Position numbers and translations under genes: made by a program. From Halarchaeum rubridurum (GTDB lineage: Archaea; Halobacteriota; Halobacteria; Halobacteriales; Halobacteriaceae): a stretch of 64,000 nt of DNA. The notes beneath the pieces are model-generated. The model saw only the letters and a list, made by a program, of their open reading frames with translations, had not been told where the DNA came from and searched no databases. Numbering within the stretch: the first letter of the stretch is position 1; every line of letters starts with the position of its first letter. Location of the stretch: assembly GCF_014647115.1 (NCBI RefSeq), contig NZ_BMOO01000003.1:372001-436000 (forward strand), read 5' to 3'. Of the stretch, positions 1-64,000 are shown one piece after another.

Positions 1-854
1 AAGTGCTCCATGCAGAGCGCGACCATCTCGACGTTGTCGCGCTTCGCCCACTCCTTCACGGCGGACCACTCCGGCGGGTAGTCCTTGTGTTTGCCGAGGA
101 CGTCGTAGAACCCCTCGTACTGGAGTTTCGCGCGCGAGGAGAGGTCGGCGAACGCCTGCGAGTCGTCGATGCCCGACTGGAGGTCGTCCGCGAGGGCGAG
201 GAGCGCGGCGATGGTCTCCTCGTCGTCGTCGGCGTCGAGGCCCGCGTCCTCCACGGCCGCGACGGTCGCGTCGAGCGCCTCGATGTCGTCGCCCGCGAGG
301 TCCGCGTCGAGCGTGTCGGCGGCGTCGGCCACGAACGCCCCGATGGCGTCCGCGACCTGCTCGTCGCCCGTCTCCGTCCAGCGCGTGCTCTCGACGGTCG
401 ACTTCGCGGTCTCTATCTCGTCCACGACGTCCGCGGCGTACGGGCCGCGTTGCTCCTCGAGTTCGTCCTGGAGGTCCTGGAGCTCGTTCGTCAACTCCTC
501 CGCGAAGTCGAGGAGTTCCTCGACCTCCTCGTCCTCGTCGAGTTCCTCCTCGTCCGGCTGGAACTCCTCGGGGTCCGTGAAGTCGGCGTCCTCGATGTCC
601 GCCTCGATGTCGTCGAGGGTCGCCTCGACGCCGTCGAGGTCGGCTTCGGTCTCGGCGGCCTCGAGGGCGTCCTCGGCCTCGCCGAGGCGCGCACGGAGCG
701 CCTCGTAGCGCTCGCGCTCCTCCGGGCGGGGCTCCTCGTCTTCGCCCGCCGTCGAGGAGTCGTCCGCGTCGGGTTCCTCGGCCGGCGCGTTCTCGGACTC
801 GTCGGGGGCCGGTTCGTCCGCGGCGTCGGCCGGCTCGTCGTCCCCGTCACTCAT
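1..854 (-). CDS. Acidic coiled-coil protein, probable HEAT-repeat protein (partial, C-terminus outside window)
   Basis: ATG at 854 reads on the minus strand without a stop to the window edge, giving about 284 residues. The first 110 residues are extremely rich in Asp, Glu and Ala. Residues about 40-140 have heptad-like helical spacing suggesting coiled coil. The last visible part (GFYDVLGKHKDYPPEWSAVK) resembles the stretch that precedes HEAT repeats in haloarchaeal HEAT-repeat proteins as I remember them; the repeats themselves would lie outside the window. A TATA-like TGATAGG (876-882, minus) lies just upstream, overlapping the stop of the lipid synthase gene. No enzymatic motif is visible. 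The function is unknown, most likely a protein-interaction scaffold. Confidence 0.6.
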   Translation of the reverse strand, partial: MSDGDDEPADAADEPAPDESENAPAEEPDADDSSTAGEDEEPRPEERERYEALRARLGEAEDALEAAETEADLDGVEATLDDIEADIEDADFTDPEEFQPDEEELDEDEEVEELLDFAEELTNELQDLQDELEEQRGPYAADVVDEIETAKSTVESTRWTETGDEQVADAIGAFVADAADTLDADLAGDDIEALDATVAAVEDAGLDADDDEETIAALLALADDLQSGIDDSQAFADLSSRAKLQYEGFYDVLGKHKDYPPEWSAVKEWAKRDNVEMVALCMEH

Positions 855-880
855 ACCCGGGAGTTCCGCCAGCGCGCCTA

Positions 881-1606
881 TCAGCGTTTCCCTTCGCCGA
901 CCCGGTAGAACCACGGCCCGAGGACGGCGTAGGCGAGCGCGAACGCGAGGAGCGCGCGCGGGAAGAGTCGGCCGAGGGCACCCGGCGCGAGGACGGCGAG
1001 CGCCTGCACCGCGCCCATCACGAGCGCGTCGCGCACGCGGAGGTCGGGGTACGGGAGGCACGTCACCATCGCGGCGGCGAGCACCGCGCCGAAGCCGACG
1101 ACGAGGGCGGGGTCGGTGACGCCGGCCAGTACCGCCGCAGCGAGGAGCGTCCCCGCGAGCGTCGTCGGGACGCCCTCGGTGTGGCCATTTCCGACGTCGT
1201 CGGCGGTGTAGAGGCCGAGGCGGACGACACCGGCCGCGACGAAACACGCGCCGACGGCGACCGCGGCGAGGAACGACGGTCCCTGCCAGGCGGCGTGCGC
1301 GACGGCGGCGAGGAGGGCGGCGGGCGCGACGCAAAAGGAGGCGACGTCCGCGAGCGAGTCGAGGTACGGCCCGACGGTCGAGCCGCCGTAGCGCCGCGCG
1401 AGGATGCCGTCGACGGCGTCGACCATCGCGGCGAGGAGGAGAACGCGTGCGGCGAGCGCGGGCGAGACGGCCGCGGCGACGACGGCGCAGAAGCCGAGCG
1501 CCGCGTTCGCCACCGTGGCGACGTCCGCGACGCCGAGTCGCCCCGCGAACCGGGGGCGAATGTCGCGCAGACGCGCGCGACGGCCGTCGTCGGACCCGGG
1601 AGGCAT
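881..1606 (-). CDS. pssA: Archaetidylserine synthase-type CDP-alcohol phosphatidyltransferase
   Basis: Membrane enzyme that transfers serine (or a related polar alcohol) onto CDP-archaeol. The CDP-alcohol phosphotransferase signature is visible as DAVDGILARR, then G and the DSLAD aspartates. The rest is hydrophobic with about six membrane spans. An in-frame upstream start at 1624 is possible, but the TATA-like ATATAAA (1639-1645, minus) places transcription start near 1615, between the two, so the ATG at 1606 (MPPGSDD) is chosen. The protein is 241 residues. The C-terminus is hydrophobic and ends in a short charged tail. Exact headgroup specificity is inferred from the family; archaeal members near this length are usually annotated archaetidylserine synthases. 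Confidence 0.82.
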   Translation of the reverse strand: MPPGSDDGRRARLRDIRPRFAGRLGVADVATVANAALGFCAVVAAAVSPALAARVLLLAAMVDAVDGILARRYGGSTVGPYLDSLADVASFCVAPAALLAAVAHAAWQGPSFLAAVAVGACFVAAGVVRLGLYTADDVGNGHTEGVPTTLAGTLLAAAVLAGVTDPALVVGFGAVLAAAMVTCLPYPDLRVRDALVMGAVQALAVLAPGALGRLFPRALLAFALAYAVLGPWFYRVGEGKR

Positions 1607-1638
1607 ACCCCACGCGACGACCACCGCGTCCTTACGTG

Positions 1639-1645
1639 TTTATAT
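1639..1645 (-). promoter_or_regulatory. TATA box of pssA
   Basis: Minus-strand ATATAAA in otherwise GC-rich DNA, centred 36 nt before the ATG at 1606. With the usual archaeal spacing of about 27 nt to the transcription start, the leader would be about 9 nt. Confidence 0.6.
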
Positions 1646-1803
1646 CCGGCCGAGGTGGGATGGACCGGACGTCGCGGTGATCGCGCGGCGTCGTGTACGG
1701 AGCGAGGCGTCGCGCCAAGCTCGGAGACTGGCGTCGCACACGCGTCTCCGTCACAGCGCCGCCGCTAAGCGCGTCGCGCGTCGAAAGAAACGTGAGTGAG
1801 TCG

Positions 1804-2436
1804 TTACTCCTCGTCGTCGGTGTCCACGGCGGAGGTCTCCTCCTCCTCGTAGACCTCCTCGGGGTGGGCTTCGAGCGTGGCCTTCTCCACTTCGACCCGG
1901 CGGAGCGGGTAGATGGTGTTGGCCTCGCTGTAGATGGCGCTGGAGAGACGCCCCTCGATGACGGAGTCGATGAGACCCTCGAAGGTGCGCTCCTCCGCGG
2001 CCTCCTCGACGAGGTCGATCATGAGGCGGCGGATGGCCTTCTGCTGGCTGTCGTCCGCGCTCTTCGTCGTGTACGCGACCGGCTGGAGGCGCACGCGGTA
2101 GTCGTCCGTCGTCTGGACGGTGATGACCGACGCGATCTTCGAGGAGCCCCGACGGACGAGGCTGCGCTGGTAGTCGCGCGTCAGCGAGGACTCGACGAAC
2201 TCGGTGTACGCCGAGTCGCTACCGACGTCCGTCACCTGGAAGGTGAGCTTGAGGTTGTTCTCGCCACCCGACTCGCCCGTGACGTCGTCGAGGGTGGCTT
2301 CGATGGTGCGATCGAGCACCTTCTCCGGTTCGTCCGCGAGGGTCTCGCCGAGCTCCGCCCGGTCGAACTGCTCGGGGGCGAGCACGGTGTACCATCGCTT
2401 CTGCTGGTTCTGCTTGGATACTGAACGTTCGCTCAT
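1804..2436 (-). CDS. rps3ae: 30S ribosomal protein S3Ae (eS1)
   Basis: 210-residue ribosomal protein of the small subunit platform, the archaeal/eukaryal eS1 family. The N-terminus MSERSVSKQNQQKRWYTVLA and the internal RDYQRSLVRRGSSKI segment are typical; the C-terminus carries the haloarchaeal acidic tail (Asp/Glu run). Its ATG overlaps the TGA of pcc1 by ATGA, so it is translationally coupled to the end of an operon reading rps15, recJ-like, pcc1, rps3ae. The identification is secure. Confidence 0.95.
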   Translation of the reverse strand: MSERSVSKQNQQKRWYTVLAPEQFDRAELGETLADEPEKVLDRTIEATLDDVTGESGGENNLKLTFQVTDVGSDSAYTEFVESSLTRDYQRSLVRRGSSKIASVITVQTTDDYRVRLQPVAYTTKSADDSQQKAIRRLMIDLVEEAAEERTFEGLIDSVIEGRLSSAIYSEANTIYPLRRVEVEKATLEAHPEEVYEEEETSAVDTDDEE

Positions 2437-2684
2437 GTGTCGTGTGTCGTGTGTCGTTTCGCGTGCTGTGCGACTTCGCTCGCTACCGTGACGTTCACCA
2501 CGTAGTCGTCCGTCGTCGCCCGCAGACCGCCGGTGTCGTCGCGCTCGACCGTCGTGACCACCGCGTCGCCCTCGACGCGCGTCGTCATCGAGTCGGTGTT
2601 GTCCGGCCGGACCGCACGCGCGACGAGGTCGGCGTCGTCGTGCGTCGTCCGGACCGTCGCACGCCGGGTGGTGTCCTCGGTCAT
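2433..2684 (-). CDS. pcc1: KEOPS complex subunit Pcc1
   Basis: 83-residue protein starting at the ATG at 2684, overlapping the upstream gene stop by ATGA and the downstream rps3ae start by ATGA. The pattern (R-T-x-H-x-D-A-D-L-V-A-R-A-V-R-P-D-N near the N-terminus and R-A-T-T-D-D-Y-V-V-N-V-T later) matches Pcc1/CTAG-family proteins. These dimerise two KEOPS complexes that make t6A37 on tRNAs reading ANN codons. Longer in-frame starts extend into the recJ-like gene and are not credible. The position directly before rps3ae is common in haloarchaea as I recall. Confidence 0.85.
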   Translation of the reverse strand: MTEDTTRRATVRTTHDDADLVARAVRPDNTDSMTTRVEGDAVVTTVERDDTGGLRATTDDYVVNVTVASEVAQHAKRHTTHDT

Positions 2685-3790
2685 CCCGAACACACCTCCC
2701 GAACGGCGTCGATTACGGTCTCGGCGTCCGACTCGTCCGTCCGTGCATGCGTCGAGGCGCCCGCGACGGCGTCGTCGTCGAGCGCCGCCGCGAGCGTCCC
2801 GCGGGCGTCCGGTCCGTCCGGCGTCGTCGCCAGTACCGCGCCGTCGTCGCCGACGACGAGCGCCGCGGGTTCGTCCGCGCGGGTGTCGCGCACGAGTCGC
2901 GCGAGCGGCCACGCGGGCGCGTCCGCCTCGCAGGCGACGAGCCCGCTGTACCGCGCGGGGTCGGCCGTCCGGAGCGCCGCGTGGGTCGCGCTCGCGTGCT
3001 CGCGCCACGCGTCGAGCGCCGTCGGTCGGTCCGCGACGCCGAGCGCGAGCGCGGCCGCCAAGCCGGGCTCGCGGGCCGCGAGACAGTCGAGGACGTCCGC
3101 GTAGCCCTCGGCAGTCTCGAACGGCCCGTCGGGCGTGACGTGGGGTCGGAGGACGCCGTCGAGCGCCCCGACGGCGCGCGGCGCGGCGTTCTCCGTCGCG
3201 TCGAGCGCGACCCGCGACGCCAGTCGGCGCCGCGCGTCGTCGTCGAGCTCCGCCGGGAGGGCGAGCTCCGCGAGCAACGCGCCCGCCTGTCGGTCGTCGC
3301 CCGACCAGTCGGCGTGCAGCAGCGTCGCGTGCGCGAGCCCGTCGGCGAGGTCCGCGACCGGCAGGCCGACGCCCGGCCGGCGCTCGAACGCCTCGGCGAG
3401 CTCCTCGGGCGGGACGGCCCCGGTCGCGCGGACGCCGGCGAGCGCGAGCGACGGCTCCGAATCGTGGAGTTCGCGCGCCGCGTCGAACGCCGCCGGCGAG
3501 AGAGTGTCCCCGGTCAGCGTCGCGTCCGCCGGCGTACCTTCGAAGCCGAGCGCGAGCGTCGCGTCGTCGGCCGCACCCGCGAGCAGGCGGTCACTCGCCG
3601 CACCGCGGGTCGTCGCGACGCTCACCTGATAGGGCGTCCGGGTCGCCGCGCAGGCCCGCGCGAGCAGGCCCGCGGCCGCGACCGCATCGCCGTCCGGCCG
3701 CGCGACTAGGCGGACGAACGCCGCCTCGCGGCAGCGCTCGGCCAGCGTCGCGGCGTCGGCGGACGACTCCGGACGACCCGTGGTGGACAT
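2681..3790 (-). CDS. recJ3: RecJ-like DHH-superfamily protein (archaeal RecJ3/Cdc45-related), motifs degenerate
   Basis: 369 residues. A single PDGDAVAAAGLL segment near residue 33 corresponds to the first DHH-family motif (DxDG-A region). The canonical DHH triad and the DHHA1-type GGG motif are not recognisable, so nuclease activity is doubtful. Archaeal RecJ paralogues with lost motifs are known partners of GINS and MCM and are regarded as Cdc45 relatives; that role is inferred here. It sits 6 nt after rps15 and overlaps pcc1, so it is made with translation genes. The gene symbol follows the usual haloarchaeal neighbourhood (rps15-recJ3-pcc1-rps3ae) and is less certain than the family. Confidence 0.7.
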   Translation of the reverse strand: MSTTGRPESSADAATLAERCREAAFVRLVARPDGDAVAAAGLLARACAATRTPYQVSVATTRGAASDRLLAGAADDATLALGFEGTPADATLTGDTLSPAAFDAARELHDSEPSLALAGVRATGAVPPEELAEAFERRPGVGLPVADLADGLAHATLLHADWSGDDRQAGALLAELALPAELDDDARRRLASRVALDATENAAPRAVGALDGVLRPHVTPDGPFETAEGYADVLDCLAAREPGLAAALALGVADRPTALDAWREHASATHAALRTADPARYSGLVACEADAPAWPLARLVRDTRADEPAALVVGDDGAVLATTPDGPDARGTLAAALDDDAVAGASTHARTDESDAETVIDAVREVCSG

Positions 3791-3796
3791 CGGGAG

Positions 3797-4264
3797 TTAC
3801 TCTTCGAGGAGTTCGACGGCGACCTCGTACGAGTACGTGAAGTCCTCGTCGAGCTCGTCGCCGCGGTAGTAATCCGCGAGCCGGCGAATCTTCGACTCCG
3901 TGTTCTGGAGCGCGCGCCGGTTCTGGTGGTCCTGGCCGTTCGCCTCGACGTGCTCGCGCAGGCGAATCGCCTTCTCCAGGAGGTTCCGGAAGTCCTCGGG
4001 GAGCTCGGGTTCGGCGTCGTTCTCCTCGAGAATCTCGGTGACCTTCTTGTCCGTGGCGAGCTTCACGTCCGGGACCGGCGTGCCCTGAACGCCCTCGTCG
4101 CGCAGCTTCATGCCGATCTGGCTGGGGTCGTACCCCTCCTCGGCCAGTTCGACGACGCGCTCCTCGACGGCGTCGGCGTCCACGTCGCTCCACTCCGGAG
4201 GTTCGTCTGCCGCCGGCTTGTCCGAACCGGACGAGCCGCGACGGCGGGTGTGCATTCGTGCCAT
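3797..4264 (-). CDS. rps15: 30S ribosomal protein S15 (uS15)
   Basis: 155 residues from the ATG at 4264 (MARMHTRRRG), the usual length for haloarchaeal S15. The S15 core is visible as LPEDFRNLLEKAIRLREHVE followed by DHQNRRALQNTESKIRRLADYYR, the helices that bind 16S rRNA. The archaeal N-terminal extension of about 60 residues carries the EEGYDPSQIGMKLRDEGVQG segment. It is first in a four-gene operon. No TATA box lies directly before the start; a possible one (CCCTTTAGCG, minus, about 4408-4417) would give a leader over 100 nt. Confidence 0.95.
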   Translation of the reverse strand: MARMHTRRRGSSGSDKPAADEPPEWSDVDADAVEERVVELAEEGYDPSQIGMKLRDEGVQGTPVPDVKLATDKKVTEILEENDAEPELPEDFRNLLEKAIRLREHVEANGQDHQNRRALQNTESKIRRLADYYRGDELDEDFTYSYEVAVELLEE

Positions 4265-4486
4265 AGTGTGAGTTGGAACGACACGAACCGCTGTGCGGCG
4301 CTGGACGCGGGTGCGTCCGAGCACTGCCACACTCCCAAGCCGCCCAAGCGGACGACGCGTCGGATATGCGGCCGTGCAGTTCCCTACGACGTCGTGGGCG
4401 TCTCGGACGCTAAAGGGTTTCCACTTCCGTCGAGGCCGGATCGAAGGGTTCAATTACGTCCCCCGGATACGAAGAGATGCGTTCGA

Positions 4487-4558
4487 GGGCTCGTAGATCA
4501 GTGGTAGATCACTCCCTTGGCATGGGAGAGGCCCCGGGTTCAAATCCCGGCGAGTCCA
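4487..4558 (+). tRNA. tRNA-Ala (anticodon GGC)
   Basis: A 72-nt cloverleaf. The acceptor GGGCTCG pairs with CGAGTCC including the G3-U70 wobble that identifies alanine tRNA. The anticodon stem is CTCCC/GGGAG with loop TTGGCAT and anticodon GGC at 4519-4521. The T-arm is CCGGG-TTCAAAT-CCCGG and the discriminator is A at 4558. CCA is not encoded and there is no intron. A TATA-like CAATTACG (4451-4458) lies about 30 nt upstream, and T-rich DNA right after the gene may terminate it. Confidence 0.97.
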
Positions 4559-4735
4559 TACAATTTTATTTGACATTTCTGCCCCGACGTTCCAATCTCT
4601 TTATTCCTCCGTATACCGGCTTTTGGGCCGCTTTCTCGCCTTTCCACCGCTGCTGGACTCTCCAATATTCTATTAATTATGACATTATTCAGTAGTGTTA
4701 TTAACCTGATCGCCGGATTTTGAAGCAGAACCATA
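4559..4735. other. AT-rich intergenic stretch between tRNA-Ala and HNH gene
   Basis: 177 bp whose composition is clearly more AT-rich than the rest of the window. It begins with T-rich runs (4563-4571) that could terminate the tRNA and ends with a TATA-like TTATTAA (4698-4704), 32-38 nt before the GTG at 4736. Short minus-strand ORFs here have no coding character. No copy of the tRNA 3' end was found downstream of the HNH gene, so an attachment-site pair is not supported. Confidence 0.6.
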
Positions 4736-5434
4736 GTGGGAGAGCGGTACAAGTACCGGACGTGGTTACAGCACGTCTACGTCGACCTCGATTGGACGCA
4801 GACCCGAATCGCAGAGGAGTGTGATGTATCTACGCGGACGGTCGGGAACTGGATCGACAAGCTCGGCGTCGTGAAGAATCGCCACGACCCAGCGTGGCTG
4901 ACCGACAAGTACGTCAAAGAGTACCTCTCACAGCGGCAAATCGGCGAGCTCTGCGACACGGGAAGCTCGACGATAGGGGATCAGCTACGGAAACACGGAA
5001 TCGAGCGGGAGCGGAGGTACCGGGACCAGTCGTGGTTGCGGGAGAAGTACGAGAGCGAGGAGTTGACGATCCACGAGATCGCGGACGCAGTCGACGTCGG
5101 GGACTACGCGATCCGCTACTGGCTCGTGAAAAACGGTATCGAGCGTCGCGGTACCGTGTTCCCGGTCGGGGACCACCCTGTTGACTACGACCAGACGCGC
5201 CTCGCAAAGTGGGCCGAGCGAGTGAAGGAGCGCGACGGGCACGCGTGCGTCGCGTGTTCGAGCACGGAGCGCCTACACGCCCACCACGTCGTGCCGAAGT
5301 ACGAGGACCGAAGTGAGGAGATGCTGTACGGGCTCGACAACGGGGAGACGCTCTGTCGGGCCTGTCACGCGAAGCGACACCGCGAGCGCGGCGACGAGTC
5401 CCTCGCGCGTCTCCTCAGGCACACGCCGCACTGA
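4736..5434 (+). CDS. HNH endonuclease with three N-terminal helix-turn-helix repeats
   Basis: 232 residues with a GTG start placed by the TATA-like TTATTAA 32-38 nt upstream; no Shine-Dalgarno motif is seen. Three similar HTH-like segments lie at about residues 20-45, 63-90 and 105-133, each ending in a Lx(K/N)xGI-type turn (KLGV, RKHGI, VKNGI). They are followed by a C-terminal HNH module at about 160-220 with CVAC, the HAHHVVPKY histidines, the DNGETLC asparagine region and CRACHAKRH, a zinc-binding HNH of the McrA type. It sits directly after tRNA-Ala in AT-rich flanking DNA, unlike its neighbours, which suggests horizontal acquisition. The role could be defence, homing or viral; none is proven. 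Confidence 0.8.
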   Translation: MGERYKYRTWLQHVYVDLDWTQTRIAEECDVSTRTVGNWIDKLGVVKNRHDPAWLTDKYVKEYLSQRQIGELCDTGSSTIGDQLRKHGIERERRYRDQSWLREKYESEELTIHEIADAVDVGDYAIRYWLVKNGIERRGTVFPVGDHPVDYDQTRLAKWAERVKERDGHACVACSSTERLHAHHVVPKYEDRSEEMLYGLDNGETLCRACHAKRHRERGDESLARLLRHTPH

Positions 5435-5456
5435 GCGGCGCTCGCCGTTCGTCCGC

Positions 5457-6566
5457 TCAGGCCTCGCTCACGCGGAGGACGGGCTTGATGGTCTCGCCGC
5501 TCTCGGAGTCGGCGACGGCCTGTTCGATCTCGTCGAAGTCGTAGTAGGTGACGAGTTCGTCGAAGGGGAACTTCCCGCGCCGATAGAGGTCGATGAGGTC
5601 GGGGATGAACTGCTGGGGGTCGGAGTCGCCTTCGGCGACGCCGACGATGTTGCGGCCGGTGAGGATGTGGTCGTTGACGTCGTAGCTGGCTTCGGTGCCG
5701 AGCGCGGGCGCGCCGATGATGCCGAGCGTGCCGCGCTGGCCGAGGGCGTCGGTGGCCTGTTCGGCGACGGCGGCGACGCCGGTGGTTTCGAGGGCGTAGT
5801 CGAGGCCGCCGACGAGGCCGTCGAGGGTCTCGACAACGTCGTCGACCTCGTCGGGGTTGACGACGTCGGTCGCGCCGAGTTCGAGCGCCTTGTCGAGGCG
5901 GCCCTGCTGGAGGTCGACGGCGACGATGTCCGTACAGCCCTTGACGTCGGCGGCCATGACGGCGGAGAGGCCGACGGAGCCCGCGCCGAAGACGGCGATG
6001 GAGGAGCCGGCCTGCGGGTCGAGGGTGTTGATGACGCCGCCCGCGCCGGTCTGGACGCCGCAGCCGAGCGGGCCGAGGAGTTCGAGCGGGACGTCGTCCC
6101 CGACGGGCACGACGTTGCGCTCGGTGGCGATGGCGTGCGTGGCGAAGGATGATTGCCCGAAGAAGCGCCCGCTGATGGGCTCGCCGTCCTGCGAGATGGG
6201 CGACGTCTCGTCGGTGGGTCGGGAGCCGCCGAAGTTGTGCTCGAAGAAGGACTCGCAGTAGGCGGGGTGGCCGTCGCGGCACTGCTCGCAGGTGCCGTCG
6301 TAGTCGAAGCTCATGACGACGTTGTCGCCGGGTTCGACGCGCGTCACGTTCTTCCCGACGGCCTCGACGACGCCGGAGCCCTCGTGGCCGAGCACCGCGG
6401 GGAGCGGCGTCGGATAGAGCTGGTCGCGGACGGTCATGTCGGTGTGACAGACGCCTGCGCCGACGACGCGGACGAGCACCTCGTCCGGTCGCGGCTCTTC
6501 GAGTTCGACGGCCTCTATCTCGAACGGTCCCCCCTCCTCGCGGACGACTGCGGCTTTCGCGTCCAT
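5457..6566 (-). CDS. Zinc-dependent alcohol dehydrogenase (aryl/benzyl-alcohol type)
   Basis: 369-residue medium-chain NAD(P)-dependent dehydrogenase. The catalytic zinc ligands are Cys40 (GVCHTD) and His61 (GHEGSG). The Rossmann glycine motif is GAGSVG near residue 202, followed by an aspartate-type NAD specificity region (VAVDLQ). The lid/structural-zinc loop has Cys93, Cys96 and Cys104, but the first of the usual four cysteines is Asp90. The long insert after the loop matches the aryl-alcohol dehydrogenase subgroup. The minus-strand TATA box CTATATCG at 6604-6611 gives a short leader. The substrate cannot be told from the sequence. It stands alone, convergent with the HNH gene. Confidence 0.85.
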   Translation of the reverse strand: MDAKAAVVREEGGPFEIEAVELEEPRPDEVLVRVVGAGVCHTDMTVRDQLYPTPLPAVLGHEGSGVVEAVGKNVTRVEPGDNVVMSFDYDGTCEQCRDGHPAYCESFFEHNFGGSRPTDETSPISQDGEPISGRFFGQSSFATHAIATERNVVPVGDDVPLELLGPLGCGVQTGAGGVINTLDPQAGSSIAVFGAGSVGLSAVMAADVKGCTDIVAVDLQQGRLDKALELGATDVVNPDEVDDVVETLDGLVGGLDYALETTGVAAVAEQATDALGQRGTLGIIGAPALGTEASYDVNDHILTGRNIVGVAEGDSDPQQFIPDLIDLYRRGKFPFDELVTYYDFDEIEQAVADSESGETIKPVLRVSEA

Positions 6567-6603
6567 CGTGATCGACTCTGTGCGTGGGTTTCGCCGCGCG
6601 CTC

Positions 6604-6611
6604 GATATAGC
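6604..6611 (-). promoter_or_regulatory. TATA box of the zinc alcohol dehydrogenase gene
   Basis: Minus-strand CTATATCG preceded by a purine-rich BRE-like CCAAAG (6612-6617), 38-45 nt before the ATG at 6566. Confidence 0.6.
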
Positions 6612-6621
6612 TTTGGGAGGG

Positions 6622-6713
6622 GGTGACGAGGGGCGGGAGCGACGGGGACGGGAGTGATGGGTGGGTGGACGGGAGCGACGAAGAGTGGGACGGGAGCGAC
6701 GAGGGGTAGGAGC
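6622..6713. repeat. Degenerate tandem repeat, period about 21 bp
   Basis: About four imperfect units sharing GACGGGAGCGACG follow each other between the stop of the MBL-hydrolase gene and the promoter of the alcohol dehydrogenase gene. The best copies are at 6668-6680 and 6689-6701. It contains no ORF with coding character on either strand. Confidence 0.6.
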
Positions 6714-6783
6714 GTCGGCGCGCGACGTCGGCGTCGCTGGTCGGCGCGGAAAAACGGAGGAAGGTGCGGGGGCGCGTGGCGCT

Positions 6784-7512
6784 TCAGTAGTCGAGTTCGC
6801 CGCCGAGGTCGAAGGATTCGTCGCCGTCGAGGACGACGACCTCCGCGGTGCTGCCGGTGGCCTCGACCTCGCGGACGAAGTCGTCGGTGTCCTGCTCGAT
6901 GGGCGGGAAGGTGTCGTAGTGGATGGGGACGGCGTAGTCGACGTCGAGCCAGTCGACGGCGACGGCGGCCTGCCACGGGCCCATCGTGTAGTGGTCGCCG
7001 ATGGGGACGGCGGCGACGTCCGGTTCCAGATACGGCGCGATGACGTCGCGCATCTCCGTCTGGAGGGCGGTGTCGCCGGCGTGGTAGAAGGTCTGGGACT
7101 CCTCGTCGGAGACCTGCGTGGGCTTGGTGTCGCTGATGACGTAGCCGGCGGGCATCCCGCCGGACGCGCCGTAGTCGGTGTCGAGGCCGTTCGTGTGGTC
7201 GGCCCGCACCATCGTGAGGTAGGCCTCCTCGGTCTCGAAGGTGCCGCCGAGGTTCATGCCGGTGCCGTCCTCGACGCCGTACTCGTCGGTGACGTAGCTG
7301 ATGACTTCGGGCGTGGCGACGAAGTGCGCGCCGCGGAAGCGGTCGACGTCCGCGATGTGGTCGGCGTGGCCGTGCGTGAGCAGCACGTAGTCGGGGTCGA
7401 GCTCCTCGGGGTCGGTCTCCGTCTTCGGGTTGTCGAAGAACGGATCGATGAGGAGCGTCTCGTCACCGATCTCGACGCCGAACGTGGAGTGGCCGTACCA
7501 GGTTATCTCCAT
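6784..7512 (-). CDS. Metal-dependent hydrolase, metallo-beta-lactamase fold (UPF0173 family)
   Basis: 242 residues. N-terminal [11 protein letters not shown] and the zinc motif [10 protein letters not shown] are diagnostic; further ligands are the [10 protein letters not shown] histidine, HAGDTAL aspartate and the C-terminal [12 protein letters not shown] histidine. This is the UPF0173/YtkL-type hydrolase group, cytoplasmic, substrate unknown. The minus-strand TATA-like CTTTATCAA (7538-7546) is 26-34 nt before the ATG, so the mRNA is probably leaderless. It is divergent from an aldo/keto reductase gene. Confidence 0.88.
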
Positions 7513-7663
7513 GACGCCATCGACTACTCGCGGCGGCTTGATAAAGCCTGTCGGCCGGGTAAGTCCCGCCGCCTCCGCGTCGACGACGGGGACGCGTCCG
7601 CCCCACGGCGGCCGCGACAGCCGGGACCCGAACCGTTAGGGAGCGCCCGCCGCGAGGGCGTGT

Positions 7664-8647
7664 ATGGACGAACGCACCCTGGGTTCGACGGGGTTCGACG
7701 TGACGCCGATGGGGCTCGGGACGTGGGAGATCGGGAGCGACTGGGGCGAGGTCGACGAGTCGGAGGCCCGCGAGGCGCTGCACGCGGCGCTCGACGAGGG
7801 CATCACCTTCCTCGACACGGCGGACGTCTACGGCGACGGCCGCTCGGAGCGCCTGATCGCGGACGTCCTCGCCGAGCGCGAGGAGACCCCGACGGTGGCG
7901 ACGAAGGCGGGGCGACGCCTCGACCCGCACGTCGCCGCGGACTACGACGAGGCCCACCTCCGCGAGTTCGTCGAGCGCTCGCGCGAGACCCTCGACGTCG
8001 ACACGCTCGACCTCCTCCAGCTCCACTGCCCGCCGACGGACGCCTACTACCGGCCCGAGACGTTCGCGGCGCTCGACGCGCTGAAGGACGACGGCCTGCT
8101 CGCCCACTACGGCGTCTCCGTCGAGCGCGTCGAGGAGGGACTGAAGGCGGTCGAGTACGACGGCGTCGAGACGGTGCAGATAATCTTCAATCCGTTCCGC
8201 CAGCGCCCGGCGGAGCGCTTCCTCGACCGGGCGGCCGCGGCGGACGTCGGCGTCATCGTCCGCGTCCCGCTCGCCTCGGGGCTGCTGACGGGTGCAATCG
8301 ACGCCGAATCCGAGTTCCCGGAGAGCGACCACCGGAACTTCAACGCGGAGGGCGAGGCCTTCGACGTCGGCGAGACGTTCGCGGGCGTCCCGCAGGACGT
8401 CGGCGCGCACGCCGCAGACGAACTCGCCGCCTACGCGCCCGCCGACGTGACGCTCGCGCAGTTCACGCTCCGCTGGATACTCGACCACGACGCCGTCTCG
8501 ACCGTGATTCCGGGGAGCACCTCGCCCGAGCACATCGCGGAGAACGTCGAAGCCGCGGAGCTCGCGCCGCTCAGCAACCGCCAGCATGGTGCCGCACGCG
8601 ACGTCTACGAGGCGTACGTGAAGGAGTACGTTCACCACCGCTGGTAA
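7664..8647 (+). CDS. Aldo/keto reductase
   Basis: 327-residue NADP-dependent TIM-barrel oxidoreductase. The catalytic tetrad is visible: Asp in FLDTADVYGDG with its Tyr, Lys in ATKAGRR, and His in LLQLHCPP. The C-terminal cofactor-binding segment is TVIPGSTSPEHIAENV. The start at 7664 has a TATA-like CGTTAGGG 24-31 nt upstream. It is monocistronic and the substrate is unknown. A second, only moderately similar aldo/keto reductase lies at 27116-27967. Confidence 0.9.
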   Translation: MDERTLGSTGFDVTPMGLGTWEIGSDWGEVDESEAREALHAALDEGITFLDTADVYGDGRSERLIADVLAEREETPTVATKAGRRLDPHVAADYDEAHLREFVERSRETLDVDTLDLLQLHCPPTDAYYRPETFAALDALKDDGLLAHYGVSVERVEEGLKAVEYDGVETVQIIFNPFRQRPAERFLDRAAAADVGVIVRVPLASGLLTGAIDAESEFPESDHRNFNAEGEAFDVGETFAGVPQDVGAHAADELAAYAPADVTLAQFTLRWILDHDAVSTVIPGSTSPEHIAENVEAAELAPLSNRQHGAARDVYEAYVKEYVHHRW

Positions 8648-8740
8648 GTCCATCAGTAGCCGTCCTCCCAGTCGAGTTCGCTTGCAGCGCCCAGTGTGCG
8701 TCGACGAGCGTATCACGTGGCGGGACGCGGGGATGCGCCG

Positions 8741-9058
8741 TCAAGAATCGCGCCACTTGTGGCCGCACTCGACGCAGGTGAACAGCCGAACCTCGTAGGA
8801 ACCGCCCGGCTTCGGCATCATCTCGTAGTAGGCTCGGTCGCTGTCGCAGTCGTCCGCTGGACACGGCTCGCGCATCGTTTCGGCGGAGTCCCGGGTCGCG
8901 TCGGCCACGGCGGGGGCCCCGTCGTCCTGCTGGCCGTCTTGGGTCGTCATCCCCGCTTCTGCTCGCGAGTCCCGCTGCTCTTCGTTCGTACAGGAGCGAC
9001 ACACCCACGTATCGCCCTCCGTGTGCATCATCGAGCCACACGCATCACAGAACCGCAT
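8741..9058 (-). CDS. Transcription factor S (TFIIS/RPB9-like) paralogue lacking the acidic tip
   Basis: 105 residues from the ATG at 9058 (MRFCDACGSMM). The N-terminal zinc ribbon is CDAC...CRSC, residues 4-24. The C-terminal ribbon is CPADDC...CVECGHKW. Cleavage-competent TFS carries an Asp-Glu pair in the hairpin of the second ribbon; here the aligned positions read Gly-Ser within MMPKPGGSYEV, so RNA-cleavage stimulation is not expected. TFS paralogues without this pair act differently on RNA polymerase in Sulfolobales. The minus-strand CATATG at 9086-9091 is the probable TATA box. Divergent from the gene at 9171. The long in-frame N-terminal extension (to 9172) is rejected because it overruns the promoter. 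Confidence 0.85.
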   Translation of the reverse strand: MRFCDACGSMMHTEGDTWVCRSCTNEEQRDSRAEAGMTTQDGQQDDGAPAVADATRDSAETMREPCPADDCDSDRAYYEMMPKPGGSYEVRLFTCVECGHKWRDS

Positions 9059-9085
9059 ACTGAATCGGGGTATACGGTTGTTGGA

Positions 9086-9146
9086 CATATGTGTTAGCTT
9101 CCGGTCCGTCGTGAACTCCGGGTGGAGACGAACCCCAACGCTTAGC
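9086..9146. promoter_or_regulatory. Divergent promoters of the TFS paralogue and the FAH-family gene
   Basis: Minus-strand TATA-like CATATG (9086-9091) serves the TFS gene at a distance of 28-33 nt. Plus-strand GCTTAGCC (9139-9146) serves the gene starting at 9171 at 25-32 nt. Both spacings fit leaderless transcripts. Confidence 0.5.
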
Positions 9147-9170
9147 CTCCGCGGCGCGAATCGCCCATCC

Positions 9171-9908
9171 ATGCGACACGTTCGCTTCCGCGACGAGGCC
9201 GGCGCAGTTCGAGAGGGCGAGTATCACGACGACGGGACCGTCAGTTTCGGCGGGCGGACGCACGCCCTCGACGACGTCGAGGTCCTCCCGCCCTGCGAGC
9301 CCTCGAAGGTCGTCTGCGTCGGGCGCAACTACGCGAAGCACGCAGCAGAGCGAAACGAGGACGTCCCGGACCGCCCGCTGCTCTTCTTGAAGCCACCGAA
9401 CGCCGTCGCGGGCCACGGCGACACCGTGACGCTCCCCCGCGAGCGCGAGCACATCGAGCACGAAGTCGAGTTCGCGGTCGTGATCGGCGAGCAGTGCCGG
9501 AACGTGGCCGAGGCGGACGCGATGGACGTCGTCGCGGGCTACACGATTGCGGACGACGTCTCGAATCGCGACGACCAGTCGCGCGAGCAGAACTGGGTGC
9601 GCGGGAAGGCCTTCGACGGCGCGTGCCCGCTCGGGCCCGTCCTCGCGGACCCCGAGCACGTCGACCCGGACGGCGCGTCGCTCGAACTCCGCGTGAACGG
9701 CGAGGTGCGCCAATCCTCGAACACCGAGCACTTCATCTTCGACGTGCCGACGCTGATCGCGGAGATAACGCGCTACATGACGCTCGAAGAGGGGGACGTC
9801 ATCTTGACGGGGACGCCGGAGGGCGTCGGCCCGCTCGAAGCCGGCGACCACGTCGAGGCCGAAGTCGAGGGTGTCGGGACCCTCGAACACGACGTCCGCC
9901 GGGACTGA
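9171..9908 (+). CDS. Fumarylacetoacetate hydrolase-family protein
   Basis: 245 residues from the ATG at 9171; an upstream in-frame start at 9021 would run through the TFS promoter and is rejected. The FAH-fold features are VGRNYAKHAAE, LFLKPPNAV, the metal ligands in EHIEHEVEFAVVIG, the VSNRDDQ aspartates and TLIAEITRYMTLEEGDVILTGTPEGVG. Family members hydrolyse or decarboxylate 2-oxo-acids (acylpyruvate hydrolase, oxaloacetate decarboxylase, homoprotocatechuate isomerase); which one cannot be decided. Monocistronic. Confidence 0.9.
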   Translation: MRHVRFRDEAGAVREGEYHDDGTVSFGGRTHALDDVEVLPPCEPSKVVCVGRNYAKHAAERNEDVPDRPLLFLKPPNAVAGHGDTVTLPREREHIEHEVEFAVVIGEQCRNVAEADAMDVVAGYTIADDVSNRDDQSREQNWVRGKAFDGACPLGPVLADPEHVDPDGASLELRVNGEVRQSSNTEHFIFDVPTLIAEITRYMTLEEGDVILTGTPEGVGPLEAGDHVEAEVEGVGTLEHDVRRD

Positions 9909-9928
9909 AAAAGCGGTCTACGGCTGAT

Positions 9929-10276
9929 CTACGCGCCGAGGACGCCGATCCCGGTGACGGGGACGCCGACGGCACCGAGGACGAAGACGACGACGGCGGT
10001 GGCGACCCACGCGACGAGCGCGATGAGGATGGCGTTCACCCAACCGCCGCGGTAGCGCCAGTTGATGACGCCGACGTACGCGACCAGGGCGAGGAGGCCG
10101 CCGACCAGCGGAATCCACGAGAGCACCGCCCACGCGAGCGCGCCGACGACGGCGGTGACGACGGCGTGCGAGTAGTCCTCGACGCCGGTGATGACGCGCG
10201 CGCCGACGTAGATGCCGAGTCCGCCGACGAGGAGGCTAATCACGAACAACAGGACCGAGCCGATAGCGCTTGCCAT
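9929..10276 (-). CDS. Small membrane protein, four predicted spans, function unknown
   Basis: 115 residues, very hydrophobic. Candidate membrane segments lie at about 4-26, 37-57, 58-72 and 83-110, separated by a short charged loop INWRYRGGW. A minus-strand T-rich CCGTTTTTCC (about 10299-10308) in front of the ATG could be the promoter. I do not recognise a named family. It is followed upstream by a G-rich octamer repeat array. Confidence 0.65.
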   Translation of the reverse strand: MASAIGSVLLFVISLLVGGLGIYVGARVITGVEDYSHAVVTAVVGALAWAVLSWIPLVGGLLALVAYVGVINWRYRGGWVNAILIALVAWVATAVVVFVLGAVGVPVTGIGVLGA

Positions 10277-10320
10277 GGCGTGGGGGACGACGCCGAGGTG
10301 GAAAAACGGTCGGGCCGAGT

Positions 10321-10448
10321 CGGGTCGGCGGGTCTGCGGGTCGGCGGGTCAGCGGGTCTGCGGGTCTGCGGGTCGGTGGGTCAGCGGGTCTGCGGGTCAG
10401 CGGGTCGGTGGGTCAGCGGGTCAGCGGGTCTGCGGGTCTGCGAGTCGG
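10321..10448. repeat. 16-copy octamer tandem repeat GGGTCNGY
   Basis: Sixteen consecutive 8-bp units of the form GGGTC(G/T/A)G(C/T), the last with GAG in place of GGG. They sit between the start of the small membrane protein gene and the stop of the CopD-like gene. G-runs occur every 8 nt on the plus strand, so the array could form G-quadruplexes. Only positions 6 and 8 vary from unit to unit. Confidence 0.93.
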
Positions 10449-10468
10449 CGGTCGGGTGTTCGCCCGGC

Positions 10469-10927
10469 TCAGAGGCCGGCGGCGAGCGCGCCGGCGTCGA
10501 GGAGGAGGAGGAGTGCGACGACGCTCGCGGCGCGGAGTCGCGTCGAGGCGTCGCGGGCGGGGCTGCGGACCTTGTCGACGGCGAGGCCGTCGCGGATCGC
10601 CGACGCGCCCATCTCGGTGAGCGCGGCGAGCGCGAGCCAGAGGACGACCATGGCGATGACGAGGTAACCGCTGGTGCTCGACCAGTAGGCCGTCGTCGTC
10701 GCCACGCCCATCGGGCTGGACATGAACGCGCCCGTGAGGAGCTGAACGACGGCGCTGACGCGCGAGATCGTCGTGAGTTTGCTCGTCGTCGATTCGAGCG
10801 CGCCGGCCGAGAGTTCGCCGTCGCGTCCGAGCGGGAGGACGGCGTACGTGAAGTAGAGGACGCTCCCGGTCCAGATCGCGGCGAAGACCAGGTGGATCGC
10901 GAAGCTCGCGGAGAGTGCTGTCGCCAT
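10469..10927 (-). CDS. CopD-like membrane protein
   Basis: 152 residues from the ATG at 10927 (MATALSASFAIHL). Four membrane spans are apparent: about 4-26, 52-75, 82-105 and 130-150. The N-terminal AIHLVFAAIWTGSVLYF with His and Trp, and the later MGVATTTAYWSS segment, resemble CopD/YebZ-family copper-resistance membrane domains. The in-frame extension to 10951 adds only eight residues and is less likely. No copper-related genes are nearby, so transport of copper is inferred from the family only. Confidence 0.6.
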   Translation of the reverse strand: MATALSASFAIHLVFAAIWTGSVLYFTYAVLPLGRDGELSAGALESTTSKLTTISRVSAVVQLLTGAFMSSPMGVATTTAYWSSTSGYLVIAMVVLWLALAALTEMGASAIRDGLAVDKVRSPARDASTRLRAASVVALLLLLDAGALAAGL

Positions 10928-11064
10928 GCTCGCCCGTGGGGACGGCGACACCTAAGGCGTAGCGGTCGTCCGACGGAGCGGACGGCGAGGCGTTCGGTGG
11001 CGCCGGACGGAGAGACGAAGCGAGCGGCGACAACGCCCAAGGCGGTGCCCGTCGACGTCCATCC

Positions 11065-12024
11065 ATGTCCACCGTCGTCCTCGCCGACGACCCGAAGCTC
11101 GACCCGCAGGTGTTCCGCGAGCGCCTCGACGCCGACGTCCGCGTCGCCGCGCTCGACGCGCCCGAGGCGTTCCGCGCGGCCGTCCGGGCGCACGGGGCCG
11201 ACGCCGTCGTGACGAACGGCGGTATCGACGTGACTCACGCCCTGCTCGCCGGCCTCGACACCCTCGCCGTCTACGGGCAGGTCTCTATCGGCCTCGACAA
11301 CGTCGACCTCGACGCCGCGGCCGAGTGCGGCGTCACCGTCACGCACGCGCCCGCCTACTGCGTCGACGAGGTGGCGACGCACGGCATCGCGCTCCTGCTC
11401 GCGTGCGTCCGCGACGTCCCCGCGCAGGACCGACGCGTCCGCGGGGGGACGTGGAGCGAGTGGGCGGGCCGCGACCTTCACCGCCTCGCCGGCGACACCG
11501 TGGGCCTCGTCTCCTTCGGCGACATCGCGCGCGGCGTCGCCGAGCGCCTGCGGGGCTTCGGCGTCGACGTCGTCGCCTACGACCCGTACGTGGACGGCGA
11601 CGTGATGGCCGAACACGGCGTCGAGAAAGCCAGCGCCGAAGGCCTGCGCGAGGCCGCGGACCACCCCTCCGTGCACGCGCCGCTCACGGACGCGACGCGC
11701 GGCCTCGTCGACGCCGCGTGGTTCGACGCGCTCCCGGAGCGCGGCGTCGTGGTGAACACGGGCCGGGGTGGCGTCGTCGACGAGGCGGCACTCCTAGCGG
11801 CGCTCGACGCGGGGTCCGTCGCGGCCGCGGGCCTCGACGTCTTCGAGACCGAACCCCCCGAGGCGTCGGCGCTCGTCGGGCGCGAGGACGTGGTGGCGAC
11901 GCCGCACATGGGGTGGTACTCGGTCGAGGCGCGCGGGGAGGCGAACGGGACGGTGGCGGCGGACATCGGACGCGTCCTCGTCGGCGCGGACGCGGAGCAC
12001 GCGGTCGAACCCGAAGAGTGGTAG
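11065..12024 (+). CDS. D-2-hydroxyacid dehydrogenase (CtBP/SerA-like)
   Basis: 319-residue NAD-dependent oxidoreductase. The nucleotide-binding domain is at about 100-280 with GLVSFGDIARGVAERLRGFG in place of the usual GxGxxG and an acidic residue at YDPYVD (NAD preference). The catalytic residues are Arg in VVNTGRGGVVDE, Glu in FETEPPE and His in TPHMGWYS. C-terminal-binding-protein-like members of this family are common in haloarchaea; the substrate is not known. Transcribed alone; the next gene hisC has its own TATA box. Confidence 0.87.
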   Translation: MSTVVLADDPKLDPQVFRERLDADVRVAALDAPEAFRAAVRAHGADAVVTNGGIDVTHALLAGLDTLAVYGQVSIGLDNVDLDAAAECGVTVTHAPAYCVDEVATHGIALLLACVRDVPAQDRRVRGGTWSEWAGRDLHRLAGDTVGLVSFGDIARGVAERLRGFGVDVVAYDPYVDGDVMAEHGVEKASAEGLREAADHPSVHAPLTDATRGLVDAAWFDALPERGVVVNTGRGGVVDEAALLAALDAGSVAAAGLDVFETEPPEASALVGREDVVATPHMGWYSVEARGEANGTVAADIGRVLVGADAEHAVEPEEW

Positions 12025-12078
12025 GCGACGACACCGCGCATCGGCCGCTTTAAGTCCCGGCGGCGGCTCTCTCGGGGT

Positions 12079-13194
12079 ATGCGACCACGGGACCTCTCGG
12101 ACCACGTCGAGTACCGCGCGGGCCGCGGCATCGAGGAAGTCGCCCGCGAACTCGGCCGCGACCCCGAGGAGTTCGTCAAGCTCGCGTCGAACGAGAACAT
12201 GTTCGGGCCGAGCCCCGCGGCCGTCGACGCGGTCGAGGCGAGCGCCGACGAGGTGCATCACTACCCGACCGCGGACCACCAGGACCTCACGGCCGCCATC
12301 GCCGAGCGCTGGGACGTGACGGACGAGCAGGTGTGGCTCGCCAACGGCGGCGACGGCGCGCTCGACTACCTCTCGCGGGCCGCCCTCGACCCCGGCGACG
12401 CCGTGCTCGTCCCCGCGCCCGGCTTCGCCTACTACGGGATGAGCGCGCGCTTCCACCACGGCGACGTGCACGAGTACGACGTGACGACCGACGACGGCTT
12501 CGCGCTCACGGCCGACGCCGTCCTCGACGCCTACGACGGCGAGCGAATCGTCCACCTCACGAGCCCGCACAACCCGAGCGGCGCGCGCTTCACGCTCGAC
12601 GCCGTCGAGCGGATCGCCGACGAGACGAGCGAGGAGACGCTCGTCGTCGTCGACGAGGCGTACGGCGAGTTCGCGGACGCGCCGAGCGCCGTCGGCCTCC
12701 TCGGCGGCCGGGACGACGCCGACGGGACAGACGCGTCGGCCAGTCGCGCCCCGCGTGACGACGTCGCAGTTCTCCGCACGTTCTCGAAGGCGTACGGCCT
12801 CGCGGGGCTCCGCCTCGGCTACGCCGTCGTCCCCGACGCGTGGGCGGACGCCTACGCGCGCGTGAACACGCCGTTCGCGGCGAGCGTCGTCGCCTGCCGG
12901 GCCGGCCTCGCCGCGCTCGACGACGACGAGCACGTCGAGCGGACGGTCGAGACCGCGCGGTGGAGCCGCGACTACATGGCCGAGCACGTCGACGCGCCGA
13001 CGTACGAGAGCCACGCGAACTTCCTGCTCGTCGAGGTGGGCGACGCGAGCGCCGTCGCCGAGGCGATGCAGGAGCGCGGCGTCATCGTCCGGGACTGTTC
13101 GAGCTTCGGGCTTCCCGGGTGCGTGCGAATCACCTGCGGCACCGAGTCGGAGACGGAGCGCGCCGTCCGCGAACTCAACGAGGTGCTCGCATGA
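12079..13194 (+). CDS. hisC: Histidinol-phosphate aminotransferase
   Basis: 371-residue PLP-dependent fold-type I aminotransferase of histidine biosynthesis, converting imidazole acetol phosphate and glutamate to histidinol phosphate. Landmarks are the N-terminal LASNENMFGPSP, the SPHNPSG motif, VDEAYGEF, the PLP lysine in TFSKAYGLAGLRLGY and the C-terminal arginine in GCVRITCGTESE. CTTTAAG at 12048-12054 is the TATA box, 25-31 nt upstream. The stop overlaps the AK6 kinase start by ATGA. An insert of about 15 residues (near 215-230, GTDASASRAPRDD) precedes the active-site lysine. Confidence 0.93.
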   Translation: MRPRDLSDHVEYRAGRGIEEVARELGRDPEEFVKLASNENMFGPSPAAVDAVEASADEVHHYPTADHQDLTAAIAERWDVTDEQVWLANGGDGALDYLSRAALDPGDAVLVPAPGFAYYGMSARFHHGDVHEYDVTTDDGFALTADAVLDAYDGERIVHLTSPHNPSGARFTLDAVERIADETSEETLVVVDEAYGEFADAPSAVGLLGGRDDADGTDASASRAPRDDVAVLRTFSKAYGLAGLRLGYAVVPDAWADAYARVNTPFAASVVACRAGLAALDDDEHVERTVETARWSRDYMAEHVDAPTYESHANFLLVEVGDASAVAEAMQERGVIVRDCSSFGLPGCVRITCGTESETERAVRELNEVLA

Positions 13195-13727
13195 GGGTCG
13201 CCGTCACCGGCACCCCCGGGACGGGCAAGACGAGCGCGACCGAACGCCTCGACACCGACCTCGACGTCGTCCACCTGAACGACGTGATTCGCGAGGAGGG
13301 GGTCTACACGGAGCGAGACGCGGAGCGCGACAGCCTCGTCGCGGACCTCGGCGCGCTCGACGAGCGCTACGCCGACGTCGATGACGTCCTCGTCGAGAGC
13401 CACCTCGCCCACCACCTCGACGACCTCGACCGCGTGGTCGTCCTCCGATGTGCGCCCGACGTGCTCGACGCCCGACTCCGCGAGCGCGGCGAGACGGAGG
13501 GCGCGGACCTGGACGCGCGTGAGCGCGAGGCGACCGAGAACTGTGAGGCCGAAGCCCTCGACGTGATACTCGGCGAGGCCGTCCGAAAGCACGGCCAAGA
13601 ACGCGTCTACGAGGTCGACACGACGGACCGGACGCCCGATGAGGTCGCCGCCGAAATCGAGGCCGTCCTCGCCGGCGAGCGCGAACCGAGCGCGGGCGAG
13701 GTGGACTTCACGGAGTACCTGCTGTGA
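13191..13727 (+). CDS. AK6/Fap7-type adenylate kinase family NTPase
   Basis: 178 residues. P-loop GTPGTGKT at residues 7-14 and the VLVESHLAHHL segment identify the small adenylate kinase-6 (Fap7/hCINAP) family. It has adenylate kinase/ATPase activity and in eukaryotes and archaea helps late small-subunit rRNA maturation. It is sandwiched by 4-nt overlaps between hisC and the CDP-alcohol phosphotransferase gene, so the three are one operon although the functions differ. The longer in-frame start at 12840 lies inside hisC and is a shadow. Confidence 0.88.
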   Translation: MRVAVTGTPGTGKTSATERLDTDLDVVHLNDVIREEGVYTERDAERDSLVADLGALDERYADVDDVLVESHLAHHLDDLDRVVVLRCAPDVLDARLRERGETEGADLDAREREATENCEAEALDVILGEAVRKHGQERVYEVDTTDRTPDEVAAEIEAVLAGEREPSAGEVDFTEYLL

Positions 13728-14332
13728 CGCTCGACCAACTCCGCCCGCTCGCCTCACGGCTCCTCCGGCCGTTCGTCTCCCTCAGCGTTCGCCTCGGGTT
13801 GACGCCGGACGCGATCAGCGTCCTCGCGTTCCTCCTCGCCGTCGCGGCCGCAGGGGCGTTCTACGTCGGGGACGCGGTGGGGTACGTCGCGGGCGCGATT
13901 CTCGTCTTCCTGAACGGCTGGCTCGACCTCCTCGACGGCGCGGTCGCCCGCGAGACCGACGTGGACTCGGAGGGTGGCGACCTCCTCGACCACGTCCTCG
14001 ACCGGTACGCGGACGTCGTCATCCTCGCCGGCCTCGCGGCGGGCGTCGGGTCGTGGCTCCTCGGATTCGCCGCCGTGACGGGCGTCCTCCTCACCTCGTA
14101 CCTCGGGACGCAGATTCAGGCGGTCGGCCTCGGCCGGCAGTACGGCGGGCTCCTCGGACGCGCCGACCGCCTCGCCCTGGTGGGTATCGTCGGCGTCCTC
14201 TCCGCCGTCATCCCCGTCGTCGGCGGCTTCAGCCTCGTCGCGTGGCTCCTCGGCTTCTTCGCCGTCGTCGGCCACCTCACCGCCCTCCAGCGGTTCTGGG
14301 GGGCGTGGGGAGACCTACGCGGAAGCGCATAG
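13724..14332 (+). CDS. CDP-alcohol phosphatidyltransferase (archaetidylinositol phosphate synthase-like)
   Basis: 202-residue membrane protein starting with GTG at 13724, overlapping the kinase stop (GTGA). The catalytic motif is visible: DLLDGAVARE followed by GGDLLDHVLDRYAD. About six membrane spans surround it. By size and the DHVLDRYAD form it resembles archaetidylinositol-phosphate synthases, which transfer inositol phosphate to CDP-archaeol; other acceptors are possible. The last three codons and the stop lie within the first copy of a 35-bp direct repeat, so the C-terminus (RGSA) may have been shaped by that element. Confidence 0.82.
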   Translation: MTLDQLRPLASRLLRPFVSLSVRLGLTPDAISVLAFLLAVAAAGAFYVGDAVGYVAGAILVFLNGWLDLLDGAVARETDVDSEGGDLLDHVLDRYADVVILAGLAAGVGSWLLGFAAVTGVLLTSYLGTQIQAVGLGRQYGGLLGRADRLALVGIVGVLSAVIPVVGGFSLVAWLLGFFAVVGHLTALQRFWGAWGDLRGSA

Positions 14333-14356
14333 CGCTTCCGCGGACCGGCGAGCGGG
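14322..14356 (+). repeat. 35-bp direct repeat, copy 1
   Basis: Identical to 14513-14547. Contains the palindrome GAAGCGC-ATA-GCGCTTC (14322-14338) and includes the stop codon of the preceding gene. Confidence 0.97.
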
Positions 14357-14385
14357 AGTGACTGAAAGGAACGACACGCGAGCGG

Positions 14386-14473
14386 CGTGATACCGAGACG
14401 GGCGGGACCGAAGGTCCCGCTGTCCGCGCGGGCGACCGACGAGTCGCCCGCGCGACGATAGCGAGGTATCACG
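14386..14473 (+). other. Three-way-junction structured element between the 35-bp repeats
   Basis: An outer 9-bp stem CGTGATACC (14386-14394) with GGTATCACG (14465-14473) encloses two perfect hairpins: GCGGGACC-GAA-GGTCCCGC (14402-14420) and a 12-bp stem 14425-14436/14443-14454 with loop CGACGA. No ORF with coding character lies here. It could be a small RNA, a mobile miniature element or a terminator-like structure after the lipid gene. Between 14333 and 14673 I see only this element, the two repeats and the MBF1 promoter. Confidence 0.8.
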
Positions 14474-14512
14474 GTATGGCGAACGGGGAGCGACGCGACC
14501 CGTGAGCGGCGT

Positions 14513-14547
14513 GAAGCGCATAGCGCTTCCGCGGACCGGCGAGCGGG
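14513..14547 (+). repeat. 35-bp direct repeat, copy 2
   Basis: Identical to 14322-14356 and 191 bp from it, including the GAAGCGC-ATA-GCGCTTC palindrome (14513-14529). Confidence 0.97.
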
Positions 14548-14643
14548 GAGCAGAGCGACCCGCGAGCGGCGGAGCCGCGAGTAGTGACGCCGATTCGTTC
14601 GCCCGAGCCGCGGTGTTCCCCACGTTCGGGCCGCCGGCGTGTG

Positions 14644-14650
14644 CTTTATA
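14644..14650 (+). promoter_or_regulatory. TATA box of the MBF1-like gene
   Basis: CTTTATA, 24-30 nt before the ATG at 14674, consistent with a leaderless mRNA. Confidence 0.65.
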
Positions 14651-14673
14651 CGCGGGGCGGAGCTACATCGGGT

Positions 14674-15195
14674 ATGGTTCAGTGCGAGATGTGCGGGGCC
14701 GAAACGGCGAACCCCAAGACCATCAAAGTCGAGGGGGCCGAACTCGACGTCTGCAGCGACTGCACGGAGTTCGGTACCGAGGTGAAGACCGAGTCGTCGT
14801 CCTCGACCTCGACGAAGTACTCGACGTCGTCCTCCGGTGGGTCCTCGGGGTCGTCGGGTTCCGGCGGGAGCTCGTCGGGCGGCTCGAAGCGCCGCCGGCG
14901 CGACATGTTCGACGAGATGCAGGAGCTCGCGTCGGACTACGACGAGCGCATCCGGAACGCCCGGGAGCAGGCGGGCTACAGCCAGGAGGACCTCGCGGAC
15001 GAGCTCAACGAGAAGGCGAGCCTCGTCCGGAAGCTCGAACGCGGCGACATCCTCCCGAGCGACGACGTCCGGCAGAAACTGGAGAAGAAACTCGGCGTCA
15101 GCCTCCTCGAAGCCGCGGACGGCGACGAGGAGTGGGAGAGCGGCTCCGCGGAGGGCGGGCTCACCCTCGGCGACATGGTCAAGCGCAAGGACTAG
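14674..15195 (+). CDS. Multiprotein bridging factor 1-like protein (zinc ribbon + HTH)
   Basis: 173 residues. N-terminal zinc ribbon CEMC...CSDC (residues 4-30), a flexible Ser/Gly linker (about 42-72), then a Cro/C1-type helix-turn-helix at about 85-145 with IRNAREQAGYSQEDLADELNEK and LVRKLERGDILPS. This is the archaeal aMBF1 architecture. MBF1 bridges regulators to TBP in eukaryotes; in archaea it is linked to ribosomes and the stress response. ATG at 14674 is chosen because the TATA box ends 23 nt before it; the GTG at 14584 would run through the promoter. Confidence 0.9.
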   Translation: MVQCEMCGAETANPKTIKVEGAELDVCSDCTEFGTEVKTESSSSTSTKYSTSSSGGSSGSSGSGGSSSGGSKRRRRDMFDEMQELASDYDERIRNAREQAGYSQEDLADELNEKASLVRKLERGDILPSDDVRQKLEKKLGVSLLEAADGDEEWESGSAEGGLTLGDMVKRKD

Positions 15196-15267
15196 ATCGT
15201 TTTCTCGCTTCGTAGTTCCTCGTCGCAATTCCGTAACCGATAATCCGGCCGCCTCGGAAGGAGGCGT

Positions 15268-15915
15268 ATGTTCGTCCTCGTCAACCTGAAGGCGTACCCC
15301 TGTGACCCCGTCGCGGTCGCGGAAGCCGCACGCGACGTCGCGGAGGCGTCCGGCGTCCGCATCGCCATCGCGCCGCAGGCCGCGGACCTCGCCGCCGTCG
15401 CGGAGACCGGCGTCGAGACGTGGGCCCAGCACGTCAGCCCGAACGACTACGGCAGCCACACGGGGAGCACGCTCGCGGAGCGCGCCGCCGCCGCGGGTGC
15501 CGAGGGGACGCTCCTCAACCACTCGGAGAACCGCATGAAGCTCGCGGACATCGACGCCTCCATTACGGCCGCGGAGCGCGCGGACCTCGAAACGTGCGTC
15601 TGCGGGAACAACCCCGCGCAGATCGGCGCGGTCGCGGCGCTCGGCCCGGACGCGGTCGCGGTTGAACCGCCCGAACTCATCGGCGGGGACGTCTCCGTCG
15701 CGTCGGCCGACCCGGACATCGTCAGGGACGCCGTCGCGGCCGCCGAAGCGGTGGACGACGACGTCGACGTCTACTGTGGAGCCGGCATCTCGACGGGCGA
15801 CGACCTCAACGCCGCGGCCGACCTCGGCGCGAGCGGCGTCCTCCTCGCGAGCGGCGTGGCGAAGGCTGACGACCCGAGGGCCGCGCTCGAAGCGCTCGTC
15901 GAACCGCTGGCCTGA
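15268..15915 (+). CDS. tpiA: Triosephosphate isomerase
   Basis: 215 residues, the short archaeal form. Catalytic residues: Lys in NLKAYP, His in LLNHSEN and Glu in AVEPPELIG; the phosphate-binding [11 protein letters not shown] and [14 protein letters not shown] segments are present. It interconverts glyceraldehyde-3-phosphate and dihydroxyacetone phosphate in the cytoplasm. A TATA-like CGATAATC at about 15238-15245 precedes the ATG by 23-30 nt. The AAGGAGG just before the ATG leaves only 3 nt and is probably not a functional Shine-Dalgarno. Confidence 0.95.
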
Positions 15916-15982
15916 GCGGCCACCCACCGGCGCGACCGTCGGTTTCCCGTGCGTCTATAATCGCTCGACTCGACGTGCCGCC

Positions 15983-16360
15983 ATGACCGAGATGGAACGG
16001 CGGCACTACGAGCTCGTGAAGCTGGTCCGCGAGCGTGCACGCGGGTACTTCCGCACCGCCGTCCGGTACACGGCGGACGACTGGTCCGTCATCTATCGAC
16101 GCGGCGACCTCCCCGACGAGCGCCCGCAGCGCCGCTCGAACGCCATCGTCGAGAAGATTCGGGAGCGCGAGCCGCTGCGCGAACCCGACAGCCCGTTCGG
16201 CGAGTTCGAGTCCGTCGTCGAGCTCTACGAGGGCGGCGTCTTCATCGTGATCCGCGAATCGCCCTCGGCGGGCGTCGTGCTGTCGCTCGAACGCGGCGCG
16301 GCGGAGAGCCTCGCGTCGTTCGTCGTCGAGTGCGAGCGGACGGTCGCGCCCGAGACCTAG
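15983..16360 (+). CDS. Conserved hypothetical haloarchaeal protein
   Basis: 125 residues from the ATG at 15983, with the TATA-like TCTATAA at 15954-15960. The N-terminal half is basic and helical with a YRRGDLPDERPQRRSNAIVEKIRER stretch (about 40-65). The C-terminal half alternates hydrophobic residues (FESVVELYEGGVFIVI) suggesting beta strands, overall consistent with a small alpha/beta domain. No known motif. Its last four bases overlap the stop of the convergent polymerase gene. I recognise the type from haloarchaeal genomes but no function. Confidence 0.7.
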   Translation: MTEMERRHYELVKLVRERARGYFRTAVRYTADDWSVIYRRGDLPDERPQRRSNAIVEKIREREPLREPDSPFGEFESVVELYEGGVFIVIRESPSAGVVLSLERGAAESLASFVVECERTVAPET

Positions 16361-17601
16361 AAGTCGCCGAGCGACGCCTGCCCGTCGCCGCTCGTCGCGT
16401 CGGTCGCGTCGGTCGCATCCACCGCCTCGCCGTCGGCCGTCGCGCTCGTTTCCTCGGGTGCGTGCTCGTCGCCGAAGCCGCCGAGGCGCGCCTGTTCGCC
16501 GGCGGCGAAGGAGAGGTTCGACACCCGGACGCCGACCTTCCTGACGGACGCGTCCGCGAACTCCGCGAGGAGGTCGGCCGCGACATCCCGGACGAGCGCC
16601 GGGTCGTCGACGGGGCCGGGGAGCGAGCGCGCGCGGGTGTTGACGTCGTACGGCGGCGTCACGACCTTCACGCCGATGGTGCGGTAGAGGGCGTCCTTTC
16701 GGCGCGCGCGGTCGGCAACGGCGTCGGCGAGCGTCAGCGCCTGTTCGCGGACGCGCTCGTGGTCGCCGACGGGGCCGTCGAAGGCCGACTCGCGGCTGAG
16801 GCTCTTCGGGTCGTCTCGGGGTTCGACCGGCCGGTCGTCGCGGCCGAGCGCGCGCTCGTGGAGGTCGCGCCCGCGCTCGCCGAAGCGCTCGATGAGGGCG
16901 TAGGGGTCGGCGTCGGCGAGGTCGCCCGCCGTCTCGATACCCATCTCGCGGAGTTCGCGCGCGCGGACCGGGCCGACGCCGTGGACGTCCGCGACGTCGA
17001 TGGGCGCGAGGAACGACTCGACCTCGTCGGGCGGGACGACGACGAGGCCGTCCGGTTTGTCGTGGTCGCTCGCTATCTTCGCGGTGCTCATGTCGGGTGC
17101 GACGCCGACGCTTGCTGGGACGCCGGCCTCGCGCGCGATTCGCTGTTTGACGTGGCGGGCGAACCCCGCCGCGACGTCCCACGCGGTCCGGTCGGTGACG
17201 TCGAGGTACGCCTCGTCGATGCTGACCTCGCGGACGGTGTCGGCGAGGTCGTGGAGGATGGTTTTGACGTCCGCGGCGACGTCCTCGTAGTAGTCGAGGT
17301 CGACCGGCCGGTAGTGCGCGCTCGGGCCGTCGGGGTCGTCGGCGCGCCGCGGGAGCCGTTCGAGTGCCGTCGAGATGGCCTGCGCGCTCTCGACGCCGTG
17401 CGCGCGCGCCTCGTAGCTCGCCGTGGCGACCGCACCCACGGTCTCCCCGGCCTCGTACCCCATCCCGACGACGACGGGTTCGCCGCGGAGTGCGGGTTCG
17501 CGCTTTCGCTCGCAGGAGGCGTAGAAACAGTCCATGTCGACGTGGAGGACGATGCGCTCCGTGGGGTCGGGCGCGCCGGGGAGACGACCGCCCGCAGTCA
17601 T
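16357..17601 (-). CDS. dinB: DNA polymerase IV (Y-family translesion polymerase)
   Basis: 414 residues. Palm motifs HVDMDCFYASCE (residues 20-31, metal-binding Asp22 and others) and SIDEAYLDVT (about 124-133) supply the catalytic acids. The thumb helix-hairpin-helix DVHGVGPVRARELREMGI follows, then the little-finger domain. The C-terminal end QASLGDF is a PCNA-interacting peptide (QxxLxxF), so recruitment to the sliding clamp is expected. A Thr/Asp-rich linker precedes the PIP box. Translesion DNA synthesis in the cytoplasm. Monocistronic and convergent with the gene upstream. Confidence 0.95.
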   Translation of the reverse strand: MTAGGRLPGAPDPTERIVLHVDMDCFYASCERKREPALRGEPVVVGMGYEAGETVGAVATASYEARAHGVESAQAISTALERLPRRADDPDGPSAHYRPVDLDYYEDVAADVKTILHDLADTVREVSIDEAYLDVTDRTAWDVAAGFARHVKQRIAREAGVPASVGVAPDMSTAKIASDHDKPDGLVVVPPDEVESFLAPIDVADVHGVGPVRARELREMGIETAGDLADADPYALIERFGERGRDLHERALGRDDRPVEPRDDPKSLSRESAFDGPVGDHERVREQALTLADAVADRARRKDALYRTIGVKVVTPPYDVNTRARSLPGPVDDPALVRDVAADLLAEFADASVRKVGVRVSNLSFAAGEQARLGGFGDEHAPEETSATADGEAVDATDATDATSGDGQASLGDF

Positions 17602-17656
17602 GACTACGCGAAGGGGGTCGAGGAAGGAATAGCTTCGGTTCGCGGTCGTCGCGGCG

Positions 17657-17776
17657 CTAGTACTCGGTGTCGCGGCCCTGCTCGTACACGAGCCCCCAGA
17701 GGGCCTGTTCGAGCTCGTCCTCGCTGGGCTCTCCGAGCGCGTCGTACAGGTTGTTCGGGACGTCGATGGACTGCAT
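17657..17776 (-). CDS. Small hypothetical protein (39 aa)
   Basis: ATG at 17776 (MQSIDVPNNLYDALGEP) gives 39 residues with an acidic, helical C-terminus ending EQGRDTEY. The N-terminal pattern (I-D-V-P-x-x-L-Y-D-A-L) resembles the ribbon-helix-helix or antitoxin-type small proteins common in haloarchaea, but it is too short to prove. An in-frame extension to 17848 runs through AT-rich, promoter-like DNA and is rejected. No toxin gene is adjacent. Confidence 0.5.
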   Translation of the reverse strand: MQSIDVPNNLYDALGEPSEDELEQALWGLVYEQGRDTEY

Positions 17777-17862
17777 ACACGACGGATGGGTCCCCGAAAA
17801 GAAAAGCGTGGTGTGAGTACCGAACGAGTACAAAATCGGAGAGTACACTCCGAGTTAATTCC

Positions 17863-18621
17863 TCAGACGCCTTCGACGGTGGTGCCCTCCTCGCGGCAGA
17901 CTTCGAGGGCGTGTTTGGCGGCCATTCCGGCGTCCGTCGCGGTGCGGCCCGCGCCGACGCCGACCTTGAGCGACATGTCGGCGTCGTCGCGGACGCGCTC
18001 GATGACGTCGGCGTAGGTGTCGCGGGCGAGGTCGGGGACGAGCGCGATGACGTTGTCGCCGCCGACGAAGAACGCGAGGCCGTCGTGTTCGTCGTGGAGG
18101 GTGCGCATCAGCGCCGCGTACCCCTGCTCAATGCGGACGAACGTGGAGAAGGCGTCGAGTTCGTCCGTGTACTTGCCGGTCGCGTCGTTCACGTCGAAGT
18201 GGGCGATGCGGACGTCGTCGTCGGCGCGCTCGGCCTCGGCGATGGGGTCGCCGGCGAGTACCTCGCGACGCTCCGCGTCCTGCGCGCTCCCTGCGGCCTG
18301 GAGGTGTGCAGTGGCGTCGACGAGCGCGTCCGTCGGGTTCGCGCCCGACCCGATGCCGAGGCTGACGGTGACGGGGTAGCGATTGCGCAGCGACTCCTGC
18401 AGGCGGCGGTGGTCGGCCCGGTCGATGCCGTTCGTCACCGCGATCATGTTGTCGAAGCGCGTGAAGAAGGCGTAGCCGTCGCGGGTGCCGAGAAACTGGG
18501 AGAGGTCGGCGTAGAGGCGCGACTGGAGCGTCTGGAGGTCGGCCTCGCGGCGGGGTTCCGGCGTCACCGTCCACGGCCCGTAGTTGTCCAGTTGGACGAG
18601 AGTGACCTGTGCGTTCGTCAC
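17863..18621 (-). CDS. gch3: GTP cyclohydrolase III
   Basis: 252 residues. It has the two-palm-domain architecture of archaeal GCH III: FFTRFDNMIAVTNG near residue 58 and FFVGGDNVIAL near residue 188, the GGDN loop corresponding to the GGDEF/polymerase palm metal site. It converts GTP to a formylamino-pyrimidine nucleotide, the first step of archaeal riboflavin/F420 deazaflavin and possibly methanopterin-type cofactor routes. The start is GTG at 18621 because the minus TATA-like CCGATAAG (18650-18657) lies 29-36 nt upstream. The longer in-frame reading to 18945 overlaps the next gene and is a shadow. Confidence 0.9.
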   Translation of the reverse strand: MTNAQVTLVQLDNYGPWTVTPEPRREADLQTLQSRLYADLSQFLGTRDGYAFFTRFDNMIAVTNGIDRADHRRLQESLRNRYPVTVSLGIGSGANPTDALVDATAHLQAAGSAQDAERREVLAGDPIAEAERADDDVRIAHFDVNDATGKYTDELDAFSTFVRIEQGYAALMRTLHDEHDGLAFFVGGDNVIALVPDLARDTYADVIERVRDDADMSLKVGVGAGRTATDAGMAAKHALEVCREEGTTVEGV

Positions 18622-18649
18622 GGATACCGGACACTCCGCCCCGCCCGCG

Positions 18650-18657
18650 CTTATCGG
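18650..18657 (-). promoter_or_regulatory. TATA box of gch3
   Basis: Minus-strand CCGATAAG located 29-36 nt before the GTG at 18621; it decides the start codon. Confidence 0.5.
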
Positions 18658-18671
18658 TTTTGAATCGCGTC

Positions 18672-20702
18672 TCAGAACTGGGTGTCGGAGTCGGTCGGCG
18701 ACCGGTCGGCGAGCGCGCGCGCCGCCGACTGGCGGACCTCGTCCGGCGTCACCTCGTGGTCGTGCTGGTAGACCTCGCCGTTCAGCACGTAGACGGCCTC
18801 GCGCTCGTTGCAGAGGGCGGCGACGCCCGCGCTCGACAGCGCCGGCGGTTGTTCGATCTCGGTGCCGACGAGGCGATACCGGTCGGAGACGTGCTCGGCG
18901 TAGATCGCCGTCAATCCGCCTGTCACGTTGAACCCCGACCACCACGCGCGGACCCAGAGACGGTGATTATCGAGCGATTCCGAGCGCAGCACGTACTGCG
19001 AGATGGGGACGCCACCGCCGAGCACCACCGGGCACGCCGTGACGTCGCCCGCGAACCGGAACGGTCCCGGCGCACCTGACCACATGACGGCGCGCTCAAA
19101 CGGCGCGCCCGAGAGGAAGCGCCCGGCGGTCCGCCCGGCGGTGCGTGAATCGAGTGACGGCGAGACCACGCCCGCACGCGCCCCGCGTTCGATGAGCGCA
19201 TCGAGGGCTCCCTCAGCATTCTGACCACCGACGGCTGAGACGACGCGCGCCGACACGTCGTCGAGCGTCGTCGGGTCGAGGACGCCGTCGCGGCAGTCGA
19301 ATCCCGCGGCGGTCAGCGGCGATGCGACGTGGACGAAGCCATAGTCCGTCTCCAGCGCGTCCCGAACGGCGGCCGTCGTCGTCGGCGCGGTCTCGACGGT
19401 GAACGGTTCGTCAGCCTCCCGGTGCTCGCGACCGATCAGGACGTCCGAGAGCGCGTCCCGCGCCGCATCATCGACACCGAGAAGCGCGATCCGTTCCTCC
19501 GAGACGTCCCGCACCGGTCGTGCGAGCCCGTGCTCGAACCCCGACACGGAGAGCCGGGTGTCGCCGTCGGGGATCGGCGGCGTGCTGTGTCCGGTGGCGA
19601 GCGCGCGCCCGGTCACCGACCGGTCGTCGCCGACAGCGATGGGGACGAGGTCGCGTACGAGAAAGGGAAGGAGTGGGGCGTCCGTCGGGTCATCGCGCAC
19701 GACCGCCGCGTAACGCGCGTCGGGAAGGGAGTCGGCGAACGCCGCGCGCGGCGCTTCGAGGTACTCCATGAGCTGTTCGGGTATCGGCCGGTCGTAGAGT
19801 GCCGGCGGGTAGAAGGAGAGTTCGCCCGCGACCGCCTCGTACTCTTGCCTGGGGACGTCGTAGTAGCCGGCCGTCCGCACGAGGGTGTCGAGGAAGAAAC
19901 AGCGTTCGAGCAGGGCCCTCGCCGTCCGCGGCGAGACCGCGCCGTCGCCGAGCGACTGGCGAAAACCGTTGTCGAGCCGGAGTTCGGGCTCCGGCGCTTC
20001 GACGACGTCCGCGCCGAGGTAGTACGCGAGCGGTGCGACGGCGTACAGCGACGCGTACGTCTCGGGGACGGCGAGCGTCACGCCCGTGTCGGGCCGCGTG
20101 AGACCCGACGGTATCGAGAGGGCGTCGCCGCGCTCGATCCGCGGGGGGTGGCCGCGGAGCGTCGGCCACGAACGCTCGGACGACCACTCCTTCACCGCCG
20201 AGGCGAGGTAGGGAAGCGTCTCGCGCAGCGCCCCCGGGTCGTCCGGCACCGTGATCGTCCCGTGCGGACGCTCGTGGCGCGAGCGCGCGCCGACCGCGAC
20301 CCGTGTCGGCTCCTCGAACGCCAGCGTCGCCGCACCCTCTCCGTGGTGGTGCTCGGTGGCGGCCTCGAACGCCGCGTCGAACACCTTCACGTAGAGCTTG
20401 CAGGCCGCCTCAACGTCGACGTAATACGTCCCACGGGGGAACGACACCTCGGCGTCGGAGAGTTGGACGTCGATGTCGCCGCGCTCGTCGCGCACGCACG
20501 ACCCCGCGTTCGCGGGCATCGACAGCGTCGTCGCCTCGAAGGAGACCGCGGCGTCGACCGGGAAGAGAAAGCGCGCGTCCGACACGCGCTCGGCGTCGAC
20601 CGACCTGTCGGCGGTGAGGCGACACGTCGCGTCCATGACCCGGTCGTGTATCCGGAGTTCCTCCCCCACCGTCTCGAAGTAGATCGGCCCTGCCCCCGTC
20701 AC
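18672..20702 (-). CDS. Large haloarchaeal protein with a probable inactive CHAT-like domain
   Basis: 676 residues, no signal or membrane span. Residues about 1-140 look beta-rich; 170-340 are mixed. Residues about 420-560 follow the order of a CHAT (caspase HetF associated with TPR) protease domain: an alternating strand-helix block ending AAVRDALETDYGFVHVAS, then DGVLDPTTLDD, SAVGGQ, and ALIERGARAGVVS. At the positions of the CHAT catalytic His (HFACHG) and Cys (SACES) it has Pro and Val, so a protease-dead pseudoenzyme is inferred. The C-terminal 100 residues contain GGGVPISQYVLRSES. Lies upstream of gch3 on the same strand with a 50-nt gap. Family similarity rests on pattern reading only. 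Confidence 0.55.
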   Translation of the reverse strand: MTGAGPIYFETVGEELRIHDRVMDATCRLTADRSVDAERVSDARFLFPVDAAVSFEATTLSMPANAGSCVRDERGDIDVQLSDAEVSFPRGTYYVDVEAACKLYVKVFDAAFEAATEHHHGEGAATLAFEEPTRVAVGARSRHERPHGTITVPDDPGALRETLPYLASAVKEWSSERSWPTLRGHPPRIERGDALSIPSGLTRPDTGVTLAVPETYASLYAVAPLAYYLGADVVEAPEPELRLDNGFRQSLGDGAVSPRTARALLERCFFLDTLVRTAGYYDVPRQEYEAVAGELSFYPPALYDRPIPEQLMEYLEAPRAAFADSLPDARYAAVVRDDPTDAPLLPFLVRDLVPIAVGDDRSVTGRALATGHSTPPIPDGDTRLSVSGFEHGLARPVRDVSEERIALLGVDDAARDALSDVLIGREHREADEPFTVETAPTTTAAVRDALETDYGFVHVASPLTAAGFDCRDGVLDPTTLDDVSARVVSAVGGQNAEGALDALIERGARAGVVSPSLDSRTAGRTAGRFLSGAPFERAVMWSGAPGPFRFAGDVTACPVVLGGGVPISQYVLRSESLDNHRLWVRAWWSGFNVTGGLTAIYAEHVSDRYRLVGTEIEQPPALSSAGVAALCNEREAVYVLNGEVYQHDHEVTPDEVRQSAARALADRSPTDSDTQF

Positions 20703-20803
20703 GTCGTCCCGTAGCCTGTCGGTGTACTTACGTGCCGTGGTGCGAGCGGGATAGCTGGCGCTACGCGGGCTGAAAAACGAAGAACGGCGGCGAAACGGAC
20801 CGC

Positions 20804-21286
20804 TTAGTGGTCGGCCGCGTCCTCGTAGACCCAGGGCGCCGCGTTGGCGTCCCAGTCGACGAGTTCGTCCTCGTCGAAGAAGAGGGCGATCTCGCGCTCG
20901 TTGGCGCCCTCGTCCTCGTGGTCGCTGCCGTGGATGACGTTGTGCCCGAGGTCGTTCCCGAGGTCACCGCGGATGGTGCCGGGTGCGGCCTCCTGGGCGT
21001 CCGTCGCGCCCATCATCTGGCGGACCTGCCGCGTCGCGTCCGCGCCCTCCCAGACCATCGCGAAGACGGGCCCGGAGGTGATGAACTCGACGAGGCCCTC
21101 GAAGAAGGGCTTGTCCTCGTGCTCGCCGTAGTGTTCGTGGGCGAGCTCCTCGTCGATCTGCATGAACTTCCCGCCGACCATCTTGAGGCCTTTGTCTTCG
21201 AGGCGACCGACGATCTCGCCGATGAGACCGCGCTGGACGCCGTCGGGCTTGACCATCACGAACGTCCGCTCGTCGTGGTGGCTCAT
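20804..21286 (-). CDS. ndk: Nucleoside diphosphate kinase
   Basis: 160 residues, cytoplasmic. It transfers gamma-phosphate between NTPs and NDPs through phosphohistidine; the active site is NVIHGSD. The N-terminal [19 protein letters not shown] and the RGDLGNDLG region are typical; an acidic C-terminal extension [15 protein letters not shown] is present as in haloarchaeal NDKs. It abuts rpl24e (next base), last gene of the operon rpl7ae, rps28e, rpl24e, ndk. Confidence 0.96.
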
Positions 21287-21475
21287 CTATTCGCCCTCGC
21301 CGGCGTGGCCCTCCTCGGTCCACTCGAGCTCGCGGGGCTCGCGACCGAGGTCGGCGTTCTTCTCGCACTTCGACGAGCAGAAGTGCACGGTACGTCCGTC
21401 GTTGTAGACGAACATCGTGCCCGTCCCGGGCTCGATGTCCGCCCCACAGTAGTCACACTCTCGGGTCTGGGGCAT
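21287..21475 (-). CDS. rpl24e: 50S ribosomal protein L24e (eL24)
   Basis: 62 residues from the ATG at 21475. Zinc-finger cysteines CDYC and FCSSKC frame the characteristic YNDGRTVHF segment. The start overlaps the TAA of rps28e by one base (TAATG), and the stop directly precedes ndk. The in-frame extension upstream lies within rps28e and is not used. Confidence 0.95.
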
Positions 21476-21702
21476 TACTGACCTCCGATGGAGTCGGCTT
21501 CGCGGGCCGTCTCGCGCAGCTGGAGGACGTCGCCGACCCGCGTGGGGCCGAGGACGTTGCGCGTGATGATGCGGCCCTGGTTGGAGCCTTCCTGAAGTCG
21601 ACACTTCACCTGCATCGCCTCGCCGTGCATCCCGGTCTTTCCGACGACCTCGATGACCTCGGCGGACGTGGAGTCCTCCGTCTCCGATTCCTCGGCACTC
21701 AT
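21475..21702 (-). CDS. rps28e: 30S ribosomal protein S28e (eS28)
   Basis: 75 residues. The S28e core [23 protein letters not shown] and the ending [15 protein letters not shown] are recognisable; the first 14 residues are an acidic haloarchaeal extension. It lies 4 nt after rpl7ae and overlaps rpl24e, second gene of the operon. Confidence 0.95.
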
Positions 21703-21706
21703 AGGT

Positions 21707-22069
21707 TTACTTCAGCTCCTCGATCTTCTCGCCGATGTCCTCGACGTCCTCGTCGGCGTCGCCGGCGTCGACGACGGCCGCGGCGGCGGAGCCGACTTCG
21801 AGGCCGGCCGCGACGCCGAGTTCGTCCTGCGTCTCGACGAAGATGTACGGGACGCCCTTCTCCTCCGCGAGTTCGGGGAGGTGGAGGACGATCTCCTCGG
21901 GGGAGACGTCCTCGGCGATGATGACGAGGTCCGCGTTGCCGCGCTCGACGGCCTTGGTCGTCTCGTTCGTACCCTTCTTCACGCTACCGGTGTCACGGGC
22001 GACTTCGAGCGATTCGAGCGCTCGCTCCTGCAGGTCGGCCGGGACGTCGTAGTCGACATAGACTGGCAT
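21707..22069 (-). CDS. rpl7ae: 50S ribosomal protein L7Ae (eL8)
   Basis: 120 residues from the ATG at 22069 ([10 protein letters not shown]). The RNA-binding signature [27 protein letters not shown] is complete. L7Ae binds kink-turns in 23S rRNA, box C/D and H/ACA guide RNAs and RNase P. An in-frame ATG 4 codons upstream (22081) is less likely. The clearest TATA box (GTTTTTAAC, minus, 22187-22195) lies about 120 nt away, so this gene appears to have a leader of about 90 nt, unlike most genes here. Confidence 0.95.
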
Positions 22070-22186
22070 TTTTATGTTCACCTACTCCCTCGGGTGGGCT
22101 TGCGCTCCGTCGCCGACCGCGATTCCCGTGGCGACTCGAAGCATCATGACCCCCCGAAGGCTGTACAACCTATTCCGAATCCCGTA

Positions 22187-22195
22187 GTTAAAAAC
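22187..22195 (-). promoter_or_regulatory. TATA box of the rpl7ae operon
   Basis: Minus-strand GTTTTTAAC, about 120 nt before the rpl7ae ATG; a transcription start near 22163 would leave a leader of about 94 nt containing GTCGCC...GGCGAC complementary segments and a 21-codon ORF (22082-22147). Confidence 0.5.
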
Positions 22196-22295
22196 GCTTT
22201 CAAAGCCCGCCGGGGTGCGAACGCGCGACACGGGGCCGGGGGCGGCCGCACGGAACGGTAACGCCCTTCGGCATCGGGAGCGAACGACGCGGTAG

Positions 22296-24662
22296 ATGGC
22301 CGTCGGAGAGACCGCCGCCGCGCTCCGCGCGGAGGCCCGCGAGACGAACGAGCGCCGCCTCCTCGTCCTCGCCGACGAGACGGACGACGGACGGGAACCG
22401 GCCGACGCCCTCGACGCCGCCGGGACGGACGACGACGCGACCGACCGCGGGCTCGCCGCCGCCGCCGACGCGCTCGACGCCGCCGGAGTCGAACGCGCCG
22501 AGACGACGCTCGTCGGCCACCGCGACGGCCTCCGCTGCGAGCGCGTCGAACCCCGCGACACGGGCGACCTCCTCGGGACGACGCGCGAGGCCGTCGTCTA
22601 CGACGCCCGCGACGAGTGCCGGCCGAACGCGCTCGGGCGAATCACCGGCGCGGTCGACGGCGGCGGCCTCCTCGTCCTCGTGACACCCGCGCTCGACGAC
22701 TGGCCGGCGCGCCGCGACCGCTTCGACGACGGCATGGCCGTCCCGCCCTTCGACGTCGGGGACGTGTCGGGGCGCTTCCGCGCGCGCCTCGTCAGGACGC
22801 TCCGGGCGCACCGCGGCGTCGGCATCGTGGCGCTTGACGGCGTGGAGGACGGCGAGGGCGATGCCGGCGTGACCGTCGTCGACGACGGCCTGACACACCC
22901 CGCGCCGCGCCTCCCCGCCCCCGACCCGGTAGTCCCCGACGAGCGCGCCTTCCCCCGCGAGGCCTACGCGGCCTGTCTCACCACCGACCAAGTCGAGGCC
23001 CTCGGTGCCTTCGAGACGCTTTTCGACGCCGGGAGCGCCGTCGTCTGCGAGGCCGACCGGGGCCGCGGGAAGACGAGCGCGGCCGGCCTCGCCGCGGGGA
23101 GCCTCGCCGTCGAGGGCCGGGACGTCCTCGTCACCGCGCCGTCGTTCCGCGGCGTCCGCGACCTCTACGCCCGCGCGAGCGAGCTGTTCGACGCGCTCGG
23201 CGTCGCCTTCGAGCGCCCCGAGACGACGCGACTCGACCTCCCGACTGGGGGAACGATACGCTACGCGAAACCCCCGGCGGCCGCCGACGAACTCGACGAC
23301 TGCGACGCCCTCCTCGTCGACGAGGCCGCGGCGCTCCCCGTTCGGCTCCTCGAACGCTATCTCGACGCCGACGCCGTCGCGTTCACGACGACCGTCCACG
23401 GCTACGAGGGTGCAGGCCGCGGTTTCGACGTCCGCTTCCGCGACGTGCTCGCCGACACCGACCGCGACGTGACCGACGTCCGCCTCGACGAGCCGATCCG
23501 CTACGCCGCGGGCGACCCCGTCGAGGTCTGGGCCTTCCGCGCGCTCCTGCTCGACGCCCGACCGCCCGTCGAGCCGCTCGTCGCTGACGCCGACCCCGAG
23601 ACCTGCACCTACGACGCCCTCGACGGTGACGCGCTCGCCGCCGACGAGACCCTGCTCCGCGAGGCGTTCGGCCTCCTCGTCGCCGCCCACTACCGCACCG
23701 AACCCGACGACCTCGCCCGCCTCCTCGACGCGCCGAACCTCGACGCCCGCGCGCTCCGCCGCGACGGCCACGTCGTCGCCGTCGCCCTCCTCGCGCGCGA
23801 GGGCGGCCTCGACGAAGAGACGCGCGACGCGATGTACACCGGCGAGCGCGTGAAGGGCAACATGCTCCCGGACGTCCTCACGAGCCAGTTGCGCGACCCG
23901 GACGCGGCCGACCCGGTCGGGACGCGCGTCGTCCGCATCGCCACCCACCACGCCGCCCGCTCGCGCGGCCTCGGCTCCGCGCTCCTCGACGGCGTCCGCG
24001 CGGAGTTCGGGTGTCGAGACTGGCTCGGCGTCGGCTACGGCGCGACGCCCGCCCTCCTCTCCTTCTGGGCGCGCAACGGCTTCTCGACCGTCCACCTCTC
24101 GACGACGCGCAACGACGCGAGCGGCGAGTACTCGGCGCTCATGCTCGACCCCCTGAGCGACGCCGGCGGGGCGCTCGCCGACCGCCACGAGTCGTGGTTC
24201 GCCGACCGGATCGCCGGCGTCCTCGCCGACGCCCTCGACGACTGCGACCCGGACGTGGCGCGCGCCGCGCTCGCCGCCTGCGACGCGACGCCCGCACCCG
24301 ACCTCTCCGACGACGCGTGGCGCGTCGTCGCCGGCTCCGCCTACGGCTCCGCGATGTACAGCGTCGACCCCGAGCCCTTCCGCCGCCTCGCCGTCTGCGC
24401 ACTCGTCCGCGACGACGCGCCCGGCCTCCTCTCGGACGCCGACGCCGTCGAGGGCGACCCCGAAACCGAGAGAGAACGCCGCGAGCGCCTCCTCGTCCGC
24501 AAACTCCTCCAGTGTCACTCGTGGGACGCCGTCGCCGACGAGCTCGGCTATCACTCGGCCGGACAGGCGATGCGGGCGTTCGGCGACGCCCTGAAACCCC
24601 TCTGCGAGGCGTGGGGCGGCGAGGCGGCCGCGGCGGAGCGCGCGCGCCACCGGGGCGAGTGA
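22296..24662 (+). CDS. tmcA: tRNA(Met) cytidine acetyltransferase
   Basis: 788 residues. Order of domains: N-terminal DUF1726-like region, RNA-helicase/ATPase module with Walker A ADRGRGKTS (about residue 250) and LLVDEAAALP (Walker B), GNAT acetyltransferase with RIATHHAARSRGLGSALL, and a C-terminal tRNA-binding tail. TmcA/Kre33/NAT10 proteins acetylate cytidines (ac4C) in tRNA and, in archaea, also rRNA, using acetyl-CoA and ATP. The stop is 3 nt before the DUF456-type membrane gene, so the two are co-transcribed. Divergent from rpl7ae. Confidence 0.93.
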   Translation: MAVGETAAALRAEARETNERRLLVLADETDDGREPADALDAAGTDDDATDRGLAAAADALDAAGVERAETTLVGHRDGLRCERVEPRDTGDLLGTTREAVVYDARDECRPNALGRITGAVDGGGLLVLVTPALDDWPARRDRFDDGMAVPPFDVGDVSGRFRARLVRTLRAHRGVGIVALDGVEDGEGDAGVTVVDDGLTHPAPRLPAPDPVVPDERAFPREAYAACLTTDQVEALGAFETLFDAGSAVVCEADRGRGKTSAAGLAAGSLAVEGRDVLVTAPSFRGVRDLYARASELFDALGVAFERPETTRLDLPTGGTIRYAKPPAAADELDDCDALLVDEAAALPVRLLERYLDADAVAFTTTVHGYEGAGRGFDVRFRDVLADTDRDVTDVRLDEPIRYAAGDPVEVWAFRALLLDARPPVEPLVADADPETCTYDALDGDALAADETLLREAFGLLVAAHYRTEPDDLARLLDAPNLDARALRRDGHVVAVALLAREGGLDEETRDAMYTGERVKGNMLPDVLTSQLRDPDAADPVGTRVVRIATHHAARSRGLGSALLDGVRAEFGCRDWLGVGYGATPALLSFWARNGFSTVHLSTTRNDASGEYSALMLDPLSDAGGALADRHESWFADRIAGVLADALDDCDPDVARAALAACDATPAPDLSDDAWRVVAGSAYGSAMYSVDPEPFRRLAVCALVRDDAPGLLSDADAVEGDPETERERRERLLVRKLLQCHSWDAVADELGYHSAGQAMRAFGDALKPLCEAWGGEAAAAERARHRGE

Positions 24663-24665
24663 CCC

Positions 24666-25139
24666 GTGGACGCGCTCACCGCCCTCGCCGCCGCCCTGCT
24701 CGGGGTCGGGATGGTCGCCAGCGTCCTCCCGCTCCTCCCGGGCGGCCTCGTCTCGCTCGCGGGCCTCGGGCTCTACCGCTGGCAGACGGGCGAGCCCGGG
24801 GCGTTCGTCCTCGCCGGCCTCGTCCTCTGCTGTCTCGTCGCGCTCGCCGTCGACTGGTTCGGCGGCGCAATCGGGGCGAGCGCGGGCGGCGCGTCCGTCC
24901 GGACGACGCTCGTCGCCGCCGTCGTCGGCCTGCTCTGTCTCCCGCTCGGCGGGCCGGTCGGCGTGCTCGTGGGTGTGGCCGTCACCGTTCTCGCGCTCGA
25001 ATACCGCCGTCTCGGCGACGCCGAGGCGAGCCTCCGGAGCGCGGCCGCGGCGACGGTCGGCGTGCTCGCCTCCGCGGCCGTCCAGTTGGGCTGCACGGGC
25101 ATCGTGCTCGCCGCGGTGCTGGTGGTCGAGTTCCTCTGA
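24666..25139 (+). CDS. DUF456-family membrane protein
   Basis: 157 residues, GTG start 3 nt after tmcA. Four to five membrane spans are evident. The pattern LPLLPGGLVSLAGLGLYRWQTGEP near the N-terminus and DWFGGAIGASAGGASVRTT in the middle, with GPVGVLVG, matches the DUF456 family of glycine-zipper membrane proteins. Function unknown. Convergent with gltX. Confidence 0.75.
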   Translation: MDALTALAAALLGVGMVASVLPLLPGGLVSLAGLGLYRWQTGEPGAFVLAGLVLCCLVALAVDWFGGAIGASAGGASVRTTLVAAVVGLLCLPLGGPVGVLVGVAVTVLALEYRRLGDAEASLRSAAAATVGVLASAAVQLGCTGIVLAAVLVVEFL

Positions 25140-25162
25140 GCGCGGAGGAGAAGCGCGCCGCG

Positions 25163-26920
25163 CTACTGGTGGGCGTAGTACGCGACCGTCTCGTCCTCGT
25201 CGGCGCGGTCGTAGCGCGCGAAGCCGACGCGGACGAACTGCACGAGGTCGTCGGGCTCGTAGTCGGCGTAGCCGGGCTCGGCGTAGCCGTAGACGTCGCC
25301 GTCCGTCCGGCGGAGACGAACCGGGACGCTCCCCTCGGCGGGCACCCAGTGGATCACGTCGACGCCCTCCTCGCGGACGACGTCGATGTCGTCGTCGGTG
25401 TAGGTGAGACTGTCGCCGTCGTAGCGGACGGGCCCGTACCCCTTGAGCCAGACGCGCTCGCCGGCGTCGGGGAGGTCCGCGGTCTCGACGAGGACGGCGT
25501 CGCCGACCGGGATGTCGCGCTCGCCGCGCTCCTCGTGGTTCGGGTGGACGGGCGGGTGGGCGGCGTCCGGGCCGCCCGCGACCGGGAGTTCGGTCGCCGC
25601 GTAGTCGGCGTCCGCGTCGTCGGCGCGCGGCGCGAAGCCGTTGCGCACGAGGAACGCGCGCGGCGTCTCCTCGTCGATCAAATCGCGGTTGTTCGCGTAG
25701 ATGGAGGACATGGCGAGGTCGACGTCCGAGGTGGAGGTCCCGAGTTCGACCATCGCGTCCACGATGGCCTGCCCGCGGATGCCGCGGCGGCGGACGCTCT
25801 TGAGCGTGGGGGCGCGCGGGTCGTCCCAGCCGTCGAGTTCGCCCGCCTCGATCTTCTGCTTGATCGTCGAGGTGCTCATCTTCACGTCGTAGGCGTCGAC
25901 CTGCACGTGGCCCCAGTGGACCACTTCGGGGTACTCCCAGCCGAAGTAGTCGTAGACGAACGCCTGTCGCTTCGCGGAGTCCTGCAGGTCGATCCCGCGG
26001 ATGATGTGCGTGATTCCCAGCAGGTGGTCGTCGATGCCGGACTGGAAGTCGAGCATCGGCCAGCAGCGGTAGTCGCTCGCTTCCTCGCGCGGGTGGGGCG
26101 TATCGACCATCCGGAAGGCGACGAAGTCGCGCAGCGCGGGGTTCTTGTGCTCGATGTCCGTCTTGACGCGGAGGACCATCTCGCCCGACTCGTACTCGCC
26201 GTCGATCATCGCCTCGAACTCGTCGCGGACGACGCCGGGGTTCTTCTCGCGGTGCGGGCAGGCCTCCCCGGCGTTCTTCAACTCGGAGAACGACTCGCCC
26301 GAACAGCTACACGTGTACGCCCCGCCGAGCCCGATGAGTTCGCGGGCGTGCTCGTAGTAGGTCTCCATCCGGTCCGAGGCGGTGACGACCTCGTCGGGCT
26401 CGAAGCCGAGGTAGTCGATGTCCGCGAGGATGTCGTCGTAGGCGTCGAGGTCGGGGCGCTTCGTCTCGGGGTCGGTGTCGTCGAAGCGGACGAGCATCCA
26501 GCCGTCGTAGCGCTCCTTGTACGTCCCGATGACCGCGGGCATCCGCGCGTGTCCGAGGTGCCACGGGCCGTTCGGGTTCGGCGCACACCGCATCCGGACC
26601 TCGTCGTACTCCTCCGCGTTCGGGAGGTCGGGCAGTGGGTGCTCCTCGCCCTCGTCCTCGGCGTCGAGCTCTTTGAGGCGCTCCGGGGCGAGCTCTTCGA
26701 GGCGCGCGCGTTTCTCGGCCTCGTCGAGGGCGTTCACCTCGTTCACGACGGGCGCGACGACGCCCGACACCTCGTCGCCGTGCTCGCGGAACTCGGGGTT
26801 CGCGCCCATCAGCGGGCCGAGAATCGCGCCCACCTGCGCGTCGCTGTCGTGTTTCAGCGCGTTGAACAGCGCGTTCGTCTCGGCCTCCCGTCGGATACGC
26901 TCACGGAGGTCCTCGTCCAT
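25163..26920 (-). CDS. gltX: Glutamyl-tRNA synthetase
   Basis: 585 residues from the ATG at 26920. Class I synthetase of the archaeal/eukaryal (GlnRS-related) type. The HIGH motif is HLGH in PNPNGPWHLGHARMP (about residue 120), the KMSKS counterpart is KMSTS (about residue 370), and the C-terminal half is the beta-barrel anticodon-binding region. A helical N-terminal extension of about 105 residues precedes the catalytic core. Haloarchaea make Gln-tRNA by transamidation, so this enzyme is expected to charge both tRNA-Glu and tRNA-Gln. In-frame extension to 27082 is not used. The upstream 195 bp holds promoters of gltX and the divergent reductase. Confidence 0.96.
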   Translation of the reverse strand: MDEDLRERIRREAETNALFNALKHDSDAQVGAILGPLMGANPEFREHGDEVSGVVAPVVNEVNALDEAEKRARLEELAPERLKELDAEDEGEEHPLPDLPNAEEYDEVRMRCAPNPNGPWHLGHARMPAVIGTYKERYDGWMLVRFDDTDPETKRPDLDAYDDILADIDYLGFEPDEVVTASDRMETYYEHARELIGLGGAYTCSCSGESFSELKNAGEACPHREKNPGVVRDEFEAMIDGEYESGEMVLRVKTDIEHKNPALRDFVAFRMVDTPHPREEASDYRCWPMLDFQSGIDDHLLGITHIIRGIDLQDSAKRQAFVYDYFGWEYPEVVHWGHVQVDAYDVKMSTSTIKQKIEAGELDGWDDPRAPTLKSVRRRGIRGQAIVDAMVELGTSTSDVDLAMSSIYANNRDLIDEETPRAFLVRNGFAPRADDADADYAATELPVAGGPDAAHPPVHPNHEERGERDIPVGDAVLVETADLPDAGERVWLKGYGPVRYDGDSLTYTDDDIDVVREEGVDVIHWVPAEGSVPVRLRRTDGDVYGYAEPGYADYEPDDLVQFVRVGFARYDRADEDETVAYYAHQ

Positions 26921-27115
26921 TAGGCGCCGATAGCGGGGGTACGAGGAAATTCGTTTGGGTTCGCGTCGCCCGACGGCACCAGCACGGCCAGCATTCGGGA
27001 CACCGACGCGACACACGACGTGGACGGCGCGAGGACCAGAGCGGAAGCCGGGGGCGGTTCCCGCACTGCCCGCCGCCTCCACAGCGCCTTACGTGCTCGA
27101 CGGCGAACGACGCGT

Positions 27116-27967
27116 ATGGTCACGAACGAGAGCGATACGTTCGACATCGGCGGCGAGTACACCGTCCGCCGCCTCGGTTTCGGCGCGATGCGAATCACCG
27201 GCGAGGACGTCATCGGCCGCCCCGAGAGCGAGCCGAACGCCCGCGACGTGCTCCGCCGCGCGGACGAACTCGGCGTCGACTTCATCGACACCGCGGACTC
27301 CTACGGCCCCGCGGTCTCCGAGCGCCTGATCGGCGAGACGCTCGACGCGACCCGCGACGACCTCGTCGTCGCCACGAAGGCCGGCCTCCTCCGCAACCGC
27401 GAGGGTGAGTGGCTCGCCCACGGCGACCCCGACTACATCAAGAACCAGGTCCTGACGAGCATCGACCGCCTCGGCGTCGACTCCATCGACCTCTACCAGT
27501 TCCACCGGCCCGACCCGGACACGGAGTACGAGGCGTCGATTCAGGCCTTCGCGGAGCTACAGGACGACGGCCTCGTCGACCACGTCGGTGTCTCGAACGT
27601 CTCCGTCGAGCAGCTCGAACTCGCGCTCGACCACGTCGACGTCGCCACGGTCCAAAACGAGTACAACCTCGGGAACCGCGAGCACGAGGACGTCCTCGAG
27701 GCCTGCGAGGAGTACGACATCGGCTTCATCCCGTACTTCCCGGTCGGCGCGGGCGGCTTCGACGACGAGGCCCGCGACGCCGTCGAGACCGTCGCGGCGC
27801 GCCACGACGCGAGCGTCTACCAGGTCGCACTCGCGTGGCTCCTCGAACACAGCGACGTCACCCTCCCGATTCCCGGGACGTCCAGCATCAGCCACCTCGA
27901 ACAGAACGTCGCCGCGAGCGAACTCTCGCTCACCGACGACGACCTGGCGACGCTCGACGTCGCGTAG
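27116..27967 (+). CDS. Aldo/keto reductase
   Basis: 283 residues from the ATG at 27116. Catalytic residues: Asp/Tyr in FIDTADSYGPA, Lys in VATKAGLLR, His in LYQFHRPD; cofactor-binding end TLPIPGTSSISHLEQNV. It lacks the extra loop of the 7664-8647 enzyme and falls in the YdbC/YajO-like short group. Weak TATA-like CCTTACG about 25 nt upstream. Substrate unknown. Confidence 0.9.
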   Translation: MVTNESDTFDIGGEYTVRRLGFGAMRITGEDVIGRPESEPNARDVLRRADELGVDFIDTADSYGPAVSERLIGETLDATRDDLVVATKAGLLRNREGEWLAHGDPDYIKNQVLTSIDRLGVDSIDLYQFHRPDPDTEYEASIQAFAELQDDGLVDHVGVSNVSVEQLELALDHVDVATVQNEYNLGNREHEDVLEACEEYDIGFIPYFPVGAGGFDDEARDAVETVAARHDASVYQVALAWLLEHSDVTLPIPGTSSISHLEQNVAASELSLTDDDLATLDVA

Positions 27968-28016
27968 ACCCACACGCCCGCCGCGACGCCCGCGACGCCC
28001 GCGGCGGGGCGGAAGC

Positions 28017-28024
28017 TATTTTAA
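28017..28024 (+). promoter_or_regulatory. TATA box of the universal stress protein gene
   Basis: TATTTTAA, 23-30 nt before the ATG at 28047; strong match to a haloarchaeal TATA element with leaderless spacing. Confidence 0.65.
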
Positions 28025-28046
28025 CTGGGTTGTTAATCGTGAGGGT

Positions 28047-28490
28047 ATGGTAATCCTCGCCGCAGTCGGTGAGAAACACGACCAGGAAGCGATAATCGAG
28101 ACCGGCCTCGACCTCGCGGAGGCCTACGACGACGACCTCCGGGTGCTCCACGTCATCCCGGAGGACGAGGCCGAAGCGCACTTCGAGTCCGTGCGCTCGA
28201 TAGATCAGTTCAGCGATACCTCCTTCTCCATCGAGATCGAGCGCGCGGAGGACATCGCCGAACAGCTCGTCGAGATGGCGCTCGGCGACGTCCCGGCGAA
28301 CGTCACGCCCGCCGGGCGGATCGGCGACCCGATGCAGGAAATCCTCGACGACGCCGCGGCCGTCGACCCGCGCTACATCGTCGTCGGCGGCCGGAAGCGC
28401 TCGCCGACCGGCAAGGCGCTCTTCGGGAGCGTCACCCAGTCCGTCATCCTCAGCGCCGACCACCCGGTCGTCAGCGTCCTCGCGGAGTAG
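28047..28490 (+). CDS. Universal stress protein (UspA family)
   Basis: 147 residues. The Rossmann-like Usp fold begins MVILAAVGEKHDQEAI. The ATP-binding signature G-x2-G-x9-G-(S/T) is seen as VVGGRKRSPTGKALFGSVTQSVI near the C-terminus. Haloarchaea carry many Usp copies; roles are in stress or signalling. Monocistronic. Confidence 0.92.
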   Translation: MVILAAVGEKHDQEAIIETGLDLAEAYDDDLRVLHVIPEDEAEAHFESVRSIDQFSDTSFSIEIERAEDIAEQLVEMALGDVPANVTPAGRIGDPMQEILDDAAAVDPRYIVVGGRKRSPTGKALFGSVTQSVILSADHPVVSVLAE

Positions 28491-28530
28491 CGCCCTCCGG
28501 CGATTCTCGCCCTAACTATACTCTATCAAA

Positions 28531-28538
28531 CATAAGTA
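28531..28538 (+). promoter_or_regulatory. TATA box of the amidohydrolase operon
   Basis: CATAAGTA inside an AT-rich stretch (28515-28545), 30-37 nt before the ATG at 28568. Confidence 0.5.
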
Positions 28539-28567
28539 TTACCAGTGTAGGTATCGCTCCCTACGGT

Positions 28568-29641
28568 ATGGCAACACTCGACGACGTGTTCGTGGTGGAC
28601 GCCGTCACCCACGCGTACAACCAGACGGAGGAGAACTACCGCGTCCCGCGCTACGCGGAGCAGGTCGCCAACGTCGGCGCGGCCCTGGAGGCGAAGATGC
28701 CGGACGGCTACCAGCGCACCCGCGAGGACTTTCTCGGCGACTGGCCCGTCGAGAACACGGAGAACGCCGTCTTCCGCGAGAGCCAGACGGACTTCGCCGT
28801 CATGCACCCCCAGTCGATAAGCGTCTTCGAGGACGGCCTCACGGACGAGGCGAAGGCCCGCGCGTTCTTCGAGCGCAACCCCACGCGGACGGCCGCGTTC
28901 GCCAGCATCGACGCCGTCGGCCTCGACGACCCGCTGGCCGACCTCACGCGGCAGGTCGAGGCCTTCGACCCCCACGGCGTGAAGGTCTACCCCTCCTACT
29001 GGGAGCGCGACGGCACCCACCACGAGTTCAAGATGAACGACCCGGAGGACGCCTTCCCGCTCTGGCAGCACGCCGTCGACCTCGGCCTCGACGTCGTCGC
29101 CGTCCACAAGGCCTTCCCCTTCGCCACCGCGCCCATGGAGTCCTACAAGGTCGGCGACGTCGAGGAGGCCGCCAACAGCTTCCCCGAGCTCACCTTCGAG
29201 ATCGTCCACGGCGGGCTGACCTTCGCCGAGGAGACCGGCTGGCAGATCGCGCGCCACCCGAACGTCTACGTCAACCTCGAACTCACGCTCACCGAGCTCG
29301 TGACGACGCCGACGTCCTTCGTCGACTCGCTCCAGCAGCTCCTCTACGCCGGCGGGAAGCAGGCCGTCGACAAGATAATCTGGGGGACCGGCGCGCCCCA
29401 CTTCCACCCGCAGCTCCTCTTGGAGCGCTTCTGGAACTACGACTTCCCGGAGATGGAGAGCTTCAGCGGCCCCTTCGAGATCACCGAGGAGGACAAGCGC
29501 AAGATACTCGGCGAGAACTTCGCCGAGGCCCACGGCTTCGACCTCGACGAACTCGAGGCCGGCATCGAGGGCGACCAGTACAGCGACGTCGAGATGGCCG
29601 AGGAGCCCTGGTCGACGACCGACTTCGAGGTGGTGGAATGA
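28568..29641 (+). CDS. Amidohydrolase-family (TIM-barrel) protein
   Basis: 357 residues. Pattern of amidohydrolase_2 (ACMSD-type) proteins: VVDAVTHAY at the N-terminus (the usual HxH is reduced to one His here), GVKVYPSYW, DVVAVHKAFPF, FEIVHGGLTF and the late IIWGTGAPHF region corresponding to the metal-binding Asp loop. It overlaps by ATGA the MIP18-domain gene downstream. The same two-gene pairing occurs in soluble di-iron propane/acetone monooxygenase clusters of actinobacteria as I recall; no monooxygenase is present here. Possible decarboxylase or hydrolase, or an assembly factor. Confidence 0.75.
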   Translation: MATLDDVFVVDAVTHAYNQTEENYRVPRYAEQVANVGAALEAKMPDGYQRTREDFLGDWPVENTENAVFRESQTDFAVMHPQSISVFEDGLTDEAKARAFFERNPTRTAAFASIDAVGLDDPLADLTRQVEAFDPHGVKVYPSYWERDGTHHEFKMNDPEDAFPLWQHAVDLGLDVVAVHKAFPFATAPMESYKVGDVEEAANSFPELTFEIVHGGLTFAEETGWQIARHPNVYVNLELTLTELVTTPTSFVDSLQQLLYAGGKQAVDKIIWGTGAPHFHPQLLLERFWNYDFPEMESFSGPFEITEEDKRKILGENFAEAHGFDLDELEAGIEGDQYSDVEMAEEPWSTTDFEVVE

Positions 29642-30132
29642 GCACGACCACCGACGCGAGCGATACCGACGCGGCCGACGGCGACGTCGCCGACGCCGAC
29701 GCGGCGGCCGATTCCGAGACCGAGCCCGCGTCCGTCGAGGAGCGCGCCCGCGACGCCCTCCGCGACGTCGCCGACCCCTGCAGCGCCGCCACCGGCTCGA
29801 ACCTGAACATCGTCGAGATGGGGCTCGTGAAGGACGTCGAGGTCGACGACGCCGACCACGCGCACGTCGAGATGCGCCTCACCACCCCGATGTGCCACAT
29901 GGTCGGCTACTTCATCGACCAGGTCGAGCACCGCCTCACGGAGCTCGACGCCGTCGAGAGCGCCGACCTCGACACCGACGACGGGATGGAGTGGAGCGAG
30001 GACTACATGAGCGAGGCGGCGCAAGCCAAACGCCAGGAAGTCCTCGACGGCTACGAGGAGCGCTATCGGGAGGAGCTCGCCGACGGCGACGCGAGCGCGG
30101 AGTCCGCGAGCGGGGAATCCGCGAGCGACTAG
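29638..30132 (+). CDS. MIP18/DUF59 (PaaD-like) metal-sulfur cluster assembly protein
   Basis: 164 residues. The DUF59 core spans about 35-115: DPCSAATGSNLNIVEMGLVKDVEV and MRLTTPMCHMVGYFIDQVE with a cysteine in the usual position (TPMC). The first 30 residues are Asp/Ala-rich and the tail is an acidic Ser-rich extension. DUF59 proteins help mature Fe-S or di-iron enzymes. The DPCSAATGSNL stretch replaces the usual DPE motif with DPC plus insertion. Co-transcribed with the amidohydrolase through a 4-nt overlap. Confidence 0.78.
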   Translation: MSTTTDASDTDAADGDVADADAAADSETEPASVEERARDALRDVADPCSAATGSNLNIVEMGLVKDVEVDDADHAHVEMRLTTPMCHMVGYFIDQVEHRLTELDAVESADLDTDDGMEWSEDYMSEAAQAKRQEVLDGYEERYREELADGDASAESASGESASD

Positions 30133-30240
30133 CCCCGGATCGAGCGCGACGGCGGCACACCCCACCGTTGCAAGTGTTCCGCCGGCGCGTCCCGTCGGGT
30201 GATCGCCGCGCCACGATCCCCCGAGTCGCCCGCGACGGGG

Positions 30241-30483
30241 TCACTCGTCGGACTCCGAGTCGAGCCCGTAGTCCGCCGGGTCGTACCGATCAGTCGCCGA
30301 GAGGACGAACAGCAGTCCGAAGCAGACGAGGGAGCTGTAGAACGCGTCCACCCGGAGCGGGCCGACGGCGACGACGTGGACGCCCGGCTCGGCGAGTGCG
30401 ACGGTCGCCGCGACGCCGGCGAGCCCGAGGACCGCGTAGTGGTCGGTGTAGCGTTTCGCGTACAGCCGGAACCACGGGCCCAT
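30241..30483 (-). CDS. Small membrane protein (80 aa), two spans
   Basis: ATG at 30483 (MGPWFRLYAKRY) gives 80 residues. Hydrophobic segments lie at about 17-37 and 44-62; the acidic tail ends in DSESDE. A minus-strand CTCTTTGCG about 27 nt upstream could be the TATA box. The in-frame extension to 30594 lacks coding character. Function unknown; common haloarchaeal type. Confidence 0.6.
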   Translation of the reverse strand: MGPWFRLYAKRYTDHYAVLGLAGVAATVALAEPGVHVVAVGPLRVDAFYSSLVCFGLLFVLSATDRYDPADYGLDSESDE

Positions 30484-30602
30484 ACGTGTCGGGTGATGAC
30501 GAACGCAAAGAGTGCTTCGGTGGTCAGGGCGCACGCGCGGTCGTCGCGCCGTCGCCCGGCGACGGCCACCGAGACTGCCGCTCACGTGCGGCAAACGACC
30601 GT

Positions 30603-31649
30603 TCAGTAGCCGCGTTCGATGAGGTAGTCCGCTATCTCGCGGAGGAGATAGCGCGCCTCGTTGTCCGGGAGGACGTCGAGTTCGGCCTTCGCCTCCTCGG
30701 TGAGGTCCGCGGCGAGGTCGCGGGCGTAGTCGATGCTGCCGGCGTCCTCCAGTTCGGCGACGGCGGCGTCGATGTCGGCCTCGGCGACGTTCGCGGGGTC
30801 GTCGGCGTCCACGAGGGCGTCGACGTCGACGCCGTGGTCGCGGGCGTGGACGGTGATGATGGTGCGTTTGTTCTCGACGAGGTCGCTCCCGCGCTGTTTG
30901 CCGAGCTGCTCGGAGGGGACGGTGAGGTCGAGGACGTCGTCCTGAATCTGGAAGGCCTTCCCGGCCTTGACGCCGTACCGATAGAGGGCGTCGACGACGT
31001 CGTCGTCCGCGCCGACGACGATGGCGGGGACGCTGGCGGCCGCCCCGTAGAGGACGGCGGTCTTGCGCTCGACCATGTCGAGGTACTCGTCGGTGTCGAC
31101 GTCCGGGCGCGTCTCGAAGTCGACGTCGAGGGATTGGCCCTCGCAGATGCGCGTGCAGGTGCGCGCGAGGCAGTCCATGGCGTCGAGGCTCGCGCTCGGG
31201 TCGGCCTCGGTCCGGAGCATTATCTCGAAGGCCTTCGAGTAGAGGGTGTCGCCGGCGAGGATGGCGGTCTCCTGGTCGTACTCGCGGTGGACGGACGGGA
31301 CGCCGCGGCGGAGGTCGTCGTCGTCCATGATGTCGTCGTGGATGAGGGTGAACGACTGGATGACCTCGATGGAGACGGCGGCGGCCATGACGTCGACGGT
31401 CGACCCGTCGAGGGCCGGGAAGGCGTCGTAGGGCTCGCTCAGCGGTTCGACGTCGGCGAGCGCCTCCGCGACGAGCAGGGAGACGGTCGGGCGGAGGCGC
31501 TTGCCGCCGGCCTCCAGGAGGTAGCGGGAGGCCTCGTAGAGCCGTTCGGGTTCGGCCATGGGGAGTTCCTCGTCGATTGCGTCGTTGACGCGTTCGCGTC
31601 GGTCCTCGATGGCGGACAGCACCGTGTCTTCGCGCGTGTTCTGGTTCAT
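30603..31649 (-). CDS. idsA: Geranylgeranyl/geranylfarnesyl diphosphate synthase (polyprenyl synthetase)
   Basis: 348 residues from the ATG at 31649. First aspartate-rich motif DDIMD (in LIHDDIMDDDDLRRG) and second motif DDVLD (QIQDDVLDLT), plus the EAGGKRLRP and KTAVLYGAA segments. It elongates DMAPP with IPP to make the prenyl chains of archaeal membrane lipids. Start overlaps the rnj stop (TAATG). Operon with rnj upstream; mvk and ipk lie further upstream on the same strand, separated by two transporter genes. Confidence 0.95.
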   Translation of the reverse strand: MNQNTREDTVLSAIEDRRERVNDAIDEELPMAEPERLYEASRYLLEAGGKRLRPTVSLLVAEALADVEPLSEPYDAFPALDGSTVDVMAAAVSIEVIQSFTLIHDDIMDDDDLRRGVPSVHREYDQETAILAGDTLYSKAFEIMLRTEADPSASLDAMDCLARTCTRICEGQSLDVDFETRPDVDTDEYLDMVERKTAVLYGAAASVPAIVVGADDDVVDALYRYGVKAGKAFQIQDDVLDLTVPSEQLGKQRGSDLVENKRTIITVHARDHGVDVDALVDADDPANVAEADIDAAVAELEDAGSIDYARDLAADLTEEAKAELDVLPDNEARYLLREIADYLIERGY

Positions 31650-32968
31650 TACGTGAGTTGGATGATGGTTCCGTTTCGGGCGACGTGCACGTCGTCGCCG
31701 CGCTCGTAGCCGTCTGCTTCGGCGAGCGCGACGTACCGTTCGATACCTCCTACTGACTGGTGGGCAGGGATAAGGGTACGGGGTTCGAGCGTGCGTCGCA
31801 TCCGACGGTGCCCGGCGTCGCTGAGGTGGCCGGAGACGTGAACGTCCTCGTGGACCGCGACGCCGTGGCGAGCCAAGCGCCGGTCGAGCGTCGCCCGCTG
31901 GCGGCGGTTGACGGGGTCGGGTATCACGCCGGCGGCGAAGACGACGACGTCGTCCGCCCCGAGCGCGAACGCGCCGTCGCCGCGCGCGAGCCGCGGGAGG
32001 ACGGCGTTCGGTTCGCCCTGGTGGCCCGTGGTCACGAGGAGAAAGGAGTCGCGGCCCTCGGTTCGGACGCGGCGGAGGGCGCGCTCGATGCCGACGCGCG
32101 TGCCGTGCGCCGCGACGTCGTCGAAGCCCGGATAGTCGAAGTGCGCGGCCGTCCGCGCGTACGTCACCATCGAGCGTCCGAGGAGGAGCGGCTCGCGGCC
32201 GATGGCGCGGGCGCACGCGACGAGCGTCGAGAGGCGTGCGACGTGGCTGGCGAACGTCGAGGCGACGATGACGCCGTCGGCGTCGGCGACGCTCCCGAGG
32301 ACGTCTCGGACGCGAGCGCGGGCGACGGCCTCGCCGGGCGTGCGTCCCGATCGACCCGCGTTCGTGCAGTCCTCGACGTACGCGAGGACGCCCGCCTCGC
32401 CGAGTTCGGCGAACCGCTCCATGTCGACCGGGGGTTCGAGCACCGGGTCGTGGTCGAGGCGCTTGTCGAGGCCGTAGACAATCGCGCCCTCGGGGGTGTG
32501 GAGGACGGGGTTCACCGCGCCGACCGTCGAGTGCGTGACGTGGACGAACTCCAATTCGAGGCCGTCACCGAGCGTCGTTTTCTCGCCGGCGGCCATCGTC
32601 ACGAGGTCGCCGTCGTATCCGGGGTCGAGTTCGCCCTTCAGGACCTCCATCGTGAACGGCGACGCGACAAGCGGGGCGTCGTAGCGCGCCGCGAGGACGC
32701 CCGCCGCGCCGACGTGGTCGAGGTGGCCGTGCGAGAAGACGACCGCGCACACCTCGCCGTCGAGGTCGGCGACGACGCCGTCGTCCGGAATCGCGCCGGC
32801 GTCGATCAGTTCGCGTCGGTCCGCGTGTTCCACGTCGATGCCCTCGCGGACGACCGGCGCGAGGTCGAGTCCCATGTCGAAGACGACGACGTCGTCGCCG
32901 GCGCGGACCGCCGTCATGTTCCGTCCGACCTCCTCGTACCCGCCGACCGTCGCGATTTCGATGTCCAT
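31649..32968 (-). CDS. rnj: Ribonuclease J
   Basis: 439 residues. The MBL catalytic motif is SHGHLDHVGA; the beta-CASP domain follows with VYGLDKRLDHD, FASHVARL, LLVTTGHQGEPNAVLPRLARG and the late SGHLSDAGHRRM histidines. Archaeal RNase J is a 5'-3' exonuclease. It starts the idsA operon. Minus-strand GTTTTTG near 33031-33037 could be a TATA box giving a leader of about 35 nt. Confidence 0.92.
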   Translation of the reverse strand: MDIEIATVGGYEEVGRNMTAVRAGDDVVVFDMGLDLAPVVREGIDVEHADRRELIDAGAIPDDGVVADLDGEVCAVVFSHGHLDHVGAAGVLAARYDAPLVASPFTMEVLKGELDPGYDGDLVTMAAGEKTTLGDGLELEFVHVTHSTVGAVNPVLHTPEGAIVYGLDKRLDHDPVLEPPVDMERFAELGEAGVLAYVEDCTNAGRSGRTPGEAVARARVRDVLGSVADADGVIVASTFASHVARLSTLVACARAIGREPLLLGRSMVTYARTAAHFDYPGFDDVAAHGTRVGIERALRRVRTEGRDSFLLVTTGHQGEPNAVLPRLARGDGAFALGADDVVVFAAGVIPDPVNRRQRATLDRRLARHGVAVHEDVHVSGHLSDAGHRRMRRTLEPRTLIPAHQSVGGIERYVALAEADGYERGDDVHVARNGTIIQLT

Positions 32969-33075
32969 TCGGTCACCCCCTCGTCCGGCGCGAGCGTCTC
33001 GCTACCGGCCGTGCGTAGGGGCTGCCGCGACAAAAACGCCGGGGTCGCGGGGCACGCCGCCCGTCGCCGGCGACA

Positions 33076-34947
33076 TCACGGCCGGACACCCCAGAAGAAC
33101 GCGATTCCGAGCACGGTCACGACGGAGAGGAGGAGTTGGAGCGGCGCGCCGACGCGGAGGAAATCGGAGAAACGGTAGCCGCCGGGGCCGTAGACGAAGA
33201 GGTTCGTCTGGTAGCCGACGGGCGTCATGAACGCCGTCGAGGCCGCGAACGTGACCGCGAGGACGAACGCGAACGCGCTCGCCCCGATCGACTGGGCGGC
33301 GCTGGCGGCGACGGGAATCATCAACACGACGCTCGCATTGTTCGAGATCACGCTCGTCAACAGCCCCGTCGCGATGTAGAACACCCAGAGGACGCCGATG
33401 GCCGGGAGGACCGTCGCCGTCGTGGCGACCGTGTCGCCGAGGACGGCCGCCGCGCCCGTCTGCTGGAGGGCGGTGCCGAGCGGGATCACACCAGCGAGGA
33501 GGAAGATAACGTTCCACTCGACGGACGAGTAGAGCTCGTTCGGTTTGAGGACGCCGGTGAGAATCATCGCAACCACGCCGGCCAGCGCCGACGCAACGAT
33601 TGGGAGGACGCCCAGCGCCGGGAGGGCGACGACGCCGCCGACGATGCCGACCGCGTGCGGAATCTTCTCCTTCCGATAGGTGACGTCGTCGAACTCGTGG
33701 GCAACGATGAAGTCTTCGTTCTGCACGAGCCGTGAGAGGCTGTCCGGCGGTGCCTGTACGAGGAACGTGTCGCCGACTCGAATACGGATGTCTTCGAACC
33801 GGTCGCGAATGACGTCCCCGCGCGTCCGGAAGGCGAGGACGTTCGCGGAGTAGCGCTGTCGGAACGTCGAGCTGGCGAGGGTCTCCCCGACGAGAAACGA
33901 TCCCGAGGGGATGACCACTTCGACGAGTACCGGCTCCTCCTCGCTCGACTTGAGGTCGTCGTCGGCCTGCGGGCCGCCGAGGAACGTGAGGCCCTCGGCG
34001 TCCATGAGGCGTTCGAGCGTGTCCCGATTCGTCCGCAAGCGGAGCGTGTCGCCCTCTTGAATCTCCTTGCGGGCGAGCGGCTCGTCGAATTGCTCCCCGT
34101 GTCGAATGAGCTGAAGCACGTCGACGTCGAAGGTGTCGTCTTGGAACGCCTCCTCGACGGTCTTTCCGGCTAGCGTCGAGTTCGGGGAGACGACGACGTC
34201 AGCGAGAAACTCTTGGAGGGCGTACTCTTCGACGAGGTCCTCCTCCGCCGGTACGCGCTCCGGGAGTAGGCGGACGCCAACCGTCATGAGGTAGAGCGCA
34301 CCGACCGCGAACACGACGACGCCGAGCTTGGTGAACTCGAACATCCCGAACGCGTGCAGACCGAGGCCAGGTGACTCCGCGCCGAGTTGAGCGGCGATGT
34401 CGCTTGCGAGGATGTTCGTCGACGTCCCGACGACCGTCAGCGTTCCACCGAGCATCGACGCGAACGACAGCGGGATGAGGAGTTTCGACGGCGACGTCTT
34501 TCCGTTGTGCGCGAGGTCGGTGATGACGGGCACGAGGATAGCGACGACCGGCGTGTTGTTGATGAACCCCGAGACCGGACCGGTGATGCCAACCGTCGCG
34601 GCGAGCTGTTTGCGGCGATCCGTCCCGGCGAACGCGGCCATCTTCGATCCGAGCATCTGAACGATACCGGTTCGGTTGATTCCCGTACTCAGGATCAGCA
34701 TCGCCAAAACGGTGATCGTCGCGGGGCTGGCGAACCCGGCGATCCCCTCCTGCGCCGTGATACGCGTCCACGGCTCCAAGAGTATCAGGAGGACCATCAC
34801 GAGGATCGCGGTGACGTCGATTGGGAGCCATTCGGTGGCGAACAACGTGAGCGCGAGGAGAATGAGCGCGAACACGACGAGCATATCCGCCGTAAGTGGG
34901 GTGGATTCCAACCCCAGAAGTGCCAACGGAACGGCGAAGAAAGACAT
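33076..34947 (-). CDS. SLC13-family permease with two TrkA-C (RCK_C) domains
   Basis: 623 residues. N-terminal membrane half (about 1-230) with INNTPVVAILVPV and SFASMLGGTLTVVGTSTNILAS, the SLC13/DASS signature. Two cytoplasmic RCK_C regulatory domains follow (about 240-410; LAGKTVEEAF, VGETLASSTFRQRY and EGDTLRLR). The C-terminal membrane half (about 430-623) has VISNNASVVLMIPVA and TPVGYQTNLFVYGPGGY, the inverted-repeat copy. Transports a divalent anion (sulfate, dicarboxylate or arsenite-like); which one is unknown. The minus-strand T-rich GCCCTTTTCCC near 34970-34980 is a plausible promoter. It interrupts the usual mevalonate gene cluster. Confidence 0.85.
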   Translation of the reverse strand: MSFFAVPLALLGLESTPLTADMLVVFALILLALTLFATEWLPIDVTAILVMVLLILLEPWTRITAQEGIAGFASPATITVLAMLILSTGINRTGIVQMLGSKMAAFAGTDRRKQLAATVGITGPVSGFINNTPVVAILVPVITDLAHNGKTSPSKLLIPLSFASMLGGTLTVVGTSTNILASDIAAQLGAESPGLGLHAFGMFEFTKLGVVVFAVGALYLMTVGVRLLPERVPAEEDLVEEYALQEFLADVVVSPNSTLAGKTVEEAFQDDTFDVDVLQLIRHGEQFDEPLARKEIQEGDTLRLRTNRDTLERLMDAEGLTFLGGPQADDDLKSSEEEPVLVEVVIPSGSFLVGETLASSTFRQRYSANVLAFRTRGDVIRDRFEDIRIRVGDTFLVQAPPDSLSRLVQNEDFIVAHEFDDVTYRKEKIPHAVGIVGGVVALPALGVLPIVASALAGVVAMILTGVLKPNELYSSVEWNVIFLLAGVIPLGTALQQTGAAAVLGDTVATTATVLPAIGVLWVFYIATGLLTSVISNNASVVLMIPVAASAAQSIGASAFAFVLAVTFAASTAFMTPVGYQTNLFVYGPGGYRFSDFLRVGAPLQLLLSVVTVLGIAFFWGVRP

Positions 34948-35414
34948 ACGTAGTTATCGCAGCGACGAGGGAAAAGGGCTAGTATCGAACGCGACGGGCC
35001 CGCCCGAACGACCGAACTCAACCACTGGACTATCGCACTGGCGAGCCCCCGACGAGCGGTACGGTAGACAGACTGCCACGCGTGAGAGGACACGGGCGAG
35101 AACGGCGATACTCGCTCGCCCGTCCGCCCCGTGCCGTCGACTCTCACTCCCCGGGTTCGTCGCGTAGACGTTCCGGCAGCGGGCCACGTCCTCGACACCG
35201 TCCCTCTTCGCCCAGTCTCGGACTCTCGTGAGGTGGAAACGAGCATGGGGACGACCGCCGTGAGAGGGGGCGCGTCCAGCGCACCGCGAATCGCCACGGC
35301 GTTCGGGTGGCGACGTCCCGGGCCGGAAGGGCCTTTGCCTCGGCGTCTGGTACAGATGGGCGTGCCCCTCTCTCCTCAGGACCGACCCGCCACCCGAACG
35401 GACGTGAGACGCCA
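34948..35414. other. 467-bp intergenic region between the two transporters
   Basis: No gene is supported. It holds a plausible promoter for the SLC13 gene (minus, near 34970-34980), an inverted repeat CGGGCGAG/CTCGCCCG (35093-35100 and 35115-35122) and a CTTTGCC element (35333-35339) that may drive the AEC transporter. A 20-codon ORF (35356-35418) ends in TGA overlapping the GTG start of that transporter. ORFs on both strands elsewhere look non-coding. Confidence 0.5.
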
Positions 35415-36374
35415 GTGAGCCTCCTCGGCGCGTTCACGTCGGCTATCCTGCCCATCGTCGCCATCGCCGCCGTCGGCTACGCCATCGGGCGCACCACCGA
35501 CGTCGCCGTCGGCCCGCTCAACACCGTCGCGCTCAACTTCTTCCTCCCCGCGCTCGTCTTCCACGGCATCGCCACGACGACCCTCGGCGGGGACGCGGTC
35601 GCCTCGCTCGTCGTCGCCGTCGTCGCCTACCTCCTCGCGCTCATGGCGCTCGCGTACGTCGCCGGCCGGGTCCTCGACGTCCCCGAGACGCTGCTCTCCG
35701 GTATCGTGCTCGCCAGCGCCTTCCCAAACTCGGGCTTCGTCGGCATCCCGCTCACGGGCTTCGTCTTCGGCGACCTCGGACGGACGACGGCCACCGTCTT
35801 CCTCACCGTACAGAGCGTCGTCCTCTACACCCTCGGCGTCTACGTCGTCTCCGCCCGCGAGGGTGACGCGGCCGGCGTGACGAGCGCCCTCCGCGAGGTC
35901 TTTCGCCTCCCGCTCGTCTACGCCGTCGCCGCCGCGGCGCTCGTCCGCCTCCTCAGTGTCGTCCCGCCCGTCGACGGCACGGTCATGACGACCGTGGATA
36001 GCGTCGGCGCCGCGTCCGTCCCGCTCATGCTCACCGTCGTCGGCATCCAACTCGCCGACGTCGACCTCGGCCACCTCCGCCCGACCGCGCTCCCCGCCGC
36101 GCTCAAACTCGGCGTCGCGCCGCTCGTCGGGGGCCTCATCGCGCTCGCCGTCGGCTTCACGAACCCGGCCGTCGCCAACGTCTTCGTCCTCGAATGCGCG
36201 ACGCCCGCCGCCGTCACGCCGCTCGCGCTCGTCATCGCCTACCGGAGCGCGAGCGCCGACGACGCCGTCGACACCGCCGAGTACATGAGCACCGTCATCT
36301 TCGTCACGACGGTCGCGAGCGTCGTCGTCCTCACCGGCCTCGTCGCCGCCATCAGAGGCGGCTACCTCTTCTGA
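35415..36374 (+). CDS. AEC-family (auxin efflux carrier-like) transporter
   Basis: 319 residues with GTG start at 35415 (VSLLGAFTSAILPIVAIAAVGY). About ten membrane spans. The family hallmarks LNFFLPALVFHGIA and ASAFPNSGFVGIPL lie in the first half, and the second half repeats the fold (VECATPAAVTPLALVIAYR). AEC transporters move organic anions such as malonate or malate. Alternative in-frame start at 35307 would add a basic, non-hydrophobic leader and is rejected. It lies convergent with ipk and is inserted within the mevalonate cluster. Confidence 0.88.
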   Translation: MSLLGAFTSAILPIVAIAAVGYAIGRTTDVAVGPLNTVALNFFLPALVFHGIATTTLGGDAVASLVVAVVAYLLALMALAYVAGRVLDVPETLLSGIVLASAFPNSGFVGIPLTGFVFGDLGRTTATVFLTVQSVVLYTLGVYVVSAREGDAAGVTSALREVFRLPLVYAVAAAALVRLLSVVPPVDGTVMTTVDSVGAASVPLMLTVVGIQLADVDLGHLRPTALPAALKLGVAPLVGGLIALAVGFTNPAVANVFVLECATPAAVTPLALVIAYRSASADDAVDTAEYMSTVIFVTTVASVVVLTGLVAAIRGGYLF

Positions 36375-36380
36375 CGGCCC

Positions 36381-37115
36381 CTACCGGACCAGCGTCCCCG
36401 GCGTCCCGCCGTCGAGGAAGTCGCCGAGCGCGTCCGGCCCGAAGACGGAGGCGGGCGCGCGGAGGCCGAGGAGCGCGCGGACCTTCGCCGCCATCCCGCC
36501 CGTGACGTCCGTGTCGTCGCTCCCGCCGAGGTAGCGCTCGACGTCCGCGTAGTTCTCGATGTCGGGGATGACCGTTCCCGCGTCGTCGAGGACGCCGTCG
36601 ACGGTCGAGCAGACGCCGACGCGCTCGGCGTCGAGGCCGGCCGCGAGCGCGACGACGAGTTCGTCGCCGCTCAGAATCGTCGCGCCCGCATCCGCGTGCG
36701 TCACGACGTCGCCGTGGAGCACCGGGACGAACCCCTCGTCGCGTTTCGTCGCGACGGTGTCCGTCGGAAGCGAGAGGGTGCCGTCCGCGTTCCGGTGGCC
36801 CGCCGAGTGCGGGTGGTGTGGGACCGCGGGCACGCCGCGCTCGCAGAGCGCGTCACAGACCACGTCGTTCAACTCTCGCATCGCGCCGTGTATCTCCCGG
36901 ACCGCCGTCGCCTCACGCGTTCCGTCCGTCCGCGAGACGTCGTGGGCGGCCGCGTGCGGGTGGCCGAACGACCCGCCACCGTGGACGAGGACGAGGTCGT
37001 CGGCGCCCGACGCGGCAATCGCGTCCGCGGCGTCCGCGAGCGCGGGCCCGTCGACGGTGTCCGTCGCGTCCTTCTCCGTGACGACGCTCCCGCCGAGTTT
37101 CAGGACGACGGTCAT
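36381..37115 (-). CDS. ipk: Isopentenyl phosphate kinase
   Basis: 244 residues from the ATG at 37115. Amino-acid-kinase fold: N-terminal VLKLGGSVVT, the catalytic His in HGGGSFGHPHA, HGDVV and STVDGVLDD. It phosphorylates isopentenyl phosphate to IPP in the archaeal mevalonate pathway. The ATG overlaps the mvk stop by ATGA. The longer in-frame reading upstream lies within mvk and is a shadow. Confidence 0.95.
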   Translation of the reverse strand: MTVVLKLGGSVVTEKDATDTVDGPALADAADAIAASGADDLVLVHGGGSFGHPHAAAHDVSRTDGTREATAVREIHGAMRELNDVVCDALCERGVPAVPHHPHSAGHRNADGTLSLPTDTVATKRDEGFVPVLHGDVVTHADAGATILSGDELVVALAAGLDAERVGVCSTVDGVLDDAGTVIPDIENYADVERYLGGSDDTDVTGGMAAKVRALLGLRAPASVFGPDALGDFLDGGTPGTLVR

Positions 37116-38095
37116 TCGGCGCGCACCCCCTCGGTTGCGAGTTCGGCGCGGAACGACTCGTCGCACGCCGGCGTGAGCGAGAGCGCGGTCTCCGCGCCCG
37201 TCCCGTCGTCGAGCGCGACGATACAGCCGCCGCCGCCCGCCCCGGTCAGCTTCGCGCCCGCCGCACCGCCCTCGCGGGCCGCCCACACCATCTCGTCGAG
37301 CGAGCGCGCGGAGACGCCGAGCGCCGCCAGCAGGCCGTGGTTCACGTCCATCAGACGCCCGAGCTCCGCGACGTCGCCCTCGCGGAGCGCGTCCTCGCCC
37401 CGACGGACGAGGTCGCCGATGGAGGAGACGGTGTCGCGCGCGAAGTCGTACTCCTCGCGGAGCGCGCGCACGCCCGCGACGAGCTCGCCCGTGTCGTGGC
37501 TCGTCCCGTCGTACCCCACGACGAACGGGAGGTCCGGCGTCGCCAGCGTCCGGCAGTCCGACCCCTCGACGCGGACCGCCCCACCCATCGCCGAGCAGAA
37601 CGTGTCCGCCCGCGAGGCCTCGCCGCTCTGCACCGCCTTCTCCACCTCGTAGGCGCGCTCGGCGACGGCCTCCGGTGCGAGGTCGACGCCGAGTTCGCGC
37701 GCCGCCGCATCGATGGCGGCGACGACGACCGCCGCGGAGGAGCCGAGCCCCGCGCCGAGCGGGATGTCGCTCTCTATCGTGACGTCGAGGCCGGCGTCCG
37801 GCCGGTCGGCCGCGTCGCGCGCCGTCGCCATCGCCTCGTCCACGTATCCCATCGCGGCCTCGACGAGCGGCGTCGGCACGTCCACGTCCGGCGCGTCGTC
37901 GCCCGCCCCGTACTCCACGGTGAACCCGTCGAGCGTGAGGTCCGCCGCGCTCACCCGCTGTCGGTCGTCGCCGCGCTCCGCGACCGTCACCGTCGCGCGG
38001 CGCTCTATCGCACAGGGCACCGCGGGTTCGCCGTAGACGACCGCGTGCTCCCCGAAGAGGTACACCTTCCCCGGGGCGCTCGAACTCGTCGGCAT
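37112..38095 (-). CDS. mvk: Mevalonate kinase
   Basis: 327 residues from the ATG at 38095. GHMP kinase motifs: APGKVYLFGEHAVVYGEPA (motif 1), DIPLGAGLGSSAAVVVA (ATP-binding motif 2, about residue 110) and AKLTGAGGGGCIVAL (motif 3). It phosphorylates mevalonate with ATP. TATA-like TACTTAG near 38116-38122 (minus) precedes it. Translationally coupled to ipk. Confidence 0.96.
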   Translation of the reverse strand: MPTSSSAPGKVYLFGEHAVVYGEPAVPCAIERRATVTVAERGDDRQRVSAADLTLDGFTVEYGAGDDAPDVDVPTPLVEAAMGYVDEAMATARDAADRPDAGLDVTIESDIPLGAGLGSSAAVVVAAIDAAARELGVDLAPEAVAERAYEVEKAVQSGEASRADTFCSAMGGAVRVEGSDCRTLATPDLPFVVGYDGTSHDTGELVAGVRALREEYDFARDTVSSIGDLVRRGEDALREGDVAELGRLMDVNHGLLAALGVSARSLDEMVWAAREGGAAGAKLTGAGGGGCIVALDDGTGAETALSLTPACDESFRAELATEGVRAE

Positions 38096-38182
38096 ACCCG
38101 AACACGCGGCGGCCGGGCCTAAGTACCCTTTCGCTTCGACGCCGGCCACGCCACCTATGCCCGCCGCCGGCCAAACGGCGGT

Positions 38183-38995
38183 ATGCGCCCCGTCATCGAC
38201 CACGTCCCGTTCGCCGGCCCCGACCTCGACGCGCTCGTCGAGCGCTTCGAGAACGCCGGCTTCGCCCCACAGTACGGCGGCGAACGCACCGCGACCGGGA
38301 CGGAGAGCGCGATGATCGTCCTCCCGGACGGCTCCGCGCTCGAACTCCTCGCGCCCACCAACACCGACACCAACGCCGACGACGGTCACTGGCCCGACTT
38401 CACCGCCGCCGACGCCGGCCCCTGCGCGTGGGGCGTCGACGCCGGCAGCGTCCACAGCGAACTCCAGCGCGCGATCAGCCACGACGTCACCGTTCGGGGC
38501 CCCCTCCGCGAGCGCCGCGAGACCGACCGCGGCGTCGCCGAGTGGGACGTCGGCTTCCTCGGCGGCCCCGACTCCCCGCTCCCCTTCGTCGTCTCCGACC
38601 GGACGCCCCGCGAGTACCGCGTCCCCGATAGCGCCCTCTACGGCTCGCCGCTCTCCGGCGTCGGTCGCGTCGTCCTCGCCGTCGACGACCTCGACGACGC
38701 CGTCGCGCGCTTCACCGACCTCTATCGGCTCCCCGCACCCGAGCGCGACCACGACGGTACGTTCGGCGCGCTCGCCGCCTTCCCCGGACAGGACGTCGTC
38801 CTCTGCGAACCGGACGAGGGGCCGGTCCGCGAACGCGTCGAGCGCTTCGGCGCGTGTCCGGCCACCGTCCTCCTCACCGGCGACGTCTCCGACGCCGCCG
38901 CACACCACCCGCTCCACGGCGGCCGCACCCTCTTCGGCAAGCGCGTCCGCTTCGTCGACGGCTTCGACACCCGACTCGGCGTCGTCGAGCGCTGA
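38183..38995 (+). CDS. VOC/glyoxalase-like domain protein
   Basis: 270 residues with two betaalphabetabetabeta modules: residues 1-120 begin PVIDHVPFAGPDLDALVERF, and residues about 155-265 begin GVGRVVLAVDDLDDAVARFTDLY. The first module keeps a His and Glu (ALELLAP) in metal-ligand positions. Related to glyoxalase-like_3 proteins. Substrate unknown; divergent from mvk. Confidence 0.8.
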   Translation: MRPVIDHVPFAGPDLDALVERFENAGFAPQYGGERTATGTESAMIVLPDGSALELLAPTNTDTNADDGHWPDFTAADAGPCAWGVDAGSVHSELQRAISHDVTVRGPLRERRETDRGVAEWDVGFLGGPDSPLPFVVSDRTPREYRVPDSALYGSPLSGVGRVVLAVDDLDDAVARFTDLYRLPAPERDHDGTFGALAAFPGQDVVLCEPDEGPVRERVERFGACPATVLLTGDVSDAAAHHPLHGGRTLFGKRVRFVDGFDTRLGVVER

Positions 38996-39123
38996 CGGCG
39001 CTCACCGAAGACACCGGTACTGATACGACACACCTGCACTGACACGACGACCAGGGGCACACAGACGACGGCGTCGCCACTCCCGGCCCGGACCCGTGAG
39101 CGTCGAAAGGAAGAGTCGTCGGC

Positions 39124-39876
39124 TTAAATCTCGCTCTCGAAGTCCTCGAGACTGTAGGACGGCTCCGCGCCGCGCTTGTCGAGAACCTCGTTCGCGAGCA
39201 GCCAGTAGACGACCGAGAGCGCGCGTCGACCCTTGTTGTTCGTCGGAACGACGAGGTCGACGTTGCTCGTGGAGTTGTTCGAGTCGCACATCGCGATCAC
39301 GGGGATACCGACCGTAATCGCCTCCTTGACGGCCTGGCTGTCGCCGATGGGGTCCGTGACGACCAGCACGTCCGGCTCGATGTAGCCGTCGTACTGCGGG
39401 TTCGTCAGCGTCCCCGGGATGAAGCGACCCGTCCGGGCGCGCGCACCGACCGCGTCCGCGAACTTCTCCGCGGGGAAGCGACCGTACTGACGCGAGGAGG
39501 TCACGAGGACCTGCTCGGGGTCGTAGTTGGCGAGGAACTCCGCGGCCGTGCGGATGCGCTCGTCCGTGCGCGAGACGTCGAGGACGTAGAGGCCATCCGT
39601 CCGCACGCGGTGGATGAAGCGCTCCATGTCCTGCGTCTTCTGCTGTGTGCCGATGTGGACACCCGCGGCGAGGTAATCCTCGACCGGGATGAGGAGGTCG
39701 GCGTCCTCGTCTGGCATTACGTCTTCCGTCCCTGCGGCCGGCTCGGGGGCCTCCGTGGCGTCGGCGTCGTCGGCGGCGTCCGCCTCGACGTCGACGTCGA
39801 CGTCGGTCGCCTCGGACTCCGCGTCCGCCTCGGGGGCGTCCTCGAGTTCGGCCTCGCTGTCTTCGTGCTCGCTCAT
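39124..39876 (-). CDS. rps2: 30S ribosomal protein S2 (uS2)
   Basis: 250 residues. The first 60 are an acidic Asp/Glu/Ala extension (haloarchaeal), then the S2 core: [64 protein letters not shown] and [20 protein letters not shown]. Start overlaps the eno stop by ATGA. Last gene of the rpl18e-rpl13-rps9-rpoN-rpoK-eno-rps2 operon. Confidence 0.96.
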
Positions 39877-41072
39877 AGTGCCTCGTCCGCGATGCGGATG
39901 AGTTCGTTCAGCTTGGCAGTGCGCTCGCCCCCGACCGTGCCCGTCTTGATGAACGGGGCGTCGGTCGCGACGGCGAGGTGTGCGATGGTCGCGTCCTCAG
40001 TCTCACCGCTCCGGTGGCTGACGACCGTCTCGTAGCCGTTCCGGGTGGCGAGTTCGATGGCGTCGAAGGCGTCGCTGAGGGTGCCGATCTGGTTCGGCTT
40101 GATGAGGATGCTGTTCGCCGCGTCGACGTCGATCCCCGCTTCGAGGCGCTCGACGTTCGTGACGAACAGGTCGTCGCCGCAGATCAGCGTCTGCGAGCCG
40201 ACGCGCTCGGTGAGTTCCGCGAACGCCTCGTAGGCGTCCTCGTCGAGCGGGTCCTCGACGTACGCGAGGTCGTACTCGTCGACCAGTCCGGCGACGTAGT
40301 CGATCTGCTCCTCGGTGGAGCGGACCTCGTCACCGTAGACGTACTCGCCGTCCTCGAAGGTCTCGGCCGCCGCCATGTCGAGACCGAACTTGATCTCGAA
40401 GCCGACGTCGTCCGACACCGTCTCGACGGCCTCCTCGACGAGCTCGAACGCTTCCGCGTCCGAGATCGAGGGGGCCCACGCGCCTTCGTCGCCCTTCGCC
40501 GCGGGCGTCCCGCGCTCCTCCAGCAGCGAGCCGATCTCGCCGTGAACCTGCGCGTTCGCGAAGACGGCGTCCTTCACGCTCGGCGCGCCGACGGGTGCGG
40601 AGAGGAACTCCTGAATCGCCGTGGCCTCCTGGGCGTGCTCGCCACCGCCGACGACGTTCCCGAGGGGAATCGGGAAGTTGCCGCCCCGGAAAGCACCGCC
40701 GAGGTGCTGGTAGAGCGGCGCGCCGAGGACGTCCGCCGCGGCCTTCGCCGCCGCCATGCTGATGGCGACCGCGGAGTTCGCGCCGATCTCCGAGAAGTCC
40801 TCGGTACCGTCCGCCGCGCGCAGGGTGTCGTCCACCTCGCGCTGGTCGCCGGCGTAGACGCGCCCTTCGAGACGCGGCACCGCGTGCTCGCGGGCCGCCG
40901 CGATGGCTTCGTTGACCGGCAGCTCGATGGCCTCGTACTCGCCAGTGGACGCCCCGGAGGGCGCGGCCGCGCGGCCGAAGCCGCCCGACTCGGTGAGCAC
41001 GTCGGCCTCCACGGTCTTGTTGCCGCGCGAGTCGAGGACCGCGCGCAGGCGAACCGTTTCGATGCGTGTCAT
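39873..41072 (-). CDS. eno: Enolase
   Basis: 399 residues. Landmarks: N-terminal [13 protein letters not shown], the Mg/catalytic loop [23 protein letters not shown], the catalytic Lys in [16 protein letters not shown] and [18 protein letters not shown]. It dehydrates 2-phosphoglycerate to phosphoenolpyruvate. Overlaps rpoK stop (TAATG) upstream and rps2 downstream. Confidence 0.97.
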
Positions 41073-41242
41073 TACTGTTCCCTCCGGACGGTGAACGGGA
41101 GCACGTCAGCGTCGTACTCCTCGGCGGCGATCAGGATCGGCTCCGTCTGGTCGGTGTCGACCAGGACCGGCGCGCCGTAGGAGACCTGGAGCGCTCGCGC
41201 CCCGATGATGCGTGCTTTCTCGTAGCGGTTGAAGTCGGGCAT
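41072..41242 (-). CDS. rpoK: DNA-directed RNA polymerase subunit K (Rpb6/omega)
   Basis: 56 residues, ATG at 41242. Sequence begins [20 protein letters not shown] and ends PFTVRREQ, the RpoK signature ([18 protein letters not shown]). It stabilises the clamp of archaeal RNA polymerase. Overlaps the stop of rpoN (TAATG) upstream and the start of eno downstream. Confidence 0.95.
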
Positions 41243-41442
41243 TACTGGTAGGGGGAGACCACGTCGACGAGGTCCTGGTGCGAGACGAACATCCGCCGAC
41301 AGCAGTGTCTGTCGAGGCCGAGGTCGTCGAGGACCTCCGCGGGGTCCTCGTCGCCCTCCTTGTTCGCCGCGCGCGCCTTGAACTCCTCCCAGTGTTCACC
41401 GATGACGGTGCCGCACGTGAAACACCGGACTGGTACCATCAT
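41242..41442 (-). CDS. rpoN: DNA-directed RNA polymerase subunit N (Rpb10)
   Basis: 66 residues from the ATG at 41442 ([11 protein letters not shown]). Zinc-binding RCFTCG and the CCRRMF motif define RpoN/Rpb10. A second in-frame ATG lies 3 bases later (41439); either could serve. Linked to rps9 by a 10-nt gap. Confidence 0.96.
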
Positions 41443-41452
41443 GATGTATCCC

Positions 41453-41851
41453 TCAGCGGTAGGACTTCTGGTAGCGCGCCCGCGCACCGGGCCCGCCCCA
41501 CTTCTTCGGCTCCTTGCGCCGCGCGTCGTTGACGAGGAGCTGACGGTCGAACTCCATGAACGCGTCGCGGAGCTCGGCGTCGTTGCGGAACTCGACGATG
41601 CCGCGCGCGATGGCGGTGCGGACGGCGTCCGCCTGACCGGCGTAGCCGCCGCCGCTCACGCTGACGTCGACGTCGATCTCGTCGCGGATGTCCGCGCCCG
41701 CGATGCGGAACGGCTCCAGCATCTTGAGACGCGACATCTCGGGGTCGACGAGTTCGACGGGCGTCGAGTTGATTCGCACGCGACCCTCGCCTTCGGTGAC
41801 CGTCGCGCGGGCGACGGCCGTCTTCTTCTTGCCGCTCGTGTTGGTTACCAT
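41453..41851 (-). CDS. rps9: 30S ribosomal protein S9 (uS9)
   Basis: 132 residues. S9 features: [41 protein letters not shown] and the C-terminal [15 protein letters not shown] reaching the P-site tRNA. Start overlaps the rpl13 stop by 7 nt. Confidence 0.97.
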
Positions 41852-42282
41852 GTCTTGTTAGCACCCAGTTCCTCGGAGATTTCGCCGAGGGAGACGAACT
41901 TGATGTTCGAGAGGCGGTCGAGCGAGGTGCCCTCAAGCACCTCGCCGTCCTCGTCGAACTGGTTTCCGACGTAGAGGCGGACGTTCTCGAACGCCTCGCG
42001 GCCGCGGTCCGTCTTGTACGGGAGCATCCCGCGCACGGCGCGCTTGAAGATGCGGTCCGGACGCTTCGGGTAGTACGGCCCGCTGTCCGAGCCAAGCTCG
42101 GCGCGCTTGCGGTACGTCCCGAGGACGTCCTCCTCGTTCCCCGTGATGACCGCGTCCTCCGCGTTGACGACGGCCACCGTCTGGCCGTCGAGCGCGAGTT
42201 CCGCGACGTTCGATGCGACGCGACCCATGATACAGTCGCGGGCGTCGACGACGACGTCCGCGTCGAATTCTGCGGCGCTCAT
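41845..42282 (-). CDS. rpl13: 50S ribosomal protein L13 (uL13)
   Basis: 145 residues. [22 protein letters not shown] and [19 protein letters not shown] are typical of archaeal L13. ATG overlaps the rpl18e stop by ATGA; overlaps rps9 downstream. Confidence 0.97.
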
Positions 42283-42632
42283 CGGATCACCCGGACGTCG
42301 GACCCTTCGGGGTTCTGTTCGACTGCCTGTGCTAGTTGGACGACGTCGCCGTCCGCGTGCTCGATCTTCGTCTCCGCGCTGGACGAAAAGTCCACCGCGG
42401 CGACGGTCACGGACTTCCGGAGGGCGCCCGAACCGAGCACCTTGCCGGGGACGACGACCGTCTCGTCCTCGTTCGCGTACCGTTCGATGCGACTCAGATT
42501 CACCTCAGCGTGCGTCGAGCGCGGCTTCTCCAGCCGGTCTGCGACGTCATGCCAAACGTCCGCACCCGAATCGCGGGCGACGGATTTGAGTTGGGCGATG
42601 AGACTACTGAGTCTCGGGCTCGTCTTGCTCAT
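42279..42632 (-). CDS. rpl18e: 50S ribosomal protein L18e (eL18)
   Basis: 117 residues from the ATG at 42632 ([16 protein letters not shown]). Core pattern [29 protein letters not shown]. The in-frame reading to 42737 would translate the tRNA-Leu and is rejected. It begins 36 nt after the 3' end of tRNA-Leu and starts the operon running to rps2. Confidence 0.95.
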
Positions 42633-42668
42633 GCTTCTGGCTCCTGATGAGAGTATAGGGGTGTGGAG

Positions 42669-42753
42669 TGCAGGGAGCAGGATTTGAACCTGCGAACTCC
42701 TACGAGACAGCGCCCTGAACGCTGCGCCTTTGGCCAAACTTGGCTATCCCTGC
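42669..42753 (-). tRNA. tRNA-Leu (anticodon CAG)
   Basis: An 85-nt class II tRNA with a long variable arm. Acceptor GCAGGGA/TCCCTGC, anticodon stem CAGCG/CGCTG with loop TTCAGGG, anticodon CAG (complement of 42715-42717), T-arm GCAGG-TTCAAAT-CCTGC, discriminator A. CCA is not encoded. No T-run follows; rpl18e starts 36 nt later, so co-transcription and processing are likely. Confidence 0.96.
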
Positions 42754-42826
42754 ACGCCCACTGAGAAGGCGCGGTCTTACCGACGACACATTGTTCCCGC
42801 CGCCCCGTAAAGGGACTTTCGATCCC

Positions 42827-42873
42827 CCACCGGCGCGCACCCGTCGCTACGGGCGTCGGGCGAGCGCCGGTGG
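42827..42873 (-). other. Nested hairpin between rpoD and tRNA-Leu
   Basis: Outer 10-bp stem CCACCGGCGC (42827-42836) with GCGCCGGTGG (42864-42873), enclosing CCCGT/ACGGG (42840-42844 and 42849-42853). On the minus strand it lies 25-72 nt after the rpoD stop and upstream of tRNA-Leu, so it may end or stabilise the rpoD mRNA or guide processing. Confidence 0.7.
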
Positions 42874-42897
42874 TGGGGTGGCGGGACATGTGTCGTC

Positions 42898-43644
42898 TTA
42901 CAGACTGACCTTCTCGCGTAGTTCGTCCGCGCGCGTGGACAGCGTGTCCACGGCACGGAGGACCAGTTCGTCGACGGGCATCGACCCGTCGGACTCGACG
43001 TGGAAGACGAAGGCGTTCGGGACGTCCTCGACCGTGACCTCCTTCCCCGGATACCGGTTCGTGAGGTCGTGGCCGAACTCCGAGGTGGCGACGAGCTCGT
43101 CGCCGTCCTCGATGACGCCACGCACTATCTGCGCTTCGTCTTCACCGTACTCCGAGGCGTCGTCACCGACCTCGACGTGCTGGAGGTGCCGGTAGCCGAC
43201 GGCCACACCGCCCTGGAACTTCGCGTGATCGCGTCCCCGGCCGAGTTTCGCTTCGGCCTCGGCCTCCAGACGCTGTCCGTCCTTCAGCTCGATGAGGGGA
43301 ATGTTCTCGTCGGCGGGTTCGACCTGCGGGTCCGGCGAGACCAGATCGCCGCTGTACGCGGTGGCCGGTCCCTCCACGTCGATGGCCAGGGTGACGGTGT
43401 CGTCCTCGTCGAACTCGCCCTCGGGGGTCGTCAGCGGGACGAGCCCCATGCGGAGGGCGAGCACCTCGTCGAACAGGACGCTCGAGTTCTCCACGAACCG
43501 AACCGTGTCGATGGAGAGCGTCGGGACGTCCGCGAGGATGGCCCGGCGGATGCCGTTGGCGAACGCGGGCGTGATCCCTCTGACGAGGAAGCGCGCCTCG
43601 CGCTCCGTGTCTTCGATGAATTCGACGTCGAAGTCCGTAGCCAT
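42898..43644 (-). CDS. rpoD: DNA-directed RNA polymerase subunit D (Rpb3/alpha-like)
   Basis: 248 residues. Conserved segments [32 protein letters not shown] and [19 protein letters not shown] identify RpoD, the assembly platform subunit. The whole protein has no cysteine, so the [4Fe-4S]/[3Fe-4S] cluster domain found in some archaeal RpoD proteins cannot bind a cluster here. Last gene of rps13-rps4-rps11-rpoD. Confidence 0.97.
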
Positions 43645-43653
43645 GTGGTGTGG

Positions 43654-44046
43654 TTAGTAGCCGCTGTTCTTCGGCGGGCGGGTCCCGTCGTGGGGGATCG
43701 GGGTGACGTCCTCGATGCGACCGATTTCGAGGCCCGCGCGTGCGAGCGCTCGAATCGTGGCCTGCGCGCCCGGACCCGGGCTGCGCTGGAGGTTGCCACC
43801 GGGGCCGCGCACGCGAACGTGCACGCCCTCGATACCCTGTTCTTTGAGGTCTTCGGCGAGCTGTTCGGCCATCTGCATCGCGGCGTACGGCGAGGCCTCG
43901 TCGCGGTTCTGCTTCACCACGGCACCGCCGCTGGACTTGGCCAGCGTCTCGGCGCCCGTCTCGTCGGTGACGGTGAGCAGCGTGTTGTTGAACGAGGCGT
44001 GCACGTGTGCGATGCCCCACTTGTCGTCGGCTTCGTTCTCTGCCAT
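43654..44046 (-). CDS. rps11: 30S ribosomal protein S11 (uS11)
   Basis: 130 residues. [22 protein letters not shown] and the C-terminal RPPKNSGY are diagnostic. 4 nt after rps4 and 9 nt before rpoD. Confidence 0.97.
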
Positions 44047-44050
44047 TGGA

Positions 44051-44569
44051 TTACTCCTGGTTGTCGGCGCGAGCCGGGTGGAGCTCGTCGTCGAGCGGGC
44101 TCGTCTCGTCGAACGCGACGTCGTCCTCCTCGGCGACGGCGACCTTCCGGGACGGCGCGGTCACGCGGCTCTCGCCGACGGTGACGTGGCCGTGGGTGAC
44201 GAACTGCCGCGCCTGCTGCGGCGTGTTCGCCAGCCCCTTGCGGTAGGCGACCGTCTGGAGGCGGCGTTCGAGGACGTCGGTGACGTCGAGCGAGAGGACC
44301 GCGTCCAGCTCGTCGGAGTCACCGAGAATCCCGTAGCGCCGGAGGCGGGCGACGAACTCCTCGCCCTCGTCGCCCTCCTCGGTCACGCGACCGAGGAGTT
44401 CGCGGGCCTCGCGGCGGTAGGAGCGCAGTTCGGACTGCGCTCGCCAGAGCTCCTGTTTGTTCTTCAGGCCGTAGCGGCTGAGGAGGTCGGACTCCTCGGC
44501 GATCCGCTCGCCCTGGTAGGGGTGGTTCGGCGTCTCGTAGAACTTGGTGTTCTCACCGGGAAGCGCCAT
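44051..44569 (-). CDS. rps4: 30S ribosomal protein S4 (uS4)
   Basis: 172 residues. The S4 RNA-binding domain is at about 105-160 ([34 protein letters not shown]); N-terminal [13 protein letters not shown]. Start overlaps rps13 stop (TAATG). Confidence 0.97.
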
Positions 44570-45084
44570 TATTCACCCTCCCCCTCGGCCTCTTCTTCCA
44601 TCTCTTCTTGCAGGGCCTCGACGTTGACACCGATGGTGCCCTCGGTACGCCCGGTGGACTTCGTGCGCTGACCGCGGACCTTCTGTCCGCGCTCGTGGCG
44701 CACGCCCTTGTAGGACCGGATCATCCGCATCCGGTTGACGTCCTGATTCCGGGTGAGGGAGACGTCGTTGCCCGTGATGTGTTCAGTCTCGCCGGTGTAG
44801 AAGTCGTTCCGGCGGTTCGCCAGCCATTCTGGAGCTTCGTCGGCGAAGTTCTCCACGGCCTCGACGATGCGCTCGATTGGCTCGTCGTCGAGACGGCCGA
44901 GCGTGGCTGTTCGGTCCACGTCGGCGTTGGCGGCGACCACGCGGGAGACCCGGCGGCCGATGCCGTCCATCTCGGAGAGGGCACGCTCGACGGTCTTGGT
45001 GCCGTCGAGGTCCGTCTGCCCGATCCGGACGAAGTATCGGATGTCCTCCTCCTCGTCCGGCTCCTCTTGTTGTTCTTCGCTCAT
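44569..45084 (-). CDS. rps13: 30S ribosomal protein S13 (uS13)
   Basis: 171 residues from the ATG at 45084. The acidic N-terminus precedes the S13 core: RYFVRIGQTDLDGTKTVERAL, MDGIGRRVSRVV, SYKGVRHERGQKVRGQRTKSTGR. First protein gene of the operon, 20 nt downstream of tRNA-Ser. The in-frame extension to 45144 would enter the tRNA and is rejected. Confidence 0.96.
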   Translation of the reverse strand: MSEEQQEEPDEEEDIRYFVRIGQTDLDGTKTVERALSEMDGIGRRVSRVVAANADVDRTATLGRLDDEPIERIVEAVENFADEAPEWLANRRNDFYTGETEHITGNDVSLTRNQDVNRMRMIRSYKGVRHERGQKVRGQRTKSTGRTEGTIGVNVEALQEEMEEEAEGEGE

Positions 45085-45104
45085 GATTGTCTCGTGTGGA
45101 GAGG

Positions 45105-45188
45105 CGTCGTGGCGGGGATTTGAACCCCGGAGGCGGTGAGCCACAGAGTTAGCAACCCTGCGCCTTGACCAGGCTAGGCTACCACGAC
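45105..45188 (-). tRNA. tRNA-Ser (anticodon GCT)
   Basis: An 84-nt class II tRNA. Acceptor GTCGTGG/CCACGAC, anticodon stem CAGGG/CTCTG with loop TTGCTAA, anticodon GCT (complement of 45151-45153), long variable arm, T-arm CGGGG-TTCAAAT-CCCCG, discriminator G. CCA not encoded. Only 20 nt separate it from rps13. A TATA-like GATAGTTAAGTAG (minus, about 45274-45286) lies about 90 nt upstream. Confidence 0.96.
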
Positions 45189-45307
45189 CCGCTCGGTGGT
45201 TTACTGTCGCCCTCCGCGGACTCGGGACACGGCGTCCCTACAGTGACTGCATCCCTACCGAACCGCCGACCCTACTTAACTATCACGAAACGCCCGAGGC
45301 GTGCGAC

Positions 45308-46618
45308 TCACCGACGGGGGAGCCAGTAGACGGCGAGGACGACCGCCCAGATGGTCGCCACGGTGGCGAGCACGTCCGGGTCGCTCCGGTGGAGGTGCCA
45401 GAAGAGCGCGAGCACCGCCACGAGGGAGCCGAGCGCGCCGACGGCCGGGACGACGGCGCTCACGAGCGAGTCGCGTCGCGTGTACGCGACGGCCGAGATT
45501 ACGCCGAAGATGCTGATGAACGCCCCGGAGGCGAAGCTCGTGATCGAGTCGAGGCTCCCGTAGACGGTGAGGATGGCGGTGAGCGTCCCGAGGACGAGCA
45601 GCGCGCGCACGGGCGACTCCGACCCGTCGTCCGCGCTCGTTCTGCCCTGTCCGACCGACGACGTCACGGGCTCGTCGTCGCCGGCCCCGGGGACGTTGTG
45701 CGCGGCGTCCGCGACCTGCTGGCTGAGGTGGGCGGCGGAGAACAGCGTCGCGTTCAGCGCGGAGGCCGTGGAGAGCACGGCGGCGACGGCGACGAGGACG
45801 AAGCCGGCCTCCTGAAAGACCGGTTCCGCGGCGTACGCAAGCGCGGTCTCGGCGTGGGCGGTGATCGTCGCCGGGGAGAGGAGGTTCGTCGTCACGACCG
45901 CGACGAGCACGTAGAGCAGCGTCGTGAAGACGATGCTCGCGTAGATCGCCTTCCGAACCGTCTCCTCGGGGTTCTCGATGCTGTCGAGGTCGAAGGTGAG
46001 GAGCTCCCACCCCTCGAAGGCGACGAAGGAGAGGGCGGCCGCGGAGACGACGCCGCCGCCGACGTGGTGGAGGCCGCTGTCGAGCGTCCCCTGCGTGTAG
46101 CCGTAGTAGACACCGGCGACGCCGACGACGAGGAGGATACCGACCTTCGCGGCGACGAGCGCGTCCTCCGCGCGCCCCGAGGCCCGCGCGCCGACGACGT
46201 TCAGCCCGACGAAGGCGGCGACACCGAGCGCGGAGACGAGCGGCCGCGCGGGCACGCCGAGGACGGTCTCGACGCCGACGAGCTGGAGCCCGTAGCTCCC
46301 GAAGGCGTAGGCGTACATCGCCATCGTACCGACGTAGCCGAACGTGAACACCCACCCCACAACGCCGGCGAGCCACCGCTCACCGGTGAACTCCGCGACG
46401 TGGTCGACGGGGCCGGCGAGGTCGTCGTCGCTCTCGTGAATCATCCGAACGAAGGAGTAGCCGGCACAGAGCGCGAGCGCGCCCGACGCGACGAACGCGA
46501 GCCACGCGGCCGAGCGCGCGTTCGCCGCGACGACGCCGAGGACGGCGAATATCCCGCCGCCGACCATCCCGCCGACGGCGAGCGATACGGACTCGGCGAA
46601 CCCGATCCTCTCACCCAT
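45308..46618 (-). CDS. APC-superfamily amino-acid permease
   Basis: 436 residues from the ATG at 46618 (MGERIGFAESVSLAVGGMVGGGIF). The glycine-rich GGMVGGGIFAVLG in span 1 and the AALSFVAFEGWELLTFDLDSIENPEETV segment in span 6 are APC hallmarks. About twelve membrane spans are seen, with a polar Asp/Ser-rich loop (GDDEPVTSSVGQGRTSADDGSES) near residues 320-345. Substrate unknown. The in-frame extension to 46684 is basic and not used. Monocistronic. Confidence 0.87.
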   Translation of the reverse strand: MGERIGFAESVSLAVGGMVGGGIFAVLGVVAANARSAAWLAFVASGALALCAGYSFVRMIHESDDDLAGPVDHVAEFTGERWLAGVVGWVFTFGYVGTMAMYAYAFGSYGLQLVGVETVLGVPARPLVSALGVAAFVGLNVVGARASGRAEDALVAAKVGILLVVGVAGVYYGYTQGTLDSGLHHVGGGVVSAAALSFVAFEGWELLTFDLDSIENPEETVRKAIYASIVFTTLLYVLVAVVTTNLLSPATITAHAETALAYAAEPVFQEAGFVLVAVAAVLSTASALNATLFSAAHLSQQVADAAHNVPGAGDDEPVTSSVGQGRTSADDGSESPVRALLVLGTLTAILTVYGSLDSITSFASGAFISIFGVISAVAYTRRDSLVSAVVPAVGALGSLVAVLALFWHLHRSDPDVLATVATIWAVVLAVYWLPRR

Positions 46619-46754
46619 ACTCGGACACGCGGGCGGACGCGTGTTAGAAGCAGGGGTCGCACGTGGGATGCGCGGCGGGGTCAACCGGCGAGCGCGGTGT
46701 CGGGCGAACGACGAACGGTGCTCTCGGTCGTCGGGCGGGAAACGGGCGGCGCCC

Positions 46755-47741
46755 TCAGTCGTCCGCGGGCGGAGCGTCCGCGGGTCGGTCGAGGTACTCC
46801 TCGTTCACTTTCCAGCCGCCCTCGCCGTCATCGACCATGTACTCGCCGTAGTAGGGGACGCGGTTTCGGACGGTCTCGCGGAACGTCGTCGCGATTTCGC
46901 CCCGCGTCATCTCACCCATCGAGCGCAGGTCGTCGTTCCGGTTGAGACACCCCTTCAGGTACCCCTCGTGTGTCACGCGCACGCGGTGGCAGTTCGCGCA
47001 GAACTCCTCGTTCCCGACGGGGTCGACGATTTCGACCATCCCGCCATCGACCCAGTAGCGCTTGCGGTCGTGCATCTCCCGCGTCTCCACGCGGTCGGCT
47101 CTCCCGGCGAGCCAGTCGTGGACGGCGTCGATGTCGACCGCCCACTCGGGCTTCCCGACGAGTTCGGGCATGAACTCGATGAGCTGGAGGCGGAGGCCGT
47201 CGTTCGCGGCGACGTAGTCGACCATCTCCGGGACGTACCCCTTCGTCTCCTGGAAGAGGACCATGTTGAGCTTCACGGGGTCGAGACCGGCCTCGACGGC
47301 GGCCTTCACGCCCTCGATGACCTGCCCGTACGCGCCGGACTGGGTGACCTCGCGGAACGCGTCCTCGTCGAGGGCGTCCTGCGAGACGTTCACGCGACTC
47401 ACGCCGGCCTCGACGAGGCCCTCGGCGCGCTCGGGGAGGAAGGTACCGTTCGTGGTGAGCGAGACCTCCATCGAGTCGGGCGTACGCGCGACGATTTCCT
47501 CGAGGTCGTCGCGGAGCATCGGTTCGCCGCCCGTGAACTTCACGGAGTCGACGCCGAATCCCTCGACGACGTCGAGGAAGCGGACGACGTCGTCCGCGCT
47601 CATCTCGCCCTCTTGGGGGTCCATCGGACCGCGGGTGTCGCCGAGCCCCTCGTTGTGGCAGTAGACGCAGTCGAAGTTACAGCGGTCCGTCAGCGAGACG
47701 CGCACCCCCGTCACCTCGCGGCCGAACCCGTCCTCGAGCAT
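46755..47741 (-). CDS. moaA: GTP 3',8-cyclase MoaA
   Basis: 328 residues from the ATG at 47741 ([21 protein letters not shown]). The radical-SAM cluster is CNFDCVYC; the SAM-binding FTGGEPMLR follows; the second [4Fe-4S] site is CANCHRVRV with a third Cys in YLKGC. It makes the first intermediate of molybdopterin from GTP. The C-terminus (DAPPADD) lacks the GG pair that ends bacterial MoaA proteins. A GTG start at 47756 is possible. Monocistronic. Confidence 0.94.
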
Positions 47742-47866
47742 GCGGAGATATGGCACGTCCGGACGGATAAGGACGCGGGTCTACCCCGTCTTTCGCCCCG
47801 GTCGGGAACGTCCCGTGTACGTCGTCGTCCGACGGGCTTATTCACGCGACGCCGCCTAACGGGGCC

Positions 47867-48907
47867 ATGAACGAAGCGGACGTGGAGGAGGCGCTGCGCG
47901 GTGTCGAGGACCCCGACCTCGGCGGGGACATCGTCGATGCGGGACTCGTCAACGAGGTCACGGTCGAGGACGGCGTCGCGCACGTCTCGCTCGCGCTCGG
48001 GACGCCGTACTCGCCCGCGGAGTCGACGATTGCCGACCGGGTTCGCGCGGCGATCCGCGACCTCGAGCTCGAACCGGAGCTCTCGGCCTACCACCCCGAG
48101 CAGGATTCCGGTACCGAGGACGACGTCCTGCCGAACGTGAAGAACGTCATCGCGGTGGCGTCCGGGAAGGGCGGCGTCGGGAAGTCGACGGTCGCGGTGA
48201 ACCTCGCGGCGGCGCTCTCGGAGCGCGGCGCGCGCGTCGGGCTCTTCGACGCGGACGTCTACGGGCCGAACGTCCCGCGGATGGTGTCGGCGGACGAGGC
48301 CCCGCAGGCGACCGAGGAGGAGACGCTCATCCCGCCGGAGAAGTTCGGCGTGAAGCTGATGAGCATGGCCTTCCTGACGGGTGGGGAGGACGACCCCGTG
48401 ATCTGGCGCGGCCCGATGGTCCACAAGGTCCTGACGCAGCTCGTCGAGGACGTCGAGTGGGGCTACCTCGATTACCTCGTGATCGACCTCCCGCCGGGGA
48501 CGGGCGACACGCAGCTGACGGTGCTCCAGACGATGCCGGTGACGGGCGCGGTGGTCGTGACGACGCCGCAGGACGTCGCCATCGACGACGCCCAGAAGGG
48601 CCTGGAGATGTTCGGGACGCACGACACGCCGGTTCTGGGTATCGTCGAGAACATGAGCACGTTCGTCTGTCCGGACTGTGGCTCCGAGCACGACGTCTTC
48701 GGGAGCGGCGGCGGGGAGGCGTTCGCGGCGGAGAACGACCTCCCGTTCCTCGGTGCGATTCCGCTCGACCCGTCCGTCCGCGCGGGCGGCGACGAGGGCG
48801 CACCGGTCGCGCTCGACGAGGAGAGCGACGTCGGCGCGTCGTTCCGCGATCTGGCCGGGAACACGGCCGACATGGCCGGCATCCTCAACCGCCGGGCGCT
48901 CGACTGA
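47867..48907 (+). CDS. mrp: Mrp/NBP35-family Fe-S cluster carrier ATPase
   Basis: 346 residues. N-terminal DUF59/MIP18 domain (1-80; VEDPDLGGDIVDAGLV). The deviant Walker A GKGGVGKST is near residue 105, with DADVYGPNVPRM and the switch motif DLPPGTGDTQLT. The C-terminal Cys pair CPDC (about residue 268) binds the transferable [4Fe-4S] cluster. TATA-like GCTTATTC at 47836-47843. It delivers clusters to apoproteins such as the ferredoxin oxidoreductase encoded next. Confidence 0.93.
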   Translation: MNEADVEEALRGVEDPDLGGDIVDAGLVNEVTVEDGVAHVSLALGTPYSPAESTIADRVRAAIRDLELEPELSAYHPEQDSGTEDDVLPNVKNVIAVASGKGGVGKSTVAVNLAAALSERGARVGLFDADVYGPNVPRMVSADEAPQATEEETLIPPEKFGVKLMSMAFLTGGEDDPVIWRGPMVHKVLTQLVEDVEWGYLDYLVIDLPPGTGDTQLTVLQTMPVTGAVVVTTPQDVAIDDAQKGLEMFGTHDTPVLGIVENMSTFVCPDCGSEHDVFGSGGGEAFAAENDLPFLGAIPLDPSVRAGGDEGAPVALDEESDVGASFRDLAGNTADMAGILNRRALD

Positions 48908-48999
48908 CGCCAGCGGGTAGCGGCCGGTCTCGCCGACACAGTATTCTTCATAATTTTTCCTTGTTAATGGATAGCAAACGATTTAGTGAGTGCCGTGCG

Positions 49000-49007
49000 A
49001 AAATTTT
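49000..49007 (+). promoter_or_regulatory. Promoter region of porAB
   Basis: AAAATTTT about 36-43 nt before the porA ATG, at the end of an AT-rich stretch (48938-49010) unlike the surrounding DNA. An Lrp-type regulator encoded just downstream might bind here; this is inference. Confidence 0.5.
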
Positions 49008-49042
49008 CCCAGCGTCCCACGCAGGGGGCCAGGACATACACT

Positions 49043-50932
49043 ATGACTGACGACGAACTCATCTGGCGAATCGCGGGCGGTTCCGGCGACGGGATCGACT
49101 CGACGAGCCAGAACTTCGCCAAAGCTCTGATGCGCTCGGGGCTCAACGTTTTCACTCACCGGCACTACCCCTCGCGCATCCGCGGCGGCCACACGTACGT
49201 GGAGATACGCGCATCGTCGGAGGACGTCACGTCCCGCGGCGACGGGTACAACTTCCTCGTCGCCCTCGGCGACTCGTTCGCACGGAACCCGAAGGAGAAC
49301 GCCTACTACGGTGAGGAGGAGGTCAAGCCCCTCGCCGAGAACCTGGACGAACTCCGCGAGGGCGGGGTCATCGTCTACGACTCCGGGCTCCTCGACACCG
49401 ACGAGATCGAGAACTTCGACCAGCGGGTCGAGGAGAACGACTGGCACGTCTACGACGTCGACCTCCGGGGCATCGCCAAGGAGCACGGCCGCGAGATCAT
49501 GCGGAACACGGCCGGTGTCGGCGTCACCGCCGCGCTCACGGGCATCGACACCTCGTACGTCGAGGACCTGATGGCCGAGGCGATGGGCGGCGACATCCTG
49601 GAGGCGAACCTGAACGTCCTCCACGACGCCTACGAACACGTCCAGGAGGAGTACGACGCGGACGCCCCCGACGTCACGGTCCCGACGGGCGAGCACGACG
49701 AGGAGCAGGTGCTCGTCTCCGGGAGCCACGGCATCGCGTACGGCGCCCTCGACGAGGGGTGTCGCTTCATCGCGGGCTACCCGATGACGCCGTGGACGGA
49801 CGTCTTCACCATCCTGACGAACCTGATGCCCGACGTCGGGGGCATCAGCGAGCAGGTCGAGGACGAAATCGCGGCGGCGGCGCTCGCCGTCGGCGCGTCC
49901 CACGCGGGTGCGAAGGCCATGTCCGGGTCGTCCGGCGGTGGCTTCTCGCTGATGAGCGAACCGCTCGGTCTCGCGGAGATGACCGAGACGCCGCTCGTGC
50001 TCGTCGAGTCGATGCGGGCCGGTCCCTCCACGGGGATGCCGACGAAGCCCGAGCAGGCCGACCTCGAACACGTCCTCTACACGAGCCAGGGCGACAGCCA
50101 CCGCGTGGTGTTCGCGCCCTCGGACCCGGTGGAGTGTTACGAGCAGACCCGGAAGGCGTTCCAGATCGCCTACGATTACCAGATTCCCGTCATGGTCATC
50201 TACGACCAGAAGCTCTCCGGGGAACACCGGAACGTCCCGAAGAGCACCTTCGACGAGGAGCCGAACCCGGACCTCGGGAGCGTCCTCACGGAGGAGGAAC
50301 TGGAGGACCAGCCCCACGGCGAGACGGGCATCTACCACCGGTTCCAGCACGAGGGCGAGGAGGGCGTCAGCCCGCGCTCCATCCCCGGCCAGAAGGGCGG
50401 TCGCTATCTGGCGACCGGGAACGAGCACACGCCCGAGGGGCACATCAGCGAGAGCCCCTCGAACCGGAAGGCGCAGGTCGATCGGCGCAACGAGAAGCTC
50501 GCGGCCATCCGCGAGAGCCTCGACGCCGACGAGCGTCAGGAAGTCTACGGTGACGAGTCCGCGGACTACGGCATCATCTCCTGGGGCAGCCAGTCCGGGA
50601 CGGTGCTGGAGGCCGTCGAGCGTCTGAACGACGACGGCCACCCGGTCAAGGGGCTCAGCGTCTCCGAGATGGCGCCCTTCCCGAAGGAGCTCCTCTCGGA
50701 GTTCATCGAGAGCGTGGACGACGTGCTCGTCGTCGAGATGTCCTCGACGGCGCAGTTCCACGGCGTCATCCAGAAGAACCTCGGACGGTACGGGGAAAAG
50801 CTCTCCTCGCTCCTGAAGTACGACGGGAACCCGTTCGAGCCCGCCGAGATCGTCGAGGCGGTCGAAGAACACGGAAGCGGCGAGGAGCTCTCCTCGAACA
50901 CGCGATTCGAAGCCGCGGCAGGTGGTGACTAA
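49043..50932 (+). CDS. porA: Pyruvate:ferredoxin oxidoreductase alpha (gamma-alpha fused) subunit
   Basis: 629 residues from the ATG at 49043. The gamma domain (1-190) begins ELIWRIAGGSGDGIDSTSQN with HRHYPSRIRGGHTY. The alpha (TPP-pyrimidine) domain follows with FIAGYPMTPWTDV, EDEIAAAALAVGASHAGAK and SSGGGFSLMSEPLG. Size and sequence match halobacterial PorA (about 630 residues) better than KorA (about 590), so pyruvate rather than 2-oxoglutarate is preferred. With PorB it oxidises pyruvate to acetyl-CoA and reduces ferredoxin. 3 nt before porB. Confidence 0.88.
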   Translation: MTDDELIWRIAGGSGDGIDSTSQNFAKALMRSGLNVFTHRHYPSRIRGGHTYVEIRASSEDVTSRGDGYNFLVALGDSFARNPKENAYYGEEEVKPLAENLDELREGGVIVYDSGLLDTDEIENFDQRVEENDWHVYDVDLRGIAKEHGREIMRNTAGVGVTAALTGIDTSYVEDLMAEAMGGDILEANLNVLHDAYEHVQEEYDADAPDVTVPTGEHDEEQVLVSGSHGIAYGALDEGCRFIAGYPMTPWTDVFTILTNLMPDVGGISEQVEDEIAAAALAVGASHAGAKAMSGSSGGGFSLMSEPLGLAEMTETPLVLVESMRAGPSTGMPTKPEQADLEHVLYTSQGDSHRVVFAPSDPVECYEQTRKAFQIAYDYQIPVMVIYDQKLSGEHRNVPKSTFDEEPNPDLGSVLTEEELEDQPHGETGIYHRFQHEGEEGVSPRSIPGQKGGRYLATGNEHTPEGHISESPSNRKAQVDRRNEKLAAIRESLDADERQEVYGDESADYGIISWGSQSGTVLEAVERLNDDGHPVKGLSVSEMAPFPKELLSEFIESVDDVLVVEMSSTAQFHGVIQKNLGRYGEKLSSLLKYDGNPFEPAEIVEAVEEHGSGEELSSNTRFEAAAGGD

Positions 50933-50935
50933 CTC

Positions 50936-51868
50936 ATGAGTGCGTTTAGCGCAATCGGCGAGGAACGAGAGGTAGCGCAGGACGAGTTCACGCCCAGCAT
51001 CGAGCCCCAGCCCACGTGGTGTCCGGGCTGTGGCGACTACGGTGTGCTGAAGGCCCTGAAGGGCGCGATGGCGGAACTCGGCAAGAACCCCGAGGAGATT
51101 CTCCTCTGTACGGGTATCGGCTGTTCGGGCAAGCTGAACAGCTACTTCGACAGCTACGGCTTCCACACGATTCACGGCCGCTCGCTGCCGGTCGCCCGCG
51201 CGGCGAAGCTGGCGAACGACGGCGTCGAGGTCATCGCCGCGGGCGGTGACGGCGACGGCTACGGCATCGGTGGGAACCACTTCATCCACACGGCCCGGGA
51301 GAACCACGACATGACGTACATCGTGTTCAACAACGAGGTCTTCGGCCTGACGAAGGGCCAGACCTCCCCGACGTCGCCGAAGGGCCACAAGTCGAAGACG
51401 CAGCCGAACGGCAACGCGAAGACGCCGATCCGCCCGCTCTCGATGAGCCTGACGGCGGGGGCGTCCTACGTCGCCCGGACGGCCGCGGTCAACCCGAACC
51501 AGGCGAAGGAGATCATCAAGGAGGCCATCCAGCACGACGGCTTCAGCCACGTCGACTTCCTGACGCAGTGCCCGACGTGGAACAAGGACGCGAAGCAGTA
51601 CGTCCCGTACGTCGACATCCAGGACTCCGAGGACTACGACTTCGACGTCCACGACCGTCGTGAGGCCCAGGAGGCCATGCACGAGACCGAGGACGCCCTC
51701 TACGAGGGCACCGTCCTCACCGGTCGCTACTTCGTCGACGACGAGCGCCCCTCCTACCAGGCGGAGAAACGCGCGCGCGGCGACATGCCCGAGGGCAGCC
51801 TCGCGGAGCGCTACTTCGAGGACGGCGACTGGGAGCGCTCCTACGACTTCATCGACCGGCACGCCTGA
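50936..51868 (+). CDS. porB: Pyruvate:ferredoxin oxidoreductase beta subunit
   Basis: 310 residues. TPP-binding domain with WCPGCGDYGVLKAL and TGIGCSGKL cysteines ([4Fe-4S] ligation), the GGDGDGYGIGGNHF TPP/Mg motif and VFNNEVFGLTKGQTSPTS. Length matches halobacterial PorB (about 310) rather than KorB (about 290). Directly downstream of porA. Confidence 0.9.
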   Translation: MSAFSAIGEEREVAQDEFTPSIEPQPTWCPGCGDYGVLKALKGAMAELGKNPEEILLCTGIGCSGKLNSYFDSYGFHTIHGRSLPVARAAKLANDGVEVIAAGGDGDGYGIGGNHFIHTARENHDMTYIVFNNEVFGLTKGQTSPTSPKGHKSKTQPNGNAKTPIRPLSMSLTAGASYVARTAAVNPNQAKEIIKEAIQHDGFSHVDFLTQCPTWNKDAKQYVPYVDIQDSEDYDFDVHDRREAQEAMHETEDALYEGTVLTGRYFVDDERPSYQAEKRARGDMPEGSLAERYFEDGDWERSYDFIDRHA

Positions 51869-51883
51869 CCTTCGGATTCGGAA

Positions 51884-51893
51884 GATATTTTTT
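51884..51893 (+). promoter_or_regulatory. TATA box of the Lrp/AsnC gene
   Basis: GATATTTTTT 23-32 nt before the GTG at 51916; supports that start and a leaderless mRNA separate from porAB. Confidence 0.6.
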
Positions 51894-51915
51894 CCGCGGC
51901 GCCAAATGATACTGC

Positions 51916-52344
51916 GTGAGCAGCGACTCGACAGAGAAACGGATACTCGCGGCGCTCGAGGAGGACGCGCAGGCCTCGTACGCGGAGTTGGCCGAGCGGG
52001 CCGACGTCTCGAAGCCCACCGTCCGGAAGTACGTGAACGAACTGGAGGAGGCAGGCGTCATCGTCGGCTACTCGGCGGAGGTCGACCCGAAGAAGCTCTC
52101 CGGGCAGTCCATCGCCATGGTCGGCATCGACGTCGAGTCCGAGCGATACGTCGAGGCGACGCGCGCGCTGAAGGACCTCGACTCCATCCGGTCGCTCTAC
52201 ACCTCCTCGGGCGACCACATGCTGATGGCGGAGGTCCGCGCCGCGGACGGCAACGCCCTCGGCGACGTCATCAGCGAGGAGATTCTCGACATCGACGGCG
52301 TGACGGCCGCCCATCCCTCCTTCCTGCAGGAGCGCCTGAAGTGA
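51916..52344 (+). CDS. Lrp/AsnC-family transcription regulator
   Basis: 142 residues, GTG start. N-terminal winged HTH (KRILAALEEDAQASYAELAERADVSKPTVRKYVNELEEAGVI, residues 7-50) and C-terminal RAM/AsnC ligand-binding domain (VGIDVESERYVEATRALKDLDSIRSLYTSSGDHMLMAEV). Its position after porAB suggests it controls pyruvate or amino-acid-linked metabolism. Stop overlaps the next gene start (GTGA), so it is co-transcribed with the thioredoxin-like gene. Confidence 0.9.
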   Translation: MSSDSTEKRILAALEEDAQASYAELAERADVSKPTVRKYVNELEEAGVIVGYSAEVDPKKLSGQSIAMVGIDVESERYVEATRALKDLDSIRSLYTSSGDHMLMAEVRAADGNALGDVISEEILDIDGVTAAHPSFLQERLK

Positions 52345-52739
52345 GCGACGCACGAGCGCCCGCCGCCGCGCGGAGCGACGCCCCGACGACGCCGGTCGCG
52401 GTGGAGACGGGCGACGACATCGACGCGTTCGTCGACGCCAACGACGTCGCGCTCGTCGACGTCTACCGGCCGGGCTGTACGCTCTGCGAGGCCATCGAGC
52501 CAATCGTCGGCGCGGTGGCGAAGGCCTCCGGCGTCGCCGTCGCCACGTGCAACCCCCAGCGCGACCTCGCCGTCGTCGAGGAGTACGAGGTCCGCTCGGT
52601 CCCGACCCTCCTCCTGTTCGTCGAGGGCGAGCTCGTCGGCCGCCTCGCCGAGGGCTTTCAGGGGACGGACGCCGTCTTCGCCTTCCTCGCCGAGCACCTC
52701 GACGGACACCGCGACGTCCTCCCCGACGAGTACCGGTAG
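52341..52739 (+). CDS. Thioredoxin-like protein
   Basis: 132 residues, GTG start overlapping the Lrp stop. Thioredoxin fold at about 25-120: VALVDVYRPGCTLCEAIEPIVG with a CTLC active site in place of CGPC, cis-proline in YEVRSVPTLLLFVEGELVGR. The first 25 residues are a polar Ala-rich extension. Likely a disulfide reductase or a thiol adaptor acting on neighbours. Translationally coupled to the Lrp regulator. Confidence 0.85.
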   Translation: MSDARAPAAARSDAPTTPVAVETGDDIDAFVDANDVALVDVYRPGCTLCEAIEPIVGAVAKASGVAVATCNPQRDLAVVEEYEVRSVPTLLLFVEGELVGRLAEGFQGTDAVFAFLAEHLDGHRDVLPDEYR

Positions 52740-52780
52740 CGACCCGAGTCGTTTTGCGGCCCGCCCCCGTACGTTCCCGT

Positions 52781-53260
52781 ATGGCCGTCTACGAACGCGA
52801 GTCGTGGGTGCGCGCGCCGCTCGATACGGTGTGGGAGTTCCACGCGGGCGTCGAGGGACTCGTCGCGCTCACGCCGTCGTGGGTGAACATGCACGTCGAG
52901 CGCGTCACGGGACCGGACGGCGACCCGGACCCGGCCGTCCTCGAACCCGGTTCGACCGTCGAGCTCTCGGTCCGCCCGTTCGGCGTCGGTCCCCGGCAGC
53001 GCTGGACGTCGGAGATCGTCGAGCGAAAACGCGGCGACGGCGTCGCGTACTTCCGCGACGTGATGACCGAGGGGCCGTTCCCGGAGTGGGAGCACACCCA
53101 CCTCTTCTACGCGGACGGCGAGCGCACGCGCTGTCGTGACCGGGTCCGCTATCGGACGCCGACGGGGCCGCTCGCGCCCGTCGCGGACGAGGCGGCGAAG
53201 GTCGGCCTCGACGTCTTCTTCCGGTATCGCCACCGCCGTCTCCCCACGCACGTCGAGTAG
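52781..53260 (+). CDS. SRPBCC-family (START-like) protein
   Basis: 159 residues. YERESWVRAPLDTVWEFHAGVEGLVALTP is the usual first strand and helix of SRPBCC/polyketide cyclase-like ligand-binding proteins; the C-terminal long helix is LDVFFRYRHRRLPTHVE. TATA-like CGTTTTGC 24-31 nt upstream. Ligand unknown; cell-division-inhibitor-like SRPBCC proteins of this size are common in haloarchaea. Confidence 0.82.
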   Translation: MAVYERESWVRAPLDTVWEFHAGVEGLVALTPSWVNMHVERVTGPDGDPDPAVLEPGSTVELSVRPFGVGPRQRWTSEIVERKRGDGVAYFRDVMTEGPFPEWEHTHLFYADGERTRCRDRVRYRTPTGPLAPVADEAAKVGLDVFFRYRHRRLPTHVE

Positions 53261-53313
53261 GCGGGTCGTGCCCCGCGGGAACGTTTATCCGGTATGCGAA
53301 CACACACCTCGGT

Positions 53314-53877
53314 ATGGCAGACACGGATGTCATCGTCGTCGGCGGCGGTCCCGCCGGCCTCAGCGCCGCGCTGTTCGCGTCGAAGAACGGACTGGACGCC
53401 GTCGCGTTCGACACGGACAAGACGTGGATGCACAAGGCCCACCTGTTCAACTATCTCGGCATCCGCTCGATGGACGGCGACGTCTTCCTCGATCGGGCGC
53501 GCGAGCAGGCGACCGCCGACCACGGTGTCACGCTCCACGAGGAGACCGAGGTCACGGCCATCGAGCAGGACGCCGACGGCTTCGTCGTCACCGCGGACGG
53601 CGAGGACCACACCGCGGCCTACCTCGTGTTGGCGACCGGGGCGAACCGCGACCTCGCCGAGGAGTTGGGATGTGCGTTCACGGACGAGGACGTCGTGGAC
53701 GTCGACGTGACGATGGAGACGAGCGTCGCGGACGCGTACGCCACGGGCGCGATGGTGCGCGCCGAGGAGTGGCAGGCCGTCATCTCGGCGGGCGACGGCG
53801 CCGCCGCCGCGCTCAACATCCTCACGAAGGAGAAGGGCGAACACTACCACGACTTCGACACGCCCGCGGACGTCTGA
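53314..53877 (+). CDS. Small FAD-dependent oxidoreductase (thioredoxin reductase-like half)
   Basis: 187 residues. FAD-binding GGGPAGLSAALFASKNG at residues 9-25, with an ATG motif (VLATGAN) near 108 and the late DAYATGAM FAD loop. It corresponds to the FAD domain of thioredoxin reductase without the NADPH domain and without a CxxC redox pair. Truncated reductases of this type are frequent in haloarchaea and may use another electron donor. GTTTATCC TATA box 24-31 nt upstream. Confidence 0.82.
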   Translation: MADTDVIVVGGGPAGLSAALFASKNGLDAVAFDTDKTWMHKAHLFNYLGIRSMDGDVFLDRAREQATADHGVTLHEETEVTAIEQDADGFVVTADGEDHTAAYLVLATGANRDLAEELGCAFTDEDVVDVDVTMETSVADAYATGAMVRAEEWQAVISAGDGAAAALNILTKEKGEHYHDFDTPADV

Positions 53878-53904
53878 GGCGGCGCGTCGATCGGTCCCCG
53901 CACC

Positions 53905-54264
53905 TCAGCCGAGGAGGAGGCGAAGGTTGTAGACGGTGAAGAAGCTCCCGACGAGCGTCAGCACGACCGGCGGGAAGTAGTAGCTGAATCGGTCCTCCCA
54001 CTGACGCGCCGCGCGGACGCTCACGGCGAGACAGAGACAGATGACCGCGATCTTCCACGCGGCGAGCCCCGCGAACCCGAAGCGTGCGAGGACCGCGGCG
54101 ACGATGGGGTTCCCCTCGACGACGGCGGGTGCGTACCGATGGAGCGTCAGCGTCGTGAGCGTGTCCCCGACGCCGTACGCGGTGGTGGCGAGAATCCAGA
54201 GCCAGTAGAACTCCTCAACGTCGGCGAACTCGCGCGGAAACGGCAGGAGAGAGCCGACGCCCAT
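53905..54264 (-). CDS. DUF5658-like small membrane protein
   Basis: 119 residues with three membrane spans at about 20-42, 63-85 and 95-117. The pattern YGVGDTLTTLTLHRYAPAVVEGNPIVAAVL is the form of DUF5658-type haloarchaeal membrane proteins (polytopic with conserved D-x-x-T and NP). Function unknown; 41 nt from the stop of the regulator gene downstream on the same strand. Confidence 0.65.
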   Translation of the reverse strand: MGVGSLLPFPREFADVEEFYWLWILATTAYGVGDTLTTLTLHRYAPAVVEGNPIVAAVLARFGFAGLAAWKIAVICLCLAVSVRAARQWEDRFSYYFPPVVLTLVGSFFTVYNLRLLLG

Positions 54265-54305
54265 ACGTGGGCGTCACCCCCCTCCCTCAAGAAACTACGC
54301 AGTGC

Positions 54306-54881
54306 TCAGTCACTTCCCTCGATGTCGCGTGGCGGGCCGTCGTGGCCGAGCCGTCGCACGCGGTCGTAGTAGACGTCGGTGGCCGCGGAGAGCGCGAACG
54401 CGGCGACGATGAGTGCCGTCCACGTGCCCATCGGGAACGCGTCGAACGGGACGACCTCCAGCCACGCGACCGTGAGCAGCGCCGCGGCGACGGCGCTGAG
54501 CCCGAGGTAGTACTCGCTGCGCTTGATCTCGTTCTCCGGGACGACGTCGAGGTAGAGTTCGACGTCTTCGAGGTTCCCGGGTTCGACGACGCCGCGGTTC
54601 GCGTCGTACTCGATCACGTCCGCGTCGTCCAGACGCGGCAGGTGGGTCTGACGGAGCGCCGTGTAGACGCGTTTTCGCTGTTTGTGCGTCACCGCCCCCG
54701 GCGCGACGTCGTTCTCCCACGCGGAGAGCTGTTCGGAGAGTTCGCGGAGCTCGACCGGGCGCTCCTCGCGGCGCAGATAGTGGAGCGTGTGCCGCCGCCG
54801 GCTGTTGCTCAGTAGGTCGAAGACTTCCTCGCGCGATACCGTCGATTCGTCCGTAGTCTGTGTTGTCCTCGCTTGTGACAC
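54306..54881 (-). CDS. Membrane-anchored winged-HTH regulator (DUF7344-like)
   Basis: 191 residues, GTG start at 54881. N-terminal winged helix at about 15-100: VFDLLSNSRRRHTLHYLRREERPVELRELSEQLSAWEN and TALRQTHLPRLDDADVIEYD, the haloarchaeal DUF7344 pattern. Two membrane spans at about 125-145 and 150-170 place it at the membrane. A GGAGG Shine-Dalgarno lies 7 nt before the GTG but its 5' part is inside a hairpin (54890-54908). Divergent from the fibre operon starting at 55144, so it is the likely local regulator. Confidence 0.8.
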   Translation of the reverse strand: MSQARTTQTTDESTVSREEVFDLLSNSRRRHTLHYLRREERPVELRELSEQLSAWENDVAPGAVTHKQRKRVYTALRQTHLPRLDDADVIEYDANRGVVEPGNLEDVELYLDVVPENEIKRSEYYLGLSAVAAALLTVAWLEVVPFDAFPMGTWTALIVAAFALSAATDVYYDRVRRLGHDGPPRDIEGSD

Positions 54882-54889
54882 GTCTCGTC

Positions 54890-54908
54890 CTCCCCCCGAC
54901 GGGGGGAG
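54890..54908 (-). promoter_or_regulatory. Hairpin sequestering the Shine-Dalgarno of the regulator gene
   Basis: On the minus strand CTCCCCCC-GTC-GGGGGGAG forms a perfect 8-bp stem whose 3' arm runs into the GGAGG Shine-Dalgarno in front of the GTG at 54881. TATA-like elements at 54936-54944 and 54924-54930 would start transcription just upstream. Confidence 0.6.
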
Positions 54909-54935
54909 AATTGCAGCATCCTAACATAATGGTAT

Positions 54936-54944
54936 CGTATAAAT
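54936..54944 (-). promoter_or_regulatory. TATA-like element of the regulator gene
   Basis: Minus-strand ATTTATACG in the AT-rich centre (54920-54960) of the 262-bp divergent intergenic region; expected start of transcription near 54913. Confidence 0.45.
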
Positions 54945-55080
54945 TGACTGTATAGCTGCCTGAAACTATTTGGACCGGCAACTGGTGGGTCACTCTCGCG
55001 GCGCGTACGGTCGCCATACCGCCGTCGAAACGTCCGCATACCGGTTCGTACGGCCGGCCGGACGAACCGTCGGGCGGCGC

Positions 55081-55088
55081 ATACATAG
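55081..55088 (+). promoter_or_regulatory. Putative TATA box of the fibre operon
   Basis: ATACATAG about 56-63 nt before the ATG at 55144; a start near 55110 would leave a leader of about 34 nt. No Shine-Dalgarno motif is seen before that ATG. Assignment is tentative. Confidence 0.35.
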
Positions 55089-55143
55089 GGGGGTGTAGTC
55101 TCGTGGTGTCGACGTCGGCGGGGCAACTCGTCGGGCACACACC

Positions 55144-55740
55144 ATGGCAGACATCCAACTCACGCGTCGGTCCGTCCTCGTCGCGGTCGTCGCCGTCGGC
55201 CTCGTCGCCGCCGGTGCGGGCGCGGGGACGATGGCGCTCTTCAGCGATCAGGAGCAGAGTGCGAACAACACGATTCAGGCCGGGACGCTCGACCTCTCGA
55301 TGGGCGAGTCAGCCAGCTTCGTCGCCGACGGCGACAACATGAACCTGAAGCCGGGCGCCTCGACCGGCGGGGACGTGACGCTCTCGAACACCGGGAGCCT
55401 CGACGGCACCGTCGCGCTGAACGTCACGTACGCGGAGAGCGACAACGACGAGTCGACGGACAACACGACGGACATGAACGCCACCGAGACCGCGAAGGTA
55501 CTCGACGTCACCGAGCTCACGTACGGTGGCTCGCCGATTATGGAGAACGTCAGCGACACTGACGGCGACGGCACGAAGACGCTCTACGACCTCTCGCAGT
55601 CCGAGGTCGACGTCGGCGCGCTTGACGCGACCGAGGAGAAGGACTTCAACGTCACGCTCACGATGCAGGAGAGCGCGGGCAACGGCTACCAGAACGACGG
55701 CGTCGACGCGACGTTCAACTTCACGGTGACCCAGGCGTAA
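55144..55740 (+). CDS. TasA/camelysin-like exported protein 1 (SipW-type signal)
   Basis: 198 residues. The signal combines a twin-arginine motif (LTRRSVLV, Arg8-Arg9), a hydrophobic core and the SipW-type end GTMA|LFSDQE (expected cut after Ala31). Then NNTIQAGTLDLSM, the hallmark of TasA/CalY proteins, followed by a beta-rich domain with GGDVTLSNTGSLDG and the ending FNFTVTQA. About six N-glycosylation sequons (for example NNT, NVT, NTT, NAT). First of three tandem homologues; its stop overlaps the next start (TAATG). Proposed major or minor fibre subunit assembled outside the cell. Homologues in Bacillus (TasA) and Pyrobaculum (AbpA) form fibres. Confidence 0.82.
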   Translation: MADIQLTRRSVLVAVVAVGLVAAGAGAGTMALFSDQEQSANNTIQAGTLDLSMGESASFVADGDNMNLKPGASTGGDVTLSNTGSLDGTVALNVTYAESDNDESTDNTTDMNATETAKVLDVTELTYGGSPIMENVSDTDGDGTKTLYDLSQSEVDVGALDATEEKDFNVTLTMQESAGNGYQNDGVDATFNFTVTQA

Positions 55741-56957
55741 TGAGCGACGAGAAGATCAACCTCTCGCGGCGGAAGGTCCTCGGCGGCCTCGTCACGCTCG
55801 GCGCGGCCGGCGCGGCCTCGGGCGCGGGGACGTTCGCGCTGTTCAGCGACCAGGAGAGTAGCACGAACAACACGGTGCAGTCCGGGACGCTCGATCTCAC
55901 CGACCCGACGACGACGATGGACGCGTCGGTGACGGCACTCGCGCCGGGCAAGTCAACCAGCGGCTCGGTCACCCTGACGAACGGTGGGTCGCTCACGGCC
56001 GACCACCTCGAAATCGGCGTGGCCTCGATCAGCAACAGCGACGGCGACACGAGTAAGCCGGACGGCTCCGGGTCGTCGGACAAGTCCGCGAGCGACGTCG
56101 TCGACCACCTCTACGTGGACGAGCTCTCGTACGGGACCGGGGGCGTGGCCAATATGGTCCCGACCGTCCAGCTCCCGGGTGCGTACACGTACGATTTCGG
56201 CAGCGGGGCGGACATCGCCTTCGAGACCGTGACCGCCTCGGAGGCACCGGAGTCGGACAGCGCCCCGAGCGGGGACATCCTGCACATCTCCTCCGAGGCG
56301 AACACCGGCAAATACGCACACTCGATGGTCGACGTCTCGGAGCAGGCGCTCACGCTCGACGACCTCAACAACGGGACGTTCTCGTACGACTACTACGCGA
56401 CGACGGAGAACACCGTGAAAGCCCCCGACGAGGTGAAAATCGTCGTCGAGGACACGGACGGGTCCGTCCGCTTCCTCTATCAGCACCGTGGCGACCCGGA
56501 GGACACGACGAGCACGGGATGGACGACTCGCGACGTCTCCTCGGACCTCGCCGAAGGCGACCTCGCCTCGAACGCGAACAACTGGGGCGAAGTCGATATG
56601 GCGACCGGGTCGACGTCGTCGCTCGGCGACAGTCCGCGCCCGGAGTACGGCGACGCGACCGTCCTCCTCGTCGGCGTCGGAGCCGCGAACACGAACGGGA
56701 GCGTCGACGTCCGGCCGGACCTCTACTACGGTGACCTGCAGGTCGGCTCGGAGACGCACGCCCTCCCGAGCACGCCCGCGACGCTCACCGACCTCTCGAA
56801 CACGGTCGTCGACAGCCTCGCGGCACCCGGCGACGGGACGGACTTCGCGTTCACCCTGCGTCTCGACCCCGAGGTCGGTAACGCCTACCAAGGAGAGGGC
56901 ATCGACCTCTCGTTCGCCTTCGGGCTCGCCCAACAGGCCGGCCAGGACGTCCTCTAA
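55740..56957 (+). CDS. TasA/camelysin-like exported protein 2 with large inserted domain
   Basis: 405 residues. Signal LSRRKVLGGLVTLGAAGAAS with twin arginine at 10-11 and GTFA|LFSDQES (cut after Ala33). TasA-like start NNTVQSGTLDL and VTLTNGGSLTADHLEIGV match proteins 1 and 3. Between about residues 140 and 360 lies an extra beta-rich domain (YTYDFGSGADIAFETV through VDVRPDLYYGDLQV), absent from the other two, before the shared terminal strand LSFAFGLAQQAGQDVL. The insert resembles a carbohydrate- or jelly-roll-type module in its strand pattern; no motif proves it. Could be a tip, branch or cross-linking subunit. Confidence 0.8.
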   Translation: MSDEKINLSRRKVLGGLVTLGAAGAASGAGTFALFSDQESSTNNTVQSGTLDLTDPTTTMDASVTALAPGKSTSGSVTLTNGGSLTADHLEIGVASISNSDGDTSKPDGSGSSDKSASDVVDHLYVDELSYGTGGVANMVPTVQLPGAYTYDFGSGADIAFETVTASEAPESDSAPSGDILHISSEANTGKYAHSMVDVSEQALTLDDLNNGTFSYDYYATTENTVKAPDEVKIVVEDTDGSVRFLYQHRGDPEDTTSTGWTTRDVSSDLAEGDLASNANNWGEVDMATGSTSSLGDSPRPEYGDATVLLVGVGAANTNGSVDVRPDLYYGDLQVGSETHALPSTPATLTDLSNTVVDSLAAPGDGTDFAFTLRLDPEVGNAYQGEGIDLSFAFGLAQQAGQDVL

Positions 56958-56961
56958 GGAG
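56956..56961 (+). promoter_or_regulatory. Shine-Dalgarno of TasA-like gene 3
   Basis: AAGGAG overlaps the stop of gene 2 and lies 8 nt before the ATG at 56970; one of few clear Shine-Dalgarno sites in the window. Confidence 0.65.
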
Positions 56962-56969
56962 CACCCCCA

Positions 56970-57692
56970 ATGTCAGACGAACAGTCGTCTCGGGTTCGCC
57001 TCACGCGACGCAAGCTCCTCGCGGGGCTCGGCACTATCGGTGCAGCCGGTGCGGCCAGCGGTGCGGGGACGTTCGCGCTGTTCAGCGACAGCGAGGCGAG
57101 CACGGGGAACGAGATCGACATGGGGACGATGGACCTCGTCGTCCGCGACGGCGACAGCGGCGACGGCTTCGGTGACGGCGTCAGCGGGACGTTCACCGTC
57201 GAGAACGCAAAGCCGGGCGACACGATGAACGGGAGTGTCGAACTGAAGAACGCCGGGAGCATCGCGGCCGACCACGTCGAACTCGGCTTCTCCGTCTCAC
57301 CGACGGAGGGGTCGTACGGCGGTACGGACGGCGGCGACACGCAGGACGGCGCGACCGGGATGGCCGGTCAGTTCGGTGTCGGACAGTTCGATTACCCAAA
57401 GGACGGTAGCGGGCCGTACGATACCCTCGACGTAGACGGACTGGACGCCGGTGCTGATGGCCCCGAGATGGCGACGCTCGCCGACCTCGTCGACGGCACG
57501 AACGCCGACGAGCTCGACGACCTCAACCCGCCGCCGGAGCCGGACGGGACGCGGACGCTCGACATCGGCCTGAAGTGGCTCGACGACGCCGAGCACGACC
57601 TCACCCACCCGAACAACGACTTCCAGGGCGACACGCTCGACGTGACGATCCACTTCGCGCTCGCGCAGGAACCCGACCAAGACGTCCTCTAG
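56970..57692 (+). CDS. TasA/camelysin-like exported protein 3
   Basis: 240 residues. Signal LTRRKLLAGLGTIGAAGAAS, twin arginine at 13-14, end GTFA|LFSDSEAS (cut after Ala36). Then GNEIDMGTMDL, FTVENAKPGDTMNGSVELKNAGSIAADHVELGF and the terminal strand VTIHFALAQEPDQDVL, nearly the same as protein 2. A Gly/Asp-rich loop at about 110-125 may bind Ca2+ or salt. The signal and N-terminal strand are almost identical to protein 2, so the pair arose by tandem duplication. Confidence 0.82.
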   Translation: MSDEQSSRVRLTRRKLLAGLGTIGAAGAASGAGTFALFSDSEASTGNEIDMGTMDLVVRDGDSGDGFGDGVSGTFTVENAKPGDTMNGSVELKNAGSIAADHVELGFSVSPTEGSYGGTDGGDTQDGATGMAGQFGVGQFDYPKDGSGPYDTLDVDGLDAGADGPEMATLADLVDGTNADELDDLNPPPEPDGTRTLDIGLKWLDDAEHDLTHPNNDFQGDTLDVTIHFALAQEPDQDVL

Positions 57693-57713
57693 TACAGTCA
57701 CACGACCACTCGG

Positions 57714-57753
57714 CCCACTCGGAGCACGGCGGTTCGACTCCGCCGGTGGGTCA
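57714..57753 (+). other. tRNA T-arm-like hairpin in the fibre operon
   Basis: GGCGG-TTCGACT-CCGCC (57728-57744) is a perfect T-arm with a canonical TTCRA loop, followed by GGTGGGTC and A like an acceptor 3' strand. CCCAC at 57714-57718 can pair with GTGGG (57746-57750). No anticodon or D-arm is present. It lies in the 106-bp gap between genes 3 and 4 of the operon and could act as a processing site, a partial terminator or a remnant of tRNA-targeted integration. Confidence 0.55.
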
Positions 57754-57788
57754 TCCGCCCATGGACCGACACCGAGTCACACCCGACC

Positions 57789-57794
57789 GGAGGG
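57789..57794 (+). promoter_or_regulatory. Shine-Dalgarno that fixes the GTG start at 57799
   Basis: GGAGGG 5-10 nt before the GTG; an ATG at 57760 is in another frame and closes at the same place, so the GTG is preferred. Confidence 0.6.
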
Positions 57795-57798
57795 ACGC

Positions 57799-59016
57799 GT
57801 GACGGGCACCGACCGCCCCGACCTCGACCGGCGACGCCTCGCGTTGCTCCTCGTGGTCGGGGCGGTCGTCGTCGGCGCGGGAGCGGGGTTCGTCGCGCCA
57901 CTCGGGTCGCCGTCGGTCGGTCCCGACCCGGCCGCGGCGTCGGGTGCGCCGTCGACACCCGCGGCGTCCGGGGCGACGGCGATGGCCGCGGCACCGAACC
58001 CGCGAGCGGCGTCGCTGTCGCTCGACCTCGGGTCGCCGGGGGCGGTAGCGAACGCGAACGGCACAGTCCGGAACGTCTCGGTGCCGCTCTCGGGGGCGGT
58101 CGCGTGGAACGGGTCGGTGGACCGCGCGGTCGTGACGGTCCGGACGTGGACGCCCGCGGGGTGGCGCACGGCGACGAGTCGGACCGCTCGCCCGTCGGGC
58201 ACGTCGCTCGACCTCGGGACGGCGTTCGGTGCGGTCGCGGTGGCGGACGCGAGCGCGTTCGACAACCCGGCGGCCGGGACGACGGTCGAGCGTCGGGGGG
58301 CGGTGTCGGTCGCGGTGCGGCTGTACGCCGACGGCGAGCGCGTCGGGTCGGCGATGCGGACGCGGGCGTACACGCTCCCGGTGACGAACACGGGCGCACC
58401 ACCCGTCCCGGCGACCGCACCGTCCGCGGGGCCGTCGGGTGACGGCGCGGACGGCGCGGACGGGGACGAGCGACCGCGGTTGGTCCTCGTCGGGAACGAC
58501 CCGGACCCGACCGTCTTCGGCGCGAGTGCACCCGTCCCGGGCGCGAGCGACGTCGAGCACGTGACGCTGCGGAACGCGGGGGACGCGCCCGGTCGGCTGC
58601 ACGTGACGGCGTCGAACTGGACGGACGCGGAGAACGGCCTGATAGAGCCGGAGCGCGCGGCGGGCGACGATACGCCACGGGCGGGCGAGCTCCGCGAGCA
58701 CCTGCGCATTCGCGTCGCTATCGTCGGAGGGGAGAACGAGACGACGTACCTCGTCGGGAGTGCATCGGGGTTCACCGACGCGAGCGCGGCCACGCCGTCG
58801 CGGTTGCGCACGACGCGGACGCTCGCGCCCGGGGAGAACGCGACGCTCGTGTTCCAGTGGCGACTCCCGACGACGACCGGAAACGTGGTGCAGAGCGACG
58901 CCGCGCGGGTGCGCTACGAGTACCGACTGGGGGAGCCGTCGGGGACGGACGCGGCGTCGAGCACGAGCGCGGTTTTACTCGCATCGTATACGAGTGGAAC
59001 CGAGGAAAAGAGCTAA
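57799..59016 (+). CDS. Exported beta-rich protein of the fibre locus, membrane-anchored or cleaved N-terminus
   Basis: 405 residues, GTG start. N-terminal DRRRLALLLVVGAVVVGAGAGFVAPLG is a signal or membrane anchor without the SipW LFSD ending. An Ala/Pro/Ser-rich stretch (about 35-70) and a Gly/Asp-rich linker (PSAGPSGDGADGADGDE near 213-229) separate two beta-rich domains. The second contains VEHVTLRNAGDAPGRLHV, echoing the TasA-like proteins, and ends ALVFQWRLPTT-like strands and YEYRLGEPSG. At least three N-glycosylation sequons. Probably an anchor or accessory subunit; family not recognised. Confidence 0.65.
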   Translation: MTGTDRPDLDRRRLALLLVVGAVVVGAGAGFVAPLGSPSVGPDPAAASGAPSTPAASGATAMAAAPNPRAASLSLDLGSPGAVANANGTVRNVSVPLSGAVAWNGSVDRAVVTVRTWTPAGWRTATSRTARPSGTSLDLGTAFGAVAVADASAFDNPAAGTTVERRGAVSVAVRLYADGERVGSAMRTRAYTLPVTNTGAPPVPATAPSAGPSGDGADGADGDERPRLVLVGNDPDPTVFGASAPVPGASDVEHVTLRNAGDAPGRLHVTASNWTDAENGLIEPERAAGDDTPRAGELREHLRIRVAIVGGENETTYLVGSASGFTDASAATPSRLRTTRTLAPGENATLVFQWRLPTTTGNVVQSDAARVRYEYRLGEPSGTDAASSTSAVLLASYTSGTEEKS

Positions 59017-59058
59017 TACCAGTAATGTCCGCACACTCACACATGGGGGAGGGGGACG

Positions 59059-60639
59059 GTGTCGTCGCGTAAGCGGGCGGCGGTGGTGCTTGCACTCACT
59101 GCGCTCGTCTGTGCGGCCACCGGCGCTGCGGGGACACATACCCTACTCAGCGACACTGAGTCGGCGGAGCTGGGGGTGCAGGCCGCGGCGGACTTCACCG
59201 TCGAAGTCTCGAACGCGAACGCGACGCGTTCTCACGCGTCGAGCGGGGATGTCTGTGAGGTGCGAAGTGACAACGGGAAGCCGCACGTCCGCGTGACGCT
59301 CCGGGGACTCGAACGAGCGGACCAAATCGAGTCGGTCTCGCTCGTCGACGGCGCGAACCCCACCAAATTCGGTTCGTGCGGCGACGACTACGTCGTCTGG
59401 TTCGACTGGAACGACGTGAAGAAGACCACGGGCGCGAACGGCCGGTTCGCCGTCCGCGGCGTCTGGGCGTCCGGTCGGGACTTCGTAGCGACCGACCTCA
59501 CCGTCGAGTCACCACAGCAGGGAGAACGCGAGAAGTGCGATCGCTCGAACGCTGGCACGCACGACTCGCACGTCAGCGCGGAGTCGAACGTCGAGGATTC
59601 CTCCCTCCGTGAGGCGACAGTCGGCGAGTCGAACATCTACGCATCGACGGTCTGTCGGGCCTCCGTACAGGACTCGCTGCTGCGTAACGCGACCCTCTCG
59701 AACGGTTCTGTCGACGGGAGTACGGTCGCGGACAGCAGGGTCAGCGACGCGAACGTCAGAGGATCGACGCTGGTGAACGCGACGGTCGTGAACGCGACGG
59801 TCCACGACGCACAGTTGCGTAACGTCACGGTCCGCGACGAGTACGTCTCGGACGAGAGACGCGAGGGGACGAGAGCGCCCTCGCAGTCGGCGACCACCGT
59901 GAAGTCGACCGCAGCGCCTGCCGCGAACGGCACGAAGGCGGCGACCGAGAGCGCCACGACGTCGCCCGGGAACGACACCGCGTCGGCGGGGAACGTCACC
60001 GACTCCGTGCCGTCCGCCGAAAACGGCTCGGCGAACGCCAGTGCCGCACCGTTCGAGAACCGGAGCAACGCGTCAGCAGCGGGCACGAACGTGTCCGCGC
60101 GCGCACCGAACTCGACGGCGGACGCGAACGCCACGGCCGACGGGTCGGCCGCTCCGAGCGGTGACGGGGCGACCATCGAGTCGAACGCGTCAGCCGGGGC
60201 CGACGGGGTCGACGAAGCGAACACGAGCGCGGATGGCGAAACGACCACCGGGCCGGACACGGCGGCTACCACGACAGGGCGCAACGGCGCGGAATCGGGG
60301 ACGACGAACGCGACGCCGTCCGGCTCGGCGAACGACGGCTCGACGGCGTCGAAGGCGACCGACGCGACGTCCACGACTGCCACCTCGTCCGCGACGGTCG
60401 AGCCGACGCCGGCCGACGCCGAAAACGACGGCTCGACGACGACGACCACGTCGAGCGCGTCGAGCGCGTCGAGAACGTCGAGCACGACATCCTCGCCGAC
60501 CACCAGTGCGTCCACATCGGCGGGGTCGCCGACGACCTCGACGACTTCGACGACCACGGACACGACACGAACCGAGTCGACGTCGAGTTCGGTCGGTGAC
60601 GCCCCGGGTGCGGCGCACAACGAGACTGAGACACAATGA
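59059..60639 (+). CDS. Exported repeat protein with Ser/Thr-rich glycosylatable stalk
   Basis: 526 residues, GTG start with GGAGG (59048-59052) 6 nt upstream. The signal ends GTHT|LLSDTE, a SipW-like end with Thr in place of Ala. Residues about 40-160 form a globular domain with CEV, SCGDDY and KCD cysteines. Residues about 172-260 are short near-pentapeptide repeats (S-x-V-x-D/N, for example STVADSRVSDANVRGSTL) of beta-helix type. Residues about 275-526 are a Ser/Thr/Ala/Asn-rich low-complexity stalk. About 20 N-x-S/T sequons overall. No membrane anchor at the C-terminus. Likely adhesin or matrix component; overlaps sipW by ATGA. Confidence 0.7.
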   Translation: MSSRKRAAVVLALTALVCAATGAAGTHTLLSDTESAELGVQAAADFTVEVSNANATRSHASSGDVCEVRSDNGKPHVRVTLRGLERADQIESVSLVDGANPTKFGSCGDDYVVWFDWNDVKKTTGANGRFAVRGVWASGRDFVATDLTVESPQQGEREKCDRSNAGTHDSHVSAESNVEDSSLREATVGESNIYASTVCRASVQDSLLRNATLSNGSVDGSTVADSRVSDANVRGSTLVNATVVNATVHDAQLRNVTVRDEYVSDERREGTRAPSQSATTVKSTAAPAANGTKAATESATTSPGNDTASAGNVTDSVPSAENGSANASAAPFENRSNASAAGTNVSARAPNSTADANATADGSAAPSGDGATIESNASAGADGVDEANTSADGETTTGPDTAATTTGRNGAESGTTNATPSGSANDGSTASKATDATSTTATSSATVEPTPADAENDGSTTTTTSSASSASRTSSTTSSPTTSASTSAGSPTTSTTSTTTDTTRTESTSSSVGDAPGAAHNETETQ

Positions 60640-61178
60640 CACAGCGTACAACTCTCGATGGCCGTACCGTTCGCAACCTCGTCGGACTGCTCGTCCTCGT
60701 CGCGGTCGTCGCGCCGTTCGTCGTGACGGCCGCACCACAGGTCGTCGGCGCGACGGGGAGCTACACCGTCCTCTCCTCGAGCATGTCCCCGGCCATCGAG
60801 GCCGGCGACGTCGTCGTCGTGGACGGCGTCGACCCGGCGGACGTCGAGGAGCGCGACGTCGTCACCTTCCACCCGCCCGAGGGCCATCAGCTCGCGAGCG
60901 TCGAGCGCGTGACGCACCGCGTCGTCGACGTCGTCGAGCGCGACGGAACGCTGTACTTCGAGACGAAGGGGGACGCGAACGAGCAGGCGGACAGCGCGCT
61001 CGTCCCCGCCTCGAACGTCGTCGGGACGGTCTGGTTCACCATCCCGAAGATCGGCTACGTGACGCAGTTCGCGGGGACGCCGCTCGGAACGGTGACACTC
61101 GTAATCGTGCCAGCGTTCCTCCTCGTCGTCTCCGAGGTGTACGACCTACTGATGCCGGAGGACGACGCCGAGGAGTGA
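60636..61178 (+). CDS. sipW: Signal peptidase I, archaeal SipW/Sec11 type
   Basis: 180 residues. N-terminal membrane span about 14-34; catalytic Ser49 in VLSSSMSP, His94 in RVTHRVV (the ER-type dyad, His instead of Lys) and Asp113 in TKGDANEQAD; second span about 148-168. It is a SipW-type enzyme expected to cleave the LFSD-type signals of the three upstream TasA-like proteins and the repeat protein. Last gene of the six-gene operon, translationally coupled to the repeat protein. Confidence 0.88.
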   Translation: MTQRTTLDGRTVRNLVGLLVLVAVVAPFVVTAAPQVVGATGSYTVLSSSMSPAIEAGDVVVVDGVDPADVEERDVVTFHPPEGHQLASVERVTHRVVDVVERDGTLYFETKGDANEQADSALVPASNVVGTVWFTIPKIGYVTQFAGTPLGTVTLVIVPAFLLVVSEVYDLLMPEDDAEE

Positions 61179-61238
61179 GCGCGTGAGCACGCGGGCGAGT
61201 GGGACGAGCGGGGCGAGCGGGGGCGGTGGGGCGCGTCG

Positions 61239-62624
61239 CTATCGGCGTTCGTCGGGGTCGCTGAAGCGCCCGCCGAAGGCGCGCGCGACGACCTCGTTGA
61301 GCGCGGGGTGGACGTGGATGGTGTCGCGGATGTCGGCGACGGTGCCGCTTCCGGCGCGCATCGCCACGCAGACCTCGTGGACGAGCTGGGAGGCGTGGGG
61401 GCCGACGACGTGCGTCCCGAGTATTTCGCCGTCGGGCGCGACGAGGACCTTGACGAAGCCGGGCGGGTCGCCCATCGCGGCCCCCATCGCGGTGTCGGCG
61501 TACTCGTAGCCCCCGACGCGGTAGTCGCGCGATTCGGCGCGGAGTTCGGCCTCGGTGTAGCCGACGGCGGCGACCTGCGGGTCGGCGAAGACGGCGTGGG
61601 GCATCGCGGTGTAGTCGACGGCCTCGCGCTCGTCGCGGAGCGCGTTCGTGATGACGGCGCTCGCCTCGTGGTTCGCGGCGTGCTTGTAGGGGTAGCGCCC
61701 GACGACGTCGCCGAGCGCCCAGACGTTCTCCGCGCTCGTCTCCAGGTAGCGGTTCGTCGCCACGTATCCCTCATCAGTGGTCTCGATTCCGCCCGCGGCG
61801 ACGTCGAGGCGGTCCGTGTTTGGGACGCGGCCGGCCGCGACGAGCACCCGGTCGCCCCGGACGCGCACGGTGTCGTCGCCGTCGACGGCCTCGGCGTCGA
61901 GTTCGATCTCCCCGCCCGATTCGCGGACCGCGCTCGCCTCGTAGCCCGTGCGGACATCGAAACGGTGTTCGTATTGCTCGGTGAAGTGGCGGGCGACCGC
62001 GGGGTCCTCGCCGGGGAGGAGCGCGCCGCGGCGCCCGACGATGGTCACGTCGCTCCCGAACGTCCCGAAGTAGTGCGCGAGCTCCGCGGCGACGTAGCCG
62101 CCGCCGACGATGACGAGGCGCTCGGGCGGTTCGTCCGCGCGGAGGGCCTCCGTACTCGTCCAGTAGTCGACGTCCTCGATGCCTTCGACGTCGGGAATCG
62201 CGGGGCGGGTGCCGGCGGCGACGACGACCTTCTCGCCGCGGAGCGTCTCGTCGCCGACCGCGATGGTGCGCTCGTCGACGAAGCGGCCGGTGTCGTCGAA
62301 AAGCGTGTGGTTCTCTGAGGCCTCGACGCCGCGGCGAATCGCCTCGCTGTCCCGCTCGACGTGGTCGGCGACCTCGTGTACCATCCCCGAGAAGTCGACG
62401 TCCTCGACGGTGGCGTCGATGCCGAACTCGTCGGCGGTGTCGATGCCGCGTTTCACGTCGGCGCGGTGGACGAGCATCTTCGAGGGGACACAGCCGCGGT
62501 TGAGACAGGTGCCGCCGAGCGGGCCGTCCTCGACGACGGCGACGTCGAGACCCTGCCGGGCGGCGACGGAGGCGACGTCCAGTCCGGAGCCGGAGCCGAC
62601 GATGACGAGATCGAAGTCCTGCAT
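61239..62624 (-). CDS. Dihydrolipoamide dehydrogenase-family flavoprotein (mercuric reductase-like)
   Basis: 461 residues from the ATG at 62624. FAD-binding GSGSGLDVA, redox-active CLNRGC (residues about 42-47), NAD(P)-binding GGGYVAAELA, FAD loop VWALGDVV and the active HVHPALNE histidine. It has no linked 2-oxoacid dehydrogenase genes, so its partner is unknown; a free disulfide reductase for lipoamide, mycothiol-like or gamma-glutamylcysteine thiols is possible. In-frame extension to 62750 overlaps the next gene. TATA-like CTAAGCTATT (minus, 62651-62660) 27-36 nt upstream. Confidence 0.87.
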   Translation of the reverse strand: MQDFDLVIVGSGSGLDVASVAARQGLDVAVVEDGPLGGTCLNRGCVPSKMLVHRADVKRGIDTADEFGIDATVEDVDFSGMVHEVADHVERDSEAIRRGVEASENHTLFDDTGRFVDERTIAVGDETLRGEKVVVAAGTRPAIPDVEGIEDVDYWTSTEALRADEPPERLVIVGGGYVAAELAHYFGTFGSDVTIVGRRGALLPGEDPAVARHFTEQYEHRFDVRTGYEASAVRESGGEIELDAEAVDGDDTVRVRGDRVLVAAGRVPNTDRLDVAAGGIETTDEGYVATNRYLETSAENVWALGDVVGRYPYKHAANHEASAVITNALRDEREAVDYTAMPHAVFADPQVAAVGYTEAELRAESRDYRVGGYEYADTAMGAAMGDPPGFVKVLVAPDGEILGTHVVGPHASQLVHEVCVAMRAGSGTVADIRDTIHVHPALNEVVARAFGGRFSDPDERR

Positions 62625-62656
62625 GCGCCCCGTTTCGGCCGCCGGCGGGGAATAGC

Positions 62657-63421
62657 TTAGGAGAGGTCGACGACGACCGGGAGGTGGTCGGAGGGGTAGC
62701 GACCGTTCGCGTACTGGTCGCTGCAGACGGCGCGGGCGTCGACCGACCACCCGTCGCTGAGGAGGACGTGGTCTATCGTCCAGTCGGCGTGGAGGCTCCG
62801 GTAGTCGTTGCGCGTCGTGTTCGGGCCGTGGTCGTGGGTCGCGGCGGCGCGCGAATCGCGCAGCGACTCGGTGAGGACGTCGTGGGCGGGGTCGCCGACC
62901 TCGCAGTTGAAGTCGCCGAGGACGACCGTCGGGACGTCGGTCGCGGCGACGCGCGCCCGGACGAGTTCGGCACCGCGCTCGCGGGCCGTCCGGCCCTCGT
63001 GGTCGAGGTGGATGCAGAAGACGACGAACTGCTCACCGCTCGCGCGCTCTCGGAGGCGCGCCCGCGTGCAGACGCGCGGGTGGGCGGCGTCCCAGCCGAC
63101 GCTCCCGGCGACGGTCGGCGTCTCGGAGAGCCAGAACGTCTCCTCATCGACGAGCTCGAAGCGCTCGTGGGCGTACCCCACGGGGACGTACTCGCCGACG
63201 CCCTCGCCGGCACCGCGCGAGCGCCCGACGAACCGATAGCGCCCGAGACGCTCGCGGACGTCCGCGAGTTGGCCCGCGAGGAGCTCCTGGAGCCCGAGGA
63301 CGTCCGGGTCGTGGTAGCGTATCGTCCCCGCGACCGCGTCGCGCCGGTAGGGCCAGCCGTCCTCGCCGTCCTCCGGGGTGTCGACGCGGACGTTGTACGT
63401 CATGGCGCGCACGGGGTCCAT
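62657..63421 (-). CDS. Endonuclease/exonuclease/phosphatase-family protein
   Basis: 254 residues from the ATG at 63421 (MDPVRAMTYNVR). EEP-fold motifs: TYNVRVDT, GLQELL (metal Glu), FCIHLDHEG, VVLGDFNCEVGD, TIDHVLLS and the terminal SDHLPVVVDL with the catalytic His. Family members cleave DNA, RNA or sugar and lipid phosphates. No signal peptide. TATA TTTTTTA (minus, 63447-63453) 26-32 nt upstream. Substrate unknown. Confidence 0.88.
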   Translation of the reverse strand: MDPVRAMTYNVRVDTPEDGEDGWPYRRDAVAGTIRYHDPDVLGLQELLAGQLADVRERLGRYRFVGRSRGAGEGVGEYVPVGYAHERFELVDEETFWLSETPTVAGSVGWDAAHPRVCTRARLRERASGEQFVVFCIHLDHEGRTARERGAELVRARVAATDVPTVVLGDFNCEVGDPAHDVLTESLRDSRAAATHDHGPNTTRNDYRSLHADWTIDHVLLSDGWSVDARAVCSDQYANGRYPSDHLPVVVDLS

Positions 63422-63516
63422 CACTACCGGGTTCGCGCGCGGCGGGTAAAAAAGGTTGAGACGGACGGCGGGCATCGACCCGCGCGTTCTTGTCGGTCGA
63501 CGGTCTACGGCCGACG

Positions 63517-64000
63517 ATGACCCTCGTCGCCACCCTCCACCTCCGCTGTGCGGACTTCTCGCTCGTCACGGCGCTGGCCGCCGCACCCGACACGACGGTC
63601 GAGGTCGAGGCGGCGATGGCCGACGACCCGAGCCGGCCCGTGCTGTTCGTGTGGGCGAGCGGCGGGTCGCTCGACCGCTTCGCGGACGCGCTCGCGTCGA
63701 CGGGCGACGCCGTTCGCGTCGATTGCCTCGACGGTGGCGACGGCGACGGTGACGGCGACGACCGCCGGCTCTATCGGGTCCGACTCGACCCGTCGACGCC
63801 GTCGGTCTACGAGACGGCGCTGGACGTCGGGGCGTGCGTCCTCGACGTCGGCGCGACCGCCGAGCACGCGGTGTTCCGCCTCCGCTTTCCGGACCGGGAC
63901 GCGCTCGTCACGTTCCGCGAGACGCTCGTCTCGGCCGGCATCGACGTCACGACCCGCTACCTCGGGACGAGTCGGGACGCGGGGCGCGAGACGCTGACAC
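63517..64000 (+). CDS. Bat/HTH-10-type regulator, N-terminal part (runs off window)
   Basis: ATG at 63517, open to the window end (161 residues). The beginning (LVATLHLRCADFSLVTALAAAPDTTVEVEAAM) is typical of the N-terminal domain of haloarchaeal bacterio-opsin-activator-type regulators, whose HTH-10 domain lies at the C-terminus and is not in the window. A Gly-Asp run GGDGDGDGDD near residues 72-81 comes from a GAC/GGC repeat. Divergent from the EEP-family gene. Confidence 0.7.
   Translation, partial: MTLVATLHLRCADFSLVTALAAAPDTTVEVEAAMADDPSRPVLFVWASGGSLDRFADALASTGDAVRVDCLDGGDGDGDGDDRRLYRVRLDPSTPSVYETALDVGACVLDVGATAEHAVFRLRFPDRDALVTFRETLVSAGIDVTTRYLGTSRDAGRETLT

Follow-up and report, generated by a model that had tools for sequence, protein, structure and literature searches.

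A probable TasA-family filament cassette with a SipW/Sec11-type signal peptidase in the haloarchaeon Halarchaeum rubridurum

Organization of the locus

The window, a stretch of 64,000 nucleotides of the Halarchaeum rubridurum genome, contains a locus with the following features:

53885-61251: whole cassette, bounded by the empty or replaced sites in two congeners
53905-54264, minus strand: DUF5658 small membrane protein, a loose associate (PF18902, E 3e-4, below cut-off; family alignment)
54306-54881, minus strand: DUF7344 winged-helix protein with two C-terminal membrane segments, candidate local regulator (PF24035, E 8e-32)
54882-55143: divergent intergenic region of 262 bases between divergent start codons, presumed promoter region
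55144-55740, plus strand: TasA1, putative filament subunit with twin-arginine and SipW signal (LTRR...GTMA/LFSDQE; PF12389, E 1e-11)
55740-56957, plus strand: TasA2, putative filament subunit with an insert of ~200 residues (about 56157-56774; PF12389, E 2.7e-11)
56970-57692, plus strand: TasA3, putative filament subunit with twin-arginine and SipW signal (PF12389, E 1.1e-12)
57799-59016, plus strand: ORF4, candidate membrane base (alignment; profile-profile match to TasA)
59059-60639, plus strand: class-3 protein ('stalk'), candidate cap or initiator (SipW-type start with a TasA-like donor strand, LLSDTESAELGVQAAADF)
60636-61178, plus strand: SipW/Sec11-type signal peptidase (Ser49/His94; TIGR02228, E 2e-31)

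The six plus-strand genes (55144-61178) lie in close succession, as a preliminary description of this DNA had stated, with spacings of -1, 12, 106, 42 and -4 bases in the list of open reading frames. The DUF5658 gene, overlooked in that description, is also part of the unit. No gene of the cassette matches a type IV pilus family (class III signal peptide, assembly ATPase) in Pfam or NCBIfam.

TasA-family subunits

TasA1, TasA2 and TasA3 each score above the curated thresholds of both PF12389 (E 1e-11 to 1e-12) and TIGR04088 ('SipW-dependent-type signal peptide'), and no other protein of the genome matches PF12389. Three adjacent family matches at E ~1e-11 or better beside a peptidase of this kind are far beyond chance; formal support for the association of TasA with the peptidase comes from their co-conservation, described below. 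A profile of 15 TasA-like proteins, compared with all PDB sequences, matches Bacillus subtilis TasA only (5OF1 and 5OF2, E 2.8e-11; the TasA fibre 8AUR, E 3.5e-11). The best Foldseek matches of the AlphaFold model of mature TasA1 (pLDDT 80, pTM 0.77) are the TasA structures 5OF2 and 5OF1 (E 7.6e-5), and TasA structures occupy the first three places in VIA-align (Z 10.2, 9.1 and 8.7, rmsd 2.8-2.9 over 129-135 residues), of which 5OF1 gives Z 10.2 with rmsd 2.8 over 131 residues and 8AUR gives Z 8.7, followed by the next unrelated structure at Z 7.2. The proposal of three exported TasA/camelysin-like proteins is thus upheld by family membership and by the nearest predicted fold. AbpA is absent from the fold matches listed for TasA1 by Foldseek and VIA-align, which does not imply its exclusion. 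The insert of TasA2 has no homologue in Pfam, among PDB sequences or in other TasA loci.

In TasA, F29, P62, Q232 and F200 form a 'proline box' at the protomer interface (PMC10151520), and residues 28-38 make up the donor strand (PMC9674648). Profile alignment places F29, P62 and Q232 at F2, P39 and Q166 of mature TasA1, all three of which are invariant in 25 haloarchaeal TasA proteins; at the F200 position, haloarchaeal TasA proteins have other hydrophobic residues instead of Phe. The name of the Pfam family, camelysin metallo-endopeptidase, would suit a different reading, in which TasA1-3 are secreted as metalloproteases (camelysins) or else are soluble surface proteins that do not polymerise, but this is very unlikely, given that conservation is highest at the residues of the fibre interface and that several subunits stand in tandem with an anchored donor-less head. 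In addition, TasA1 is devoid of histidine, and the idea of a metalloprotease function was rejected because no HExxH motif is seen in TasA1-3.

Signal peptides and export route

The SipW motif GTFALFSD, attributed in the preliminary description to all three TasA proteins, is present in TasA2 and TasA3, but TasA1 has GTMALFSD. Twin-arginine motifs, which had gone unnoticed, precede the hydrophobic stretch of each (LTRRSVL, LSRRKVL and LTRRKLL in TasA1-3, respectively). A twin arginine lies upstream of the SipW motif in 77 of the 79 haloarchaeal TasA N-termini in which that motif is recognisable, versus only one of 21 TasA signals from genomes that share the phylum but not the class (Fisher 9e-18, which serves only as a guide since the sequences are related by descent). 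The combination of a twin arginine with a SipW cleavage motif, and its distribution, indicate that export is probably by the Tat route, a prediction from signal sequences that is held with fairly high confidence. Haloarchaea appear to have switched TasA from Sec to Tat with the SipW cut site retained. Phe occupies P2' in TasA1-3 and in 65 of the 79 N-termini; in B. subtilis TasA it is one of the reasons why Escherichia coli LepB processes the protein poorly, while SipW does cut it (PMC10269814).

Signal peptidase and its co-occurrence with TasA

With 109 bits against TIGR02228, the model for archaeal signal peptidase I, the peptidase exceeds the cut-off of 52; against the Bacillus SipW equivalog NF046067 it scores 110 bits (E 1e-31), under the curated cut-off of 190, and is therefore filed as an archaeal type working like SipW. 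A Ser-His pair replaces Ser-Lys, with S49 and H94 invariant in 15 aligned peptidases, as are the S-M-x-P and T-H-R columns of the alignment. These features and a match to human SEC11C (7P2Q, E 5e-18) bear out the earlier assignment as a Sec11-type signal peptidase. The same genome encodes further S26 proteins.

A set of 45 TasA loci without duplicates was compiled, comprising seven found with the peptidase as seed (in Haloarcula japonica, H. mannanilytica, Haloferax elongans, H. larsenii, H. profundi, H. mucosum and Halobacteria archaeon HArc-gm2), 37 found with TasA as seed, and the locus in the window. The peptidase is encoded in 43 of the 45 (seven of these having been found via the peptidase itself), and at one of the two loci that lack it, in genome G376, a peptidase gene lies ~2 kb past the stretch that was read. 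Among 391 genomes of the class, TasA (by PF12389 or profile A6) is present in 119, the peptidase (at E 1e-30) in 169 and both in 114 (Fisher p 6e-49). The 119 include genomes with PF12389 matches at model positions 4-52, which mostly fall outside the 45 loci. The notion that such matches are look-alike Tat signals was dropped because several adjoin an extended SipW-like peptidase, so that they are probably genuine proteins of the SipW type belonging to a different subtype. Haloarchaea accordingly conserve the core genes together (43 of 45 loci, 114 of 119 genomes), and gene linkage and co-occurrence suggest, with fairly high confidence, that the peptidase may be dedicated to TasA substrates.

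Beyond the class, all nine loci identified in the same phylum (L134-L142) have a SipW/Sec11-type peptidase gene beside TasA, and four of the nine also encode a donor-less TasA head. The plasmid collection yielded only signal peptidases of <54% identity and one hypothetical protein.

ORF4, a candidate membrane base

ORF4 matches no family in Pfam or NCBIfam and contains no SipW motif. From its N-terminus it consists of a hydrophobic membrane segment, a Pro/Thr linker, one beta domain and a C-terminal TasA head; the preliminary description, which called it an anchored beta-rich protein, had missed the TasA head. An alignment of sixteen ORF4 relatives shows a conserved hydrophobic segment at the N-terminus, which closes with GAGxG and has no SipW site; next come a linker rich in Pro and Thr, a beta domain that is optional, and finally a C-terminal domain whose last residues are GNEIQSDxVxFDV. 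Profile-profile comparison of this C-terminal domain with TasA gives 99% probability (E 2.4e-18), and the match begins at the GTLDL strand of TasA, after the donor strand, so that ORF4 looks like a membrane-held head that could accept a strand but not give one. The model of ORF4, built with four sequences, is of low confidence (pLDDT 58), and with it Foldseek listed lectins, arrestins and viral capsids and no clear match.

Two of the loci outside the class, L137 and L138, encode a donor-less TasA head with a signal peptide and several C-terminal hydrophobic segments; judged from these sequences, they give independent support for the predicted base, as the anchor differs and the logic is alike. 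There is moderate confidence that ORF4 may be the acceptor-only membrane base of a fibre.

The stalk and other class-3 proteins

After its hydrophobic stretch the stalk protein starts with GTHT/LLSDTESAELGVQAAADF, resembling a TasA donor strand, and it carries a fourth, weaker SipW motif (GTHTLLSD). This donor-strand-like start is not mentioned in the preliminary description. Its label of glycosylatable repeat/stalk protein agrees with the rest of the sequence, which has a weak pentapeptide match in the body, a Ser/Thr-rich tail, and 20 N-glycosylation sequons where 9.1 are expected from shuffles, none of 500 shuffles having as many.

Proteins that, like the stalk, have a SipW-type start without a TasA body were designated class 3. 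Their genes are present in 29 of the 45 TasA loci, with none found in the other 16, and their bodies are either rich in repeats, perhaps forming a beta-solenoid, or rich in Ser/Thr/Asn/Pro, or similar to PKD domains. In 27 of the 29 loci the class-3 gene lies on the strand of sipW and either touches or overlaps it, most commonly by 4 bases, which is also the overlap in the window. The pattern hydrophobic-x-[AVG]-[AGD] is found at mature positions 9-17 of all 29 class-3 proteins, whereas 2000 shuffles gave 3.6 on average and never more than 11; the segment after the cut site lay outside the pattern by which class 3 was searched for, and the 29 proteins, being partly kin, do not count as 29 separate events. 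The tapA gene of B. subtilis overlaps sipW, and TapA has its first residues in common with TasA (PMC10151520); by analogy with this overlap and this shared start, class-3 proteins would be donor-only caps or initiators, a role assigned to the stalk with moderate to low confidence. No TapA family match was obtained for the stalk in Pfam or NCBIfam, and its likeness to TapA is in position and N-terminus only. As class 3 is missing from 16 of the 45 loci and ORF4-type genes are absent from some, base and cap are not universal. Haloferax mucosum and H. elongans have a minimal set of one TasA, SipW and a class-3 protein, and Haloarcula japonica one of two TasA proteins, SipW and ORF4.

The parallel with TapA could also be taken to mean that the same filament is built with the roles exchanged, the stalk being the cell-proximal anchor and ORF4 a membrane assembly chaperone, inasmuch as TapA, whose gene overlaps sipW in B. 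subtilis as the stalk gene does here, is located near the membrane (PMC10151520). However, a membrane anchor is evident in ORF4 and in the donor-less heads of L137 and L138 but not in the stalk, and such an exchange is rather unlikely. Alternatively, one or a few TasA proteins might link ORF4 to the stalk, which would then be the working adhesin of a short S-layer-bound complex. In favour of such a complex, many TasA loci have only one or two TasA genes, class-3 proteins vary more than the other members, and among the members in the window the stalk has the greatest potential for glycosylation; but TasA with the same interface makes long fibres in Bacillus (PMC9674648), and the short complex is considered distinctly unlikely. 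The arrangement preferred here is a filament with ORF4 at its base and the stalk as cap or initiator.

Borders of the cassette

The DNA match with congener G236 stops at position 53884 and starts again at 61252, the two parts being separated by 1.8 kb of different DNA; that with congener G380 stops at 53888 and starts again at 61243, with 91-93% identity, and the replacement comprises a DUF1102/DUF5305/S26 gene set, a DUF7344 gene and a lone relative of TasA1. In another, related genus, G010 lacks the block relative to G221 in a single 5.1-kb step, extending from inside sipW to inside the DUF7344 gene, with flanks of ~90% identity. These empty, replaced and deleted sites indicate that gain or loss affects the whole block at once, and the nearly identical borders in the congeners support calling the locus self-contained. 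The lone TasA1 relative of G380 has Ser in place of the P2' Phe, and at the threshold applied no SipW of this type was found in that genome; it seems that TasA decays once its peptidase is gone.

DUF7344 and DUF5658

The divergent gene, proposed earlier as a membrane-anchored winged-helix regulator of the locus, does encode a DUF7344 protein with membrane segments (two hydrophobic segments by inspection) and is the sole DUF7344 gene of this genome, but its linkage to TasA is only partial: it occurs in 21 of the 45 loci, varies from 0 to 29 copies per genome among 12 genomes tested, and is also found in genomes without TasA. DUF5658, encoded in 27 of the 45 loci, is likewise found in many genomes without TasA, and its genome-level link to TasA is weaker (p 4e-12) than that of the peptidase. 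Strict membership of either family was rejected, since both occur without TasA and loci found with DUF5658 as seed often lack it. Regulation of the locus by DUF7344 may be suggested with low to moderate confidence.

Comparison with known systems

The cassette resembles tapA-sipW-tasA of B. subtilis in possessing TasA with the residues equivalent to F29/P62/Q232, an apparently dedicated Ser-His peptidase, and a neighbour with a TasA-like N-terminus that overlaps sipW. It differs in its three TasA paralogues, twin-arginine signals, membrane-anchored TasA head (ORF4) and neighbouring DUF7344 gene, and in a stalk that is unrelated to TapA beyond position and N-terminus. The Bacillus cereus region of sipW-tasA, bc1280 (capP) and calY is similar, according to the accessible portion of its description (PMC13082335), in having several TasA-type subunits, which may form mixed filaments, and an accessory SipW-processed protein; that portion reports no anchored TasA head, unlike the cassette with its ORF4.

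Homologues of TasA are already known in archaea, as stated in PMC10151520, which cites work on Pyrobaculum. The AbpA bundling pili of Pyrobaculum calidifontis are described (PMC9674648, PMC10151520) as an archaeal TasA-like donor-strand fibre, comparable to that predicted here, but AbpA gave no sequence or fold match among the matches listed. The threads of Sulfolobus acidocaldarius (Saci_0406; PMC9715654), compared by description only, are likewise donor-strand filaments of secreted glycosylated subunits with a putative cap, and are described as resembling type-I pilins. Loci L134-L142 share the TasA-peptidase pairing and, in four cases, the donor-less head, but have Sec-type signals and other anchors. 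No TasA-SipW locus of haloarchaea was found in the literature, which is weak evidence, as most subscription papers were outside the scope of the search.

Proposed mechanism

TasA1-3 would fold in the cytoplasm as self-complemented monomers and, to judge from their twin-arginine signals, exit by Tat. The SipW/Sec11-type peptidase would then cut GT[MF]A/LFSD, leaving Phe at position 2 and freeing the N-terminal donor strand, and each donor strand would enter the next head via the 'proline box' (F29/P62/Q232), the residues of which are invariant. Held in the membrane and lacking a donor strand, ORF4 may accept the last strand and root the fibre. The stalk, with its donor-strand-like start and unrelated glycosylatable body, would give the first strand and end or initiate the fibre in the manner of TapA. 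DUF7344 may control the divergent promoter, which is the weakest step of the scheme.

There is high confidence that a TasA-family filament system is encoded here, the fibres themselves being a prediction. The locus is probably a cassette, gained and lost as a unit, that builds donor-strand filaments of the TasA family on the surface of a haloarchaeon, and such fibres on the cell would likely serve adhesion, aggregation or the formation of pellicles. A more specific scheme is offered tentatively, with somewhat less than even confidence: a two-ended archaeal TasA machine made of two-way subunits, an acceptor-only anchored base and a donor-only, variable, SipW-processed cap or adhesin, in which haloarchaea moved the subunits from Sec to Tat, with activation by signal removal, and which is gained or lost as one cassette.

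Implications

Bacillus biofilms contain fibres of the TasA type, and among archaea such fibres are known in hyperthermophiles. The Tat route poses the question of how subunits are exported while the polymerising strand stays hidden until the signal is cut, and the donor-less anchored head suggests how a fibre may be rooted in a cell without a peptidoglycan wall. The TasA cassette is conserved, well bounded and present in as many as one in three haloarchaeal genomes (119 of 391, taking both TasA searches together), including species of Haloferax and Haloarcula, and would offer a tractable archaeal model of biofilm fibres.

TasA-like genes and peptidases at related loci

TasA2, one of the three TasA/camelysin homologues of the cassette, carries an insert with no match found in Pfam, in the PDB sequences or in the other TasA loci read:

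window 56157-56774 (+), TasA2 insert, ~200 residues

At two loci in other genomes (L088 and L091), six or seven TasA-like genes stand in an array and several encode proteins of 500-740 residues; the L088 array adjoins an extended SipW-like peptidase (~400 residues) that seems to be a separate subtype. The TasA loci of genomes in the same phylum but outside the class (L134-L142) have Sec-type signals, and in three of these nine (L139, L141 and L142) two S26 peptidases are encoded close together.

Loss, possible replacement and possible remnants of the cassette

A sister species (congener G380) has, at the genomic site of the window's cassette, a DUF1102/DUF5305/S26 gene set (L116:736-8254), as if one surface-protein system had been swapped for the other. 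A secretion-linked set distinct from the cassette is also present within the same genome as the window (G000 contig C2, L126:5682-8788), where a second S26-type peptidase has two neighbours, one a DUF5305 protein and the other a short exported protein not assigned to a family.

In genomes without detected TasA, DUF5658, the small membrane gene of the cassette, is often adjoined by a short ORF4-like gene (L097-L102, L111) that still has both the membrane segment and the Pro/Thr linker and may be what remained once the TasA head was lost. Comparison of two congeners from another genus (L061 versus L096) identified a clean 5.1-kb deletion, after which sipW and the DUF7344 winged-helix membrane gene each persist as a truncated end; this deletion is a useful natural knockout.
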